NCBI RefSeq assembly: GCF_015355765.1
Contig: NZ_JACWNA010000005.1
Location: forward strand, 1-64,000
Direction: 5' to 3'
Source: Actinomyces haliotis
Lineage (GTDB): Bacteria > Actinomycetota > Actinomycetes > Actinomycetales > Actinomycetaceae
Length of the DNA: 64,000 nt
The notes beneath the pieces are model-generated. The model saw nothing but the letters and a program-made list of their open reading frames with translations, had not been told where the DNA came from and did not search any database. Positions 1 to 64,000 of the stretch are shown here, in pieces. Positions within the stretch are counted from its first letter, which is position 1; every line of letters starts with the position of its first letter. The position numbers and the translations under genes are program-made.

Positions 1-2
1 TC

Positions 3-104
3 ATCGCCCTGGCCCACCGCCGCATCCTCACCCTGCACGCCATGATCCGAGACGGCGCCCTCTACGACCCCCAACCAACCCACCAGCTACCCGCTGCCGC
101 TTGA
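3..104 (+). pseudogene. IS110-family transposase, C-terminal remnant
   Basis: The frame entering from the left edge reads [18 protein letters not shown] and ends in TGA at 102-104. The pattern of alanine/arginine-rich helix followed by a 'xMxRDGxxYDP' tail is typical of the extreme C-terminus of IS110/IS116 transposases. Only about 33 codons are visible and the rest lies outside the window, so whether the gene is intact upstream cannot be judged. It abuts an IS30 fragment, so this end of the window is a patchwork of insertion sequences. Confidence 0.55.
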
Positions 105-123
105 CCAACAACATAGGGGCACC

Positions 124-321
124 CCCCACAGCCCGTGGCAGCGCGGCACCAACGAGAACACCAACGGGCTGCTGCGCCAGTACTTCCCCAAAGGCAAAGA
201 CCTATCGGTGCATACACCCGTCGACCTCGAGCTCGTCGCCCAGCGCCTCAACGGCCGACCACGCAAGACGCTCGGCTGGGTCACCCCAGCCGAGCGCCTG
301 CGTGATCGACTAACCACCTGA
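124..321 (+). pseudogene. IS30-family transposase, C-terminal fragment
   Basis: The frame reads [20 protein letters not shown], then a PKGKDLS segment and a terminal [15 protein letters not shown]-type motif before TGA at 319-321. This is the hallmark C-terminal block of IS30-family transposases, including the catalytic Glu in the GTNENTNG motif. In this frame a stop at 43-45 and unrelated IS110 sequence lie upstream, so the N-terminal two thirds of the gene are missing. The sequence just after the stop (about 325-350, GGTGTTGCGAGCACCCCTAG) resembles an IS30-type terminal inverted repeat. A dead transposase remnant. Confidence 0.75.
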
Positions 322-953
322 ACCGTCAGGTGTTGCGAGCACCCCTAGAAACTGCCCACGGCGCGGTGGCCCCCGGCCCACGCAAGGACCTGATCGTCGC
401 ATGAGAGAACCACCGCGGCGGGACGGGTCAGGCCGCAAGCCGCCCCTGCTCCCTCGCGAGCTTCGCGCCGGTGCCTCGGAGCGCCACCACCAGGAGGACG
501 GCCGCGAAGAGCAGCATGACACTTACGATCGAGAGGCCTTGCCCCTGGCAAGCATCCGGTGGCTGAACTCGCGCGCAGGGCCTGCCGGGAGACACCGCGG
601 CGGCGCGCCGCCTGCGTGACGCCGACGGTCTCGACGCCGTCGGGCAGCCGGGCCTCGTGGTGGTCCTACGCCCGGGCGGTCAGAACCTCACGTCCAGTGA
701 GGGCGCCGACGTCACCGGCCGCGATCCGGGCGGGGTCGATCGCCTGGTCAAGGTCGGCAGTTCGATAGGTGATGACGAGCTCGCCCGCCGCCGTGTCGTC
801 GTTGGGCCGTGCGAGAGAGAGCGGGGTCGCGCCCATCCTCCCTGACGCGAAGGAGCAGCGCCCTGCTCGCGGCGCCGATCGTCCACCGTGGCACGTGGCA
901 GGACGGGCGCGGTCCCTCCGCCGTGCGTTCAGGAGCCCATGACCGCCAGGGCT
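322..953. other. Gene-free relic region
   Basis: No recognisable gene in about 630 bp. The first 30 bases look like the terminal repeat of the IS30 remnant. The rest is G+C rich without a convincing coding frame. One small minus-strand open frame (836 to 666, 56 codons, starting MGATPLSLARPNDD) has protein-like composition and could be a leftover of a deleted gene, but it matches nothing I know and its GGAGG sits too close to the ATG. It is not called as a gene. Confidence 0.4.
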
Positions 954-1685
954 CTATGGCTCGGTCGCCTCCGGACCAGCTCGCAGGCGGCTGAGCTCAG
1001 GATGACGCAGGGCGGGATAGTCCTCGTAGTGCTGGCAGACCGCCTCGATCAGCGCGGTGGAGTCACCGTCAAGGAGGGCGTCGATCATCCTCGTGTGGAC
1101 GGCCAGGGAGTATGCGGCGATGTCGGCGTCGTAGCTGGCGGTGAGCACCCACTCGTCGGCCCGCATGGGCGCGACGACGGCCTTGGTGCGCTCCTTGAGG
1201 TAGGTGTTGTGCGAGGCCCTTGCGATCATCTCGTGGAGGTTGAAGGTCACCTTGAGATACCACCGGTAGTCGTGGGCGGCGATCGCCTCGCTGAGCTCGA
1301 CGCAGGCGGCACGGAGCTTGAGACGGTCGGACTCACTGGCCTCCCGGATCGCGAGGATGCCAGCGGCGATCTCGAGCGCCTTGCGGGTGGACAGGCAGCA
1401 GACGATCTTGGCGCCGGCCCCCACAAACTCATCCTGCGCCTCGGCGTCGTGGCAGGAACCGGTGACGAAGCTGCCCTCACCCAGCCTGGTCTCGATCTCG
1501 CCGGCCAGCTGGAGGGCCCTGAGCGCCTCTCGGACCGCCGTGCGGCTCACCTTGAACTGTCGCGCGAGCTCCCGCTCCGAGGGGAGTCGAGAGCCCACGG
1601 GCCAACGACCGGACCGCAGCAGCTCAAGCAGGTCCCGCGCGAGCCGCTCGGACTTGCGGGGAGGGACCTCGGTCTTCGCCGTCAT
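954..1685 (-). CDS. GntR/FadR-family transcriptional regulator
   Basis: A 243-residue protein. Residues about 10-75 form a GntR winged helix-turn-helix (SRLPSERELARQFKVSRTA then VREALRALQLAGEI). The rest is all-helical and fits the FCD ligand-binding domain of the FadR subfamily, which binds small carboxylates. The ATG at 1685 is chosen because the protein starts just before the wHTH and GGGGA lies upstream; longer in-frame starts would read into the operator region. It is divergent from aspA across about 220 bp rich in TTGG/CCAA palindromes, so it probably controls aspA and the dicarboxylate transporter and itself. The effector (aspartate, fumarate or similar) is inferred. Confidence 0.85.
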   Translation of the reverse strand: MTAKTEVPPRKSERLARDLLELLRSGRWPVGSRLPSERELARQFKVSRTAVREALRALQLAGEIETRLGEGSFVTGSCHDAEAQDEFVGAGAKIVCCLSTRKALEIAAGILAIREASESDRLKLRAACVELSEAIAAHDYRWYLKVTFNLHEMIARASHNTYLKERTKAVVAPMRADEWVLTASYDADIAAYSLAVHTRMIDALLDGDSTALIEAVCQHYEDYPALRHPELSRLRAGPEATEP

Positions 1686-1769
1686 GACGCCATTGTCCCC
1701 GGCGGCACGTCGCTGCTCAATGGCCATGGGCATAGTCCACGCCGAACCGGGGCGTGACACGAGGGGTGA

Positions 1770-1861
1770 CCAACTGTTGGACAACGCGCACCTCCCGGCG
1801 TAGCGTCGGCACGGTTGGTGGTCCAACCAGTAGGACCACTGGCGGTTGTCGGTTGGCCCAA
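1770..1861. promoter_or_regulatory. Putative GntR operator cluster between gntR and aspA
   Basis: The divergent intergenic region holds several dyads built from the same half-site: CCAAC-T-GTTGG (1770-1780), GGTTGG-TGGT-CCAACC (1813-1828) and TTGG-C-CCAA (1853-1861), followed by a further TGGTTGGG. FadR-type GntR proteins usually bind short dyads of the TNGTNNNACNA kind, and TGGTCCAACCA in the middle site fits this. The position between the regulator and aspA supports an operator for the adjacent regulator. The exact binding site is inferred. Confidence 0.55.
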
Positions 1862-1905
1862 TGGTTGGGCGACCGCGAGGACCGAGAGGCAAAGGAGCTG
1901 ACACG

Positions 1906-3393
1906 GTGAGGACGCGGACGGAGCAGGATCTCCTGGGAGAGCGGGAGATTCCCGCCGATAGCTACTACGGCATCCACACACTGAGGGCGTTGGAGAACTT
2001 CCGGCTCTCCAACGGCACGATGAATGATGAGCCTGAGTTCATCCGTGCGATGGTGCGGGTCAAGAAGGCGACCGCCCTGGCCAACAGGGAGCTTGGCTCG
2101 ATCCAGACCGACGTCGCAGACGCCATCTGCGCGGCGTGCGACGCCATCGTGGAGGACGGCCGGTGCATGGACCAGTTTCCCACCGACTCCTTCCAGGGCG
2201 GCGCAGGCACCTCGGTCAACATGAACACCAACGAGGTCGTGGCGAACCTGGCTCTCGAGCTGGTCGGCCTGGAGCGGGGGCGGTACGACGTCATCAGCCC
2301 GAACGATCACGTCAACAAGTCGCAGTCGACCAACGACGCCTACCCGACCGGCTTCCGGCTGGCGGTCTACAGCCTCGCGCAGGATCTGGTCCGGGCGATC
2401 GACGGTCTCGTGTCCGCGCTGCACGCGAAGGGCGACGAGTTCGAGGACGTCCTGAAGATGGGACGCACCCAACTGCAGGACGCCGTTCCCATGAGCCTCG
2501 GCGGAGAGTTCCACGGCTACGCGGACAACATGGCCGAGGAGGTCGAGCGCGTGCGGAGTGCCGCCGGCAGGCTGCTCGAGGTCAACCTGGGAGGCACAGC
2601 GATCGGGACCGGTCTCAACACCCCGCCAGACTTTCCCGCGGTCGCCGCCAGGCACCTCGCGGAGGTCACTGGGCTCGAGATCGTCTCGGCACCGGACCTC
2701 CTGGAGTCCAGCTATGACAACGGCGCCTACATCGCGCTGCACTCAGCGATCAAGCGGACCGCCGCGAAGGTCTCGAAGATCTGCAACGACCTGCGCCTGC
2801 TCTCGAGCGGCCCCCGTGCCGGACTCAACGAGATCAACCTGCCCCGGATGCAGGCTGGGTCCTCGATCATGCCCGCCAAGGTCAACCCGGTCATCCCGGA
2901 GGTCGTCAACCAGGTCTGCTTCAAGGTCTTCGGCAACGACGTCACCGTGTGCTTCGCCGCCGAGGCCGGCCAGCTCGAGCTGAACGTCATGGAGCCGGCG
3001 CTGTCCCAGGCGATGTTCGAGTCCCTGCACCTGCTCACGCGCGCCCTGGACACCCTGCGCAGCCGGTGCGTGGAAGGGATCACCGCCAACCCCGAGGTCT
3101 GCCGGGCGCACGTGCTGGGTTCGATCGGGATCGTCACCTACCTCAACGACGTCATCGGCCACCACGCGGGCGACGTGATCGGCGAGGAGTGCGCCCGCAC
3201 CGGTGAGCCCGTGCGAGACGTCGCCTTGCGGATGGGTCTGCTCGCGGAGGAGGACCTCGACACGATCCTCTCGACGGAGAACCTCCTGCGCCCGCGGTAC
3301 GCGGGGCGCATCTACGGCCCGGACGATAGGGGACTGCCGGCCGGAGTTGAGCCTCCGGCGCGCCGGCGGGCTCCTCGGCCGGCGACGGCCTGA
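1906..3393 (+). CDS. aspA: Aspartate ammonia-lyase
   Basis: A 495-residue member of the fumarase/aspartase superfamily, which deaminates L-aspartate to fumarate and ammonia. Diagnostic blocks are [20 protein letters not shown] (aspartase has [11 protein letters not shown] where class II fumarases have KGQSSND) and the signature loop [12 protein letters not shown] at about residues 318-329, which contains the catalytic serine. The GTG at 1906 is preferred because AAAGGAG lies just upstream and the first residues ([13 protein letters not shown]) match the family N-terminus; the ATG at 1846 would add about 20 unrelated residues. The C-terminal 25 residues, after the usual LLRPRYAG end, are an Arg/Pro/Ala-rich extension. 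The transporter gene starts 10 bp downstream, so they form an operon for aspartate catabolism or fumarate supply. Confidence 0.92.
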
Positions 3394-3403
3394 GGCGCCG
3401 ATC

Positions 3404-4696
3404 GTGATCTGGCTCCAGTTCGTCGTCCTCCTGGCTTTCATCTTCCTGGGCGCCCGCCTCGGAGGCATTGGCATCGCCTACGCCGGGGCGGCCGGCGTCA
3501 TCGTCCTGGGGTTCCTCGGCTGCACCGTGGACCCGGAGAAGGACATCCCTTGGGACGTCCTGGGCATCATCATGGCGGTTATCTCCTGCATCGCCGTCCT
3601 CCAGGCCTGCGGTGGGCTGGACCTGCTGGTCAAGGTCAGTGAGCAGCTGATGCGGCGCAACCCGCGGCGTCTGACCTTCGTCGCCCCGGTCGTCACCTTC
3701 TTCATGACCGTCTTCTGCGGCACCGGCCACGTCGCCTTCGCGACCCTGCCCGTCATCGCCGAGGTCGCCAAGGAGCAAGGCATCCGGCCGTCTCGGCCCT
3801 TGTCAATCTCCGTCGTCGCCTCCCAGGTCGGCATCGCCGCGTCCCCGATCTCCGCCGCCATGGTGGCGATGGCCAGCGTCGTGGAGCCTGAGGGCATCGG
3901 GTACCTCCCCCTGGTGGGGGTGTCGATCGTCGTGTGTCTCGCGGGTTGCATGGCGGGCGCCTTGGTGGCCTCGAGGCTCGGCGTCGAGCTGGAGGACGAC
4001 CCCGTCTACCAAGAGCGCAAGGCTGCGGGCACTATCGCCATGCGCGGCACCGGCGAGTACGACATCGACCCCTACGCCAGACGAGCCGTGGCGATCTTCG
4101 CCGTGACCCTGGCGGCGGTCATGGGTTACGCCGCCCTCACCTCGGCCGTGGACCTCCCGATCGGTCGCAACGCGGCGATCATGACCTTCATGATGACCGC
4201 TGCTCTGATCATCAAGGTCACGTGCAAGGTCGACCTGGCTGGAGTCTCGAACCAGGCGACCTTCAAGGGCGGGATGAGCGCCGCGCTGTGCATCCTGGGC
4301 GTCGCCTGGCTGGGAAACACCTTCGTGAACGCCAACATCGACACCATCACGGGCGCTGGAGCCTCGATCATCCAAGGCAACCCGTGGCTCCTGGCCGTCG
4401 TCCTGTTCTTCGCCTCGGCCCTGCTCTACTCCCAGGGCGCCACGACCACGACCTTCATGCCCGTGGCCGCAGCGATGGGCGTCAGCGGCGCAGTCATGGT
4501 CGCGTCCTTCCCCGCCGTCACCGGCCTGTACCTCCTGCCGACCTACCCGACGACGGTGGCCGCCATCGAGATGGACGACACCGGCTCGACCCGGATCGGG
4601 AAGTACGTCTTCAACCACCCGTTCCTCCTTCCGGGCGTCACCTCGGTCGTCGTCGCGGTCCTACTGGGCTTCGCGGTCACCGCAGTCGCCCTGTGA
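3404..4696 (+). CDS. Anaerobic C4-dicarboxylate transporter, DcuA/DcuB family
   Basis: A 430-residue, strongly hydrophobic protein close to the usual 430-445 residues of Dcu carriers. It opens with a membrane segment (FVVLLAFIFLGARLGGIGIA) and contains the family blocks FFMTVFCGTGHVAFATLPVI and SVVASQVGIAASPISAAMVA, with about ten further membrane segments and a conserved end region (GKYVFNHPFLLPG). DcuA/B exchange aspartate, fumarate and succinate. The GTG at 3404 is chosen because it lies 10 bp after the aspA stop and immediately before the first membrane segment. Together with aspA it suggests uptake of aspartate and export of succinate in fumarate respiration (inference). Confidence 0.88.
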   Translation: MIWLQFVVLLAFIFLGARLGGIGIAYAGAAGVIVLGFLGCTVDPEKDIPWDVLGIIMAVISCIAVLQACGGLDLLVKVSEQLMRRNPRRLTFVAPVVTFFMTVFCGTGHVAFATLPVIAEVAKEQGIRPSRPLSISVVASQVGIAASPISAAMVAMASVVEPEGIGYLPLVGVSIVVCLAGCMAGALVASRLGVELEDDPVYQERKAAGTIAMRGTGEYDIDPYARRAVAIFAVTLAAVMGYAALTSAVDLPIGRNAAIMTFMMTAALIIKVTCKVDLAGVSNQATFKGGMSAALCILGVAWLGNTFVNANIDTITGAGASIIQGNPWLLAVVLFFASALLYSQGATTTTFMPVAAAMGVSGAVMVASFPAVTGLYLLPTYPTTVAAIEMDDTGSTRIGKYVFNHPFLLPGVTSVVVAVLLGFAVTAVAL

Positions 4697-4709
4697 GAGC
4701 CGCAGGCTC

Positions 4710-4959
4710 ATGACCTCCATGTTCGCACCCCACACCTTCGACAACGCCGTCATCGGCGTCGTCGGGGGCATGGGGCCGGCGGCGACGGGCCAGTTCCTCG
4801 TCAACCTCGCCGAGGAGCTGGGCGCGGAGCACGGCCAGGACCCACCCACGCGTCCTCGTCCTGTCCGACACGAAGGTGCCGGACAGGACGACGGCGATCG
4901 AGCGCGGCGACCCCGGCCCGGCGGACGTCCTGCGCGTGGGCCTGCACCGCGCGATCGAC
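4710..4959 (+). pseudogene. Aspartate/glutamate racemase, frameshifted and truncated
   Basis: The start reads MTSMFAPHTFDNAVIGVVGG and continues MGPAATGQFLVNLAEELG, the N-terminus of Asp/Glu racemases (GGMGPxAT motif). At about 4842-4847 the frame shifts by one base, in a C-rich stretch, after which the next frame reads VLVLSDTKVPDRTTAIERG and then VLRVGLHRAIDLG. Homology ends at the IS481 insertion near 4960. The gene lies 13 bp after the Dcu gene and was probably the third gene of the aspartate operon. No functional racemase can be made; the catalytic second half is absent. Confidence 0.8.
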
Positions 4960-4963
4960 CTAG

Positions 4964-6081
4964 GTGTTGTGGGCCATGAGGTTGTAGGCGCTGGGGCCTG
5001 ATGGGACGGTGGGGGTCCGTCTGGGTCAGGATGGGAGGTACTGAAGCATCCGATCTGACTCAGAGGTCCCCACCGCCTATGACCCACCGTAACGCCCCAC
5101 TCACGCCCGAAGGACGCCTGCGCCTGATCGAGCGCGTCCAGGCCGCCGGCCCCATCGCCCACGTCGCCGCCGAGGCCGGCATCGCGCGCGCCACCGTGTC
5201 CAAGTGGGTGGCCCGCTACCGGATCCATGGCGAGGCCGGCCTGCAGGACCGCTCCAGCGCCCGCTGGCACCGCCCCACCCAGACCCCGCCGGAGGTCGTC
5301 GACCTCATCGAGAACCTGGCGCCGCACCCACAAGTTGTCCGCCCGCCGCATCACCCACGAGCTCCATGCCCGGGGTACCCAGATCAGCGTGCGAACCGTC
5401 ACCCGCTGGCTGGACCGCGCCGGACTGAACCGGCGCCGCCACATCGACCCCACCGCAGCCTCCAACCGCGTCACTGGGAGGATCCACGCGCGCTACCCGG
5501 GCCACATGGTCCACCTCGACGTCAAGAAAGTCGGGAGGATCCCACCGGGTGGAGGCTGGCGAGCCCACGGGCGAGGAAGCGACAAGACCAAGGCATCCAA
5601 GCGCGGTGCGGGCAGGAGCGTGGGCTACACCTACCTGCACACCGCCATCGACGGCTTCTCCCGCCTGGCCTACACGGAGGCGCTGGACGGACGAGACGGC
5701 CGCGACCACCATCGGCTTCTTCTGCCGCGCCCGGGCCTTCTTCGCCTCCCACGGCATCACCAGGCTCGTGCGCGTGATCACCGACAACGGCGTGAACTAT
5801 CGAGCCAAGAGCTTCACCAAAGCCATCCTGAGCCTGGCGGTCCGTCACCAACGGATCCGGCCCTACACACCGCGCCACAACGGCAAGGTCGAGCGCTACA
5901 ACCGGATCCTGTCCCAGGAGTGCCTCGACGCGAGCCAGCTCATCTCACAGGACCAGCCCCGGGCAGCAATCGCCGTGTGGAACCACCACTACAACTACCA
6001 TCGCCCCCGCACCGCCTGCCACGACCAGCCACCCGCCACGAGAGTCCCCGCCCGCGTCACCAACGTCATGGCCTCATACAG
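4964..6081 (+). mobile_element. IS481-family insertion sequence
   Basis: A 1.1-kb element bounded by imperfect inverted repeats. The left TGTTGTGGGCCATGAGGTTG (from 4965) matches the reverse complement of the right end, TGTATGAGGCCATGACGTTG (ending 6080), at most positions. CTAG at 4960-4963 and again at 6082-6085 is a plausible 4-bp target duplication. It carries a single transposase gene with two frameshifts. The left flank is the racemase stump and the right flank a radical SAM fragment; these are not halves of one gene, so a deletion has occurred here besides the insertion. Confidence 0.8.
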
Positions 6082-6085
6082 CTAG
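5079..6085 (+). pseudogene. IS481-family transposase, two frameshifts
   Basis: The N-terminus (MTHRNAPLTPEGRLRLIERV, then an HTH with ARATVSKWVARYRIHG) is typical of actinobacterial IS481 transposases. The reading frame breaks near 5325-5340, continues with KLSARRITHELHARGTQISV and MVHLDVKKVGRIP (first catalytic Asp), breaks again near 5685-5695, and ends with VITDNGVNYRA (second Asp) and HNGKVERYNRILSQECLD (Glu). All three DDE residues are present but in three frames, so the product is inactive unless frameshifting occurs. The TAG stop (6083-6085) lies in the duplicated CTAG target, just outside the inverted repeat. Confidence 0.85.
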
Positions 6086-6087
6086 GT

Positions 6088-6744
6088 AGACCTGTCGCCA
6101 TCGAGGCCGTGTATACCCCTTCGCACGTCGATCATGGAATTATGCCCCGGGACCTTCATGAATTCTTCGTGAACGAATATGGCGTGCGGTCGGTCGTCAT
6201 CGTGCCAATGATTGACTTGACTGGGGCGTTGTCGGCCGATGCGCTCACAGCGTGGGCGTCGTCGTTGCGTGAGGCCGGCCGCGACTATGGCGTCTACCTG
6301 ACGGCGGATTTAGCTGGTGAGGACGCAAGTGGCTCAGTTGTGGTTGATGACTGGATTGCTCAATTGCTGCAACCTGGCTCCGACTCCTACTGTCACATGG
6401 GTCGAGGGTCGGTTACTGTTGACGCTTCAGGGAAGATATCGCCATGCTACACGCTTCTCGGTCACTCGCAATGGGAGTGCGTGCAACCGACCGGCGGTGG
6501 CGATCTGACGCTGCCCGATTCGTTACGAATGAGGATTGAGCGCGTGACGAAGAGCCGGTACAACTCCTGCCGGGAGTGCGATATTCGTGACGCTTGCTGG
6601 GCTTGTCCGGGATCTCTTGTAGATTCAACTGGTGTGATCATGCAGGTGGAAGCACCATCGTGCGAGTACATGATTGGCCTCATTGAGGGGCTCATGGAGG
6701 TAATGCGAAAGGAGTGTCATGGCGACGCGTGCGCTGTGGCGTGA
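6088..6744 (+). pseudogene. Radical SAM/SPASM peptide maturase, C-terminal fragment
   Basis: About 218 residues of a protein whose N-terminal half, including the CxxxCxxC radical SAM cluster, is missing upstream of the IS481 element. What remains is the end of the radical SAM barrel (VAIEAVYTPSHVDHGIMP, GVRSVVIVPMIDLTGALSAD) and a SPASM domain with cysteines in the expected pattern: YCHMG, then VTVDASGKISPCYTLLG, CRECDIRDACWAC and SCEYM. SPASM domains bind auxiliary Fe-S clusters in enzymes that modify ribosomally made peptides. It overlaps the MFS gene start by 26 bp, and that gene's AAAGGAG lies inside it, so the two were translationally coupled. The one line I counted (6361-6420) is 55% G+C, well below the neighbours, which suggests transfer. 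Cannot be functional alone. Confidence 0.75.
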
Positions 6745-7950
6745 CCGCGACTACCTGGCGTGGCTCGTCGGTGACACCGCTGGGGCGCTCACGGGCGCCA
6801 TGCGGCTTTTCGCGATCCCGCTCATCGCCTACGCCACGACGGGCTCTGCCGCGCTCGCGGGCGGCGCCACGGGCCTGACCGCGATCGTCGCCGCTATGCT
6901 CAGCATCCTCGGTGGCGTCCTCGCCGACACGCATGACCGGCGGGCGCTCATGCGGTGGTACGCCGTCACCGGCGCGCTCGTCCACGGCAGCTTCGGCGTC
7001 CTCGCCTCCTCGGGGCCGTGAGCTCGTGGTGGGTCATGGTCTACGCGGTCGCCACTGGCGTGCGCGCCGGACTGTTCGGTGACGTGACGAACATCGTCCT
7101 GAAGTCCGTCGTCCCCGACGCGAACCTCACCGAGGCCTTCGGCGCGAACCAAGCACGCGACCAGGTGGTGCTCCTGGCTTCCGGCCCCCTCGCCGGCGTG
7201 CTGTTCGCCGTGAGCCCGGCCCTTCCGTTCCTCGTTGAGCTCGGCGCCAGCCTCGTCCTGCTCCTCGCGCTCGCGGGCATCCAGGCGGACCTGGGGCCGC
7301 ATGAGGCCCCCTCACGCGAGGAGCTCCACCCGCTCACCGCCCTGCGCGAGGGCGTCACCTGGGTTCTCCGTCATCGGGTCGTCCGTCGACTCCTGGCCGT
7401 CTCCGTGCCCCTGAGCGCGGGCATGGCAGGCGTGGCGAGCGCCGTCATCATCCACCTCCAGGCCCGCGGGACCCCCGCGCCCGTCATCGGGCTCGTCGGC
7501 ACCGCCGAGGGTGCTGGCGCTCTGTGCGGCGCCCTCGTCGCCACCGCCGTCGCGCGGCGCGTCCCGAGCGGCTGGGCGATGATCCTCGGTGCCTCCCTCA
7601 CCTGCGTCGCCTACCTGCCGATGCTCGTCCTCACCCAGGACGCCGTCGTCGTCGCCGCGATGGGAGCGGCCGCCTGCACAGCAGTCACGAACGCCGTCTT
7701 CGGCTCCTACTTCATGCACGTCGTCCCGGACGCTCTCCTGGGCCGGGCGCTCTCGGTGAGCTCGCTCGCCGGAGCCGGTGCAGGCGGGCTCGGGTCCGCG
7801 ATGGCCGGAGCACTGCTCGGGGCTGTCGGCTTCCGCCTCACGCTCATCGTCCTCGTGCTCCTGTCGGCCCTCGCCGTCCCGCTCCTCCTCACCGCCCCTG
7901 CACTGCGCGCCGTACCACGGCCGGACCTGTGGGAGCCGGCAGAGGAGTGA
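6719..7950 (+). pseudogene. MFS transporter, frameshifted
   Basis: The first frame (MATRALWRDRDYLAWLVGDT to VLASSG) carries the first membrane segments and the MFS loop motif GGVLADTHDRRAL. It stops at TGA 7019-7021. The second frame continues from about 7012 with SSWWVMVYAVATGVRAGLFG and covers the remaining segments to TGA at 7950 (DLWEPAEE end). Joined, they give about 410 residues with 10-12 membrane segments, resembling MFS_3/EntS-type exporters. The break lies in CTCGGGGCC, a single-base slip site, so a sequencing error cannot be excluded. Overlap with the SPASM fragment suggests it exported the modified peptide. Confidence 0.75.
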
Positions 7951-8075
7951 CCTCTGACGGCGCCCGGGGCCGCGTGGCAGGATGTCCCCGTCCGACTCCC
8001 ACGAGCGGACCCGGTGCGCGACGCGGTGCGCCGGAGCGCCGCACGACGGCGCACGGACGGACCAGGGGAGAGCGC

Positions 8076-8789
8076 GTGAGCGAGGGTACGAGACCGCTTC
8101 GCATCGGCATCATGGGCGGCACCTTCGACCCCATCCACCACGGCCACCTCGTGGCGGCCAGTGAGGTCCAGAACGTCTTCCACCTGGACGAGGTCATCTT
8201 CGTCCCGACGTGGGCGCAGCCCTTCAAGAAGGACCGCCGCGTCTCCCCGGCGGAGCACCGCTACCTCATGACGGTCATCGCGACCGCCTCGAACAACCGC
8301 TTCACGACCTCGCGCGTGGACATCGACCGCGGCGGCACCACCTACACAATCGACACCCTCCACGACATCGCCGCCGAGTACCCCGGCGCGGAGCTCTTCT
8401 TCATCACCGGCGCGGACGCGCTGGCCCAGATCCTCACGTGGAAGGACAACGAGGAGATCTTCGACCTCGCCCACCTCGTCGGCGTGACGCGCCCCGGTCA
8501 CGTGCTGTCCGACTCGGGGCTGCCCTCCGACGGCGTCTCCCTCGTCGAGGTCCCTGCGATGGCGATCTCCTCGACCGACTGCCGTGAGCGCGTCGCCCGC
8601 GGCGCGCCGGTGTGGTACCTCGTGCCCGACGGCGTCGTCCAGTACATCCGCAAGTACGGCCTCTACCGCATGAGCACGCCCGACGCCCAGACGACGTCGA
8701 TGACGGCACGAGTCGCCGACCGCGCCGCCTCCGAGCCCGACCCCGGTGCCGACGACGGTGCCGCCCCCGAGGAAGGAAGCCCATCGTGA
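8076..8789 (+). CDS. nadD: Nicotinate-nucleotide adenylyltransferase
   Basis: A 237-residue protein that adenylates nicotinic acid mononucleotide in NAD synthesis. The nucleotidyltransferase motif [15 protein letters not shown] (residues about 10-24) and the [12 protein letters not shown] motif (ISSTxxR type, near residue 170) are complete. The GTG at 8076 follows AGGGGAG. The core matches NadD length to about residue 200 ([12 protein letters not shown]); the last 40 residues are an acidic Ala/Pro/Asp tail of low complexity. It overlaps the next gene by 3-4 bp (GTGA), so nadD, the membrane protein and rsfS form one transcription unit. Confidence 0.95.
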
Positions 8790-9622
8790 CGCCCCAGGAC
8801 GCCAGGACCGACGGCCCCGTGAGCCGCCGCGCCCGGCGCGACGCCGAGCGCGAGGTGGAGCGCGAGCTCCTGCGCACAGGCCAGGTGCCGATCCTCACCC
8901 GCAAGGAGATCCGCCGTCAGCGCGCCGAGGCCGAGGCCATGCGCAACGCCATCGCCGCCGGCGAGATCACCGAGGAGGAGGCCCGCGCCCTCCAGAACCC
9001 GTACCTCAACGGGGGCGCCCTCCTCGCCCCGGCGCCCGCCGAGGGCGAGGAAGGGGCCGTCCCGGCCCCCGCCGCAACCGAGGGTGGTGCTGCCGAGGAC
9101 GGCCCCTCCACCGGAGACGCCTCCACCGCCGACTCCGTGGAGACCGCCGAGTCGACGGAGGCCCCGAGCGCCCCCGTCCGCCGTGCCGTCCTGCGCGTCC
9201 CCGCCGCCCAGGGGCTGCGCCGTCTCGACGCCGCCACCGGTGAGATCTCCCCGATCGAGCCCGTCGACGAGGGCTTCGCCGGCATCGAGACGCCCGAGTG
9301 GCAGGCCATCGCCCCCGACGCACCGGCCCCCGGCGAGGAGCCTCCCGTCGCGTCGACGCCGGACTCCGCCCCCGAGCCCGCCGCCGGCACCACCGGCGCC
9401 GGCCTGCCCGACGAGCCGGGCACCCGGCTGACGGAGGTCGCGGCCGCGGCCTCGCAGGAGGACGAGGGCCGGGGCCGCCGCGCCGTCATCGCGCTGCTCG
9501 TCCTCGTCGCGGTCCTCGCCGTCGGCGTCGTGTGCTGGTTCGTCATCCACCAGGCGGGCTCCTCGTCCGCCGCCGGCGTCCAGCACGCCGCCTCCGCGCT
9601 CCCCGGGCTCGCCGGCGCCTGA
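8786..9622 (+). CDS. Single-pass membrane protein of unknown function
   Basis: A 278-residue protein with no family I recognise by name. Residues 10-75 are charged and helical ([35 protein letters not shown]), followed by a long Ala/Pro/Glu-rich low-complexity region. One membrane segment near the C-terminus ([20 protein letters not shown], about residues 236-256) is followed by a short extracytoplasmic tail, which gives a cytoplasmic N-terminus. The start codon GTG at 8786 overlaps the nadD stop and has GGAAGGA upstream. A protein of this sort sits between nadD and rsfS in other actinobacteria; its role is unknown. Confidence 0.8.
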
Positions 9623-9671
9623 CGCACCATCCTGATCCGACCACCGACCACCGAACCCTCCGAGGAGCCCC

Positions 9672-10067
9672 GTGCCCGCCACCCCCCGCGCCATCGACCT
9701 CACCCACGCCGCCGCCCGAGCCGCCGCCGAGCGCAAGGCTGAGGAGATCATCGCCATCGACGTCGCCGACAGGCTCGCCCTGTCCGACGTCTTCCTCGTC
9801 GTCTCGGGCCGCTCCGACCGCCAGGTCCGCGCCATCGTCGACTCCATCGACGAGGCGATGATCAAGGCCGGTGCCAAGCGCCGCACGCGCGAGGGCTACG
9901 ACGAGGGCCACTGGGTGCTCGTCGACTACGGCGACGTCGTCGTCCACGTCCAGCAGGCCGACGACCGCGAGTTCTACGCACTGGAGCGCCTGTGGGCCGA
10001 CTGCCCCGCCGTCGAGCTGCCGGACGACCTCGAGCGCGTCGCCGCCGAGGCCCCCGAGCAGGCCTGA
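9672..10067 (+). CDS. rsfS: Ribosomal silencing factor RsfS
   Basis: A 131-residue protein of the RsfS/Iojap family, which binds ribosomal protein uL14 and blocks subunit joining under starvation. Conserved blocks are DRLALSDVFLVVSGRSDRQV, the KRRTREGYDEGHWVLVDYGD segment and VVHVQQADDREFYALERLW. The GTG start at 9672 has GAGGAG 5-10 bp upstream. The length is normal for the family. It sits between the membrane protein and a phosphatase gene in the same orientation, a usual nadD-rsfS neighbourhood. Confidence 0.95.
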   Translation: MPATPRAIDLTHAAARAAAERKAEEIIAIDVADRLALSDVFLVVSGRSDRQVRAIVDSIDEAMIKAGAKRRTREGYDEGHWVLVDYGDVVVHVQQADDREFYALERLWADCPAVELPDDLERVAAEAPEQA

Positions 10068-10077
10068 GACCGCGCCC

Positions 10078-10722
10078 ATGACGACCCTCGTCCTGTGGCG
10101 CCACGGGCAGACCGACTACAACCTCGCCGGCCGGGTCCAGGGGCGCGTCGACATCGCCCTCAACGACACCGGGCGCGCGCAGGCCGCCGCCGCCGCGCCC
10201 GGGCTCGCCGCCCTCGGACCGAGCCGCGTCGTCTCCTCCCCGCTCGAGCGCGCCCACGGCACCGCCCGCGAGCTCGGCGCCCTCACGGGGCTGCCCGTCA
10301 CCATCGATGACGGGCTCCTCGAGCGGTCCTTCGGCGTGTGGGAGGGGCTCGACCGAGCCGCCATGGAGAAGGGCTGGCCCGAGGAGTTCGCGCTGTGGCG
10401 GGCCGGGGGAGACCCGGCCGGCGTCGGCGTCGAGACGCGCGCCCACGCCGCCGAGCGCGTCGGCGGGGCCCTGGCCCGCATCGCCGACGACGCCCCGGAG
10501 GACGCCACCGTCGTCGTCGCCGCCCACGGTGCCGCCATCACCCTGGGAACCACTCACCTGCTCGGCCTCGACCCTGTGGGGTGGTTCGGCCTGCGCGGGC
10601 TCGACAACTGCCACCACGCGACCCTGCGGCGCACCGACCGGGCGCCCGGCTGGGTCCTCGTCGAGTGGAACGCCGGTGGGGGAGACACCGAGCCCGGCAC
10701 CCCGGCGGGCTTCGTGTCCTGA
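10078..10722 (+). CDS. Histidine phosphatase family protein
   Basis: A 214-residue member of the histidine phosphatase superfamily. The RHG motif with the phosphohistidine is at the N-terminus (LVLWRHGQTDYN), the second conserved Arg lies in VVSSPLERAHGTA, the acid/base Glu is in LLERSFGVWEGL, and the second catalytic His is in VVVAAHGAAITLG. Family members downstream of rsfS are often annotated as phosphoglycerate mutase-like, but the substrate cannot be told from sequence. It starts 10 bp after the rsfS stop and is probably co-transcribed with it. Confidence 0.9.
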   Translation: MTTLVLWRHGQTDYNLAGRVQGRVDIALNDTGRAQAAAAAPGLAALGPSRVVSSPLERAHGTARELGALTGLPVTIDDGLLERSFGVWEGLDRAAMEKGWPEEFALWRAGGDPAGVGVETRAHAAERVGGALARIADDAPEDATVVVAAHGAAITLGTTHLLGLDPVGWFGLRGLDNCHHATLRRTDRAPGWVLVEWNAGGGDTEPGTPAGFVS

Positions 10723-10856
10723 GCGCCCGGGCGAGGGGCGGTCCCAGCGGTGACGGCCGCCGGGACGGTGAGGTACGGCACGTGCGGCCGATTTGCCCCC
10801 GGGTGCCGGAACTCCTTATGGTTATCCGCGTCGCCCGCGGGCGGCACCCGTTACTC

Positions 10857-10929
10857 GGGGCTATGGCGCAGTTGGTAGCGCGCTTCCATGGCATGGAAGA
10901 GGTCGGGGGTTCGAATCCCCCTAGCTCCA
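10857..10929 (+). tRNA. tRNA-Ala (anticodon GGC), first copy
   Basis: A 73-nt cloverleaf: acceptor GGGGCTA paired with TAGCTCC plus A73, anticodon stem CTTCC/GGAAG with loop ATGGCAT (anticodon GGC), and T arm GGGGG-TTCGAAT-CCCCC. The 3' CCA is not encoded. The second copy, 39 bp downstream, is identical in sequence, and both are preceded by the same CCCGTTACTC. Confidence 0.95.
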
Positions 10930-10968
10930 CGATCCGATCCGGTCCGCCGGTGAGGACGCCCGTTACTC

Positions 10969-11041
10969 GGGGCTATGGCGCAGTTGGTAGCGCGCTTCCA
11001 TGGCATGGAAGAGGTCGGGGGTTCGAATCCCCCTAGCTCCA
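10969..11041 (+). tRNA. tRNA-Ala (anticodon GGC), second copy
   Basis: Identical to the first copy over all 73 nt and also shares ten bases of 5' flank (CCCGTTACTC), so the pair arose by a recent tandem duplication or gene conversion. It is followed at once by a terminator and then by a serine recombinase fragment, and it marks the left edge of the accessory region. Confidence 0.95.
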
Positions 11042-11064
11042 CGTAAGATGAGAAAATCGAAGCT

Positions 11065-11095
11065 TGCCCCGCCTGATGGCGGGGCAGTTTTGTTT
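11065..11095 (+). terminator. Terminator of the tRNA-Ala pair
   Basis: The hairpin TGCCCCGCC-TGAT-GGCGGGGCA (11065-11086) is followed by GTTTTGTTT, a classical factor-independent terminator for plus-strand transcription out of the two tRNA genes. Confidence 0.85.
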
Positions 11096-11437
11096 CTGCG
11101 GTGACGTGCGCCGGGGCGTCGATGCTGGTGTGGGCGAGGACGCTGGCGGTGGTCTGCTCGGGTGTGTAGATGGTGTTCTCTTCGTCGTCGATGGTGATGC
11201 GGGTGAACAGGGCGCCGTTGAGGATGCGTCGTTCGGCTGGTTCGCACTTGTTGTAGAGGTCGTCGAGGTTGACGAGGAGTTCGGTGAGCTGGTCCAAGCC
11301 TGTTCGGGCCTCGGCGTAGGTGTCGGTGAGGTTGTCGAGCCGGGTAGTGATCTGGTCGAGGCTGGCGCGGATGCGGTCTTGTTCGCTCTTGAGGAGGTCG
11401 AGGGGGATCGCGTCGGCGTAGTGGGCCAGGACGAGCT
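11096..11437 (-). pseudogene. Serine recombinase, C-terminal fragment
   Basis: The minus-strand frame reads LLKSEQDRIRASLDQITTRL, TYAEARTGLDQLTELLVNLD, YNKCEPAERRILNGALFTRI and TIDDEENTIYTPEQT. This is the coiled-coil and C-terminal part of large serine recombinases. The catalytic N-terminal domain and zinc ribbon are missing because the IS3-type element cuts the gene at about 11437. The frame has no stop of its own and stays open through the tRNA terminator and the antisense of the tRNA gene, so the element-chromosome junction probably lies within or just before this stretch. It may be the integrase of a lost element that used this locus. Confidence 0.7.
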
Positions 11438-11503
11438 GGGGCCTGACCCTTGTTCGTGGACACGCTGATTCCAGCATTGGCTGGGGGAGCGAGATCATGA
11501 ACC

Positions 11504-11866
11504 ATGGCCAGAAAGAATTACTCCGAGGAGTTCCGCCGGCAGGCGGTCGACCTGTATGAGTCGACTCCGGGAGCGACGCTCCGCGGTATCGCGGAGGACC
11601 TCGGGATCGTTCGGGGAACGCTGCGGCAGTGGCTGGAGACTCACGGGACCGGGAAGAAAACGGCGGCTGACGGCACGCTGACAGACAGCCCGTTGCGGTC
11701 CGCGCCGACGGCTTCCACATCGGATCGTGATGAGCCGCTCGAGCAGCGCGTGGCACGGCTGGAGGCGGAGAACGCCCAGCTGAGAGCCGAGACGACGAAG
11801 CTCACCACAGAGCGGGAGATCCTCCAGAAGGCCGCGAAGTATTTTGCCGGGGAGACGCGCTGGTGA
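11504..11866 (+). CDS. IS3-family transposase OrfA
   Basis: A 120-residue protein with an N-terminal HTH of the transposase-8 type (MARKNYSEEFRRQAVDLYES, then IAEDLGIVRGTLRQWLETHG) and a C-terminal leucine-zipper helix (EQRVARLEAENAQLRAETTK). It is the DNA-binding half of an IS3 transposase. Its TGA overlaps the GTG of orfB (GTGA at 11863-11866), so orfB is likely reached by reinitiation at the overlap; no frameshift slip site is evident. Confidence 0.9.
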   Translation: MARKNYSEEFRRQAVDLYESTPGATLRGIAEDLGIVRGTLRQWLETHGTGKKTAADGTLTDSPLRSAPTASTSDRDEPLEQRVARLEAENAQLRAETTKLTTEREILQKAAKYFAGETRW

Positions 11867-12768
11867 GTCGCTTCCAGTTCGTCGCCGAGAACTCCACCAC
11901 CTACCCGGTGAAGCGACTGTGCGAGCTCGTTGAGATCGAGCGCTCCTCCTACTACGCCTGGCAGACAGGCACCCCAGCTCGGTTTGCGCGGGCCGCTTGC
12001 GATGGCGAGCTGCTCGAGGGGATCCGCATCATCCACGCGGAGGGCGATGCCCAAGGCGTCCCGCGGATCACGGCCGAGCTCAACGACGGGGCCGTGCCCG
12101 AGGACCGTGTCAACCACAAGCGGGTCGCCCGCGTGATGCGGGAGGCCGGACTCAGCGGGTAGGTCAAGAAGCGCAAGCACCGCACGACGGTGCCCGAACC
12201 GGCCGACCAGGTCGTTCCTGACCTGCTGAAACGGGATTTCACCGCCGAGGCGCCGAACCAGCGCTACGTCGGCGACATCACCTACCTGCCGCTGTCCGAG
12301 GCCAGTGGCGGCGGGAACCTATATCTGGCGACCGTGATCGACTGCTACAGCCGCCGTCTGGTGGGATGGGCCATCGCCGATCACATGCGCACCGACCTCG
12401 TCGCCGACGCGCTCAAGGCCGCCGCCGCGACCCGTGGATCTCTGGCAGGAGCGATCTTCCACAGCGACCACGGGTCGGTCTACACCTCCAAGGCCTACGC
12501 CGAGCTCTGCCAGCAACTCGGCGTCATCCAGTCGATGAGAGCCGTCGGCACCAGCGCCGACAACGCGATGGCAGAGTCATTCAACGCGACGCTGAAGCGC
12601 GAGGTTCTCCGGGACGCCGCGTGCTTCACCGACGAGCTGTCCTGCCGCCGCAAGATGTTCCGATGGCTGACCCGCTACAACACCAAGCACCGCCAATCCT
12701 GGTGCCGCTACCTCTCCCCGAACGCCTACGAGCGCGCCTACACCGCTACGCTGGCGCTCGCAGCGTAA
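11863..12768 (+). pseudogene. IS3-family transposase OrfB with in-frame amber stop
   Basis: An integrase-core transposase of about 301 codons. The N-terminal HTH_21-like part (YPVKRLCELVEIERSSYYAW, then GVPRITAEL) runs into TAG at 12160-12162. The same frame then continues without interruption through the rve domain: RYVGDITYLPLSEA (Asp), FHSDHGSVYTSKAYAELC (Asp) and NAMAESFNATLKREVL (Glu). A tyrosine codon is usual near this point, so TAC to TAG is the likely change. All catalytic residues survive, so suppression or reversion would restore it. Confidence 0.85.
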
Positions 12769-12820
12769 ACAACCCCCGTGTCCACGAACCGGGGGTAGGC
12801 CCCCCGTCCCGCACAGCACG

Positions 12821-14028
12821 CCGGTTGCCGGCAGGAACATCTCGCACGGAATCCTCCAGCCGCACACCGGGTCGATCGTCGGTGACATCTACCTACCGTC
12901 GGTCACCGACGAGGTCACATGGGGCTACGTGCCGACCGTCCACGCCGCCCCCACCGCCCGCGTCCGGTCGGGGCGGACCATCCTCATCGACGCACTCAGC
13001 CACGAGGGCCTGTTGGAGGACCAGGGCCGCGACCCGATCAGCTGGTTCGGTGAGCACGGCGTCCGCCGCCACCACGTCCTGGCCGACGCCATAGACGTCG
13101 CCGCCCGCTACGACCGCCACCGGCGCGACTTCGACGCCGACGGCCCGCACGTGGTCACCGGCCCGGTGTTCGTCGAGGGCGCCGAGCCGGGTGACGTGCT
13201 CAAGATCGAGACCCTCGACCTGCGCACCCGCGTCCCCTACGGCGTGGTCAGCTCCCGACACGGCAAGGGCACCCTGGCCATCACCCCCAACGGCACTCCC
13301 CCGGCCGGCATCAGCCTGGCCGAGGTGATGCCGCCACATGCCACCGACGGCCGAGCCACCCACGACCCCACCGGTTACGGCAACGTCTCGGTCTTCGCCG
13401 ACATCGTCGATGGCCGCGCCCGGATGCGCGCTGGTCGGCGCCATGTCCATTTCCCACTGCAGCTGTTCTTCGGGATGATGGGCGTCGCCCGCTCGGAGGC
13501 GACCACGCTGAACGACCCGTCCGCGCACTCCGTCCCTACCCACCCCTCGGTGGCGGCAACATCGACATCCGCCACCTCGGGCTGGACAGCACCTTCTACC
13601 TGCCCGTGGCGGCCGAGGGCGCCCTGTTCTACGTCGGCGACCCGCACCACGCGATGGGCCCGGGCGAGGGCACTCACTGCGATGGAGGGTTCCCTGCGCG
13701 GCACCTTCCGCCTGTCGGTCTGCAAGAAGGGGTCTGGGGATGCCCCGTCGGTCGCCTTCCACCACCCCTTCGGCGAGACCCGCGACGCGTGGATCCCGAT
13801 CGGCCTCAGTGACCCTGACGGCCTGGTCGGCGGCGACGACACCGACCTGAACGTGGGGCGATGCGCAGGGCGGTCATCAATGCGCTCGACCACCTGCAGG
13901 TCGACGTGGGCATCCCCCGCGCTGTCGCCTACGCCTACCTCTCGGCGGCCAGCGACTTCTACGTCAGCCAGTTCGTCGACAAGACCACCGGCGTGCACGG
14001 CCTGATCCGCAAGTCCGACTTCTGCTGA
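12821..14028 (+). pseudogene. Acetamidase/formamidase family protein, decayed
   Basis: The frame opens directly after the IS3-type element with RNISHGILQPHTGSIVGDIY and continues TWGYVPTVHAAPTARVRSG, typical of FmdA/AmdA amidases. It includes a PHATDGRATHDPTGYGN segment and a FFGMMGVARSE block. After about 13535 the frame shifts: GGNIDIRHLGLDSTFYLPVA reads in another frame, then LRGTFRLSVCKKGSGDAPSV, and finally VDVGIPRAVAYAYLSAASDF to TGA 14028. The first residues and the promoter are lost to the IS, and there are at least two further frameshifts. It would have hydrolysed short-chain amides to ammonia. Confidence 0.75.
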
Positions 14029-14375
14029 GACCGGGGCCCGACCGCCGTGACAGGGCTCATGGCGGCCGGTGGCACCGTCGCGCTCCGACGGGGTGCCGGC
14101 CTGCATGCCAGGGCTGGCACTCCAGCGTGCCTCCCGGGTTGGACGGTCAAGGCCGCGAAGCCGGTTCCGCAGGGCCCGGGAGGTGCCACCCGTCGCGTTC
14201 GACCTCCTTCTCCACACCTGCGCGTCGTCCACGCCCAGCACGGTGTGCTGGGCGTGACGGCCATGGTCGAGACCTCCCCGTCCTGACAGGAGGTGCGCTG
14301 CGCGTGCACCTCCACGTCGCGATGCCGACCGGTTGCGCCCGGCCCCTGGGCGTGGGGCCCGGGGTCGGTCTTCTG
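14029..14375. other. Gene-free stretch with a perfect hairpin
   Basis: No convincing gene in about 350 bp between the amidase relic and the convergent doxX gene. The main feature is a perfect 12-bp dyad at 14230-14256 (CACGCCCAGCAC, loop GGT, GTGCTGGGCGTG). It has no T-run on either strand. It may be a weak terminator for the convergent genes or a relic of coding sequence. Confidence 0.45.
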
Positions 14376-14771
14376 CTACGACCGGGGCAGGCCGGCCGAC
14401 CACAGCGCCGCGGCGATCAGGGCGGGCTGGCCGAACAACCGCGCGAGTCGCTTGCCATCGGTGTCGAGGCCAAAACCGTCTCGCCGCGCCGCATACTGGT
14501 CGATGTTGCCGGGGAAGACCGCGGCATAGAACCCAGCCAGGGCACCACCGGTCAGCATGCGATGACGCGGCAGCGCCAGCATCGCGCTGCCGGCCAAGAC
14601 TTCGGCGACGCCGGAGCCGATGACCACGGGATCCTTGTCACCGGGGAACCAGTCGGGCACCTGTGCCTGGAACTCCTGGCGCTTGAAGCTCAGGTGGGAG
14701 ACGCCGGCGTAGACCATGAACGCTCCGAGCGCGATTCGTGCGAGTTCTTGGGAGCGGTGTGTGATGGGCAT
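14376..14771 (-). CDS. DoxX family membrane protein
   Basis: A 131-residue protein with about four membrane segments in the DoxX arrangement (LARIALGAFMVYAGVSHLSF, VVIGSGVAEVLAGSAMLALP, MLTGGALAGFYAAVFPGNID, LIAAALWSAGLPRS). DoxX proteins are small quinone- or thiol-linked membrane proteins, some tied to oxidative stress. The gene begins 27 bp downstream of ohrR on the same strand, so the two are probably co-transcribed and under OhrR control; AGGAGGATC precedes the ATG. Confidence 0.85.
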   Translation of the reverse strand: MPITHRSQELARIALGAFMVYAGVSHLSFKRQEFQAQVPDWFPGDKDPVVIGSGVAEVLAGSAMLALPRHRMLTGGALAGFYAAVFPGNIDQYAARRDGFGLDTDGKRLARLFGQPALIAAALWSAGLPRS

Positions 14772-14798
14772 GGAAATGATCCTCCTGGATGGTGGTTG

Positions 14799-15230
14799 TC
14801 ACTCGAGTTGGGTGGACAGGTCGTCCAGGAATGCCTTCACCTGGACGAGCTTTTCTGGTGGGCCCGGGTAGAGCGCGAGCATCTGTGCGGGAACTCCGGT
14901 TGCCCTGCACCGCAGCGAACTCCCCTCCTGGGTCAGGCTGATCAGGCGGCGCCGTTCATCGTTGCCACTCCACGACCGGGTGACGAGACCAGCCTGCTCC
15001 AGCCGTCGCAGCAGGGGGGTCAGGGTGCCGCTGTCGAGGTGCAGCCGAGCTCCGATGTCATTGACACCGACGGGCTTGTCAGCGTGCCACAGGACGAGCA
15101 TGACGAGGTATTGGGGATAGGTGAGGCCGATGTCCTCGAGCAGTGGCCGGTAGGCGCGCGTCACCGCCCTGCTGGCCCTGTACAGGGAGAAGCAGAGCTG
15201 GTGGTCGAGGTCGGGGATCTGGTCACTCAC
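14799..15230 (-). CDS. ohrR: MarR-family organic-peroxide-sensing repressor OhrR
   Basis: A 143-residue MarR-type winged-helix regulator. The N-terminal QLCFSLYRASRAVTRAYRPL contains the redox-sensing cysteine (residue 13) of OhrR with its usual neighbours, and LTYPQYLVMLVLW, DIGARLHLDSGTLTPLLRRL and the wing motif GNDERRRLISLT complete the domain. OhrR loses DNA binding when this cysteine is oxidised by organic hydroperoxides. It is divergent from ohr and shares a 114-bp control region with a perfect 15-bp dyad. A second Cys (residue 109, LRCRA) lies in the C-terminal helix and could take part in an inter-subunit disulfide (inference). Confidence 0.92.
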   Translation of the reverse strand: MSDQIPDLDHQLCFSLYRASRAVTRAYRPLLEDIGLTYPQYLVMLVLWHADKPVGVNDIGARLHLDSGTLTPLLRRLEQAGLVTRSWSGNDERRRLISLTQEGSSLRCRATGVPAQMLALYPGPPEKLVQVKAFLDDLSTQLE

Positions 15231-15249
15231 ACCCCAAGCCTACCTCAGA

Positions 15250-15288
15250 CACAATCTGATTGTGCGCAATCCACTTGTGCGCTATGTT
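15250..15288 (+). promoter_or_regulatory. ohr promoter with OhrR operator
   Basis: CACAATC-T-GATTGTG (15250-15264) is a perfect 15-bp palindrome matching the A/T-rich dyads bound by OhrR. It overlaps a -35-like TTGTGC (15260-15265) that stands 17 bp before a -10-like TATGTT (15283-15288), facing ohr. Repression by occluding the -35 follows directly. The promoter hexamers are inferred by eye. Confidence 0.75.
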
Positions 15289-15344
15289 GTCTCTGCAATC
15301 GCGAGGCAGGTGAGGCCTCGCACAGACGCCGCCCAGGAGGCACC

Positions 15345-15773
15345 ATGATCGAGATCGAGCCCGTCTACACCACCGAGGCCATCGCCACCGGCGCAGGCCG
15401 CAACGGCCACGTCCAGACCGCCGACGGCCGGCTCTCGTTCGACCTGGCCATCCCGCGGGAGATGGGCGGCAGCGGTGAGGGCGCCAACCCCGAACAGTTG
15501 TTCGCCGCCGGTTACGCCGCCTGCTTCCACTCCGCCCTGCAGATGGTGGCCCGCCACGCGCACAAGGATCTCGGCGATTCGTCGGTGGGTGCCCAGGTGA
15601 GCATCGGCAAGGCCGGTGAGGGGTTCGGCCTGGCAGTCACCCTTGAGGTCGTCATCCCCGACCTGCCCGACGACGAGGCGCAGCAGCTGGCCAACCAAGC
15701 CCACCAGGTGTGCCCCTACTCGAACGCCACCCGCGGCAACATCCGCGTCGACGTCGTCGTCGTCGACGACTGA
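15345..15773 (+). CDS. ohr: Organic hydroperoxide resistance protein Ohr
   Basis: A 142-residue OsmC/Ohr-family peroxidase that reduces organic hydroperoxides with a thiol pair. Both redox cysteines are present: AAGYAACFHSALQMVA (Cys about 61) and HQVCPYSNATRGN (Cys about 126). The N-terminal VYTTEAIATGAGRNGHVQT and the EMGGSGEGANPEQLFAAGYA block are diagnostic of Ohr rather than OsmC. AGGAGG at 15335-15340 supports the ATG at 15345. Divergent from ohrR, it heads a run of four detoxification genes. Confidence 0.95.
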   Translation: MIEIEPVYTTEAIATGAGRNGHVQTADGRLSFDLAIPREMGGSGEGANPEQLFAAGYAACFHSALQMVARHAHKDLGDSSVGAQVSIGKAGEGFGLAVTLEVVIPDLPDDEAQQLANQAHQVCPYSNATRGNIRVDVVVVDD

Positions 15774-15863
15774 CCCTCCCGCCTCGCCGCGACACCAACA
15801 CGTTGGGCCCCACCCACCGCGCCACCTGCACCGCCCCAACCCATCGACACAACGGAGGCAACC

Positions 15864-17252
15864 ATGACCACCTACCGCACACAGAACCCCTCGACAGGCA
15901 AGGTCGACCGCAGCTGGGACTCCCTCGACCCACGCGAGGTGGGCACGGCCATCGACACCGCCGAGGAGGCCTTCACCTCCTGGCGGCGCACGAGCGTCGA
16001 GGAGCGCGCCGGTGTGCTGGCCCGGACCGCGCACCTGTTCGAGCAGAGGGCGGAGGAGCTCGCCGGAATCGCGGCCTCCGAGATGGGAAAGCCCGTCTCC
16101 CAGGGCATCGCCGAGGCGTAGCTGGTCGCCCAGATCTTCGACTACTACGCCCAGCGCGCCGACGAGCTGATGGCCGACGAGGTCCTGCCGGACCAGGGGG
16201 CGAACTCCTCCCGCGTGGAGAAGCAGCCCCTGGGCGTCCTGCTGGGCGTGATGACGTGGAACTTCCCCTACTACCAGATCGCCCGGTTCATCGCACCCAA
16301 CCTGCTGCTCGGCAACACGCTGCTGCTGAAGCCGGCCTCGATCTGCTCTGCTTCCGCCCTCAAGGTGGAAAAGCTCCTCGACCAGGCCGGTCTGCCGAAG
16401 GGAGTCCACCAGACGCTCCTCGTGGACAGCTCCCAGATCGAGGACATCATCGCCGACCCGCGCGTGCGCGGTGTCTCCCTCACCGGGAGTGAGGGCGCGG
16501 GGGCCTCGGTCGCCGCCGCAGCCGGCAAGCACCTCAAGAAGGTGGTGCTGGAGCTCGGAGGTTCCGACCCGTTGATCGTCCTCGGTGGTGACATCGACGC
16601 GGTGGCGAGCACCGCCGCCCGGGCGCGGTTGAGCAACGCCGGCCAGGCCTGCAACTCGCCCAAGCGGATGATCGTGCTCGACGAGTTCTACGACACCTTC
16701 GTCGACAAGCTGTCGGCTGCCTTCTCCGCAGCGGTCGTCGGGGACCCCCAGGATGGGGCCACCGACGTGGGCCCCATGTCGAGCACCGATGCCCGCGACG
16801 AGCTGATGGAGCTTGTCGACGATGCCGTGGGCCACGGCGCCCACGTCCTCGTCGGCGGCTACCCGCGCGAGGGTGCCGGCGCCTTCATGGAGGCGACCGT
16901 ACTGACCGACGTGACCCGCGACATGCGGGCCTGGTCGGAGGAGCTGTTCGGACCGGTCGCGGTCGTGTGCCGCGCCGCGGACGTGGACGAGGCCGTTGCC
17001 CTGGCCAACGAGACCGACTTCGGACTGAGCGGCTCGGTGTGGTCCGACGACCTCGAACTCGCCGAGGCCACCGCCCGCCGCCTCGACGTGGGCATGGCCT
17101 ACGTCAACGAGCACGGCACCAGCCTCGCCGGACTGCCCTTCGGCGGCGTCGGCCGCTCTGGCTTCGGCCGGGAACTGGGCGACTACGGCGTCGACGAGTT
17201 CGTCAACAAACGTCTGGTCCGCGTTTCCGACCCCGTGGGTCCTGAGCAGTGA
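15864..17252 (+). pseudogene. Succinate-semialdehyde-type aldehyde dehydrogenase with in-frame amber stop
   Basis: A 463-codon NAD(P)-dependent aldehyde dehydrogenase frame interrupted once by TAG at 16119-16121, after residue 85 (GKPVSQGIAEA, stop, LVAQIFDYYAQRADEL). GAG to TAG is the likely change. Downstream, all family motifs are intact in the same frame: GVMTWNFPYYQIARF, VSLTGSEGAGASVAAAA, VLELGGSDPLIVLGG (Glu), NAGQACNSPKRMIV (catalytic Cys) and ELFGPVAVV. The GGEAGG-like GGAGG before the ATG and the C-terminal GxxGFGRELGDYGVDEF are normal for succinate-semialdehyde dehydrogenases. A second start could give residues from 16170 on, but without the N-terminus this would not fold normally. 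It lies between ohr and a DJ-1 gene. Confidence 0.85.
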
Positions 17253-17326
17253 ACCCCGCCCCCAACCCGGGGCACAGCCACCCCTGACCATGGAACCACT
17301 CCACGAGACATCGAAAGGAAGATGCC

Positions 17327-18010
17327 ATGTCCCGCATCCTGATGATCCTCACATCCCACGACCAACTCGGTGACACCGACCGTAGGACCGGTTTTTGGCT
17401 CGAGGAGTTCGCCGCTCCCTACTACGTGTTCCGCGATGCCGGACACGACATCACCCTGGCCTCGCCGAAGGGCGGGCGACCGCCGGTCGACCCGACCAGC
17501 ACGCTGCCGCAGATGCAGACCGACTCCACCCGTCGATTCGAGGCCGACGACGCGGCGAAGGCTGCCCTGACGACCAGCACCCCTTTGTCGGAGGTTGACG
17601 TGAGCCAGTTCGACGCGGTCTTCTACCCGGGCGGCCACGGCCCGCTGTGGGACCTCGTGGAGGATCCCACCTCGCAGCAGATCATCCTCGACAGCGGCGC
17701 CGCCGGCAGGCCGCTGGGCCTGGTCTGCCACGCCCCCGGCGTGCTGCATGCCATCAAGAAGCAGGACGGGACGTCGTTCATCACCGACCGTTCGGTGACT
17801 GGCTTCACCAATGGCGAGGAGGAGGCCGCCGGGCTGACCGACATCGTCCCGTTCCTGGTCGAGGACTCCCTCAGGGAAGCGGGCGCCCGCTACAGCAAGG
17901 GCCCCGACGGTGACAGCTACGTCGTCACGGACGGCACGCTGGTCACCGGGCAGAATCCGGCCTCGTCGGCTGATGCCGCCCGCCGCCTCCTCGACCTGCT
18001 GACCCACTGA
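17327..18010 (+). CDS. DJ-1/PfpI family class I glutamine amidotransferase-like protein
   Basis: A 227-residue protein of the DJ-1/PfpI superfamily, of the group with Hsp31-like members that handle reactive aldehydes. The nucleophilic-elbow cysteine lies in GLVCHAPGVLHAI, after AVFYPGGHGPLWDL; an N-terminal Glu (WLEEFAAPYYVFRDAG) matches the conserved acidic residue beside the cysteine. AAAGGAAG precedes the ATG at 17327. Between an aldehyde dehydrogenase and an oxidoreductase, a role in methylglyoxal or other carbonyl detoxification is likely but inferred. Confidence 0.88.
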   Translation: MSRILMILTSHDQLGDTDRRTGFWLEEFAAPYYVFRDAGHDITLASPKGGRPPVDPTSTLPQMQTDSTRRFEADDAAKAALTTSTPLSEVDVSQFDAVFYPGGHGPLWDLVEDPTSQQIILDSGAAGRPLGLVCHAPGVLHAIKKQDGTSFITDRSVTGFTNGEEEAAGLTDIVPFLVEDSLREAGARYSKGPDGDSYVVTDGTLVTGQNPASSADAARRLLDLLTH

Positions 18011-18037
18011 CCACCACCCACCCACAGGAGTACAGGG

Positions 18038-19042
<1,005 letters not shown>

Positions 19043-19091
19043 GCAGGTCATCGGCTGCCTTCGTCCGCGGTGACATCACCACGGACAGTTG

Positions 19092-19156
19092 ACCGGGGGG
19101 ACCTCCGAATGGGCTGGGCGTTGGCATGCCCACGATCCTGCGGAGGTCCCCCCGGT
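19092..19156. terminator. Long inverted repeat after the detoxification operon
   Basis: ACCGGGGGGACCTCCG (19092-19107) and its perfect complement CGGAGGTCCCCCCGGT (19141-19156) flank 33 bp, with a possible inner TGGGC/GCCCA stem. The position 50 bp after the operon and the stability suggest a terminator, but there is no T-run. It could instead be a mobile-element end or a protein-binding site. The next 280 bp (19157-19435) hold no recognisable gene. Confidence 0.5.
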
Positions 19157-19435
19157 GCGCCCCGAGGCCTGGTGGCCGCCAGGCAGGGGGTCGTCTCGAA
19201 TGGCCGCTGCCCCCCGGTAGACTGGACGCATTGCTCCACAACCTCTCGCAACGCCTGGTGCAAGCCCCTGCGCTTCCTGCCATCCCGGCCGAGGCGGAGA
19301 CCACGGCGAGTTCGACCCACCTGCACGGCGCCACAACGGCCGCGACGTCATCCTCATCAGCGCGGTCACCCTACAGCGAACTGTTCGCCTGGACCTCCGG
19401 TGCTGGTCGGTTGGTGAGGGGGCTGGCTCCGCGAC

Positions 19436-19738
19436 GTCCTTCACGTCGACGCCTGAACGGCCGAGCTCCCGCATGCGGCGCACCAGCCTCAGCGTGGTGA
19501 CGGCGGCCTGCTGGTAGCCGACGCCCCTCGGCGGCCGCACGTTGCTGATGCAGTTGCGCTCCGCGCCGGGGCGTCCGGGGCGTGGCTGGTGGGTGATGTA
19601 GATGCCCAGACTGTTGACGGCGCTGAGGCCCGGACGCTCGCCGATGACGACGAGCATCGTCTCGACGCCCAACTGCTCGCCAACCTGGTCGCCGAGCGCC
19701 ACGCGCGCCTGCGTGGCCAACACCGGCGTGGCCACGCT
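19436..19738 (-). pseudogene. eutC: Ethanolamine ammonia-lyase small subunit, C-terminal fragment
   Basis: The minus-strand frame reads ATQARVALGDQVGEQLGVET, VVIGERPGLSAVNSLGIYIT, PGAERNCISNVRPPRGVGYQ and RMRELGRSGVDVKD. These match the C-terminal third of EutC, including the conserved ERNCISN block. The N-terminal part is cut off at the left end of the IS3-type remnant at 19739, and after about 19436 the frame continues as non-homologous sequence. No eutB or other ethanolamine genes are present, so this is a dead remnant of imported DNA. Confidence 0.75.
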
Positions 19739-19963
19739 GGGGCCTGACCCTTGTTCGTGGACACGCTGATTCCAGCATTGGCTGGGGAAGCGAGATCATG
19801 CACGATGGCCAGAAAGAATTACTCCGAGGAGTTCCGCCGGCAGGCGGTCGACCTGTATGAGTCGACTCCGGGAGCGACGCTCCGCGGTATCGCGGAGGAC
19901 CTCGGGATCGTCCGGGGAACGCTGCGGCAGTGGCTGGAGACTCACGGGACCGGGAAGAAAACG
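19739..19963 (+). mobile_element. IS3-family insertion sequence, truncated second copy
   Basis: The sequence from 19739 to about 19963 is almost identical to the first 225 bp of the element at 11438, with only a few substitutions in the leader (for example GGGGGAGCGAG versus GGGGAAGCGAG). It includes the left inverted repeat and the orfA start. It ends where the ISL3 element begins at 19964. The two copies are direct repeats flanking the 12.8-19.7 kb cargo. Confidence 0.85.
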
Positions 19964-19987
19964 GGCTCATCCGAATCCAGGGTGTAG
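19805..19987 (+). pseudogene. IS3-family OrfA, truncated
   Basis: The first 53 codons are identical in translation to the intact OrfA (MARKNYSEEFRRQAVDLYES to GTGKKT). The frame then runs into ISL3 sequence and stops after seven foreign codons at 19987. The leucine zipper and all of orfB are missing. Confidence 0.85.
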
Positions 19988-21399
19988 TCGAGGTCTGAAT
20001 CCGCCGACCTCGAGGAGTGATCGGGCGATGTAGTTGGTGAGGTTGCGGAAGCCGAGGGCGGACCCGCGTAGGTGTTCGAGGCGTCCGTTCATGGCTTCGG
20101 TGGGGCCGTTGGACGTGCCGGGGCGATCGAAGTAGGCCAGGACGTCGGCGGCGCGACGCTTGAGGGTGCGGCCGAGGGTGCGGAGCTCGGTCATGGGCGC
20201 CGGGACACCGCCGCTGAGGGAGTCGATCAGGCGGGTCATCAGGTCACGTGCTTTGGCCCGGTCGGGCTCGCGGTAGGCGGAGATCATGCGCTGGTAGACG
20301 GCCCAGGTGGCCTCTACTTGGACGTGGTCCTCACCGGTGAACAGCGCCTCGATCCGCGTGGTCTGCTTCTGGGTGAGCAGGTCGGCGCCGGTGTGCAGGG
20401 TGCGGCGGGCGGCGTAGAGCGGGTCGCCCTTGCGGCCGCGGTGGCCATGGATGTCTTGCTGGACGCGGCGGCGGCACTGGTCCAGAGCGTCCCCGGCCAG
20501 GCGGACGACGTGGAAGGGGTCCATGACCGCGACGGCTTCGGGCAGCTCTTCGACGGTCGCCGTCTTGAACCCGGTGAAGCCGTCCATCGCGACGACTTCG
20601 ACGCCGTCGCGCCAGGCCTGCGGGCGGTCGGCGAGCCAGGTCTTGAACGCCTGCTTGGAGCGGCCCTCAACCATGTCGAGCAGCCGGGAGGGGCCGGTCC
20701 CGTCGCGGATGCCGGTGAGGTCGATGATGACGGTGACGTACTTGTCCCCGCGGCGGGTGTGGCGCCACACGTGTTCGTCGACACCGATAGCCCTCACGCC
20801 GTCGAACCGGGTCGGGTCCTCGATCAGGACTCGGCGCCCTTCGGCCAGCACCGCGGCGTTGGCGGTGTCCCACGAGACCGCCAGCGCCTCGGCGATGCGG
20901 GCCACGCTCAGGTGCTGGCACACGATGCCCTCCAGCGCCCACCGCAGAGCCCGGCGCGAGAGCTTGGCTCGCGGCTCGGCCGCGGCACCGGTGTCTTGGC
21001 GCCAGACATGTCCGCACCCGGTGCACCGGTAGCGGCGCACGGTGAGCAGCAGCGTCGTGGGCCGCCAACCCAGCGGCTCGTGCGCGAGCTCACGGGTGAC
21101 GGTGTCACGCGCGACGCCCTCGCAGCCGCAGCGCCGGCACCACTCATCGGGCTCCACGACTCGGCATGCCAGGACCGCGCGATCCGGCTCGAGCCGCTGC
21201 CCGATGACTTCGAGGCCGAGGTCGTCCAGGCGTGCGAACGTGGTCAGTTCAGGGCGAGCGAAGGTAGCGTCAGACACGTCGAGGTCTTTCGGGCTGAGTG
21301 TGTAGGAGCTCTCATCCTCGGGAGACCTCGACCTCTATCCGGCCTCAAGTACGTCGGCCCGCCGCGCGACGTGCGTTAAACTCTCATCTGGGAAGAGCC
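19964..21399 (-). mobile_element. ISL3-family insertion sequence, full length
   Basis: A 1.44-kb element on the minus strand. Its right end GGGAAGAGCC (21390-21399) is the complement of the GGCTCTTCCC tip seen on the other two ISL3 copies here; its left end is a diverged GGCTCATCCG (from 19964). It interrupts the truncated IS3 copy. The 8-bp flanks (AGAAAACG and GCTTTGAG) do not match, so no target duplication remains. Confidence 0.8.
19967..21277 (-). CDS. ISL3-family transposase
   Basis: A complete 436-residue transposase. The N-terminal zinc-binding domain has the cysteines CRVVEPDEWCRRCGCEG and RRYRCTGCGHVW. An HTH follows (LSVARIAEALAVSWDTANAA). The DDE core shows AIGVDEHVWRHTRRGDKYVT (Asp), VVAMDGFTGFKTA with VMDPFHVVRLA (Asp) and NGPTEAMNGRLEHLRGSALG (Glu). 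It is close to the transposase at 24308-25609, sharing long identical blocks such as EHVWRHTRRGDKYVTVIIDL. It looks intact and possibly active. Confidence 0.92.
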   Translation of the reverse strand: MSDATFARPELTTFARLDDLGLEVIGQRLEPDRAVLACRVVEPDEWCRRCGCEGVARDTVTRELAHEPLGWRPTTLLLTVRRYRCTGCGHVWRQDTGAAAEPRAKLSRRALRWALEGIVCQHLSVARIAEALAVSWDTANAAVLAEGRRVLIEDPTRFDGVRAIGVDEHVWRHTRRGDKYVTVIIDLTGIRDGTGPSRLLDMVEGRSKQAFKTWLADRPQAWRDGVEVVAMDGFTGFKTATVEELPEAVAVMDPFHVVRLAGDALDQCRRRVQQDIHGHRGRKGDPLYAARRTLHTGADLLTQKQTTRIEALFTGEDHVQVEATWAVYQRMISAYREPDRAKARDLMTRLIDSLSGGVPAPMTELRTLGRTLKRRAADVLAYFDRPGTSNGPTEAMNGRLEHLRGSALGFRNLTNYIARSLLEVGGFRPRLHPGFG

Positions 21400-21529
21400 G
21401 CTTTGAGGGGTACGAATTGCGGTGTAGGCAAAGCGAAGGTCTCGAAATATGCTCGTAAACAGGCAGGGTCATTTCTGGATCCTGTGCAGTTGAGTTGGTT
21501 AGGAGTGGAAAACGATGAGTGTCGAGCAC

Positions 21530-21549
21530 GTTGATGATCGTTGATGATC
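21530..21549 (+). repeat. 10-bp tandem duplication at a gene start
   Basis: GTTGATGATC occurs twice in direct succession (21530-21539 and 21540-21549). With both copies, the best-placed ATG (21515, nine bases after GGAG) reads only nine codons to TGA. With one copy it would run straight into the Tat-signal protein as MSVEHVDDLKASSLRRRQFL. The repeat therefore acts as a frame switch. Confidence 0.8.
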
Positions 21550-22256
21550 TGAAGGCCAGTTCGTTGCGGCGTCGCCAGTTCCTCGGGGGAGCGGTAGTTG
21601 TCGGTGGCCTTGTGGCTGGTCTGAGCGAGTGGGGAAGCCGTGCGGATGCGGCTGAACTGTCTGATGTTGCGCAGGCCTACCAGCTCGTAGATGCCGTATC
21701 GGCCGACTTGGAAGCCAAGGGGACATCGATCGCCGACGAGCTCCGTGCGGCAGGTTATGAGGATCTTGCTGACGAGGTGGCGAGTAGTGATGTGGGCTCC
21801 GGAGGTAGCGATGCTGTTGCTCAGAGCGCATCCAGCACGCGCTCAATCCTACGCAAGGCTGTCGCGGGTATTGGCGCATCTTTCCTGGCGGCTGGGTACA
21901 AGCTTTCTGCCGAGTTGGCACTCCATGGGCTAAATCTCACGCGGACGGGAACGACGTATGCGCCGAAGAACGGAAGCATCGCGGGTCGCTCCTCCGTGGT
22001 TGCCGCAATCCGACGGAGCAAGAAGCAGAGTGGGTCTGGGTCGTTCACAAAAGCTGGCGGTTCTGTTGGGTATGATCTGTACTACGCTATCCACCTGTTC
22101 AATTGGTCGCGATCTGGTTCGCGAATCGTGATCACTGACGTCTATGACTTCAAGCGCGGCGATTACGATGGGCTGCAGCACAATATGGTTAACGTGATGG
22201 CGGCTGCGCAGCGCACGCATGCGATCTATACGTTCAATGTTCGGATTGCGGTGTGA
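21534..22256 (+). CDS. Tat-exported protein of unknown function
   Basis: A protein of about 240 residues with an N-terminal twin-arginine signal (SSLRRRQFLGGAVVVGGLVA, then an Ala-x-Ala-like site near RADAAEL). After a helical region comes a C-terminal domain, SFTKAGGSVGYDLYYAIHLF to HAIYTFNVRIAV, that I cannot assign. The start is uncertain: GTG 21519 and ATG 21534 are in frame, but the ribosome site best fits ATG 21515, which is out of frame because of the 10-bp duplication. The one line I counted (22081-22140) is about 52% G+C, far below neighbours, so the gene was probably imported. It is followed without a gap by a lipoprotein gene. Confidence 0.65.
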   Translation: MIVDDLKASSLRRRQFLGGAVVVGGLVAGLSEWGSRADAAELSDVAQAYQLVDAVSADLEAKGTSIADELRAAGYEDLADEVASSDVGSGGSDAVAQSASSTRSILRKAVAGIGASFLAAGYKLSAELALHGLNLTRTGTTYAPKNGSIAGRSSVVAAIRRSKKQSGSGSFTKAGGSVGYDLYYAIHLFNWSRSGSRIVITDVYDFKRGDYDGLQHNMVNVMAAAQRTHAIYTFNVRIAV

Positions 22257-22733
22257 GTGGTGGCCGTGTGCTGTTCCTCCGGATATCGTGGGAGGACGGT
22301 TCTGGCGGTGGTCGTTGCGATCGGGATGTTGGCTGGCTGTAGTGCCGGAAGTCCTTCCAGCGCGAGCACCGATCTGAGTTGGCAACTCGGCGCCCTTGAA
22401 GCGAACTGGAATTTGACGGTTCCCGACGGTGTGAGGTTAGTTGCCTACTACAGTTCCGATCCTGGTCCTCATGGTGAGCATGACGCTGTCTATGTCTTAG
22501 CCGATGATTCGCGCGATGGTGCATGGGTTAGCGGTGCCTTTGGTGCCCTGGGAGAGGCGGGCTCCAAGCTGCTCGATCGAATCGAGAGTTCGGCGGCGGC
22601 TTCTGGGGTTGCGCCGGACTCGGCGGACATTCTCTGTAAGCCGGCCATAAGTCAGAATCAGGATGATCGGCTGGTGCTGTGCAAGGAGTCTGCCGATTCG
22701 GGTAGGGAGTTTGTGTTCGAATCGATCCAGTAG
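22257..22733 (+). CDS. Putative lipoprotein of unknown function
   Basis: A 158-residue protein with a lipoprotein signal: a short basic start (YRGRTVLAVVVAIGMLAGC) with lipobox LAGC and Cys about 28. The mature part (SWQLGALEANWNLTVPDGVR, VAYYSSDPGPHGEHDAVYVL) has no family I recognise. Two further cysteines (DILCKPA and LVLCKES) could form a disulfide. GTG 22257 directly follows the TGA of the Tat-protein gene, so the pair is translationally linked. A secreted-protein plus surface-partner arrangement, for example effector and immunity or receptor, is conceivable but unsupported. Confidence 0.65.
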   Translation: MVAVCCSSGYRGRTVLAVVVAIGMLAGCSAGSPSSASTDLSWQLGALEANWNLTVPDGVRLVAYYSSDPGPHGEHDAVYVLADDSRDGAWVSGAFGALGEAGSKLLDRIESSAAASGVAPDSADILCKPAISQNQDDRLVLCKESADSGREFVFESIQ

Positions 22734-22808
22734 AGATCGATTGATGATGTCGTGACGGTTCGCGGCTTGGAGGCTGAGTCGTTAGTTAGGGCGGGGCCGG
22801 TTGTGACG

Positions 22809-22845
22809 ACGGGGCCCGCCCACCTTCTCGGTGGACGGGCCCCGT
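22809..22845. terminator. Bidirectional terminator-like hairpin
   Basis: ACGGGGCCCG-C-CCACC, loop TTCTC, GGTGG-A-CGGGCCCCGT: a 15-bp stem with one mismatch between two convergent genes. Length, G+C and position fit a shared terminator, though T-runs are absent, as is common in actinobacteria. Confidence 0.7.
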
Positions 22846-22907
22846 GCCTGCTTCGTACGCGGCTGCTGCCGGTGACGTGCTCACCCGCGGCAGCGCCGCG
22901 AGGAGCG

Positions 22908-23279
22908 TCAGGCCTCGATGAGGGAGAGCTCGGCGAGCTCGGCCGTGGCGACGGCGCCGCGGCGGGAGCGGGCAGCGGCGCGGCGGGCGGCCAGCTCCTC
23001 GCGGCGCCTGTGGGCCAGCTGCGCGATATAGGCGCGCTTGACCGTGAACAGGATGGTGACGCCCACGAAGAGGTAGAAGACGTTGGAGATCGCGCTCGGC
23101 CACGCGCTTGTGCAGGCGCAGTTGGTCATGAGCAGGACGGAGCCTGAGATGTTGAGGGCCTGGTACTTGAGGGAGTCTCCGGCGATGCGGTTCCTCGAGA
23201 TGAGGAAGTAGCCGAGGAGGAACTCTGCGGCGCCGACCCAGCCGCCGATGGAGATGATGGTTGCGAGCACGTCGTTCAT
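22908..23279 (-). CDS. CBU_0592-type small membrane protein
   Basis: A 123-residue protein with three membrane segments (ATIISIGGWVGAAEFLLGYF, ALNISGSVLLMTNCACTSAW, SNVFYLFVGVTILFTVKRAY) and an Arg/Ala-rich cytoplasmic tail. The gene layout and the GDSLKYQALNISGSVLL block resemble the CBU_0592 family of unknown function. It is divergent from a LysR-family gene across 84 bp, so it was probably that regulator's target. Confidence 0.75.
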   Translation of the reverse strand: MNDVLATIISIGGWVGAAEFLLGYFLISRNRIAGDSLKYQALNISGSVLLMTNCACTSAWPSAISNVFYLFVGVTILFTVKRAYIAQLAHRRREELAARRAAARSRRGAVATAELAELSLIEA

Positions 23280-23363
23280 GGCTCAAATACTTCCCCGCCG
23301 GTAGGTGCACATCAATCGCAGGTCTCTGCATCCGGTGTGAAGGAAATCTGAATTACTCCTTCC

Positions 23364-23712
23364 GTGGATGTCTCACCTCACAGGCTCAGCGTGCTGCTCG
23401 CCGTGCACCGTGCCGGCGGGATCGTCGCAGCCGCGGAATCCCAGCACGTGTCGCCCTCCGCGGTCTCTCAGCAGATCAAGCTGCTCGAGAAGGAGGCCCG
23501 CGCTCGTGTGATCGACAGAACACCCCGAGGGGCCCTCCTCACCGACGCCGGACGCGTGCTCGTCGAGGCCGCCGAGCGCATCGAGGAGGAGCTCGCCACC
23601 GCCCGTCGCGAGCTCGCGCGCATCGACGACTCCACCCCCACTGGACGGGTCGTCATCGCCTCCTTCTCCACCGCGATCCGCGCGCTGCTGCTCCCGATGC
23701 TCGCCGTCATCA
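23364..23712 (+). pseudogene. LysR-family regulator, truncated by ISL3
   Basis: The N-terminal helix-turn-helix is complete (HRLSVLLAVHRAGGIVAAAE, SPSAVSQQIKLLEKEARARV) with the linker helix and the first strand of the effector domain (GRVVIASFSTAIRALLLPML). At 23713 the ISL3 tip GGCTCTTCCC begins and the frame ends 22 foreign codons later. The effector-binding domain is lost. The rest of the gene is not found on the far side of the ISL3 cluster, so DNA was deleted as well as inserted. Confidence 0.85.
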
Positions 23713-24176
23713 GGCTCTTCCCAGATGAGGGTGTAGCGCACGTCGCGCGGCGGGCCGGCGCGTCGGTGGCCGGATAGAGGTCGAGGTCTCCCGAGGATGA
23801 GAGCTCCTACACACTCAGCCCGAAAGACCTCGACGTGCACGACGCTACCGTCGGCGGGCGCGCTGATGCGTTCGCCAGCCCCGACCTGACTGCCTTCTGC
23901 CGCCTCGACGAACTCGGCCTCGTTGTCACCGGGCAGCGACTCGAGCCGGATCGTGCCGTATTGGCCTGCCAGGTGGTCGAGCCCGACCAGTGGTGCCGGC
24001 GCTGCGGCTGCGAAGGGAGACCACGTGACACCGTGGTCCGACGGCTTGCCCACGAACCACTGGGCTGGCGGCCCACGACGCTGGAGGTCGTCGTGCGCCG
24101 TTACCGCTGCAGCGGCTGCGGGTATGTGTGGCGCCAGGACACCACCGCCGCGGCCGAGCCCCGGGCCAAGTTGTCT
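23713..24176 (+). mobile_element. ISL3-family insertion sequence, 5' fragment
   Basis: It starts with GGCTCTTCCCAGATGAGGGT (23713), identical for 24 bp to the start of the next ISL3 copy at 24177. It has a transposase start at 23835 and is cut at 24176 by that copy. The 3' part of the element is not present to the right of the second copy. Confidence 0.85.
23835..24176 (+). pseudogene. ISL3-family transposase, N-terminal fragment
   Basis: About 114 codons of a transposase, closest to the 19967-21277 copy: LEPDRAVLACQVVEPDQWCR, RRCGCEGRPRDTVVRRLAHE and RRYRCSGCGYVWRQDT carry the zinc-binding cysteines. The HTH and the whole catalytic domain are missing because a second ISL3 copy is inserted after AAAEPRAKLS. 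Confidence 0.85.
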
Positions 24177-25621
24177 GGCTCTTCCCAGATGAGGGTGTAG
24201 GTGCCGTGTTCACCTGAGCGGGCCGGGGTGGGCGCGTCGCTACCGGGATAGGCGTCGAGGTCTTCCGAGGATGGAAGTTCTCACACAGCCATCCGAAAGA
24301 CCTCGACGTGTTCGACGCTACCTTCAGCGACCCCGACCTGACCACCTTCACCGGCCTGGATGACCTGGGCCTACAAGCAGTCGGTCAGTGTTTGTTTCCG
24401 CACAAGGCAGTGCTGGCCTGCCGCGTCGTCGCCGATGACCGCTGGTGCCGACGGTGCGGTTGCGAAGGGCGCGTGCGCGACTGCGCGGTGCGGGAACTGG
24501 CTCATACTCCGCTGGGATGGCGCCCGACGATTCTGCAGGTCCGGCTGCGTCGCTGCCGCTGCACTGGCTGCGGGCACGTGTGGCGCCAAGACATCAACGC
24601 CGCGGCAGCGCCACGGTGCAAGCTCACCAAGACAGCTCTGGCCTGGGCGCTCGAAGGACTCGTGGTGGCACACCTGTCGATGAGTCGCATAGCGCAAGCG
24701 CTCGGGGTGGCGTGGGACACCGCCAACACCGCCGTCCTGGACGAAGGACGCAGGCGCCTGATCAGCGATAACACCCGTTTCGATGGCGTCAAGGTGCTCG
24801 GCGTGGACGAACACGTCTGGCGTCACACTCGCCGCGGGGACAAGTACGTGACCGTCATCATCGACCTCACCGGTGTGCGGGATGGGACCGGTTCTGCGCG
24901 GCTGTTGGACATGATTGAAGGGCGTTCCAAGGCCGCCTTCAAGACGTGGCTCGCCAGCCGCGACCAGGCGTGGCGGGAACAGGTCGAGGTCGTCGCGATG
25001 GATGGGTTCACCGGGTTCAAGACGGCCGTGGTCGAGGAGATCCCGCACGTCACGGCCGTGATGGATCCCTTCCACGTGATCCACCTGGCCGCCGACGCCT
25101 TGGACGAATGCCGACAACGCGCTCAGCAGGACATCTTCGGCCGACGGGGCCGCGCCGGTGACCCGCTGTACAGGGCCCGACGCACTCTGCACACCGGCGC
25201 CGACCTGCTCACCGACCGCCAGAAGGTCCGGCTGGCTGACTTGTTCGCCGATGAGCGTCATGTCGCGGTCGAGGCCACCTGGAGCGTCTACCAGCGCATG
25301 ATCGCCGCCTACCGCGACCCCGACCGCAATGCCGGGAAGGCCACCATGAGCGCGCTGATCGCCTCCGTGGCCCGTGGTGTTCCGGCCGGTCTTGCCGAGG
25401 TCGCTCGACTGGGCCGGACACTGAACAAGCGCGCCGCGGACGTGCTGGCCTACTTCGACAGACCCGGCCCCAGCAACGGGCCAACCGAGGCCATCAACGG
25501 ACGACTCGAGCACCTACGCGGCATCGCGTTGGGCTTCCGCAACCTCACCCACTACATCGCCCGCAGCCTCCTCGAGACCGGCGGCTTCAAGCAGCAACTA
25601 CACCGTTGATTGGGAAGAGCC
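24177..25621 (+). mobile_element. ISL3-family insertion sequence, full length
   Basis: A 1.445-kb element with perfect terminal GGCTCTTCCC (24177-24186) and GGGAAGAGCC (25612-25621). It is inserted into the previous ISL3 fragment. The 8-bp flanks (AGTTGTCT and ACTTACCG) do not match, and the partner half of the older copy is absent, which points to a later deletion or recombination on the right. Confidence 0.88.
24308..25609 (+). CDS. ISL3-family transposase
   Basis: A complete 433-residue transposase. Zinc-binding N-terminus (CRVVADDRWCRRCGCEG, RRCRCTGCGHVW), HTH (LSMSRIAQALGVAWDTANTA) and DDE residues in VLGVDEHVWRHTRRGDKYVT, VVAMDGFTGFKTA / AVMDPFHVIHLA and NGPTEAINGRLEHLRGIALG. It differs from the 19967-21277 copy at many positions, so the two belong to related but distinct elements that arrived separately. 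Confidence 0.92.
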   Translation: MFDATFSDPDLTTFTGLDDLGLQAVGQCLFPHKAVLACRVVADDRWCRRCGCEGRVRDCAVRELAHTPLGWRPTILQVRLRRCRCTGCGHVWRQDINAAAAPRCKLTKTALAWALEGLVVAHLSMSRIAQALGVAWDTANTAVLDEGRRRLISDNTRFDGVKVLGVDEHVWRHTRRGDKYVTVIIDLTGVRDGTGSARLLDMIEGRSKAAFKTWLASRDQAWREQVEVVAMDGFTGFKTAVVEEIPHVTAVMDPFHVIHLAADALDECRQRAQQDIFGRRGRAGDPLYRARRTLHTGADLLTDRQKVRLADLFADERHVAVEATWSVYQRMIAAYRDPDRNAGKATMSALIASVARGVPAGLAEVARLGRTLNKRAADVLAYFDRPGPSNGPTEAINGRLEHLRGIALGFRNLTHYIARSLLETGGFKQQLHR

Positions 25622-25747
25622 ACTTACCGGTTCTGGCTCACGTTGGGTAGGCCGCACCGCGCGACCGCGGATCGACCGGTGCGCTCGCACCATCTGAATC
25701 ACTGGCGGGGCGAGCTTCGACAAGCCTTCTGCTAGGTCCACCCTCGG

Positions 25748-25774
25748 AAGGACCCCGCCGCCGGCGGGGTCCTT
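25748..25774 (+). terminator. Terminator at the right edge of the accessory region
   Basis: A perfect 12-bp stem AAGGACCCCGCC-GCC-GGCGGGGTCCTT followed by CGTCGTTCC. The gene it served is no longer present: 25622-25747 holds no recognisable frame. It probably marks the return to native chromosome. Confidence 0.75.
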
Positions 25775-25900
25775 CGTCGTTCCCTGCGCGAAGGCCCTGC
25801 GGCACCGCCCTCGTCCGCGGCCCCGACGATGCGGGCACGCTCTGCGCCCGGCTGCTGTAGCCTGCCTCTGGCCACCATCTACGACCCCTGGAGGACTCGC

Positions 25901-26650
25901 ATGGCACACGTCGGCTGCGGCATCGACATCGGCGGATCGGGCGTCAAGGGCGCCCTCGTCGACCTCACCACCGGCGAGTTCATCGGTGAGCGCGTCCGCA
26001 TCGACACGCCCCAGCCCTCCACCCCGGATGCCGTCGCCGAGGTCTGCAAGCAGATCCTCCTCGCCCTCGAGGTCGGCGAGGACGTCCCCGTCGGCGTCGA
26101 CTTCCCCGCGCCGATCATCCACGGCGTCGCGCCCTTCATCGCCAACCTCGACCAGTCCTGGGCCGGCGTCAACGTCGCCGCCCTCATGGCCAAGCACCTG
26201 GGCCGCCCCGTCACGGTCCTCAACGACGCCGACGCCGCCGGCCTCGCCGAGGTCGCCTACGGCGCCGCCAAGGGGCAGCCCGGCACCGTCATCGTGACGA
26301 CGCTCGGCACCGGGATCGGCTCCGCCGTCATCGTCGACGGCACCCTCGTCCCCAACACCGAGCTCGGCCACCTCGAGATCGACGGCCACGACGCCGAGTC
26401 CCGCGCCTCCTCCGCGCAGAAGGACCTCCAGGAGCTGTCCTGGAAGAAGTGGGCCAAGCGCCTCCAGCGCTACTACGCCCACGTCGAGATGCTCTTCAGC
26501 CCCGACCTCTTCGTCGTCGGCGGCGGCGTGTCCAAGAAGAGCGAGAAGTTCCTCCCGCTCCTCGACCTCAAGACCGAGATCGTCCCGGCTCAGCTGCTCA
26601 ACACCGCCGGCATCGTGGGCGCCGCCTACGAGGCCTCCCGCCGCGCCTGA
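25901..26650 (+). CDS. ppgK: Polyphosphate glucokinase
   Basis: A 249-residue ROK-family sugar kinase of the polyphosphate/ATP glucokinase type found in actinobacteria. The phosphate loop (CGIDIGGSGVKGALVDLTTG), the catalytic VLNDADAAGLAEVAYG, and TTLGTGIGSAVIVDGTLVPN with TELGHLEI are intact. After this comes KDLQELSWKKWAKRLQRYYA, characteristic of PpgK. Length is typical. It phosphorylates glucose using inorganic polyphosphate, feeding glycolysis. ATG 25901 follows GGAGG with the usual spacing. Confidence 0.95.
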   Translation: MAHVGCGIDIGGSGVKGALVDLTTGEFIGERVRIDTPQPSTPDAVAEVCKQILLALEVGEDVPVGVDFPAPIIHGVAPFIANLDQSWAGVNVAALMAKHLGRPVTVLNDADAAGLAEVAYGAAKGQPGTVIVTTLGTGIGSAVIVDGTLVPNTELGHLEIDGHDAESRASSAQKDLQELSWKKWAKRLQRYYAHVEMLFSPDLFVVGGGVSKKSEKFLPLLDLKTEIVPAQLLNTAGIVGAAYEASRRA

Positions 26651-26705
26651 CGCCGCAGCCGGCCCGCAGGGTCTCTCCCTGCCGGCCGCAGGTGAGGGTG
26701 CGGTC

Positions 26706-27677
26706 GTGAGCGAGTCGGCTAGCGTCCGGCGGGTGACTTGCGCACCGCTCCCGCCCGGACGACCTGTCCTCCGGACTGCTCTCGGACTCGCCTGCCTCGT
26801 CGCCGCCGGCTGGACGGCCAGCGTCGCTGTCGCGGTGCTCCGAGGCCTGCACCCCGCGACGGCCGTCCTCCTCGCGGTCGTGACGCTGCTCGGCCTCGGG
26901 CTCCTCGTCTCAGGCCTGCGAGGACTCCCCGATGCACGGGCGGGGCGCAGAGGGAGCGGGCGCCGTGTCCTCGCGGGCGTCGGGCGCGCACTTCTCGCCG
27001 TCCTCTTCCTCGCACTGGCGGGGGCCACCGCCTGGCTCCGTCCCGCCGCCGCGACGAGCGAGAGGATCGCCGACGGCGTCACCGTCGCTGAGAGCTCGAC
27101 CGAGATCGTCCTGCGCCCCGCGACCGGGACGGCCACGACCGGTCTCGTGCTCCAACCGGGCGCCCTCGTCGCGCCCCAGGCGTACGTGCCGCTCGCCTCG
27201 GACGTCGCCGCGGGCGGCTACGAGGTCGTCATCGTCAAGCAGCGGCTCCAGGTCGCCTTCCTCGCCACGGGCGCCGCCGAGGCCGTCATCGCCCACCACC
27301 CCGAGGTCACCACGTGGGCCGTCGGAGGACACAGTCTCGGTGGCGTCGTCGCCGCGCGCGAGGTCGACGCCCCGGCCGTGCGCGGCCTCCTCCTGTGGGC
27401 CGCCTACCCCGCCAGCCGGGTCGCGGACGAGGAGGGCCTCGACATCACCTCGGTCACCGCGAGCGCTAACGGGCTCACCACGCCCGCGAAGGTGGCCGGC
27501 ACCCGGAACCTGCTCCCCGCCGGTACCCGCTTCGTGGAGGTGGACGGCGCCGTCCACGCTGACTTCGGGGACTACGGGCCCCAGGACGGAGACGGAGAGC
27601 CGACGACGAGCTGCACGAGCGCCCAGGAGCAGATCGTCGCCGCCTCCCAGGCACTGCTCTCCGGCCTCGCGCGCTAG
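26706..27677 (+). CDS. Membrane-anchored alpha/beta hydrolase
   Basis: A 323-residue protein. Residues about 20-110 contain two or three membrane segments (LGLACLVAAGWTASVAVAVL, ATAVLLAVVTLLGLGLLVSG, GRALLAVLFLALAGATAWL), and the rest is an extracytoplasmic alpha/beta-hydrolase domain with the nucleophile elbow WAVGGHSLGGVVAA (Ser about 214) and a late VDGAVHADFGDYG carrying the likely catalytic His. This layout matches a family of actinobacterial exported hydrolases. The substrate is unknown. The start at 26706 (GTG) is the likeliest. Confidence 0.8.
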   Translation: MSESASVRRVTCAPLPPGRPVLRTALGLACLVAAGWTASVAVAVLRGLHPATAVLLAVVTLLGLGLLVSGLRGLPDARAGRRGSGRRVLAGVGRALLAVLFLALAGATAWLRPAAATSERIADGVTVAESSTEIVLRPATGTATTGLVLQPGALVAPQAYVPLASDVAAGGYEVVIVKQRLQVAFLATGAAEAVIAHHPEVTTWAVGGHSLGGVVAAREVDAPAVRGLLLWAAYPASRVADEEGLDITSVTASANGLTTPAKVAGTRNLLPAGTRFVEVDGAVHADFGDYGPQDGDGEPTTSCTSAQEQIVAASQALLSGLAR

Positions 27678-27727
27678 GCGTCGTTCCCTCGGGAGTGCGC
27701 CGACCCGGGCCGGGACCGGGACCGTGC

Positions 27728-28939
27728 TCAGACGGGGAGCGCGAGGCACGCTCGGACGATCGCCGGGAGCCGTGCGGCGACGGCGAGCCGCGGGAGCGCG
27801 TCGAGCGCGTCCTCGAGCCCCGGCAACCGTTCCCAGGCGCCCGCCTGAATCGCCCTCACGACGGCGAGAGCCGTCTCGGGACGGTTCTCGAGCGCCGAGT
27901 GCCCGCCGTCGATCGTCACGAGGACGCCGTGGGGGAGCCCGGCCGCCGCCCGGCGCGCCACCTCCGGCGGGGTCGTCATGTCGCGGCGCCCCGAGACGAC
28001 GACGGTCGGCCAGGTGAAGCGGCGCAGCGCCCGCGGCAGGTCGTGCTCCTCGCCCTCGAAGGGGGCGTCCGGCGCCTCGGAACCCGCGACCCGCCCGTAC
28101 GCGAGCGCGACGTCGAGCGGGGCGCCGTCGGGCGCGGGGGAGAAGTCGAGCTCGCGCCGGGCGAGGGCGGAGACGAGGTCGTACTCGTAGAAGGCGGGCC
28201 AGCTGCCGCCCTCGGGCTCCGGGCCGTGGCCCGCCCACGCCAGCAGCAGGGCCCGGGCGAGGCGTCCCCGCCCGCGGCGCCACGCCGCCGTGACGCGGCG
28301 CGCGAGGTCGGCGCCGCCGAGCTCGTGGGCGGCTCGCAAAGCGTCGACGAGCTCGTCGTCGGGGACGCCGTCGCCGGACAGGGACCTGACCCTGGCCGCG
28401 AGCACGGACGTCCCCGGGACGGACCCGTCCCACAGGGCGGCGCGCACGGCCCGCCGCTCGGCGCGCAGGGCCCGGGCGGTGAGCAGCGGCGAGTCGAGGA
28501 CCATGGCGGCGACGCGCTCGGGCGCCCGCTCACCGAGCGCGGCCGCCAGGTAGGCGCCGTAGGAGGAGCCGTAGACGAGGGCGCGCGGTGCCCCGACGGC
28601 GTCGAGGACCGCGAGGAGGTCATCCACGACCGCGTCCACCGTGAGGTCCTCGGGGAGGAGGTCGTGCCCGGTCGTGTCACGGCGGGAGAGGCCCACGCCC
28701 CGGTGCTCGACCATGAGGACGTCGGTGCCGAGGCGCGCCGCCCTCGCGCGGAGGCCCGCGTAGGGCAGCACGGAGGCGAGGCCCGGACCGCCCGGGATGA
28801 CGAGGACCGGCTCGTCGGTGACCGGTCCCGTGCGCACGTAGCGCAGGTCGAGGGCGCGGGCGCGCGAGAGCGGCCGTCGCACCGTCCCCTGACCGGGGAG
28901 GGCGGCGGCCGCTCGTGGCAGCACCTGGCGCATGATCAT
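27728..28939 (-). CDS. Alpha/beta hydrolase, prolyl aminopeptidase-like
   Basis: A 403-residue protein of the proline iminopeptidase-like S33 group. It shows the oxyanion strand VLVIPGGPGLASVLPYAGLR, VLMVEHRGVGLSRRD, the nucleophile motif LVYGSSYGAYLAAAL (Ser in GSSYG), a cap domain, the acid VVVSGRRDMTTPPEV and the His in TIDGGHSALENRPETA. The GGPG and HRGxGxS motifs are diagnostic. Whether it cleaves N-terminal proline or another ester or amide is not determined. ATG at 28939 or 28933 are both possible. It converges on the preceding hydrolase gene. Confidence 0.85.
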   Translation of the reverse strand: MIMRQVLPRAAAALPGQGTVRRPLSRARALDLRYVRTGPVTDEPVLVIPGGPGLASVLPYAGLRARAARLGTDVLMVEHRGVGLSRRDTTGHDLLPEDLTVDAVVDDLLAVLDAVGAPRALVYGSSYGAYLAAALGERAPERVAAMVLDSPLLTARALRAERRAVRAALWDGSVPGTSVLAARVRSLSGDGVPDDELVDALRAAHELGGADLARRVTAAWRRGRGRLARALLLAWAGHGPEPEGGSWPAFYEYDLVSALARRELDFSPAPDGAPLDVALAYGRVAGSEAPDAPFEGEEHDLPRALRRFTWPTVVVSGRRDMTTPPEVARRAAAGLPHGVLVTIDGGHSALENRPETALAVVRAIQAGAWERLPGLEDALDALPRLAVAARLPAIVRACLALPV

Positions 28940-29079
28940 GCAGCGCAGGCTACGACTCCGGGCGCGCACCCGCGCGCCGGCCGCGCTCCACGCTCGCCGC
29001 GACGCCGCGCCCCGAGCCCTGCCTGCGGCGCGTCGCGCTCCGCGAGGGCCTGCCTGGTCGCTCGGTGTGGGCGTCTGCC

Positions 29080-29796
29080 TCAGCTGAGCGCGGCTGCGAC
29101 GGCGAGGCGCAGGGAGTCCTGGAAGCGGGTCTCGCGGTCCTCGGCGGACATGTCGCCGGAGTGGTCGAGGAGGTGGTCAGAGATGGTGAGGACGGCGAGG
29201 GCCTGGGTGCCGTGCTCGGCGGCGGTGCCGTAGAGGGCAGCGGCCTCCATCTCGACGGCGAGGGTGCCGTAGCGGGCCAGGGCCTCGGTCTGGCCCTCGG
29301 GCGTGAAGTAGAAGTGGTCGCGGGAGATGATCGTCCCGGCGTGGACGCGGTCCGTCATGCCCGCGGCCTCGGCCTCGGCCCAGGCGGCCTGGGCGAGGTG
29401 GAAGTCGGCGACGGCGGAGAAGTTGACGCCGGGGACGCGCAGCTGGTTCATCGCGGAGTCGGTGTGGGCGCCGGTGGCGATGACGACGTCGCCGACGTGG
29501 ACGTGCGTGCTGATTCCGCCGGCCGTCCCGACGCGGATGATGCGCTGGACGCCGAACTGGCTGAAGAGCTCGGTGGCGTAGATGGTGAAGGAGGGCTGGC
29601 CCATCCCGGAGCCCATGACGGAGAGCGGCTTGCCCTCGTGGGTGCCGGTGAAGCCGAGCATCCCGCGGACGTCGGTGACGAGACGGGGCTCGTCGAGGAC
29701 GGCATCGGCGATGCGCTGGGCGCGCTTGGGGTCGCCGGGCATGAGGACGGCGGGGGCGAAGTCGCCGGGCTCGGCGGCAATGTGGGGCGTGGCCAT
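29080..29796 (-). CDS. deoD: Purine nucleoside phosphorylase, DeoD type
   Basis: A 238-residue hexameric-type phosphorylase that splits purine (deoxy)nucleosides with phosphate. Motifs: VLMPGDPKRAQRIAD (phosphate site), GMGQPSFTIYATELFSQFGV, RVGTAGGI, and AVEMEAAALYGTAAEHG with TISDHL (base and ribose sites). Length and motif order are normal. AGAAGGAAC precedes the ATG. It is divergent from the NSS transporter gene across about 290 bp. Confidence 0.95.
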   Translation of the reverse strand: MATPHIAAEPGDFAPAVLMPGDPKRAQRIADAVLDEPRLVTDVRGMLGFTGTHEGKPLSVMGSGMGQPSFTIYATELFSQFGVQRIIRVGTAGGISTHVHVGDVVIATGAHTDSAMNQLRVPGVNFSAVADFHLAQAAWAEAEAAGMTDRVHAGTIISRDHFYFTPEGQTEALARYGTLAVEMEAAALYGTAAEHGTQALAVLTISDHLLDHSGDMSAEDRETRFQDSLRLAVAAALS

Positions 29797-30088
29797 GGGG
29801 TTCCTTCTCGCGGTGCGGGGCGCCCGCGGGGGTGCGGGGCGTCCGAGGCGTCGTGGGCGCCCTGCGGGGCGCGCGGACGCGCGACGGCGTCGGGTGCCGG
29901 AAGAGCACCCTTAGTCCGGCACAGTGTCGCACAGCACAGGCGTCTCGGATCATGGGACACCATCTGCACGACACATGGTCACGACTACCTTCCCGAGCCA
30001 TCAGCGTCCCTGCGCGCCCGCGCAGGTCAGTGACGCCCGACCACTTCGGTCGGCGTACGACGACCACCCCTCACAAGAGGTTCACCCC

Positions 30089-31663
30089 ATGTCCACCTCA
30101 CCCAGCACGTCCGAGACCGGGCGCGAGCAGTGGTCCGGCCAGCTCGGCTTCCTCATGGCGGCCATCGGCTCCGCCGTCGGCCTGGGCAACATCTGGCGCT
30201 TCCCCGGCGTCGCCTACTCCAACGGCGGGGGCGCCTTCATGGTGCCCTACATCTGCGCGCTGCTCCTGGCAGGCGTGCCGTTCCTCTTCCTGGACTACTC
30301 GCTCGGCCACCGGTTCCGCGGCTCGGCCCCGGCCGTCTTCCGCCGTCTCGCGCGACGCTTCGAGTGGCTCGGCTGGTACCAGGTGTTCATCTGCTTCGTC
30401 ATCCAGACGTACTACGCCGTGATCCTCGCCTGGTCGCTGCGGTACATCTTCTTCTCCGTCAACACCGCCTGGGGTGATGACGCAGGAGGCTTCTTCAACA
30501 AGTTCATCGGGCTGTCCGAGCTCTCCGCCGACGGCACCCCGTCCCTCACGTACGAGCCCGTCCACGGCGTCATCATCCCGCTCGTCATCGTGTGGATCCT
30601 CGCGCTGTTCATCATCGCCCGCGGCGTCGCCAACGGCGTCGAGAAGGCCAACAAGTTCTTCCTCCCGCTCCTCGTCGTCATGTTCGCGGCGCTCGTGATC
30701 CGGGCACTCTTCCTCCCGGGCGCGGCTCAGGGGCTCAACGCGCTGTTCACCCCGGACTGGTCCGACCTGGGTCAGTCCCGCGTGTGGATGGCCGCCTTCG
30801 GCCAGATCTTCTTCTCCCTGTCCATCGGCTTCGGCATCATGCTCACCTACGCGTCCTACCTGCGGAAGCGCTCCAACCTCGTGGGCACCGGGCTCGTCGC
30901 CGCCTTCGCGAACTCCTCCTTCGAGCTCCTCGCCGGCATCGGCGTCTTCGCCACGCTCGGCTTCATGGCGCACACCCAGGGCGTCGGGGTCTCCGACCTC
31001 GACAACATCGCGGGCGTCTCCCTGTCCTTCGTCACCTTCCCGACGGTCGTCGGCCAGATGCCCGGCGGCGCGATCTTCGGCGTCCTCTTCTTCGGGTCGT
31101 TCTTCATGGCGGGCCTGACCAGCCTCATCTCGATCATCCAGGTGGTCGCCGCGGGCTTCTCCGAGAAGTTCGCCTGGTCCACCCCCAAGGCCACCCTCAT
31201 CACGGGCATCCCGTCCGCGATCATCTCCTTCATCCTCTTCGGCTCCTCGTCAGGCATGTACAACCTCGACGTCGTCGACGCCTTCATCAACAACATCGGC
31301 GTCGTCTCCGCCGCCGTCATCGCCTGCGTCGGCGTGGGCCTCGTGCTGCGTCGTCTCAAGGAGCTCCAGCGCCACCTCAACGTCGTCTCCGAGACGCGTG
31401 TCATCGGAACCTGGTGGCGCGTCATGATCGCCGCCGTCATCCCGATCCTGCTCGGTGTCATGTTCGTCCAGACCGCCTGGTCCTACGCCCGCGACGGATA
31501 CGGCTACTCCACCAGCTTCGAGGCCGTCTTCGGCTGGGGCATGCTGTTCCTCGTCGCCGTCGCCACCGTCGTCCTCACCCTCGTCCCGTGGCGCTTCGAC
31601 GTCGATGACTTCACGCCGCTCGACCTCGAGGACCCGCGCCTGACCTCCGAGGAGGTGAACTGA
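30089..31663 (+). CDS. Sodium:neurotransmitter symporter (NSS) family, methionine/alanine-type importer
   Basis: A 524-residue transporter with 12 membrane segments. The NSS signature is at the first helix: QLGFLMAAIGSAVGLGNIWR then FPGVAYSNGGGAFMVPYI, which form the sodium and substrate sites. Other landmarks are FGQIFFSLSIGFGIMLTYAS (helix 6) and FASYL-like loop. In Corynebacterium the related MetP works with the small protein MetS, and here a MetS-like gene starts one base after the stop, so methionine and alanine import is the best guess. GGAGG-like AAGAGG is upstream of ATG 30089. Confidence 0.9.
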   Translation: MSTSPSTSETGREQWSGQLGFLMAAIGSAVGLGNIWRFPGVAYSNGGGAFMVPYICALLLAGVPFLFLDYSLGHRFRGSAPAVFRRLARRFEWLGWYQVFICFVIQTYYAVILAWSLRYIFFSVNTAWGDDAGGFFNKFIGLSELSADGTPSLTYEPVHGVIIPLVIVWILALFIIARGVANGVEKANKFFLPLLVVMFAALVIRALFLPGAAQGLNALFTPDWSDLGQSRVWMAAFGQIFFSLSIGFGIMLTYASYLRKRSNLVGTGLVAAFANSSFELLAGIGVFATLGFMAHTQGVGVSDLDNIAGVSLSFVTFPTVVGQMPGGAIFGVLFFGSFFMAGLTSLISIIQVVAAGFSEKFAWSTPKATLITGIPSAIISFILFGSSSGMYNLDVVDAFINNIGVVSAAVIACVGVGLVLRRLKELQRHLNVVSETRVIGTWWRVMIAAVIPILLGVMFVQTAWSYARDGYGYSTSFEAVFGWGMLFLVAVATVVLTLVPWRFDVDDFTPLDLEDPRLTSEEVN

Positions 31664-31664
31664 C

Positions 31665-31838
31665 GTGACCGGATCCGCCATCGCCCTCATGGTCGTCGCC
31701 ATCGTCATCATCTGGGGCGGTCTCGCCGCCGCAGCGGTCTCGCTCATCGTGCGAGGTCGTCGGGAGGACCGTGAGGCGCGTGCCGCCGCGTCCGCGGCCG
31801 CGCACGCCCACCTGCACGAGGGTGCTCCCACGAGCTGA
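31665..31838 (+). CDS. MetS-like small subunit of the NSS transporter
   Basis: A 57-residue protein starting at GTG 31665, one base after the stop of the large subunit, with GGAGG 31651-31655. It has one membrane helix (SAIALMVVAIVIIWGGLAAA) and a charged, Ala/His-rich tail (RGRREDREARAAASAAAHAH). Size, the W-G-G in the helix and its position match the MetS family of methionine/alanine NSS importers (PF16951-like). It is easily missed because of its length. Confidence 0.85.
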   Translation: MTGSAIALMVVAIVIIWGGLAAAAVSLIVRGRREDREARAAASAAAHAHLHEGAPTS

Positions 31839-31887
31839 CCCGCTCGTCCTCCAAGGAGGACGGTCATCCGCGTCGGGCGCCCCGACG

Positions 31888-31936
31888 TGACGTACCCGGC
31901 CCGGACGGTCTCCCACCGTCCGGGCCGGGTACGTCA
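31888..31936. terminator. Very strong perfect hairpin after metS
   Basis: A perfect 22-bp inverted repeat (31888-31909 and 31915-31936; it begins TGACGTACCCGGCCC) with a 5-nt loop CTCCC. It is almost certainly the terminator of the transporter operon. The right arm ends only two bases before the ATG of the next gene, so that gene has no room for a leader or ribosome site. Confidence 0.85.
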
Positions 31937-31938
31937 GA

Positions 31939-32778
31939 ATGACGCCCATGACCGACCAGACCAGCACTCCCGCCGACCAGCGGACGTCGCCCGCCCTCGT
32001 CGCCTTCGACCTGGACGACACCCTCGCTCCCTCGAAGTCGCCCGTCCCCGAGCCGATGGCTCGTGCGCTGCGGGCGCTCCTCGACGTCGTGCCCGTCTGC
32101 GTCATCTCCGGCGGCCAGATCAACCAGTTCCGCGACCAGGTCCTCGCCCGCATCGGCGCGAGCCCCTCCGAGCTCACGCGCCTCCACCTCATGCCCACCT
32201 GCGGCACCCGCTACTACCGCTACGAGGGCACCGCCTCCGAGACCTCCGACGACGCGCTCGCCGGCTGGACCCTCGAGTACGCCAACGACCTCACCCCCGA
32301 GCAGATCACCGAGGGCTTCGCCATCGTCGAGCGCGAGGCCCGTCGGCTCGGCCTGTGGGAGACGGAGACCTGGGGCCCCGTCCTCGAGGACCGCGGCAGC
32401 CAGATCACCTTCTCCGCCCTCGGACAGGAGGCCCCCGTGGACGCCAAGCGCGCCTGGGACCCCACGGGCGAGAAGAAGTCCGCCCTGCGCGACGCGGTCG
32501 CCCCCTACCTGCCCGAGCTCGAGGTGCGCTCCGGCGGCTCGACCAGCGTCGACATCACCCTCAGGGGCGTCGACAAGGCCTACGGCATGCGTCGCCTCGC
32601 CGAGGTCACCGGCATCGCCCTGGACGACATGCTCTTCGTCGGCGACCGGCTCGACCCGGCCGGCAACGACTACCCGGTCAAGGCGCTCGGCGTCCCCTGC
32701 CACGCCGTCACGGGCTGGGAGGACACCGCCGAGTACGTCACCGATCTCGCTGCTCGGCTCGCCGCGGCCCGCCACTGA
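31939..32778 (+). CDS. HAD-IIB family phosphatase (phosphomannomutase/SPP-like)
   Basis: A 279-residue haloacid-dehalogenase hydrolase. Motif I is ALVAFDLDDTLAPSKSP (nucleophile Asp), followed by VCVISGGQINQF (motif II Ser/Thr equivalent), GEKKSALRD and DKAYGMRRLAEVTG (motif III Lys), and FVGDRLDPAGNDYPVKALG (motif IV acidic pair). The C2B-type cap region places it with HAD-IIB sugar phosphatases and eukaryotic-type phosphomannomutases. Two start codons (31939, 31948) lack any ribosome site, and the ATG sits two bases behind a terminator stem, so translation of a leaderless mRNA is likely. Confidence 0.85.
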   Translation: MTPMTDQTSTPADQRTSPALVAFDLDDTLAPSKSPVPEPMARALRALLDVVPVCVISGGQINQFRDQVLARIGASPSELTRLHLMPTCGTRYYRYEGTASETSDDALAGWTLEYANDLTPEQITEGFAIVEREARRLGLWETETWGPVLEDRGSQITFSALGQEAPVDAKRAWDPTGEKKSALRDAVAPYLPELEVRSGGSTSVDITLRGVDKAYGMRRLAEVTGIALDDMLFVGDRLDPAGNDYPVKALGVPCHAVTGWEDTAEYVTDLAARLAAARH

Positions 32779-32969
32779 GGAGCACCGAGCAGGTGACCCC
32801 CGGCTCAGACGAGTACCCGACGCGGCGGACCGCCCCCGAGGCGGCCGCCGGGTCGCCTCGTCGTGCCCGTGCGACGTGCTCTGCTGAGGGGAGCGGCGGC
32901 GGGGGTCCGACGAGGGGCGGCGCCGCCCGGCTTCACGGTGCCCTCACCCGGTTCTGGGAGGCCCGCACC

Positions 32970-34730
32970 GTGACCTTCCGCAGGACGGTGCGCACCACCG
33001 TCCTGCTCGTCGTCACCGGAGTCCTCAGCCTCCTGCTCGGCGTCGTCACGGCGAGCGCCTCCTCGCCGGTCGGGCCGCACCAGGCGGAGTGGTCGACGAC
33101 GCTCGACTCCTCGGTCTCCCTCGACCTCGGACCTCTCGGATCGGTCTCCCTGGACTCGCCGGTCGCACCGCTCGGCGTCGACGTCGTCCTGGGCGAGATC
33201 CCGGCCGCGGCGGACGCCTCCGCGGTGTCCTCGAAGAGCGTCGGCATCGACCTGTCCTCGGACGGCGCCGCCTACGTCAACCTCGTCAGCCACCCCGAGC
33301 CCACGATCGAGGCCGGGGTGAGGGCGCTCGCCGCGGACGCGCTGCGCCGCGCCGGGCTCCTCGAGTCGGTCGTCCTGTGCCTCGTCGCAGCCGGGCGGCT
33401 GGCCACGGCCGGGCGCCTGCGCGACGCTGTGCGGGCGGGTCTGGCGCGCGGACCGGCCTCCGCCCTCGTCGCCTCCACCACCGCGGTCGCCGTCGCGGCG
33501 CTCCTCGTTCCGCGTCTGACCACCGCCACCCCGGCGGAGAGCACCCTCGACGTCCTGTCGGGGACCGCCCTCGCCGACGCCCGGGTGTCGGGCCGCGTCG
33601 CCGACGTCATCGAGGCCTACGGACCGCGCGTCAAGACCTTCCTCGACAAGGACGAGCGCTTCTACACGGCCGCCGAGGCCAACCTGCGCGCCGCCTGGTC
33701 CGCCTCCGAGGCTGTCGGAGGCACCACTGCCGTCACCGCCGCGGACGGCGCGGTCGACGACGACGCCGTCGCCTCGGCGGCAGCCACCGCCCTGGCGCGC
33801 GAGCGGCTCACCGACCAAGTCGTCTCGCCCGCGCCGACCGACGAATCCGGTACGACGCCCTCCACCGGTTCGACCGCCGCGGCGACGCAGGGCTCGACGC
33901 CGCGCACCACCGGGGCGCTCACGACGACCCAGGACGGCACCGTCACCGCCGTCATGAGCACCGACCTGCACTGCAACCTCGACATGATCGCGTTGGCCGG
34001 CACCCTCGACGAGGTCGCCGGGGCCGCGGTCCACATGGAAGACGGCGACCTCACGATGACCGGCTCCTCAGCCGAGCAGGTCTGCGTCGACGCGCTGAAC
34101 AGGGCGGTCCCGAGCGGCACCGCCCGGATCGCCACGATCGGCAACCACGACTCCGCCGACACCGCCGCCCGACTTCGCGCCATGGGGTGGACCGTCACCG
34201 ACGGCACCGTCCAGAAGGTCGCGGGCCTCACCGTCCTCGGCGACGTCGACGCCGATCGCACCGACGCCTCCGGCACCCGCCAGCGCGGCGACGAGACGGT
34301 CGCGCAGCTCGGCGAGAGGCTCGACGACGTCGCGTGCCGCTCGCTCGCGGCCGGCCGCCGCGTCGACGTCATGCTCATCCACGAGCCGTACACCTTCGAC
34401 CCCATGCAGGCCTCCGGCTGCACGCCCCTCCTCCTGGCCGGTCACGTCCACCAGGAACGGGGGATGAGCGTCACCCAGGGGAAGGACGGCCCCGTGGCCG
34501 GCCTCATCAGCGGGGCGGGCAAGGGCGGCACCTCCCTGGGCGCCGTCACCCAGGACGCCTACCTCCACGTCCTGTCCTTCTCCTCCGACGGCGACCTGCT
34601 CGCCTGGTGCGCGATCGTCGTCCACCCCGACGCCTCGGTGACCGTTGGGGCGTGGGAGCCCGTGCCCGCGGTCGGGACGGCCGGCGAGGGAGCCGCCACG
34701 ACGGCGACGGGTTCCGCCTCGGCGGACTGA
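32970..34730 (+). CDS. Membrane-associated metallophosphoesterase
   Basis: A 586-residue protein. It starts with a signal or anchor helix (RTTVLLVVTGVLSLLLGVVT), has a poorly conserved N-terminal half with another hydrophobic stretch (ALVASTTAVAVAALLVPRL), a Thr/Ser/Ala-rich linker, and a calcineurin-type metallophosphoesterase domain from about residue 320: AVMSTDLHCNLDMIAL (D-x-H), HMEDGD, ATIGNHDSADTA (GNHD), MLIHEP and LLAGHVHQERG (GHxH). The metal ligands are complete. GTG 32970 follows GGGAGG with ideal spacing; GTG 32793 (with GAGGAG) would add 59 residues. The outside-facing enzyme probably acts on an envelope or extracellular phosphoester. Confidence 0.82.
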   Translation: MTFRRTVRTTVLLVVTGVLSLLLGVVTASASSPVGPHQAEWSTTLDSSVSLDLGPLGSVSLDSPVAPLGVDVVLGEIPAAADASAVSSKSVGIDLSSDGAAYVNLVSHPEPTIEAGVRALAADALRRAGLLESVVLCLVAAGRLATAGRLRDAVRAGLARGPASALVASTTAVAVAALLVPRLTTATPAESTLDVLSGTALADARVSGRVADVIEAYGPRVKTFLDKDERFYTAAEANLRAAWSASEAVGGTTAVTAADGAVDDDAVASAAATALARERLTDQVVSPAPTDESGTTPSTGSTAAATQGSTPRTTGALTTTQDGTVTAVMSTDLHCNLDMIALAGTLDEVAGAAVHMEDGDLTMTGSSAEQVCVDALNRAVPSGTARIATIGNHDSADTAARLRAMGWTVTDGTVQKVAGLTVLGDVDADRTDASGTRQRGDETVAQLGERLDDVACRSLAAGRRVDVMLIHEPYTFDPMQASGCTPLLLAGHVHQERGMSVTQGKDGPVAGLISGAGKGGTSLGAVTQDAYLHVLSFSSDGDLLAWCAIVVHPDASVTVGAWEPVPAVGTAGEGAATTATGSASAD

Positions 34731-34849
34731 CGGCGGCCGCCGGCGGGGCTCGCTGGGCTGCCGGGGCGGCGCCGGCCCCGGGCCGCTGCGCGGACGGCCG
34801 CGAGGTGCACAATGGCCCCGCACGCTCACGACCACGAGGAGGACGGGAC

Positions 34850-35620
34850 ATGGCCGTCGACCCCCGCGCTCCCGCGCCTGCCGGTGCCGGGGACTCCACC
34901 GTCACCCAGGACTACCTCAAGGCCGTCTGGTCCGCCTCCGAGTGGGGTGGACCCGGTGCCTCCATCACGGGCCTCTCCCGCCGGATGGGCGTCGCGCCCT
35001 CGACCGCCTCGGAGAACGTCTCCCGGCTCGTCGAGGCCGGGCTGCTCCTTCATGAGCCCTACAAGGCGGTCACGCTCACCGAGCACGGGCGCGGGCTCGC
35101 GACCTCCATCGTGCGCCGCCATCGGCTCCTCGAGACCTACCTCGTCGAGCGCCTGGGCCTCGGCTGGGACGAGGTCCACGACGAGGCCGAGGTCCTCGAG
35201 CACGCCGTCTCCGACCGCCTCCTCGCCGCGCTCGACGAGGCGCTCGGCCACCCCGTGCGCGACCCCCACGGAGACCCCGTCCCCGCACCGGACGGCTCCT
35301 GCGTCCAGCCCGCTCTTCGCAGCGTCGATGCCCTGCGCGTCGGGCAGACCGGCGTCGTCGGACGCATCCTCGACGACGTCGACACGCTGCGCGAGCTCGC
35401 CGCGGCCGGGATCGGGCTCGACACGCCCGTCACCGTCGTCGACCGGGTGCCGGCGCCGGCTCGGCCCGAGGGAGAAAGCACTCGCCGGGGCGGCCGCTCG
35501 GCGCGACGGCGTGCCAGCGTCCTGCGGGCGGTGCTCCCCGCCGGGGCGCGGCGTCCCGAGACCGAGACCGCCATCGTCGGCTCGGCCACCGTGTGGGTGC
35601 TCGACGAGCGCGCCCGCTGA
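34850..35620 (+). CDS. DtxR/MntR-family metal-dependent regulator
   Basis: A 256-residue iron or manganese-dependent repressor. The N-terminal winged helix (TQDYLKAVWSASEWGGPGAS, SRRMGVAPSTASENVSRLVE) is followed by the dimerisation and metal domain (RRHRLLETYLVERLGLGWDE, VHDEAEVLEHAVSDRLLAAL with His/Glu ligands, and GHPVRDPHGDPVP) and a C-terminal SH3-like FeoA domain (ALRVGQTGVVGRILD). A basic insertion of about 25 residues (STRRGGRSARRRASV) lies in the FeoA part. GAGGAGG precedes ATG 34850. Its target genes are not evident nearby. Confidence 0.88.
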   Translation: MAVDPRAPAPAGAGDSTVTQDYLKAVWSASEWGGPGASITGLSRRMGVAPSTASENVSRLVEAGLLLHEPYKAVTLTEHGRGLATSIVRRHRLLETYLVERLGLGWDEVHDEAEVLEHAVSDRLLAALDEALGHPVRDPHGDPVPAPDGSCVQPALRSVDALRVGQTGVVGRILDDVDTLRELAAAGIGLDTPVTVVDRVPAPARPEGESTRRGGRSARRRASVLRAVLPAGARRPETETAIVGSATVWVLDERAR

Positions 35621-35661
35621 CGAGACGGTTCGACCACAGCCTTGCTCGCTAGGCTCAGGGC

Positions 35662-36129
35662 ATGAGCAGCGCTGAGCCGACCGAGCCGACCGTCTTCACC
35701 AGGATCATCAACGGGGAGATCCCCGGCCGCTTCGTGTGGGCCGACGACGTGTGCGTCGCCTTCGCGACCATCCAGCCCCAGACCCGCGGTCACGTCCTCG
35801 TGGTCCCGCGCGAGGAGATCGCGTCCTACGTGGACGCGCCCGAGGAGACGGTCGCGCACCTCGCCGTCGTCGCGCAGCGGATCGCGGCCGCGCAGGTCCG
35901 TGTCTTCGACGCCGTCCGCCCGGGAATCATCGTCGTCGGCCTCGACGTGCCCCACCTCCACGTCCACGTCCTCCCGCTGTACGACGCCTCCGACGTCAAC
36001 CCCTCCAGCGCCTCCGCTGCCCCTGCCGACGACCTCGACGCCGCCATGACCGAGCTGCGCACCGCGCTCGCCGAGGACGGCTGGGGCGCGAACGTGCCCT
36101 CCGAGCTCGGCTCGCCGGCCCTGGTCTGA
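35662..36129 (+). CDS. HIT family protein
   Basis: A 155-residue histidine-triad nucleotide-binding protein: TVFTRIINGEIPGRFVWADD, QTRGHVLVVPREEIASYVD, and the triad motif VPHLHVHVLPLY, whose three His and adjacent residues form the nucleotide hydrolase site. The C-terminal 30 residues vary from family members. The triad hydrolyses AMP-lysine-type phosphoramidates in characterised members. A strong bidirectional terminator follows. Confidence 0.93.
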   Translation: MSSAEPTEPTVFTRIINGEIPGRFVWADDVCVAFATIQPQTRGHVLVVPREEIASYVDAPEETVAHLAVVAQRIAAAQVRVFDAVRPGIIVVGLDVPHLHVHVLPLYDASDVNPSSASAAPADDLDAAMTELRTALAEDGWGANVPSELGSPALV

Positions 36130-36145
36130 CTCGTCCGCCGACACG

Positions 36146-36183
36146 GCTGAGGCCCCCACCGCGCTCGCGGTGGGGGCCTCAGC
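36146..36183. terminator. Bidirectional terminator between HIT gene and nhaA
   Basis: A perfect 17-bp inverted repeat (GCTGAGGCCCCCACCGC, loop GCTC, and its complement) between convergent genes; it can act in either direction. Confidence 0.85.
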
Positions 36184-36233
36184 GGTGCCAGCGTGCCCTC
36201 CGGCCATCCGGCTCCGTGGCAGGTGAGGGCGGC

Positions 36234-37484
36234 TCAGTGCCGGTGCACGTGGATCGTGCCGGTGCGCGCCGACGGCGTTCCGCGCCGGTGCGTGCGCACC
36301 CGCAGCTGCAGGAGAACCGAGCCCAGCACCGCGGACAGGGCCGTGCCGAGCAGGACCGCGGCGCTCGCGTGGTCCGCCGTCGTGCCGGCCCCGAAGGCGA
36401 GCTTCGAGATGAGCAGCGACACCGTGAAGCCGATCCCCGCGATCGCTGAGAGCGCCAGGACGTCCGGGGCGTCGACGCCGTGCCCCAGGCGCAGCCCCGT
36501 GAAGCGGGTGAGGAGCACGACCGAGCCCCAGATCCCAAGGACCTTGCCGAGCGGCAACCCGAGGTACACACCGACGGCGACCGGGTCGGTGAGGACCTGG
36601 CCGAGCCCACCGGCGTCGACCATGTTGACCCCCGCGGCCATGAGAGCGAAGAGCGGCAGCGCCAGCCCGGCACTGACCGGGTGGATGAGGTGCGTGAAGC
36701 GCGCCGTCATGCCCGTGGGCTCGCGGCGCGTCGGCCGCGCGGGGACGGTGAGTCCGAGCAGCACACCCGCGATGGTGGCGTGGACGCCCGAGGAGTGCAT
36801 GAGCCACCAGGCGACGACGCCCAGCGGGATGAGCAGGAACCAGTGCGTGACGCCGCGCTGGACGAGCAGGCCGAAGACGGCGATGACCGCCAGCGCGCCG
36901 AGCAGCATGAGAGCGTTGAGCCCCGAGGAGTAGAAGGCCGCGATGACGACGATCGCGAGGAGGTCGTCGACGACCGCCAGGGTGAGCAGGAAGGTCCGGG
37001 CCGCCGGCGGCATGCCCTTGCCGAAGATCGACAGGACGGCGACGGCGAAGGCGATGTCGGTCGCCGTCGGGACGGCCCAGCCGCTCAGGCCGCCGCCCCC
37101 GACGAGCTGGACGGACACGTACACGGCCGCCGGGCCGATCATCCCGAACACGGCGGCCAGCATCGGCAGGGCGGCCTCGCGCACGTCGCGCAGGGAGCCG
37201 ACGACGAGCTCCTGCTTGAGCTCGAGACCCACCACGAAGAAGAAGATCGCGAGGAGGCCGTCGGCGGCCCAGGTGGCCAGGTCGAGGTCGAGGTGAAGCG
37301 CGTGGGGGCCGACGACGGTGGTCGACAGCGTCTCGTAGGCGTCGCGCCACGGCGAGTTCGCCCAGACGAGGGCGGCGAGCGCGGCGGTCACCATGAGCAG
37401 GCCCGAGAAGACCTCGGACTCGAGGCGGTGGGCGAGCGCGGCGAAGGGGTTGCGCGTGCGGGACGGGCGGGCGGCGCGGGTCAT
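36234..37484 (-). CDS. nhaA: Na+/H+ antiporter NhaA
   Basis: A 416-residue antiporter with 12 membrane segments. The start ([30 protein letters not shown]) and the blocks [40 protein letters not shown] (Asp pair region), [20 protein letters not shown] and [20 protein letters not shown] are characteristic; the two central Asp residues of the ion site are VDD. It expels sodium in exchange for protons. GAGAGG lies upstream of ATG 37484. Divergent from leuS. Confidence 0.96.
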
Positions 37485-37793
37485 GAGGGCCTCTCGTCGG
37501 CGGTCATCGGGCGTTCGGGAGAGTGGGCAGGCTACGGGAGCCTCCTGGGAGGGGCCTGGGTGCGGTGTGGCGCCGACCGGCCTCGCGGCGCGATCCCGCC
37601 GCGAGCGGACGCCTGCGGGGACGCTGACAGGAGCGACATCGACGTGACCGGCGTCGCCCGCCCGGGGGCCGGACGGCGCCGGTTCCGCGCCGTTCCGGGC
37701 GATAGGCTGGCCTCAGCGAGGAGCGCGTCTCCGCCTCACCCCGGCGGCCCGGCGCTCCCACCACGCCACGAGCAGGAAGAGAGCCCTCCGTCG
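37485..37793. other. Divergent nhaA-leuS intergenic region
   Basis: A 309-bp spacer with promoters for both genes presumably inside. I see no gene, riboswitch or tRNA. A GATAGGCT motif near 37700 could be a -10 element for leuS, about 90 bp before its ATG, but no matching -35 is clear. AGGAAGAGAG near 37774 is the likely leuS ribosome site. Confidence 0.4.
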
Positions 37794-40772
<2,979 letters not shown>

Positions 40773-41088
40773 CCGGCGCGAGCTGAGCCACGCGAGGCTG
40801 AGCGCGGCCCGGCCCCGAACTGCCGGCCCCGTCTCGCCGAGACCGGGACGTCCTGACCTCGAGATCGGTTCAGTGCGGCTCTCACGGGCTGGCCCCATCA
40901 GCAGCACGACGGCGTCGGCCGCCACCAAGAAGCGGGTGGCGGACGACGCCGTCGTCCTGGAGCACGGGGTGCGGACCCGAGCAGCGGTGTGGACCACCTG
41001 GCTGAGTCCGGACCACCTGAGCCAGTGGCTCGAGTGGTCCAGAATCAGTGACGTGGTCCAGCTCCTGGAGTGCGGAGCCTGGCGGACG
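40773..41088. other. Gene-free spacer with repeated dyads
   Basis: 316 bp without a recognisable gene. The GGACCACCTG motif occurs twice (40991-41000 and 41020-41030 region), with CTGGCT/AGCCAG and GGACCAC/GTGGTCC arms between them, so several mutually exclusive hairpins can form. It may contain terminators for leuS and for the convergent DUF1648 gene. Confidence 0.4.
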
Positions 41089-41634
41089 TCAGGAGCGTCG
41101 TGAGCGCACCGCGCCGACGACGGCGAGCACCACGAGCCCGGCCACGCCACCCCACACGAGCGTCATCGCAGCCGCCGTCCCCAGGACCGTCGGGAGCGCG
41201 GCGCCCGCGAGCGTCACGGCGGAGAGCAGGCTCGCCGGTCCCATCGGGAAGATCCGTCCCGAACGGTGACTGGTCCAGTCCAGGTGGTCGTACCTGCCCT
41301 GCGGCCGCGCGAGCCGCTGCCTGGCCGAACGGCGCTGCGCGACGTCGACGACGGCGAAAAGCACGGTCGTCGCGACACCGATGAGCACAGGGAGCAGGAC
41401 CATCGCGAGGCTCTTCGGCGCGAAGCCGTCCGCGGTCCCCGTGAGGTCGTAGTGGATGGGGTAGGGGTCCGGCAGCGCCTCATACCGCTGGATCAGGGGT
41501 ACCGCTGCGCCGAGCACGACGGCGAACGCGGCGAGGTGCCACACCCACCGCACGGGCTCGACCGGCGCCGTCGCTGTCCGGAGACCGTCGATCCTGGCCG
41601 TGCTCATGGGCTCGCTGTGTTCAGTCGTGCGCAT
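41089..41634 (-). CDS. DUF1648-domain membrane protein
   Basis: A 181-residue protein with four membrane segments (HLAAFAVVLGAAVPLIQRYE, LAMVLLPVLIGVATTVLFAV, ASLLSAVTLAGAALPTVLGT, VWGGVAGLVVLAVVGAVRS). YEALPDPYPIHYDLTGTADG is the DUF1648 signature (LPDxIPxHxxxxGxxDG). In Bacillus, SdpI-type proteins contain this domain next to immunity functions; a broader membrane role is likely here. Starts at 41634 or 41607 are possible. It precedes a HerA-like gene on the same strand at 41674. Confidence 0.82.
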   Translation of the reverse strand: MRTTEHSEPMSTARIDGLRTATAPVEPVRWVWHLAAFAVVLGAAVPLIQRYEALPDPYPIHYDLTGTADGFAPKSLAMVLLPVLIGVATTVLFAVVDVAQRRSARQRLARPQGRYDHLDWTSHRSGRIFPMGPASLLSAVTLAGAALPTVLGTAAAMTLVWGGVAGLVVLAVVGAVRSRRS

Positions 41635-41673
41635 GGCGTGTCCCCCTCAGTCGCGGTCACGGGTCCCCGCCGG

Positions 41674-43647
41674 TCAGCGGCGCAGGATGTTGCCCAGCAG
41701 GGACCGCGTGATCTCACGGGTCACCTGCCGTCCGACCTGCCCGATGGTCTTCTCGATCTCCCGCTGGCGGCGCTCCTTAGCCTTGGCCTCGGCCTTCTCC
41801 TCGGCCTCGGCGCGCTTGGCGGCCTCCCGCTCGAGACGCTCCGCCTCGCGCTGCTGGGCCGCGGCGGCCTTCTCCGCCGCCTTCTGCGCTGCCGCCTGGG
41901 CCTTCGCCTTGTCCTTGGCGTCCGCCTCCGCGGCGGCCTTGGCAGCAGCGTCCGCCTCGGCCTGAGCCTTCGCGGCCGCCTCGGCGGCGTTCTGCTCCGT
42001 GAGGCGCTTCGCGAGGAGCTCGTATGCGGACTCGTTGTCGACGGCGGTCGCGTACTTGCCCGCGATCGCGGAGCCCGAGACGAGCGCCTGCACCGTCTCC
42101 GGCCTACCCGGCCCCATGACGGAGGCGGGCGCGTCCACCACGACCGGGGCGACCGGTGCGGGACGGCCCTTCTCGTCGAGCACGGAGACGACCGCCTGAC
42201 CGGTCCCGAGGCTTGTCAGCACCTCGGACAGGTCCAGCGGCGACGTCGGGAAGGTGGAGACGGCCTTCTTGAGACTCGCTGCGTCGGCTGGGGTGTGGGC
42301 GCGCAAGGCGTGCTGGACGCGGCTGCCCAGCTGGGCGAGGACCTCGTCAGGCACGTCCGTCGGTGACTGGGTGATGAAGACGATGCCGACGCCCTTGGAG
42401 CGGATGAGCCGGACGGTGCGGGTGACGGCCTCGAGGAAGGCCTTGGTGGCGTCGGCGAAGAGCAGGTGCGCCTCGTCGAAGAAGAAGACGATCGTCGGCT
42501 CCTCCGGGTCGCCGACCTCGGGGAGGATCTCGAAGAGCTCGCCGAGCAACCACATGAGGAAGGTGGAGAACAGGACGCCCTGGGACTGGATGTCCTCCAG
42601 CTCGAGGGAGGAGATGATGCCGCGCCCGTCGGCAGCGGTGCGCAGGAGATCGTGCACGTCGAGGGCCGGCTCGCCGAAGAACCGGTCCCCGCCCTCGGAC
42701 TCGAGAGTGGCGAGCTGGCGGAGGATGACGCCGGCTGTCGCCGCGGAGACGCCGCCGATGGACTTGAGCTCCTCCTTGCCGTCGTCGGTGTTGGTGAGGT
42801 GCTCGATGACGGCGCGCAGGTCCGTGAGGTCGAGGAGGGCGAGGCCCTGCTGGTCGGCCCAGTGGAAGACGAGCTGGAGCGCGCTCGTCTGCGTCTCGTT
42901 GAGGCCGAGGACGCGAGCCAGCAGCACCGGGCCGAAGTCGGTGACGGTCGTGCGGATCGGGGTGCCGGTGCCCTGGCCGCCCAGGGTGAGCAGCTCGACG
43001 GGGAAGGAGGAGCCCTTCCAGGGCTGGCCGGTCTGCGCCGTGCGCGCGGCGAGACGGTCCGAGGAGGTGCCGGCCTCCGCCAGGCCCGTGAGATCGCCCT
43101 TGACGTCGGAGAGGAAGACGGGCACGCCGGCTGCGGACAGGCCCTCGGCGAGCAGCTGGAGGGTGCGGGTCTTGCCGGTGCCCGTCGCGCCGGCGACGAG
43201 GGCGTGGCGGTTCATGAGGCCGAGCGGGATCCCCACGCGCACGCCCGCGACGGGGGCCGGGTCTCCTGTGGCCGCCTTCCCGTCCGTGGGGTAGGCGAGG
43301 TAGGTGCCCACGGGGAGCGTCGCGCCGGAGAAGGCGTAGCCGGACTGGACCTGGGCGGCGTAGCCGGTGACCTCGGCCGAGAGGCTCGGCGACGACGAGG
43401 GCGCTGAGATGGATGCAGCGGGTGCGGGGGACCCGGTGGGCGCAGAGGCGGCTGACTCGGTGGCAGCAGGCTCAGGGCTGGCGGGTGCCCCGTCCGGTGA
43501 GGCGGCGGCCACCGCGTCGGAGCCACCGCTCGCCGCGAGTGCGGCGTCCAGTGCGGCCTGGGCAGCAGCGGCCTTCGCGGCGGCGGCCTCAGCGGCGGCC
43601 TGCGCCGCCTCGGCCTTGAGACGGGCGATGTCAGCGGAGTCACTCAT
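41674..43647 (-). CDS. HerA-like helicase/ATPase (DUF853 family)
   Basis: A 657-residue ATPase. Residues 1-90 are Ala-rich and coiled (DIARLKAEAAQAAAEAAAAK), then comes a domain of the YjgR/DUF853 type with Walker A GATGTGKT (153-160), DVKGDLTGLAEAG, a PxKGSSFPVELLTLGG block, Walker B TIVFFFDEAHLLFADA and the sensor-like ITQSPTDVPDEVL. The C-terminus is a long Ala/Lys/Glu coiled coil (residues about 540-640). Family proteins are predicted helicases of unknown role. Downstream is the DUF1648 gene; the ATG at 43647 is preferred over an upstream one at 43848 that lacks homology. Confidence 0.88.
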   Translation of the reverse strand: MSDSADIARLKAEAAQAAAEAAAAKAAAAQAALDAALAASGGSDAVAAASPDGAPASPEPAATESAASAPTGSPAPAASISAPSSSPSLSAEVTGYAAQVQSGYAFSGATLPVGTYLAYPTDGKAATGDPAPVAGVRVGIPLGLMNRHALVAGATGTGKTRTLQLLAEGLSAAGVPVFLSDVKGDLTGLAEAGTSSDRLAARTAQTGQPWKGSSFPVELLTLGGQGTGTPIRTTVTDFGPVLLARVLGLNETQTSALQLVFHWADQQGLALLDLTDLRAVIEHLTNTDDGKEELKSIGGVSAATAGVILRQLATLESEGGDRFFGEPALDVHDLLRTAADGRGIISSLELEDIQSQGVLFSTFLMWLLGELFEILPEVGDPEEPTIVFFFDEAHLLFADATKAFLEAVTRTVRLIRSKGVGIVFITQSPTDVPDEVLAQLGSRVQHALRAHTPADAASLKKAVSTFPTSPLDLSEVLTSLGTGQAVVSVLDEKGRPAPVAPVVVDAPASVMGPGRPETVQALVSGSAIAGKYATAVDNESAYELLAKRLTEQNAAEAAAKAQAEADAAAKAAAEADAKDKAKAQAAAQKAAEKAAAAQQREAERLEREAAKRAEAEEKAEAKAKERRQREIEKTIGQVGRQVTREITRSLLGNILRR

Positions 43648-43723
43648 GACCCACATCGTAGGGGCGCAACGCGGCATCCTGAGGGCGCAACCGCACCGCG
43701 AGCCCGGCGATACGCTGGTGCCC

Positions 43724-44587
43724 ATGACCCTCGCCGTCGTCACCGACTCTGCGGCCTGCCTGCCACGCGCGCTCGCGGCGGACCGCGGCATCGACGTCGT
43801 CACCCTGCCGGTCCTGCCTGGCGACGACGGCGGCGCGTCCGCCACCACGTCGCGGCCGAGCGTCGAGACGCTGGCCGAGGTCTACGAGGCCGCCCTCGGA
43901 CGCGCCGACCAGGTGCTCGCCCTCCACCTCACGAGCGCCCTGTCCGGAACGGTGGAGAACGCGCGCCGCGCCGCCGCGCAGGTGCTCGGCCAGGCGGACG
44001 GAGCGGCTGACGGGACCACTGGAGGGGCCGACGGCGACCGCCTCCTCGTGCTCGACTCCGGCGTCTCGGCCGGTGCACTCGGTCTCGCGGCGCTCGCCGC
44101 CTCGCGCGCCGACGACCTGCGCCGGGGCGCCGGGCTGGCCCGCGAGTCCGCGGCGCGCTCGTACCTCTTCTTCGTCGTCGACTCGCTCACCGAGCTGCGC
44201 CGCGGCGGTCGGGTCGACCGGTCGACGGCGATCCTCGGCGGCGCGCTCGGCATCCGACCGATCCTCCGGGCGGACGCGCGCGGGGTCGGCGTCGTCGAGA
44301 CGGTTCGCGGCGCGGCCCGGGCACGCCGCGCCCTCATCGCCCAGGCTGCCCTCGCCGCGGGAGGAACGACCCTGCACGGGCCGCGCGTGCCCGCGTCACC
44401 GGTGCGCGTTGCCGTTCACTACGCCGACGACCCGCAGGACGGGCAGGAGCTCGAGGACGAGCTCGCCGACGCCCTGGCGGCGACCGGTGCGGTCATCGAC
44501 TCGATCCTGCGCTCACCGATCGATGAGGCCCTGCGCGTCCACGTCGGCCCCGGTGCGCTCGGCGTCGTCGTGGCCCCGGCCGTCTAG
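43724..44587 (+). CDS. DegV family fatty-acid-binding protein
   Basis: A 287-residue DegV protein. The N-terminal AVVTDSAACLPRALAADRGI and the LHLTSALSGTVENARRAAAQ segment form the fatty-acid site, and the conserved hallmark RSYLFFVVDSLTELRRGGRV is present with RPILRAD. DegV/FakB proteins bind fatty acids for phosphorylation by FakA. ATG 43724 follows a short leader. The gene is divergent from the HerA-like gene. Confidence 0.92.
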   Translation: MTLAVVTDSAACLPRALAADRGIDVVTLPVLPGDDGGASATTSRPSVETLAEVYEAALGRADQVLALHLTSALSGTVENARRAAAQVLGQADGAADGTTGGADGDRLLVLDSGVSAGALGLAALAASRADDLRRGAGLARESAARSYLFFVVDSLTELRRGGRVDRSTAILGGALGIRPILRADARGVGVVETVRGAARARRALIAQAALAAGGTTLHGPRVPASPVRVAVHYADDPQDGQELEDELADALAATGAVIDSILRSPIDEALRVHVGPGALGVVVAPAV

Positions 44588-44760
44588 CAGGCTCCTGCTG
44601 TCTGAGCCGGTCCAGGGCGGCACCAGGTTTTGCCTGCCTGCGCCTCCCGGGCCCGGGGTCGACGACGGCGCGGCTCCCCAGGCGCGCTCCTGCGGGGCAC
44701 GTCCACCGACGGTCCCTGAGGCACGGCGGGAGGTGAGCGCGTTCGCCTAGCGTCGCGGGC

Positions 44761-45648
44761 ATGACCGGCAGAAGGGCTGCCCCACGGGGGAGGCGGAACC
44801 TCGACGAGCTCGTGAGGCTCGCCTGCTCCACCGACCCGCTCGAGCCCGAGCGTCGTCCGCGTCGGGTCGCCCTCGCGCCGCGGGCCGCCATGCTGCTCGG
44901 CGCGGCGCTCATCGTCCTCGCCGTCCTCCTCGCAGTCCGCTCGGTGCTCGCCTCGCCGTCGTCCGACGCCCTCCACGGCAGTCGGAGCACCGCGAGCGCA
45001 GGCGTTGTTGCGGGAGCAACCGCCGGCTCGTCGGCGGACGTCGGCACAGGAGGGTCGACTGAGGCGCCGGGCGCGCTCACCCCAGTCGATCCCCGCTCGG
45101 CGCCGGCCACGGCGGGGCCGGGAACCGTGTCGAGCGCGGGCACGCAGCTCGTGGTTCACGTCGCCGGCGCGGTGCGGGCACCCGGCGTCGTCGTCCTGCC
45201 CGCGGGTGCCCGCGTCGACGACGCCATTGACGCCGCAGGCGGCCTGCTCGAGGACTCCGACCCGGACCAGCTCAACCTCGCCCGCGTCCTCACCGACGGC
45301 GAGCAGGTTCGCGTGCCGCACGTGGGGGACGACGCCTCCACCTGGACTCAGGGGAACGGCACAGCCGGGGGAGCTACCGGCACGGGCGCTAACGGGAGCT
45401 CAGACGCGTCCGAAGGCTCGGGTGCTGGTGGGGCCGGGACGAGCGAGCTCATCGACCTCAACACGGCCGACGCGACCGCGCTCGAGGAGCTGCCCGGCAT
45501 CGGCCCCGCCCTCGCCGAGAGGATCGTGTCATACCGCGACGAGCACGGCCCCTTCGCCTCCGTCGACGACCTCACCGACGTCCCCGGCATCGGCGACGCC
45601 AAGCTCGAGGCCCTGCGGGACTCAGCGACCGTCGGAGGTGCGTCATGA
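44761..45648 (+). CDS. comEA: Competence protein ComEA
   Basis: A 295-residue DNA receptor. One N-terminal membrane anchor (AAMLLGAALIVLAVLLAVRS) is followed by a low-complexity stretch, an SLBB-like domain (LVVHVAGAVRAPGVVVLPAG) and a C-terminal double helix-hairpin-helix (LIDLNTADATALEELPGIGP and FASVDDLTDVPGIGDAKLEA) that binds double-stranded DNA. The stop overlaps the comEC start (ATGA, 45645-45648). Together they form the DNA uptake core of a natural transformation system, although the other competence genes lie outside the window. Confidence 0.93.
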   Translation: MTGRRAAPRGRRNLDELVRLACSTDPLEPERRPRRVALAPRAAMLLGAALIVLAVLLAVRSVLASPSSDALHGSRSTASAGVVAGATAGSSADVGTGGSTEAPGALTPVDPRSAPATAGPGTVSSAGTQLVVHVAGAVRAPGVVVLPAGARVDDAIDAAGGLLEDSDPDQLNLARVLTDGEQVRVPHVGDDASTWTQGNGTAGGATGTGANGSSDASEGSGAGGAGTSELIDLNTADATALEELPGIGPALAERIVSYRDEHGPFASVDDLTDVPGIGDAKLEALRDSATVGGAS

Positions 45649-47366
45649 GTGCAGCGCCGACCCCGTGGGACCGCGTCGGCACTCCGGCTACCGAGGACGC
45701 CGGGAAGGCTCGTCGTCGGCGGAGGGCCGCTCGGCGGCGCGCCCACGGGACCCGGGAGCGGGCTCCTGAGGCGCTCGATCTGCGCCTCGCACCGGCGGCG
45801 CTGTCGGCGTGGGCTGCGGCTCTCGTCGCCGTCGCGGCCCAGCGCTGGGAGACGCCCGCAGCCGCGGCCGCCGCGTGCCTCGGTGCCGGGCTCCTGCTCG
45901 CTCCGCGCGTCCTTCGCGAGCACCTCCCACGGCACCGCCGGGACGACCGACCCGGCGCCGACGCCCCCGACGCCTCGACGGTCGGAACGGTCCTCGCCGG
46001 GATGCTCGCCTGCCTGCTCACGGTCGCCGCCGTCCTCGCCGTGACGGCGGTCGGCGTGGCCGAGCGCGCCCGGGACCCCGTCACGCTCGCCTCCGCTGAG
46101 GGAACGCCGGTGACGCTCGTCGGAACGGTGACGACGACGCCACGGGTCCTCGCCTCGGCGCGCTCGACCCTCGTCCTCACGGAGCTCGACGTGACCACCG
46201 TCGACGGCGCCGGCTCGCGCCTGTCAGTCACGGTGCTCGGCAACGAGGACTGGCTCGACGCACCCATGGGCGCCACAGTCCGGGTCCGTGGCGCCCTCGA
46301 GCCGGCGGAGCCCGGTGCGAGCGAGGGGGCCCTCGTGGGCACCGCGGCGAGCGTGCGGGTCATCTCCCAGCCGGACGGCCTGCTCGGCCTCGTGACGCTC
46401 ATGCGCGAGGCACTCGCGGACGCGGTCGGTGAGGAACCGACGGGTGGGGCGACGTCACCGGGTGCATGGCCGGCGGGGACGCGCGCCCTCGTGCCTGGCG
46501 TCGCGCTCGGCGACGACCACGCCCTGCCCGCCGACGTCCGCGCCGACATGCGCGCAGTCTCCATGACGCACCTGACGGCCGTGTCCGGGCAGCACGTCGC
46601 CATCGTCCTCGGGCTCGTCCTCACCGGGCTCGGCGTCCTGCCCCGGCGGGTGCGCGCCGTCCTCGGCGCCGTCGTGCTGACGGCCCTCGTGGTCCTCGTG
46701 CGACCAGGAGGCTCCGTGCTCAGAGCGGCGACCATGGGCGCCGTCATGCTCACCGGCGTCGCCGCCGGGCGCCGCAGCGCCTCTGTCCCGGCCATGTGCG
46801 CAGGAGTCGTCGTGCTCCTGCTCATCGACCCGTGGCAGGCGCGCGACTACGGCTTCACGCTGTCGGTCGCTGCGACGGCCGGGATCCTGATCGGCTCTCG
46901 GCCGGTCGCCGTCGCGCTGTCGCGGCACGTGCCGCGGTGGCTCGCGGTCACGCTCGCGCTGCCCGTCGTCGCGCAGGCGGCGTGCGCCCCCGTCCTCATC
47001 CTCCTGCAGCCGGTCGTGGGCCTGTGGGCGGTGCCGGCGAACGTCCTCGCCGCGCCGCCCGTGCCCGTGGCGACGGTGTGCGGACTCGTCGCGGCCCTGC
47101 TCGCGCCACTCTGGCCCGGCGTCGCGAGCGTCGTCGCGTGGCCGGCGACGGCGTCCTGCGCGTGGCTCGTCATGGTCGCCCGGACCTTCGCAGGGTTGCC
47201 GGGTGCGACGATCGCGTGGCCGGGCGGCGTCCGGGGCGCGCTCCTGCTGGCCGGCGTCGAGGTTCTCCTCGTGGTGGCCTGCTCGCGGCGTGCTCGACAT
47301 CGGGTCGCACGGCTCCTGGGCCACAGGCTCTGGATGCACGCAGGCAGTCCTGGGCCCGTGCCGTGA
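45645..47366 (+). CDS. comEC: ComEC/Rec2 DNA channel, without metallohydrolase domain
   Basis: A 573-residue polytopic protein with basic N-terminus, an OB-like DUF4131 region (VTLVGTVTTTPRVLASARST, GALEPAEPGA) and the competence domain with the family motif MTHLTAVSGQHVAIVLGLVL. About ten membrane segments follow. It ends near residue 573 after LLVVACSRRARHRV; the C-terminal beta-lactamase-like nuclease domain that many ComEC proteins have is missing, so any strand-degrading nuclease must come from elsewhere. Coupled to comEA. Confidence 0.9.
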   Translation: MSAAPTPWDRVGTPATEDAGKARRRRRAARRRAHGTRERAPEALDLRLAPAALSAWAAALVAVAAQRWETPAAAAAACLGAGLLLAPRVLREHLPRHRRDDRPGADAPDASTVGTVLAGMLACLLTVAAVLAVTAVGVAERARDPVTLASAEGTPVTLVGTVTTTPRVLASARSTLVLTELDVTTVDGAGSRLSVTVLGNEDWLDAPMGATVRVRGALEPAEPGASEGALVGTAASVRVISQPDGLLGLVTLMREALADAVGEEPTGGATSPGAWPAGTRALVPGVALGDDHALPADVRADMRAVSMTHLTAVSGQHVAIVLGLVLTGLGVLPRRVRAVLGAVVLTALVVLVRPGGSVLRAATMGAVMLTGVAAGRRSASVPAMCAGVVVLLLIDPWQARDYGFTLSVAATAGILIGSRPVAVALSRHVPRWLAVTLALPVVAQAACAPVLILLQPVVGLWAVPANVLAAPPVPVATVCGLVAALLAPLWPGVASVVAWPATASCAWLVMVARTFAGLPGATIAWPGGVRGALLLAGVEVLLVVACSRRARHRVARLLGHRLWMHAGSPGPVP

Positions 47367-47444
47367 GCCGGGACCGTCGTGCTCGTAGCCACCGGGAGCT
47401 GTACCGGCTCGGTTCGTGTCGGTGGCTCGTGGCAGTCTTGGGCC

Positions 47445-48503
47445 ATGGCACCCTCACGCTCCTCCCGAGGCTCCCGGTCCGGGCGCACCGCGCCCACCGG
47501 CCCCACTTGGGACAAGGTCGAGCTCGCGCCCGTCGTGCTCGTGCGCGCGGGGGAGGAGGTCCTCGCGGACCGTGCCATCACGCGCCTCATCGCGCAGGCG
47601 CGCAAGAAGGACCCGACCACCGAGGTCTCGACGCTCGAGGCCTCCACCTACGAGGCGCACCAGCTCGACGCGCTCGTCTCACCCTCCCTGTTCGGCGAGC
47701 CCAAGCTCGTTCACGTCCCCGCCCTCGAGCAGATGACGGACGCGCTCCTGACGGACCTCCTCGCCTACGTCGACCACGCCGACCCGGACGTCACCGTCAT
47801 CCTCCGGCACAACAGCGGCCAGCGCGGCAAGAAGCTCCTCGACGCGATCGCCGCCTCGCCCTACCCCGTGTGCACCGTCGAGGCCGTCAAGTCCCCGAAG
47901 GACAAGGCCGCCGTCGTCACCGCGGACGCCCGCCGCGCCGGACGCTCCATCGAGCCGGAGGCGGTCGGCGCCCTCGTGGACGCCCTCGGCAACGACCTGC
48001 GCGAGCTCACGGGCGCCGTCGCCCAGCTCGTCGCCGACACCGAGGGCACGATCACCCTCGATCAGGTCAACACCTACTACGCGGGCCGCTTCGAGGCCAC
48101 GGGATTCACCGTCGCGGACGCCGCCGCCGCCGGGAACGTCGCCAAGGCCATCACCGCGCTGCGCCACGCGATCGCCACCGGCACCGACCCGGTGCCGATC
48201 GTCGCGGCGCTCGCCATGAAGGTCCGCCAGCTCGCCCGGGTCGCGGCCATGGGAGGCCGCCGCAACGTCTCCGCCAAGGACCTCGGCATGGCGCCGTGGC
48301 AGGTCGACCGCGCCCGCCGCGAGCTGTCCGGCTGGTCCGACGACGCCCTCGCCGTCGCCATCATGGCCGTCGCCCGGGCTGACGCCGAGGTCAAGGGCGA
48401 GTCCCGCGACCCGGTCCACGCCGTCGAGAGGGCCGTCCTCACGATCTGCAACGCCCGCCGGGGACGGCTTCCGCAGCGCGGCGCCCTCGCGCGACGCGCC
48501 TGA
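47445..48503 (+). CDS. holA: DNA polymerase III delta subunit
   Basis: A 352-residue clamp-loader subunit. The family start VVLVRAGEEVLADRAITRLI, VHVPALEQMTDALLTDLLAY, and the C-terminal part (ALRHAIATGTDPVPIVAALA, MKVRQLARVAAM, APWQVDRARRELSGWSDDAL) match HolA. It opens the sliding clamp during replication. ATG 47445 follows a Ser/Arg-rich start of about 25 residues. As in many bacteria it lies just after comEC. Confidence 0.93.
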   Translation: MAPSRSSRGSRSGRTAPTGPTWDKVELAPVVLVRAGEEVLADRAITRLIAQARKKDPTTEVSTLEASTYEAHQLDALVSPSLFGEPKLVHVPALEQMTDALLTDLLAYVDHADPDVTVILRHNSGQRGKKLLDAIAASPYPVCTVEAVKSPKDKAAVVTADARRAGRSIEPEAVGALVDALGNDLRELTGAVAQLVADTEGTITLDQVNTYYAGRFEATGFTVADAAAAGNVAKAITALRHAIATGTDPVPIVAALAMKVRQLARVAAMGGRRNVSAKDLGMAPWQVDRARRELSGWSDDALAVAIMAVARADAEVKGESRDPVHAVERAVLTICNARRGRLPQRGALARRA

Positions 48504-48535
48504 GGCCCCGCCGCCGGCACGGCGGCGACGGGGCC
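48504..48535. terminator. Bidirectional terminator between holA and ribH
   Basis: GGCCCCG-CCGCC, loop GGCAC, GGCGG-CGA-CGGGGCC: a G+C-rich stem with a small bulge lying directly between the convergent holA and ribH stops. It serves both. Confidence 0.75.
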
Positions 48536-48540
48536 GGTGA

Positions 48541-49029
48541 TCAGCGACCCGCCAGTGATCGCAGCGCCGCGGTCGTGTCGATCGCCGCCCACGCCGCCTC
48601 GTAGCCCTTGTCCTCGTGCGAGCCCGGCAGCCCCGCCCTGTCCAGCGCCTGCGCCTCGTCATCGCACGTCAGCAGGCCGAAGCCCACGGGAACCCCGGAG
48701 TCGAGTGCGACCCGGCTGATCCCGTCCGTGGCCGCTCGGCACACGTAGTCGAAGTGCGGCGTCCCACCGCGGATGACGACGCCGAGCGCCACGACGGCGT
48801 CGGCCCCCGACCGCACCGCGGCCTGAGCGAGGATCGGCAGCTCGAAGGAGCCGACGGCGCGCACCGTCCGGTGCGAGGCGCCCGCCTCGTCGAGCGCGCG
48901 CTCGGCACCCGCGATGAGACCGCCCATGACCGTCTCGTGCCACGTCGAGGCGACGACGACGACGTCGAGCGGCCGCCCGTCGACGGTGCCGGACGCGTGC
49001 GCACCGCGCGGTGCCCCGGCCCCGCTCAC
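48541..49029 (-). CDS. ribH: 6,7-dimethyl-8-ribityllumazine synthase
   Basis: A 162-residue lumazine synthase, the penultimate riboflavin enzyme. The substrate site motifs [35 protein letters not shown] and [20 protein letters not shown] (with His about 97) and VPVGFGLLT are present. The GTG start overlaps the ribBA stop (GTGA). Last gene of the riboflavin operon. Confidence 0.96.
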
Positions 49030-50285
49030 CGGAGGCTCCCGTCAGCGCCCACGGCCTCGAGGCCGCGCAGATCGTGGCCCATCCGATCGCGCTTGGTGCA
49101 CAGGTACCGGCGGTTCTCCTCCGTCACGTGCGCCGCACGACCCACACGCTCCGTCACTGGCACTCCCAGGGCCTCGAGCGCCTCCACCTTCTCCGGGTTG
49201 TTGGTGAGGAGCCGCACCGAGCGCACCCCGAGCGCCCGCAGCGCCTGCGAGGCTGCGCCGTAGTCGCGGGCGTCCACGGGCAGCCCGAGCTCCTGGTTCG
49301 CCTCGACGGTGTCAAGACCTGCGTCCTGGAGCGCGTAGGCCTCGAGCTTGGAGGCGAGCCCGATGCCACGGCCCTCCTGGGACGGGAGATAGACGAGGGC
49401 GCCGCGTCCCTCGTCCTGGAGGAGCTGGAGCGCCGTGTCGAGCTGGAAGCCGCAGTCGCAGCGAAGAGAGCCCAGGACGTCACCCGTGACGCACCCGGAG
49501 TGGACGCGGGTGACGACGTCCGTGCCGTCAACCTCACCGACCGTGAGAACGACGAGCTCGGTGCCGAGGACGTCGCGGAAGGCGTGGGCGGTGAAGACGC
49601 CGTAGCGGGTCGGCAGAGTCGTCGTCGCGACCTCCTCGACGAGCTGCTCCTGGCGCCAGCGCAGCGCCGCGATGTCGCTGATGGAGATGACCGGCAGGTC
49701 GTGCTCGGAGGCGAAGTCGATCACCTGGGAGCCGCGCTTCATGGTCCCGTCATCATTGACGAGCTCGACGAGCACGCCGACCTCCGGCAGACCGGCGAGC
49801 CGCATGAGGTCGACGGCCGCCTCGGTGTGACCGCGACGCACGAGGACCCCCTCCTCGCGGGCACGGAGGGGGAAGACGTGGCCGGGGTGGACGAGGTCGC
49901 CGGGACGCGTCCGGGCGTCGGCGAGGAGCCGGATCGTGCGGGTGCGGTCCGCCGCGCAGATGCCCGTCGTCACGCCCTCGCGCGCGTCCGTGCTCACCGT
50001 GAAGGCCGTCTCGTGCGGATCCGTGTTCGTCGCCGTCATCATGGGGATCCCAAGGGCGTCGAGGCGCGAGGCGCGCATGGGGACGCAGATGAGGCCGGAG
50101 GAGTAGCGGATGGCGAGGGCGAGCTGCTCCGTCGTCGCCGTCGCCGCGGACCAGATGAGGTCGGCCTCGTTCTCACGCGTGGCGTCGTCGGCGACGACGA
50201 CCATCCCTCCGGACCTGAGCGCCGCCAGCGCCCTGTCGATCGGGCTGGTCGTCGAGCTGGGCCTGCTCGTCGTGATCGTGCTCAT
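49026..50285 (-). CDS. ribBA: Bifunctional DHBP synthase / GTP cyclohydrolase II
   Basis: A 419-residue fusion. The RibB half (residues about 15-215) has [53 protein letters not shown] with [16 protein letters not shown]. The RibA half has [40 protein letters not shown] (zinc cysteines), [20 protein letters not shown] and [18 protein letters not shown]. It supplies both starting precursors of riboflavin. ATGA overlap with the ribE stop on one side and GTGA overlap with ribH on the other. Confidence 0.96.
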
Positions 50286-50941
50286 CGGTTCTCCTCCGTC
50301 GTCGTGGTGATGGCTGCCTCGTCCGTGGCACGGCTCGAGGTGAGGCGCTCGAGGTACTTAGCGATGACGTCGACCTCGAGGTTGACGGGGTCGCCGACGC
50401 TCTTGGTGCCGAGGACGGTGCGGGCGAGGGTCTCCGGGATGAGCGAGACGGTGAGGCTTCCCTCCGATCCCGCCGACGACCCCGGGTCGCGCACCTCCAC
50501 GACGGTGAGCGAGGTGCCGTCGATGGCGATGGAGCCCTTCTCGGCGACGTAGCGCAGGAGCCGTGCGGGGACGGAGACTCGCACGAGGTCCCACCGAGGC
50601 TCGTGACGGCGCTCGAGGATGGTCCCGGTGCCGTCGACGTGCCCTTGGACGACGTGCCCGTCGAGCCGGCCGTCCGCGCGCAGGGCCCGCTCGAGATTGA
50701 CGGGGTCCCCGGGACGCAGCACGCCCAGGCTCGTCCTGCTCAGGGTCTCTGCCATGAGGTCCGCGGTGAAGGCTCCGTCGTCGAGAGTCGTGAGCGTGAG
50801 GCAGCAGCCGTTGACGGCGATCGACTGGCCGGTGGCGGCTCCCGCGGTGACGGTCTCGCCGCGGATCGTCAGCCGTGCGGAGTCGCCGTCGACCTGGGTG
50901 GCGACGACCTCTCCGAGCTCCTCGATGATTCCTGTGAACAT
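50282..50941 (-). CDS. ribE: Riboflavin synthase, alpha subunit
   Basis: A 219-residue protein with two lumazine-binding repeats. Repeat 1 starts MFTGIIEELGEVVATQVDGD and ends around GCCLTLTTLDDGAFTADLMA; repeat 2 includes GHVVQGHVDGTGTILERRHE and IDGTSLTVVEV with FSVSLIPETLARTVLG-type end. It dismutates dimethylribityllumazine to riboflavin. ACCAGGAGGT precedes the ATG at 50941. Confidence 0.95.
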   Translation of the reverse strand: MFTGIIEELGEVVATQVDGDSARLTIRGETVTAGAATGQSIAVNGCCLTLTTLDDGAFTADLMAETLSRTSLGVLRPGDPVNLERALRADGRLDGHVVQGHVDGTGTILERRHEPRWDLVRVSVPARLLRYVAEKGSIAIDGTSLTVVEVRDPGSSAGSEGSLTVSLIPETLARTVLGTKSVGDPVNLEVDVIAKYLERLTSSRATDEAAITTTTEENR

Positions 50942-50955
50942 GTGCGACCTCCTGG

Positions 50956-52029
50956 TCATCGTTGGGTGGTGGGCTGGTGGGGGAGAGTGGCCGTGACGCG
51001 CACCGTGAGCTCGGGGCCCTCCCCGAGGACCGCGACGGCGGCGTCGTGGAGCCGGAGGATGCTGTCGATGGAGCCGATGCCAAGGTCGCCGACCGCTCCC
51101 GGGCCGGTCCCGAGGAGCGCCGGCGCGATGTAGGCGACGACCTCGTCCACGAGCCCGGCGCGCAGCATCGAGGCGGCGAGCGTCGGCCCGCCCTCGAGGA
51201 GGACGTGCCGGATCCCGCGGTCGTGGAGCGAGGCGAGGCCGTCGATGAGGTCGCCGGTGACCTGGACGAGCTCGGCTCGGCCGTCGCGCAGATGGGCCCC
51301 CTGGGGCACTCCGCGCGAGCCGACGACCACGCGCAGCGGCTGGTGCTCGCGCGGGGCCGGGCGGTCCTCGGCGTCGCGGACGGTGAGCGAGGGGTCGTCC
51401 CTGAGGGCGGTGCCCGTGCCGACCATGACGGCGTCGCACTCGCGCCGCAGACGCTGCCCGTCCCGCCGCGCGACCGCGGAGGTGATCCACTGGCTCGAGC
51501 CGTCGCGCGCCGCGACACGTCCGTCGAGCGTCGTCGCGGTCTTCCACGTGACCAGCGGGCGGTCGTGGGTGAGACCGAAGAGCCAGCCCCGGTTCACGTC
51601 ACGGGCCTCGTCCTGGTGCGGGCCGGCGACGACGTCGACGCCGGCCTCGCGCAGCCTCCGGGCGCCCCCGGCGGCGACCGGGTTGGGATCGGGCAGGGCG
51701 TACACGACGCGGGCGACCCCCGCACGCAGGAGCGCCTCGGTGCACGGGCCCGTCCTGCCGGTGTGGTCGCAGGGCTCGAGCGTGACGACGGCGGTGGCGC
51801 CGTGGGCGGCGTCGCCGACCCGGTCGAGCGCGTCAACCTCGGCGTGGGGCGTTCCTGCCCCGCGGTGGTGGCCGACGGCGACCACCGTTCCGCCGGGGGA
51901 GAGGATGGTGCAGCCAACGCGCGGGTTGGGGCCCTGTGGGACGCCCGGTGCGCGTGCGGCCTCGAGCGCGAGGAGCATCGCCGCGGCCTCGGCCGCCGTG
52001 ACCGGCTCCGTCGTCGTCGTGGGTTCCAC
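50956..52029 (-). CDS. ribD: Bifunctional diaminohydroxyphosphoribosylaminopyrimidine deaminase / reductase
   Basis: A 357-residue RibD. The deaminase zinc motif HAEVDALDRVGDAAHGATAV and VTLEPCDHTGRTGPCTEALL is followed by the reductase domain, RPLVTWKTATTLDGRVAARD, WITSAVARRDGQRLR, GTGTALRDDPSLTVR and HVLLEGGPTLAASMLRAGLV. It performs two steps of riboflavin synthesis. It starts the operon, about 100 bp downstream of the FMN riboswitch. Confidence 0.95.
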   Translation of the reverse strand: MEPTTTTEPVTAAEAAAMLLALEAARAPGVPQGPNPRVGCTILSPGGTVVAVGHHRGAGTPHAEVDALDRVGDAAHGATAVVTLEPCDHTGRTGPCTEALLRAGVARVVYALPDPNPVAAGGARRLREAGVDVVAGPHQDEARDVNRGWLFGLTHDRPLVTWKTATTLDGRVAARDGSSQWITSAVARRDGQRLRRECDAVMVGTGTALRDDPSLTVRDAEDRPAPREHQPLRVVVGSRGVPQGAHLRDGRAELVQVTGDLIDGLASLHDRGIRHVLLEGGPTLAASMLRAGLVDEVVAYIAPALLGTGPGAVGDLGIGSIDSILRLHDAAVAVLGEGPELTVRVTATLPHQPTTQR

Positions 52030-52131
52030 GGTCCGTCCCGCCTCTCGTGCCGGTGCGGTTCCGGGGCGGAGAGGTCACGGGACGACGGCGCTCGCGCCGA
52101 CCCGTGGGCCGACGACGAACGCCGAGCTCCC

Positions 52132-52256
52132 GCGTGCGCTTCCCATCCGGACTTTGACCGTCGGTCCAGGAGTTCCACCTGGTCAACCGGCCACCGATGT
52201 GACCGGGTCGCGGACTTTCACCGCCGGTTCGGAGTTTCACCGACCCCAGAGCACGC
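52132..52256 (-). promoter_or_regulatory. FMN riboswitch (RFN element)
   Basis: On the minus strand the RNA reads GGGGTCGGTGAAACTCCGAA then CCGGCGGTGAAAGTCCGCGA, a middle stem with CTCCTGGACCGACGGTCAAA and the closing GTCCGGATGGGAAG. These are the invariant segments of the RFN element that binds FMN. It lies upstream of ribD, so FMN shuts off the operon, either by early termination or by hiding the ribosome site. Confidence 0.95.
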
Positions 52257-52360
52257 GAGCTCTTGCTTGCACGAGCACCGTACACCGACCGGCGTGCCGA
52301 TGTGGCCTCGACGGGCGTGCCGTGGACGGGCGCCCGGCGGACGCGGACGTGCAGACGCGG

Positions 52361-52395
52361 CGAGGGGCGCCTCCCGTAACGGGAGGCGCCCCTCG
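52361..52395 (-). terminator. Terminator of rpsT
   Basis: A perfect 16-bp stem CGAGGGGCGCCTCCCG with loop TAA (52377-52379) between rpsT and the riboflavin operon leader. It ends the rpsT transcript. Confidence 0.85.
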
Positions 52396-52441
52396 CTCAG
52401 CGTGGTGCGTGTCCGGACCTCGTCGGGTCCGAACGGTCGTC

Positions 52442-52702
52442 TCAGAGGGAGGCGACGCGCTTGGCCAGCTTCGACTTGCGGTTCGCGGCCTGGTTCTTGT
52501 GGATGACGCCCCGGGAGACGGCCTTGTCCAGCTTGCGGGAGGCCTTCTTGAGGGCCTCCTCCGCGGCGGCCTTGTCGCCGGCCTCAACGGCCTGGCGCGT
52601 GCGGCGCACGTAGGTCTTGAGCTCGGACTTGACGGACTTGTTGCGCAGGCGGGCCTTTTCGTTGGTCTTGATGCGCTTGATCTGGGACTTGATGTTCGCC
52701 AC
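52442..52702 (-). CDS. rpsT: 30S ribosomal protein S20
   Basis: An 86-residue basic protein: [40 protein letters not shown], and the end [14 protein letters not shown] are typical of S20/bS20. It binds 16S rRNA early in small-subunit assembly. AGAAGGCAAC precedes the ATG. It has its own terminator. Confidence 0.97.
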
Positions 52703-52932
52703 TGTGAAAGTTGCCTTCTCGATCGTGATTGGTCAATGGCCGGAAAGAGGGTTCGCGCCACGGGCTGACGTGAGGTGGTGGAAGCACCCGGCGAGGCCCG
52801 GTCGCCGGACCCCGAAGCCGGCCAGGCCAGAGGTCCAGGCAGGGACTTTACCAGCCACCGCCTAGCAGGTCCCGGGGTGCCCCGGCGCCCACGGCGTGAG
52901 GTGCGTCAACACGGGCCGGGCGGTCCGACCCG

Positions 52933-53652
52933 TCAGGACCAGTGCTCGCGCAGTGCCGCGACGACGCCGTTGAAGGTCGAGCGGTCCATCGTCGCGCCCT
53001 CACGCCTGACCGCCGCTGGGGACACAAGGAGGAGCCGGTCGAGGCGCACCTCGGAGTGGCGGCCCTGCTTGTCCCAGGCGCCGGTGCCGACGTCGTGCCA
53101 GTAGCGGCCCCACCGGGCCTCCTGCTCGGCGTCGACGTCGTGGTCCTTGCTGGTGAGCTGGGCGACGACGAGCTCACCGCCCTGGCGGGACAGGACGAGG
53201 ACGGGGCGGTCCTTGCCCTTGCTAGCGTCCTCTTGGTATGGCACCCACGTCCACACGACCTCGCCGGGGTCGGCGTCGCCGTCGGGGTCGGGCTGGTACT
53301 GGAAGGGCGGCAGGCCGAGCGATGCGACGTCGTAGACGCCGACCGGCGCGTGCCCGCCGGTGCTCGACGGCGAGGTCCGGCCGGCCGAGTCGCGCCCCGA
53401 GGCTGAGCCGGAGGGAGAGGTGGAGGGCCCGGTCGCGCCTTTGGAGCGCGATGCCGAGGCCGATCCGGACGTGGTGCTCCTGGACCGTGAGCCCGCTGAG
53501 CTGCCCGACTCCTTGCTGGTGGAGCGAGAACTGGAGGAACGCTTCCGACTCGTGCCGGTGCGCTGCTCGAGCTCGTCGCGGACGACGTCGGTCACAGCGT
53601 CGCGGGCGGAGCGGCCGACGACGCGAAGGATCCTGTCCAGGAGTGAGGCCAT
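52933..53652 (-). CDS. PemK/MazF-like protein with long Ser-rich N-terminus
   Basis: A 239-residue protein. The N-terminus (MASLLDRILRVVGRSARDAV) is amphipathic; residues 30-100 are Ser/Gly/Arg-rich low complexity; the C-terminal 125 residues carry a PemK-like fold: VVWTWVPYQEDASKGKDRPV, LVLSRQGGELVVAQLTSKDH, and SEVRLDRLLLVSPAAVRREG. MazF/PemK toxins cut mRNA, but actinobacterial standalone forms like this may have other roles. No antitoxin gene is adjacent, which argues against a classical module. Confidence 0.72.
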   Translation of the reverse strand: MASLLDRILRVVGRSARDAVTDVVRDELEQRTGTSRKRSSSSRSTSKESGSSAGSRSRSTTSGSASASRSKGATGPSTSPSGSASGRDSAGRTSPSSTGGHAPVGVYDVASLGLPPFQYQPDPDGDADPGEVVWTWVPYQEDASKGKDRPVLVLSRQGGELVVAQLTSKDHDVDAEQEARWGRYWHDVGTGAWDKQGRHSEVRLDRLLLVSPAAVRREGATMDRSTFNGVVAALREHWS

Positions 53653-53683
53653 GCGACTGACCCTACTGGCAGCACCCCGCAGG

Positions 53684-53758
53684 CGCCGAGACCAACACTT
53701 TCCCGCCGAGACTGGCCCCTGGGACGTCCGTCTGGGCGGGAAAGTGTCGGCCTCGGCG
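53684..53758 (-). terminator. Long hairpin downstream of trpA
   Basis: Arms 53684-53707 and 53735-53758 are complementary over 24 bp (22 exact on plus; the two mismatches become G-U pairs in minus-strand RNA) around a 27-bp loop. The arm core is CACTTTCCCGCC / GGCGGGAAAGTG. As it lies after trpA and pairs best in minus-strand RNA it is probably the trp operon terminator, or a dispersed repeat. Confidence 0.6.
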
Positions 53759-53803
53759 AGGGGTCGGGCTAGAGCGCCAGTCAGCGATGCGGGGCTCGCG
53801 GCG

Positions 53804-54655
53804 TCAGCGCCGGGTGGCGTCCTTCATGGAGGCGACGAAGGCGGCGAGCTCCTCGCTCAGGGCGGCCACCTCGCGCTCCCGGTCCGTCGAACCCGGCTCG
53901 GTGGCCAGGAGCGCCGCGGCGTGAGCCTCGATGATCTTCACCGTCGCGGAGCCCGAGATCGCGCCGTCGGCGCCCGCCCCGATCGCCTCGGCGACGTGCT
54001 CGGGCCGGGAGATGCCGAAGCCCAGCATGACCGGGGCGGCAGCGTCCTCGCGCAGACGAGCTACCGACTCGGCGAGGCCCACGGTCGAGGACTCCGTCTC
54101 GGTGCCGGTGACTCCGGCGCGCGACACCGCGTAGACGTAGCCGCGGGACGTGCGGGCGACGTCGTCGAGGGTCTCCTCGCTGGCCGACGGCGGGGCGATG
54201 TAGACGGCGTCGATCCCGACCGGCTCGGCAGCCTTCGAGAAGGGCTCGCCCTCGCGCACCGGGATGTCCGGCAGCAGCACGGAGTCGATCCCCGCGGCGG
54301 CGCACTCGGAGTAGAAGGTCTCCAGACCGACGGCGAAGGGCACGTTGCCGTAGATGAGCATGCCGATCGGCAGGTCGGGGTGCTTCGCCCGCACGCGCGC
54401 CACGACCTCGAGGGCACCGCGGAAGCCGACGCCCGCCGCCAGAGCCCGCAGGTGCGCGCGCTGGATCGTGGGGCCGTCCGCGACCGGGTCGGAGAACGGG
54501 ACGCCGAGCTCGAGGGCGTCGGCGCCGCCGGCGATGAGGGCCTCGATGACGGCCTCGGAGAGCTCCGGATCCGGGTCCCCGACCATGACGAAGGGGACGA
54601 AGGCGCCCTCCTTCGCGCCGGTGAGGCGCTCGAACATCTTCGGGTAGCGGGACAT
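53804..54655 (-). CDS. trpA: Tryptophan synthase alpha subunit
   Basis: A 283-residue TIM-barrel lyase that cleaves indole-glycerol phosphate. The catalytic Glu is in AFVPFVMVGDPDPELSEAVI and the Asp in GADALELGVPFSDPVADGPT; further, YGNVPFAVGLETFYSECAAA, DIPVREGEPFSKAAEPVGID and TVGLAESVARLREDAAAPVM are usual. Only three bases separate it from trpCB. Last gene of the operon. Confidence 0.96.
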   Translation of the reverse strand: MSRYPKMFERLTGAKEGAFVPFVMVGDPDPELSEAVIEALIAGGADALELGVPFSDPVADGPTIQRAHLRALAAGVGFRGALEVVARVRAKHPDLPIGMLIYGNVPFAVGLETFYSECAAAGIDSVLLPDIPVREGEPFSKAAEPVGIDAVYIAPPSASEETLDDVARTSRGYVYAVSRAGVTGTETESSTVGLAESVARLREDAAAPVMLGFGISRPEHVAEAIGAGADGAISGSATVKIIEAHAAALLATEPGSTDREREVAALSEELAAFVASMKDATRR

Positions 54656-54658
54656 GTC

Positions 54659-56998
54659 TCAGGCCTCCTTCTGGGCCAGGCCCAGGTACTCGGTGCGCTT
54701 GCCCATCTCCTCGACCATCCGGGCGGCGCGGGCCACGGCGCCGTCCTCGGAGAAGGAGCCGCCCAGGCGCATGCGGATCTGGTCGAGGTCCTTGTCGCCT
54801 CGGCCCGACAGGCACACGAGCAGGTGCGGGGTGGGGGCGTCGGCGGGGGTCTCGCGGGCGATCTTGAGCGCTTGCGCCAGGGCGTGCGAGGACTCGAGGG
54901 CCGGGATGATGCCCTCCCAGCGGGAGAGCTGGACGAAGGCGTCGACGGCCTCGTCGTCGGTGATGCCGACGTACTGGGCGCGCCCGGAGTCGGAGAGCCA
55001 CGCGTGCTCGGGTCCGACGCCCGGGTAGTCGAGGCCGGCGGACACGGAGAAGGACTCCTCGACCTGCCCCTCGTCGGTGCGCATGAGGTAGGAGCGGGCG
55101 CCGTGGAGGATGCCGACCTTGCCGGCGTTGATGGCGGCGCCGTGGTGCCGGGTGTCCAGGCCCTCGCCGGCGGGCTCGACGCCAACGAGCGCGACGTCCT
55201 CGTCGTCGACGAACTCGGAGAACATGCCGATGGCGTTGGAGCCGCCGCCCACGCACGCGAGGACCGTGTCGGGGAGGCGGCCGGTCATCTCGAGCATCTG
55301 GGCGCGGGCCTCGGTGGAGATGACGCGGTGGTACTCGTGGACGATCGTCGGGAAGGGGTGCGGTCCGGCGGCCGTCCCGAGGAGGTAGTGCGTCTCCTTG
55401 AAGGAGGCGGTCCAGTCGCGCAGTGCCTCGTTGACGGCGTCCTTGAGGGTGCCGGCGCCCGACGCCACGGGGACGACGTGCGCGCCCATGAGCTCCATGC
55501 GCTCGACGTTGGCGGCCTGCCGCACGACGTCGGTGGCGCCCATGTAGATCGTGCACTCCAGACCGAGCAGGGCGCAGACCATGGCGGTGGCGGTGCCGTG
55601 CTGGCCGGCGCCGGTCTCCGCGATGATGCGGTGCTTGCCCATGCGCTTGGCGAGCAGGGCCTGGCCGAGGACCTGGTTGCCCTTGTGGGCGCCCCCGTGG
55701 AGGAGGTCCTCGCGCTTGATGAAGATGCGGGCGTTGCCCTCGCGGGGCAGGTTGCGCAGCTCGGTGACCGGGGTGGGACGCCCGAGGTACCTCGTCATGA
55801 GCTCGTCGAGCTCGGTGTGGAAGCACGGGTCGTCCTGCGCCTCGATGAAGGCGTCCTCGAGCTGGTCGAGGGCGGGGACGAGGAGCTCAGGCACGTACTG
55901 GCCGCCGTAGGGGCCGAAGTACGCGGACAGGCGCGGGTGATGGTGGTCACCGTGCTCACGGCCCGCGGGCTGGGAGCCGGCGGACACGGGGGAGCCGTCG
56001 GTCTCGAGCCTCTCCTGCGCGGCCTCGTCTCCGCGGGCGACGGCGTGGGTCGGGTCCGGCGTCGTCGTCGCGAAGTCCGCGGCAGCGCCGGCGCCCGTGT
56101 CCTGGCCGCCCTCGAAGTAGGCGGAGGAGCCGGGCTGGCCGGCCCCGGAGTCCCCATCGGTGACGGCGGTCGCGAAGGATGCGGCGACGGCGCTCGGGTC
56201 CTCGCTCGCGGCCAGCGACGAGCCGATGAGGAGCGCGTCGACGAGGCCGGCCAGGCGCCGCACGTCGTCGGCGGACTGGACGCCGGACTCGCCCACGAGG
56301 ACGACGCCGGCGGGGGCGAGGGGCGCGTACTCCTCGGTGCGGGCGATGTCCGTGGCCAGCGTGCGCAGGTCGCGGTTGTTGATGCCGACGACCTCGGCAC
56401 CGAGGGCCTTGGCGCGCTCCATCTCCTCGTGGGTGGACACCTCGGTGAGGACCTCCATGCCCAGCGAGGCGGCCAGCTCGGCGAGCTCGCGGTAGACGTC
56501 GTCGGGGACGACGCTCAGCATGAGGAGGATGGCGTCGGCGCCGAGCGAGCGGGCGGCGAGCACCTGGACGGGGTCGACGATGAAGTCCTTGCACAGGACC
56601 GGCACGTCGACGACGGCGCGCACGGCCTCGAGGTCCTCGAAGGAGCCGTTGAAACGGTCCGGCTCGGTGAGCACGGAGACGGCGGCGGCGTGCGGCGCGT
56701 AGGTGGCGGCCAGCTCAGCGGGGTCGTACTGGCCGCGGATCGTCCCGAGCGAGGGCGACGCGGACTTGCACTCGAGAATGAGCGCCGGCTGCCGGCTCGC
56801 CCTCTCGCCGCTGCGGGTGCGCAGGGCAGCGGAGAAGGAGCGCTCGGAGCGCGGCAGGTCCTGCGGCCGCAGGCGCCCGAAGCGCTCGCGGAGCTCGGGG
56901 ATCCGCTTGCGGCGAGCCTCGACGATCGAGTCGAGCACCGTCCCGGAGACGATGAGCCGCTCCTCGACGGGCTTGAGGTCGGAGCTGCGGTGCGTCAT
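54659..56998 (-). CDS. Fused indole-3-glycerol-phosphate synthase / tryptophan synthase beta (TrpC-TrpB)
   Basis: A 779-residue fusion. Residues 1-278 are [24 protein letters not shown] (catalytic Lys78), [36 protein letters not shown] and [12 protein letters not shown], ending [10 protein letters not shown] and LIGSSLA. Residues 280-352 are a Gly/Ala/Thr/Asp linker. TrpB follows: [40 protein letters not shown] (PLP Lys439), [37 protein letters not shown] and [12 protein letters not shown]. The motif AHKGN differs from the more common AHKTN. No trpF is present; PriA elsewhere probably serves. The TrpB closely resembles the enterobacterial type by motif. Start and trpD stop overlap by one base (TGATG). 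Confidence 0.93.
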
Positions 56999-58092
56999 CA
57001 GGCGTCCTTCCCGGAGGCGGCCTCGCGGGCGGCCGCCGCGTCCTTCGTCATGGTCTCGAGGTGCTCGGCGACCGTCCCGGAGCGCAGCTGCTCCAGGGCG
57101 GCCTCGGTGCCCTCGCGCAGGCTCTCGACGAGTCCGGCGAGGTAGAGCAGGGCGCCCGCGTTGACGGCGATGACCTCGCGCTGGCCGTCCGTGCCGCGTC
57201 CCTCGAAGACCTCGCGGAGGATTCGGGCGTTCTCCTCGGGCGGGCCGCCGAGGATCTCTTCCAGGTCGCGGGTGCGCACACCAAGGTCCGCGGGCGTGAC
57301 CTCGTAGGCCCTCACCCCCTCTGGGCCGACCTCCCGGACGGTGGTGGAGCCGTGCACCGTGATCTCGTCCAGGCCGAGGCCGTTGACGACGAGGGCGCGC
57401 TCTCGGCCCAGGCGTGCCTGGGTCTCGGCGATCATGTCGAGCTTGCTCGCGTCGGCGACGCCCATGACCTGGTAGGTCAGGCGGGCCGGGTTGATGATCG
57501 GACCGAGGATGTTGAAGATCGTCGGCGTCTTGAGCGCGCCGCGCACGGGTGCCACGAACCTCATGGCGGGGTGGTAGGCCTGGGCGAACAGGAAGGTGAA
57601 GCCGTGCTCCTCGAGGGCGGAGGCGGCCTGCTCGGGCGTGAGGTCGAGGGGCAGGCCGAGGGCGGCGATGGCATCGGCGGCGCCCGTCTTGGAGGAGACG
57701 GCGCGGTTGCCGTGCTTGGCGACGGTGAGCCCCATGGAGGCGGCGGTGAGGCCGGCGCCGGTGGAGATGTTGATGGTGCCGACGCCGTCGCCGCCGGTGC
57801 CGACGATGTCGAAGAGCGGCTTGGAGACCTCCGGGAAGGTGCGGGCGGCGGCGCGGAAGGCGTCGGCGGCGCCGGCGACCTCGTCGGCGGTCTCGCCGCG
57901 GGCGTGGAGCGCGGCGAGCAGCGCGGCCGTCTCGACCTCCGTGAAGGACCCGGAGGACAGGGCGGCGAAGACGGCGCGGGCCTCGTCGAAGGAGAGGCGC
58001 TCGCCCTGGACGGTGGAGCGCAGGAGGAGGCGGGCGGCCTCAGCCTGCTCGGCCGCCTCCGGGGTGGTGGTGGGCTCTGTCTGTGGGGTCAT
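56998..58092 (-). CDS. trpD: Anthranilate phosphoribosyltransferase
   Basis: A 364-residue enzyme that joins anthranilate to [24 protein letters not shown] (PRPP binding), [40 protein letters not shown] and [20 protein letters not shown] are conserved. It has a Thr/Glu/Ala-rich N-terminal extension of about 15 residues. It lies 110 bp after trpG and overlaps the trpCB start by one base. Confidence 0.95.
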
Positions 58093-58202
58093 GGTGGAGG
58101 GTTCCCTTCTCGCGGGGGTGCGGTGCCGGGTGGTCGGTGGGCGACGACGTCGGGGCTGGGGTCCGCCGGCCGGCTGGTTCGCGCCGGTCGTCGCCGGGGC
58201 GT

Positions 58203-58859
58203 TCAGTCCGCCCGGGTGGTGGTGAGCGCGGTGGTCAGCTCTGCGGTGAGGGCCCGCAGGATCCCGGGGCCGTTCGGGGTGAGGACGGACTCGGGGTGGA
58301 ACTGGAGGCCGACGACGGGCAGCGCCCGGTGCCGGGCCGCCATGACGATGCCGGCCTGGGCCGGGTCCTCGGCGTCCGTGACGGCGAGGCTCACGAGGGA
58401 CTCGGGCAGCGACTTGGTGCCGAGCGAGTGGTAGCGGGCGACGTCGAGGGGGCCGCCGGCGAGCACCTGGAAGGCCTGGTCGGCGCGGCCGTCGTCGGTG
58501 ACCTCGACGCGCACGGAGCGGCCGTGGACGGGGCCGACGCGGTCGACGGTGCCGCCGCAGGCCTCGACGATGCCCTGGAAGCCGAGGCAGATGCCGAGCG
58601 TCGGGATGCCGCGCTCGGTGGCCGCCTCGAGGAGCTCCATGAGGCAGCCGCTCGTGCGCGGGTGGCCCGGGCCGGGGGAGACGACGAGGACGGGGCGCTG
58701 CCCGCGGGCCGCCTCCTCGTCCGTCGGCTCGAGGGCGTCGAGGACGACCTTGGCGGGGACGGTGTTGCGGTAGACCTCGATGGCGGCGCCGAGGGAGGCG
58801 AGCTGGTCGACGAGGTTGTAGACGAAGGAGTCGCGGTTGTCGAGGAGGACGACGCGCAT
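58203..58859 (-). CDS. trpG: Anthranilate synthase component II (glutamine amidotransferase)
   Basis: A 218-residue class I amidotransferase supplying ammonia to TrpE. Strand 1 VVLLDNRDSFVYNLVDQLAS, oxyanion VVSPGPGHPRTSGCLMELLE, catalytic Cys in PTLGICLGFQGIVEACGG and the His-Glu pair in VVGLQFHPESVLTPNG. The usual His after the Gly (GICLGHQ) is Phe here, as in some other actinobacteria. It begins one base after the trpE stop and was probably once linked to trpD as in the enteric fusion. Confidence 0.95.
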   Translation of the reverse strand: MRVVLLDNRDSFVYNLVDQLASLGAAIEVYRNTVPAKVVLDALEPTDEEAARGQRPVLVVSPGPGHPRTSGCLMELLEAATERGIPTLGICLGFQGIVEACGGTVDRVGPVHGRSVRVEVTDDGRADQAFQVLAGGPLDVARYHSLGTKSLPESLVSLAVTDAEDPAQAGIVMAARHRALPVVGLQFHPESVLTPNGPGILRALTAELTTALTTTRAD

Positions 58860-58860
58860 C

Positions 58861-60648
58861 TCAGGCCTCCTTGCTCTCGGTGGTGGAGGCGACGGTGGGC
58901 GCGACGGGGGCCGTGGCCCCGTCGGCATCGGCGCCTGTGTCTGAGTCGATGACGAGGGTCGCGGCCTGGGCTGCGGCGACGGCGTGCAGGACGGCCGAGG
59001 CCTTGTGGACGGTCTCGGCGGCCTCGCGCTCGGGGACGGAGTCGGCGACGACGCCCGCTCCGGCCTGGACGAGGGCGGTGCCGTCCTTGACGAAGGCGGA
59101 GCGGATGACGATGCAGGTGTCGAGCTCGCCGTCACCGCGGAAGTAGCCGACGGAACCGCCGTAGGAGCCGCGGCGCACGCCCTCGGACTCGCGGATGAGC
59201 TCGGCGGCGCGGAGCTTGGGGGCGCCGGTGAGGGTGCCCATCGTCATCGAGGCGCGGAAGGCGTCCAGGGCGTCGAGATCGGGGGCGAGCGTGCCGGTCA
59301 CCTCGGAGACGAGGTGCATGACGCGGCTGTAGCGGTCCACGCGCAGCAGGTCGTCGACGTGCCGGGTGCCGGGAACGGAGACGCGGGCGATGTCGTTGCG
59401 GGCCAGGTCGACGAGCATGACGTGCTCGGCGACCTCCTTGGCGTCCGTGCGCAGCTCGAGCTCGAGGCGCGTGTCGCGCTCGTGGTCGACGGAGCCGTCC
59501 GGGTTGAGACCGCGAGGACGGGTGCCGGCGATGGGGCGGATGGCGACGTCGCCCGTCCTGGCGGAGTGCAGGAGGGCGGACTCGGGAGAGGCGCCGAGGA
59601 GCTCGAAGTCCGGGGCGCCCACGTAGAACATGTACGGGCTCGGGTTGGTCTCGCGCAGCTGGTGGTAGGCGGCCAGGGCGTCCGGGCAGGGCATCGTGAA
59701 GCCGCGCGAGGGGACCACCTGGTAGATGTCGCCCGCGGAGATGGACTCCTTGAGGCGCTCGACGGTGGCGGCGTAGTCGTCGTCGGACTGCGTCGGCACG
59801 GCGTGGATCACCGGGCGGGGGCTGCGTGTGTAGCCCGGCGCCGCCCCTGCGGACTGGGCGTCCTGCGCGGAGACGAGGCGGAGCTCGGCGTCGCGCACGA
59901 GGGCCTCGGCGTCGACGGCGTCGATCGCGGCGGCGAGCTCGTCCATGCGGGCGGTGAGCTGCTCAGCGTCGACGCTCGCGCCGACGAGGGTCGCGCACTG
60001 GGTGGGGTGGTCGATGACGAGGATGATCCGCGCGTCGTAGAAGAGGTAGTCGGGGCAGGTGTTGGCGCCCTGGGCGACCTCGGGGAGGGTCTCGATGGTG
60101 GCGAGGTAGTCGAAGGCGACGACGCCCGCCTCCAGCGGCAGGTGCTCGTGCCCGACCTCGGCGGCGGCGAGGACGCGCAGCGGCTCGATGGTCGACAGGG
60201 CGGTGAGGCGCTCGCGCTCCTCGAGGGCGCCGTCGTCGGGGGCCGGCGGGATGGTGAGAGTGAGCGTCCCGGGGGCGTCGGCGGTGACCTGCTCGGGCAG
60301 GGCGGCGCGCAGGCGTGCCAGGGCTGCCTCGCCGTCGGCGCTGGCCTGGGGGAGGGCCTCGACGGTGACGGTGTCACCCTCGCAGGTGAGGCGGGTGGAG
60401 GCCTCGAGGGCCGCGATCGTCGTGCGGGAGACCTTCGTGGCGATGTCGACGGACTCGAGGAGCACGGCGTCGAGGGGGCGCGCCTTGCCGGCGTGGTCGG
60501 TCGTGGTGGTGATGAGGCCGGCGGCGGCGAGGTGCTCGAGCAGGAGTCCGCCGTCGGACTGGTAGCGCACCTGGCGGGTCTCGACCGTGGGGGACTCGGC
60601 GCCGGCGAGGGGGGCCGTGACGCCCGGCGGGGTGGGAGGGAGTGACAT
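58861..60648 (-). CDS. trpE: Anthranilate synthase component I
   Basis: A 595-residue chorismate-utilising enzyme, making anthranilate. The tryptophan-inhibition motif LLES is at residues 63-66 (AVLLESVDIATKVSRTTIAA), so feedback control is likely. Catalytic blocks include SAGDIYQVVPSRGFTMPCPD, FELLGASPESALLHSARTGD, RPIAGTRPRG, LMLVDLARNDIARVSVPGTR and RASMTMGTLTGAPKLRAAEL. The C-terminal 50 residues are a low-complexity tail not seen in most TrpE. First structural gene behind the trpL attenuator; AGGAAGGC precedes the ATG at 60648. Confidence 0.95.
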   Translation of the reverse strand: MSLPPTPPGVTAPLAGAESPTVETRQVRYQSDGGLLLEHLAAAGLITTTTDHAGKARPLDAVLLESVDIATKVSRTTIAALEASTRLTCEGDTVTVEALPQASADGEAALARLRAALPEQVTADAPGTLTLTIPPAPDDGALEERERLTALSTIEPLRVLAAAEVGHEHLPLEAGVVAFDYLATIETLPEVAQGANTCPDYLFYDARIILVIDHPTQCATLVGASVDAEQLTARMDELAAAIDAVDAEALVRDAELRLVSAQDAQSAGAAPGYTRSPRPVIHAVPTQSDDDYAATVERLKESISAGDIYQVVPSRGFTMPCPDALAAYHQLRETNPSPYMFYVGAPDFELLGASPESALLHSARTGDVAIRPIAGTRPRGLNPDGSVDHERDTRLELELRTDAKEVAEHVMLVDLARNDIARVSVPGTRHVDDLLRVDRYSRVMHLVSEVTGTLAPDLDALDAFRASMTMGTLTGAPKLRAAELIRESEGVRRGSYGGSVGYFRGDGELDTCIVIRSAFVKDGTALVQAGAGVVADSVPEREAAETVHKASAVLHAVAAAQAATLVIDSDTGADADGATAPVAPTVASTTESKEA

Positions 60649-60667
60649 CCTGTGCCTTCCTGTTCGT

Positions 60668-60721
60668 GCCACCAGGACCCGCCTCCGAGAACGCGAAGAG
60701 CCCGCCTGGTGGCGAGCTCTT
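60668..60721 (-). promoter_or_regulatory. trp attenuator hairpins
   Basis: In minus-strand RNA, AAGAGCTCGCC (60721-60711) pairs with GGCGGGCTCTT (60706-60696) to form one hairpin with an ACCA loop. Its inner arm and loop also contain GCCACCAGG (60713-60705), which pairs perfectly with CCTGGTGGC (60676-60668), immediately before the trpE ribosome site; GCCACCA can also pair with TGGTGGC in the Trp codons of trpL. This is the alternating 1:2, 2:3, 3:4 design of a classical trp attenuator. Which stem is the stop signal is inferred. Confidence 0.75.
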
Positions 60722-60734
60722 GCGTGGGTTCCGC

Positions 60735-60800
60735 TTACGCGGCGTGAGTGGCTCGCCCCTGGGGGAGCCACCACCACTGTCGGGTGCGGAACGCGATCAT
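60735..60800 (-). CDS. trpL: trp operon leader peptide
   Basis: A 21-codon frame, [20 protein letters not shown] ending A then TAA, with three consecutive Trp codons (UGG UGG UGG). It lies about 90 bp upstream of trpE and just before the alternating hairpins. Stalling at the Trp codons when tryptophan is scarce would let the antiterminator form. The ATG overlaps the TGA of the upstream membrane gene by ATGA (60797-60800), so translation of the leader can be coupled to that gene. No separate ribosome site is clear. Confidence 0.85.
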   Translation of the reverse strand: MIAFRTRQWWWLPQGRATHAA

Positions 60801-61303
60801 GGCGCGAGAGTAGGGCGACGGCGCTCGGAGGGACAAGTCGGGGCCGCGGCCGCGCGCATGGTGAGACGACGACGCACGAGGGCCACCGTCGCGACGAGGA
60901 CGGCGATGCCCGCGAGCGCCCAGCCCCCGCCCGCAGAGATCCAGGCGGCGACGACGGCGAGCCCGACGGTCGCGTAGATGACGGCCCACAGCAGGCACCT
61001 GACGCACACCGCCGGCAGGTAGAGGCGCAGCGGCATCCGGCTGACGCCCGCCCACAGCTGGACGCAGGTCTGCAAGCCGACGGTCGCGAAGGACAGGGGC
61101 ACGGCGAGGACGCCCCAGCGCTCGGCCATGGTGCGGGCGCGCTCGTAGGCGGCGGTCTGAAGGACCGGCGCCCAGCGGGTGCGGCCGGTGCCGGCGGCGA
61201 GGCCGCGGCCGATCCAGTAGGTGGCGTTGGCGCGGCACATGACGATGACCCACAGGGCGGCGACGGCCCAGCCCAGGGGCAGCTCGAGGATGCGGTCAAC
61301 CAC
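60797..61303 (-). CDS. DedA-like small membrane protein
   Basis: A 168-residue polytopic protein with about four membrane segments ([80 protein letters not shown]). [22 protein letters not shown], and the [10 protein letters not shown] end recall DedA/VTT proteins of actinobacteria, but it is shorter than usual, so the assignment is loose. Its stop overlaps the trpL start, so it is the first gene of the trp transcription unit, or a promoter for trp lies inside it. Confidence 0.6.
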
Positions 61304-61496
61304 GGGGCGACCCTACGGCAGCCGCACGTGCCGCGGCGCGAGGGCGCGTCGCCGGGCCGTGGGGACGGACGCCGTCGGGCACGGCTCACACCGCCTGGAC
61401 CTCGGCCGGCCACCGCCGCCGTGGGACACTGCCCCCAGAGACCGAGTTGGCCGCCCGCGGCCGACCCAGCACGAGACTGACCTCCGGAAGGACGAC

Positions 61497-63374
<1,878 letters not shown>

Positions 63375-63383
63375 GGCTGCCGT

Positions 63384-64000
63384 GAGCCCCACCGACCTTG
63401 ACGCCCTCCGGCTGGCCGCCGGTGCGGACCGCAGCGCCGTTAGCCTGGACGCCGACGGCGTCGCCGTTACGCCCGGCACGCTCGAGGCCGCCATGGCCGA
63501 CGACGGTGCCGCCCTGGAACCGCTCCCTCTGGCACGGTTGCTCGGTGCGCCGCACGCCTGCGCGGACGGCCGCCACCGCGACGAGCCCTCGCCCTTCCAC
63601 GACGGCGACCTCGTCGGCACCGTGAGCGCCGTGTGCGCCGTCGCCGTGACGCGTCCCGACGCCGGGGCCGCGGGGGAGTCCTCGATCAGCAAGGCGTCGC
63701 TCGACGGCGAGGTCGAGGTCCACCGGCTCGGCGTCGTCGGCGACCACCAGTCCGACGCCGCCCACCACGGCGGCCCCGACAAGGCCCTCTACGTCATGGA
63801 CGCCGTCGAGCAGCAGCACTGGGCGGGCCTCCTGCCCGGACTGACCCCGGGGCGTCTGGGGGAGAACCTGCTCATCGCACCCGGTGAGTCCGGTGGCATC
63901 GACGACGTCGAGATTGGTGCGATCCTCACCATCGGGGCCCCGGGCACCGGGATCCGCGCCCGGGTGACCGGCGTGCGCAACCCCTGCCCGACCTTCGCCC
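63384..64000 (+). CDS. MOSC-domain protein, partial at window end
   Basis: The visible 205 codons start with GTG 63384, 9 bp after lepA. From about residue 90, the MOSC (molybdenum cofactor sulfurase C-terminal) domain is clear: VEVHRLGVVGDHQSDAAHHG, GPDKALYVMDAVEQQHWAGL, GRLGENLLIAPGES, and VTGVRNPCPTFA with its conserved Cys near the edge. This is the YiiM-like group that reduces N-hydroxylated compounds. The first 85 residues, with VSLDADGVAVTPGTLEAAMA, match nothing I know and are not part of the usual domain. The end lies beyond the window. Confidence 0.8.

Follow-up and report, generated by a model that had tools for sequence, protein, structure and literature searches.

The leader trpL1 that precedes trpE in Streptomyces lividans (MFAHSTRNWWWTAHPAAH) is transcribed leaderless, and a −10 element of the type TAnnnT has been reported in that organism, as described in the accessible part of the report (PMC8079986). 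Like trpL1, the element described here is an actinobacterial trpE leader with three consecutive Trp codons, hairpins ahead of trpE and a TAnnnT −10 hexamer, its leaderless start being a prediction; trpL1 differs in having a uridine-rich stretch and a monocistronic trpE, whereas in the window (the whole 64,000-nucleotide stretch of DNA that was analysed) a U-run is absent and the leader precedes a trp operon (PMC8079986, accessible part). The second S. lividans leader, trpL2, located before trpS, resembles the window element in being a leaderless Trp leader with hairpins and, in the same portion of the report, no uridine-rich sequence, the start in the window again being predicted; unlike the window leader, it has one Trp codon and controls a tRNA ligase gene (PMC8079986). 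A Trp leader RNA beginning at the ATG, as predicted for the window, is also found in Sinorhizobium meliloti, where the 5′ end of trpL/rnTrpL coincides with the trpL ATG; this organism, however, is an alphaproteobacterium, and its leader RNA and peptide act in trans, according to the available portion of the source (PMC7298713). Since leaderless trp attenuators have been reported in S. lividans and S. meliloti, the Actinomyces element would belong to a known kind. Leaderless short ORFs also serve in amino-acid attenuation elsewhere in the actinobacteria, the mycobacterial polycysteine ORFs, reportedly presented as attenuators by Canestrari et al. in 2020, sharing this design but sensing cysteine instead of tryptophan. 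The attenuators of C. glutamicum are said to have been treated by Neshat et al. in 2014 and S. venezuelae by Lin et al. in 1998. Control of cysteine genes has been termed translation attenuation in the accessible text of another report (PMC13236596).

In the available text of the survey of Seliverstov et al. (2005; PMC1262725), the classical trp attenuators of Corynebacterium and Streptomyces combine tandem Trp codons, an antiterminator and a GC-rich terminator hairpin, features which the window element shares; all of the trp terminators in that text carry poly-U, whereas the window hairpin does not. A. naeslundii was among the genomes surveyed, and in the same text Corynebacterium and Streptomyces are the only genera for which trp attenuators are named (PMC1262725). 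Our guess is that Actinomyces was passed over owing to the missing U-run. A trp leader of C. diphtheriae, MTNMNAHNWWWRA, has been reported, the accessible part of the source giving no mapped start for it (PMC5784534). A full-text literature search, with coverage of mostly non-subscription papers, returned no report of leaderless trp attenuation in Actinomyces. In our judgement, a leaderless, ribosome-mediated trp attenuator is very probably the best explanation of the locus described below, and would place leaderless trp attenuation across the genus.

The trp leader and its distribution

The leader ORF (trpL) comprises 21 codons and lies on the minus strand at 60735..60800, with its ATG at 60800 and its TAA ending at 60735, as seen in the list of ORFs and in the sequence. 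Three consecutive codons, TGGTGGTGG at 60768-60776 (minus), specify tryptophan and are invariant in alignment A1; both the length of the leader and its three Trp codons agree with the original prediction. The first gene of the controlled operon, trpE (58861..60648, minus; Pfam Chorismate_bind and Anth_synt_I_N), begins with an ATG at 60648, 152 nt past the leader start, and is preceded by the Shine-Dalgarno-like AGGAAGG at 60655..60661 (minus). The Pfam assignments downstream of the leader (trpE, GATase as trpG, trpD, fused IGPS-PALP and trpA) give the order trpE-trpG-trpD-trpC/B-trpA, and the window locus accordingly presents a short ORF with tandem Trp codons ahead of trp genes. The trpC-trpB fusion is a single ORF of 779 aa at 54659-56998 (minus) containing indole-3-glycerol phosphate synthase and PALP domains.

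Comparison of the leader across relatives, which had been proposed together with the original prediction, was carried out on the upstream regions of 44 Actinomyces trpE genes, the window being one of them. A leader with three consecutive Trp codons (WWW) precedes trpE in 40 of these, which indicates that the window leader is not a chance occurrence. The four remaining loci (L028, L029, L031 and L124) have no leader ORF and were excluded from the leader statistics, for which n = 40; in these, trpE lies close behind another coding sequence, which on visual inspection resembles the end of a gene like trpB. The trpE query matched only weakly in two further genomes of the genus (G013 and G034), which stood outside the sample. 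Other genera of the family were represented by 11 of the 12 loci matching the window trpE at E < 1e-100 (G105 was left out), ten of which carry a candidate WWW leader, the other one (L132) having WW. A set of 80 loci served solely for naming one locus (L037) and for viewing leaders of Corynebacterium. Alignment A1 omits L117, whose leader is identical to that of L036, and alignment A2 omits L035. The covariance models of Rfam 15, applied to the whole window, gave no match to the leader at the gathering score, and on 60600-60900, with E values up to 10, they returned just four unrelated matches, far below their cut-offs.

Switch segments and modelled folding

All four segments that make up a ribosome-mediated attenuator are present in the leader RNA, on the minus strand. 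Segment 1 (GTGGCTC, 60765..60771; sequence and folding) pairs with 60748-60754, within segment 2 (GGCGAGCCAC, 60748..60757; alignment, pairing and folding). Segment 3 (AAGAGCTCGCC, 60711..60721; alignment and folding) can pair through its GCTCGCC with segment 2, and as a whole with segment 4 (GGCGGGCTCTT, 60696..60706; folding and T-run count), which is followed by TTCGCG-type sequence without a U-run. The switch pairing proper, of GGCGAGC (60757-60751) with GCTCGCC (60717-60711), was absent from the original prediction, in which the alternative pairings of GCCACCAGG had been put forward. These were confirmed: GCCACCAGG (60713-60705) is a perfect complement of CCTGGTGGC (60676-60668), its GCCACCA is able to pair with the run of Trp codons, and its first and last bases are held by the 11-bp hairpin AAGAGCTCGCC/GGCGGGCTCTT (60721-60696). 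RNA folding, also suggested at the outset, gave a z of −3.23 for the whole leader, with 0/200 shuffles as stable, and −25.4 kcal/mol for the hairpin region (z −6.24, none of 200 shuffles being equally stable).

With a ribosome modelled on the Trp codons, a footprint of 16 nt being counted from the P-site codon's first base, and the RNA ending at segment 3, the probability of the 2:3 pairing is at least 0.99 in all 40 leaders, falling to a stall value of 0.16 in the control with the downstream part shuffled; with no ribosome, the model forms 1:2 instead of 2:3 in 36 of the 40, the exceptions, with no clear preference for 1:2, being L008, L034, L122 and L125. The exclusive pairings 1:2, 2:3 and 3:4 are thus chosen by the position of the ribosome in the model. 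The leaders fall into class A, with GAGCUCG in segment 3 (21 of 40, the window among them), and class B, with GGCUCGC followed by GGCCCGCCUGA (18 of the remaining 19), L035 having a hairpin with a U-run. When the full-length RNA is folded to equilibrium, the class A segment 3 takes a downstream partner in all states, the stalled ones included (0.71-1.00), and because this downstream pairing wins at equilibrium the switch must act during transcription, as it does in known attenuators. Across 20 rows of class A, the share of paired cells is 100% for 2:3 and 94.1% for 3:4, and in the 18 class B rows it is 100% for 3:4; there is almost no covariation in the segments because there is almost no variation, the segments being nearly invariant. 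The existence of a trp attenuator, as originally claimed, is supported by the WWW leader before trpE in 40 of 44 loci, the four segments and the modelled switch.

In the mechanism that we propose, scarcity of charged tRNA-Trp would cause the ribosome to stall on the three Trp codons, covering segment 1, and GGCGAGC of segment 2 would then pair with the emerging GCUCGCC of segment 3, blocking hairpin 3:4 and allowing trpE to trpA to be transcribed. When tryptophan is plentiful, a ribosome reaching the leader stop would cover segment 2, hairpin 3:4 would form and transcription would be stopped or cut back, and in the absence of a ribosome 1:2 would form, with 3:4 next.

The missing U-run and the end of transcription

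In the 14 nt past the hairpin, counted in class B from beyond the UGA next to the stem, the longest T-run measures 1 or 2 in 39 of the 40 Actinomyces leaders (2 in the window) and 5 in L035. At the loci of other genera the T-run is at least 4 in ten of 11 (the exception being L135), and the parts are found in matching order with a U-run terminator in ten of 11. The window has the GC-rich hairpin of a classical intrinsic terminator and lacks the U-run, and for this reason its attenuator is not filed under that type. The U-tract need of the mycobacterial polymerase is reportedly the subject of Czyz et al. in 2014. The apparent loss of the U-run inside one genus offers a natural comparison for attenuator termination in high-GC bacteria. 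A scan of 1-60000 for U-rich terminators found 9 versus 4.9 in shuffles, 5 versus 3.9 and 2 versus 2.0, and being only slightly above the shuffles it allows no strong statement on the use of such terminators in this genome. Two tRNA genes with identical sequence and score follow one another at 10857-10929 and 10969-11041 (plus), and after them lies a hairpin with a U-rich tail at 11064-11087.

A fifth element, segment 5 (CCTGGTGGC, 60668..60676, minus), was delineated from conservation, pair counts and folding; it is complementary to GCCACCAGG at 60705-60713, its GGTGGC to the GCCACC of segment 3. The mean majority fraction of GGTGGCAC is 0.95 in 12 thinned class A rows, compared with 0.67-0.73 in the adjoining stretches and 0.79 at the Shine-Dalgarno site, and GGTGGC just upstream of trpE is exact in 18 of 20 aligned class A rows, the exceptions being L008 and L019. 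The 3:5 pairing is present in 87.7% of cells; 18/500 shuffles reach the observed pairing and 21/500 the observed covariation, and the only 3:5 pair with a double change, found in L008, is equalled in 259/500 shuffles. As a competing fold 3:5 was rejected, 3:4 being favoured by 1.4 to 20.1 kcal/mol in all 19 species in which both could be enforced, a comparison made without L008 and with L019 probably mis-registered through an insertion. Enforcing 3:5 in the model leaves access to the trpE start unchanged or raises it in each of the 19 species. In class B, a possible crossing helix, CGCTCAC/GTGAGAG versus GCGGGCC/GGCCCGC, is paired in 81.7% of cells, with no double changes. Just before trpE, class B loci (L020, for example) carry CAGGAAAGAGGCCCCATG, nearly invariant in 18 loci, the GGCCC of which could form pairs with a GGGCC in the upstream hairpin and touch the trpE start. 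Neither of two further TGGTGGTGGCTC sites in the genome shows the attenuator pattern by eye.

Tentatively, and with more doubt than confidence, we consider that most Actinomyces may have kept the sensor and the switch and lost the U-run, transcription being stopped in a U-independent manner, by the hairpin acting by itself or together with Rho or some other factor, and that in the class of the window the conserved GGUGGCAC ahead of trpE, which complements the hairpin on its loop side, may be a fifth segment of the switch. It is unlikely that the leader fold controls Rho-dependent instead of intrinsic termination: the lack of a U-run after segment 4, whereas a U-rich terminator-like site (11064-11087) follows the tRNA genes of the window, would be compatible with such control, but the class A hairpin 3:4 shows strong conservation (majority fraction 0.95, 12 thinned rows) that would be superfluous for a Rho site on its own.

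Less probable still is translational attenuation, whereby the alternative folds would hide or free the ribosome-binding site of trpE and no transcript would be ended. Here too the missing U-run after segment 4 would fit, as would the conserved GGUGGCAC element upstream of the trpE Shine-Dalgarno sequence and the higher modelled access to the trpE start in the stalled state in L005 (0.54 versus 0.29), L034 (0.64 versus 0.36) and L125 (0.66 versus 0.39). Over the 40 species, however, mean access to the Shine-Dalgarno sequence and start is 0.50 and 0.49 in the stalled states versus 0.45 with the ribosome at the stop, the values in the window being 0.49 and 0.50, respectively; on average, modelled accessibility thus gives no support to translational control of trpE, and the loci of other genera carry U-run terminators at the corresponding place.

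Predicted leaderless start and the upstream membrane gene

The leaderless, ribosome-mediated attenuator preferred here implies a promoter at the leader, and the window displays the layout TTGTCC-N18-TACTCT-6 nt-ATG on the minus strand, with the −35-like TTGTCC at 60831..60836, inside the end of the upstream ORF, and the −10-like TACTCT at 60807..60812, 6 nt ahead of the leader ATG. This layout would place the transcript start at the leader ATG itself, 60800. A TANNNT hexamer is found 6-8 nt ahead of the leader start (beginning at −12, −13 or −14) in 39 of 40 Actinomyces species, L019 being the exception, against 1.05 on average and never more than 5 in 1000 shuffles of the 60 upstream bases, the leader starts having been hand-picked among candidates, more than one of which is offered by several loci, and the upstream bases having been visible during the choice for part of the loci. 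The hexamer is kept in 24 of 25 species after thinning to under 80% identity, TTG occupies the −35 place with a spacer of 17-19 nt in 34 of 40, and a hexamer is present at the corresponding place in seven of the 11 leaders from other genera. A general sigma-70 scan of 60500-61700, which asks for TTGACA/TATAAT-like hexamers, found no promoter.

The leaders are devoid of a Shine-Dalgarno sequence, no match to AAGGAGGTG exceeding 4 nt in the 40 species (longest match 0 in 16, 3 nt in 23 and 4 nt in one). The trpE genes have one of at least 4 nt in 39/39 counted (L119, with a misassigned trpE start, excluded), but because a purine filter was used in choosing the trpE starts, the contrast between leader and trpE is partly built in. 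We infer that the polymerase would start on the A of the leader ATG, or at most one or two bases away, from a promoter located in the last codons of the membrane gene, and that the ribosome would load on the 5′-terminal AUG without a Shine-Dalgarno site. Most likely, the trp leader senses tryptophan in the ordinary way and is transcribed from a promoter of its own.

The membrane gene is a VTT/DedA-like ORF at 60797..61303 (minus) which Pfam VTT matches at 26.4 bits, with a cut-off of 33.9; despite this weak match it is probably a real gene, since 18 of 40 species have homologues ahead of the leader, and we judge it to be outside the mechanism. Its TGA overlaps the leader ATG as ATGA, as had been noticed originally. 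The stop of the homologue overlaps the leader in only three of 40 species (the window, L003 and L017), falls 10-11 nt short of it in L014, L015, L020 and L021 and lies 54 to 795 nt upstream in 11 others, and in 22 of the 40 leader-bearing species the upstream sequence retrieved yielded no homologue. The first bases of the leader are ATGA in 34 and GTGA in six, with or without a DedA gene upstream. The overlap arises because the first codons of the leader itself give ATGA or GTGA in 40/40; judged from the sequence, it is most plausibly a by-product of the second codon of the leader and looks accidental. An ATGA overlap therefore need not signal coupling.

Pfam named seven upstream ORFs across the compared species. 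Upstream ORFs on the same strand ending 59-122 nt before the leader belong to subtilase (L018 and L026) and PALP (L019 and L036), and the nearest recognised genes on the opposite strand are an oxidoreductase (L034), a lactate/malate dehydrogenase (L035) and a pirin (L030), divergence being called on the nearest recognised gene where shorter same-strand ORFs exist, such as one of 109 codons in L034. In L019 (upstream of 1416) and L036 (upstream of 1401), the PALP gene, trpB-like by reading, shares the strand of leader and trpE and lies just ahead of them.

It is very improbable that ribosomes finishing the membrane gene restart at the overlapping ATG and so feed the load on that gene into trp control, a coupling with which the overlap in three species, the stops 10-11 nt off in four and the lack of a leader Shine-Dalgarno sequence would agree, but against which stand the 22 species with no homologue found upstream and the 11 with a stop at least 54 nt away, the divergent neighbours in the three loci checked (L030, L034 and L035), the −10 hexamer that accompanies the leader in all but one of the 40 species and an overlap that follows from the leader. 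Coupling was rejected as a general mechanism, and translation of the leader by ribosomes from the upstream gene, as first proposed, is not supported; the original prediction had itself named a promoter at the leader as evidence against it, and sequence evidence for one is provided by the hexamers described above. In the species of the window alone, extra read-through from the membrane gene may occur.

Elsewhere in the window, an FMN riboswitch (98.4 bits) is located at 52130-52258 (minus), and the ORF behind it, at 50956-52029, reads like a riboflavin deaminase/reductase.
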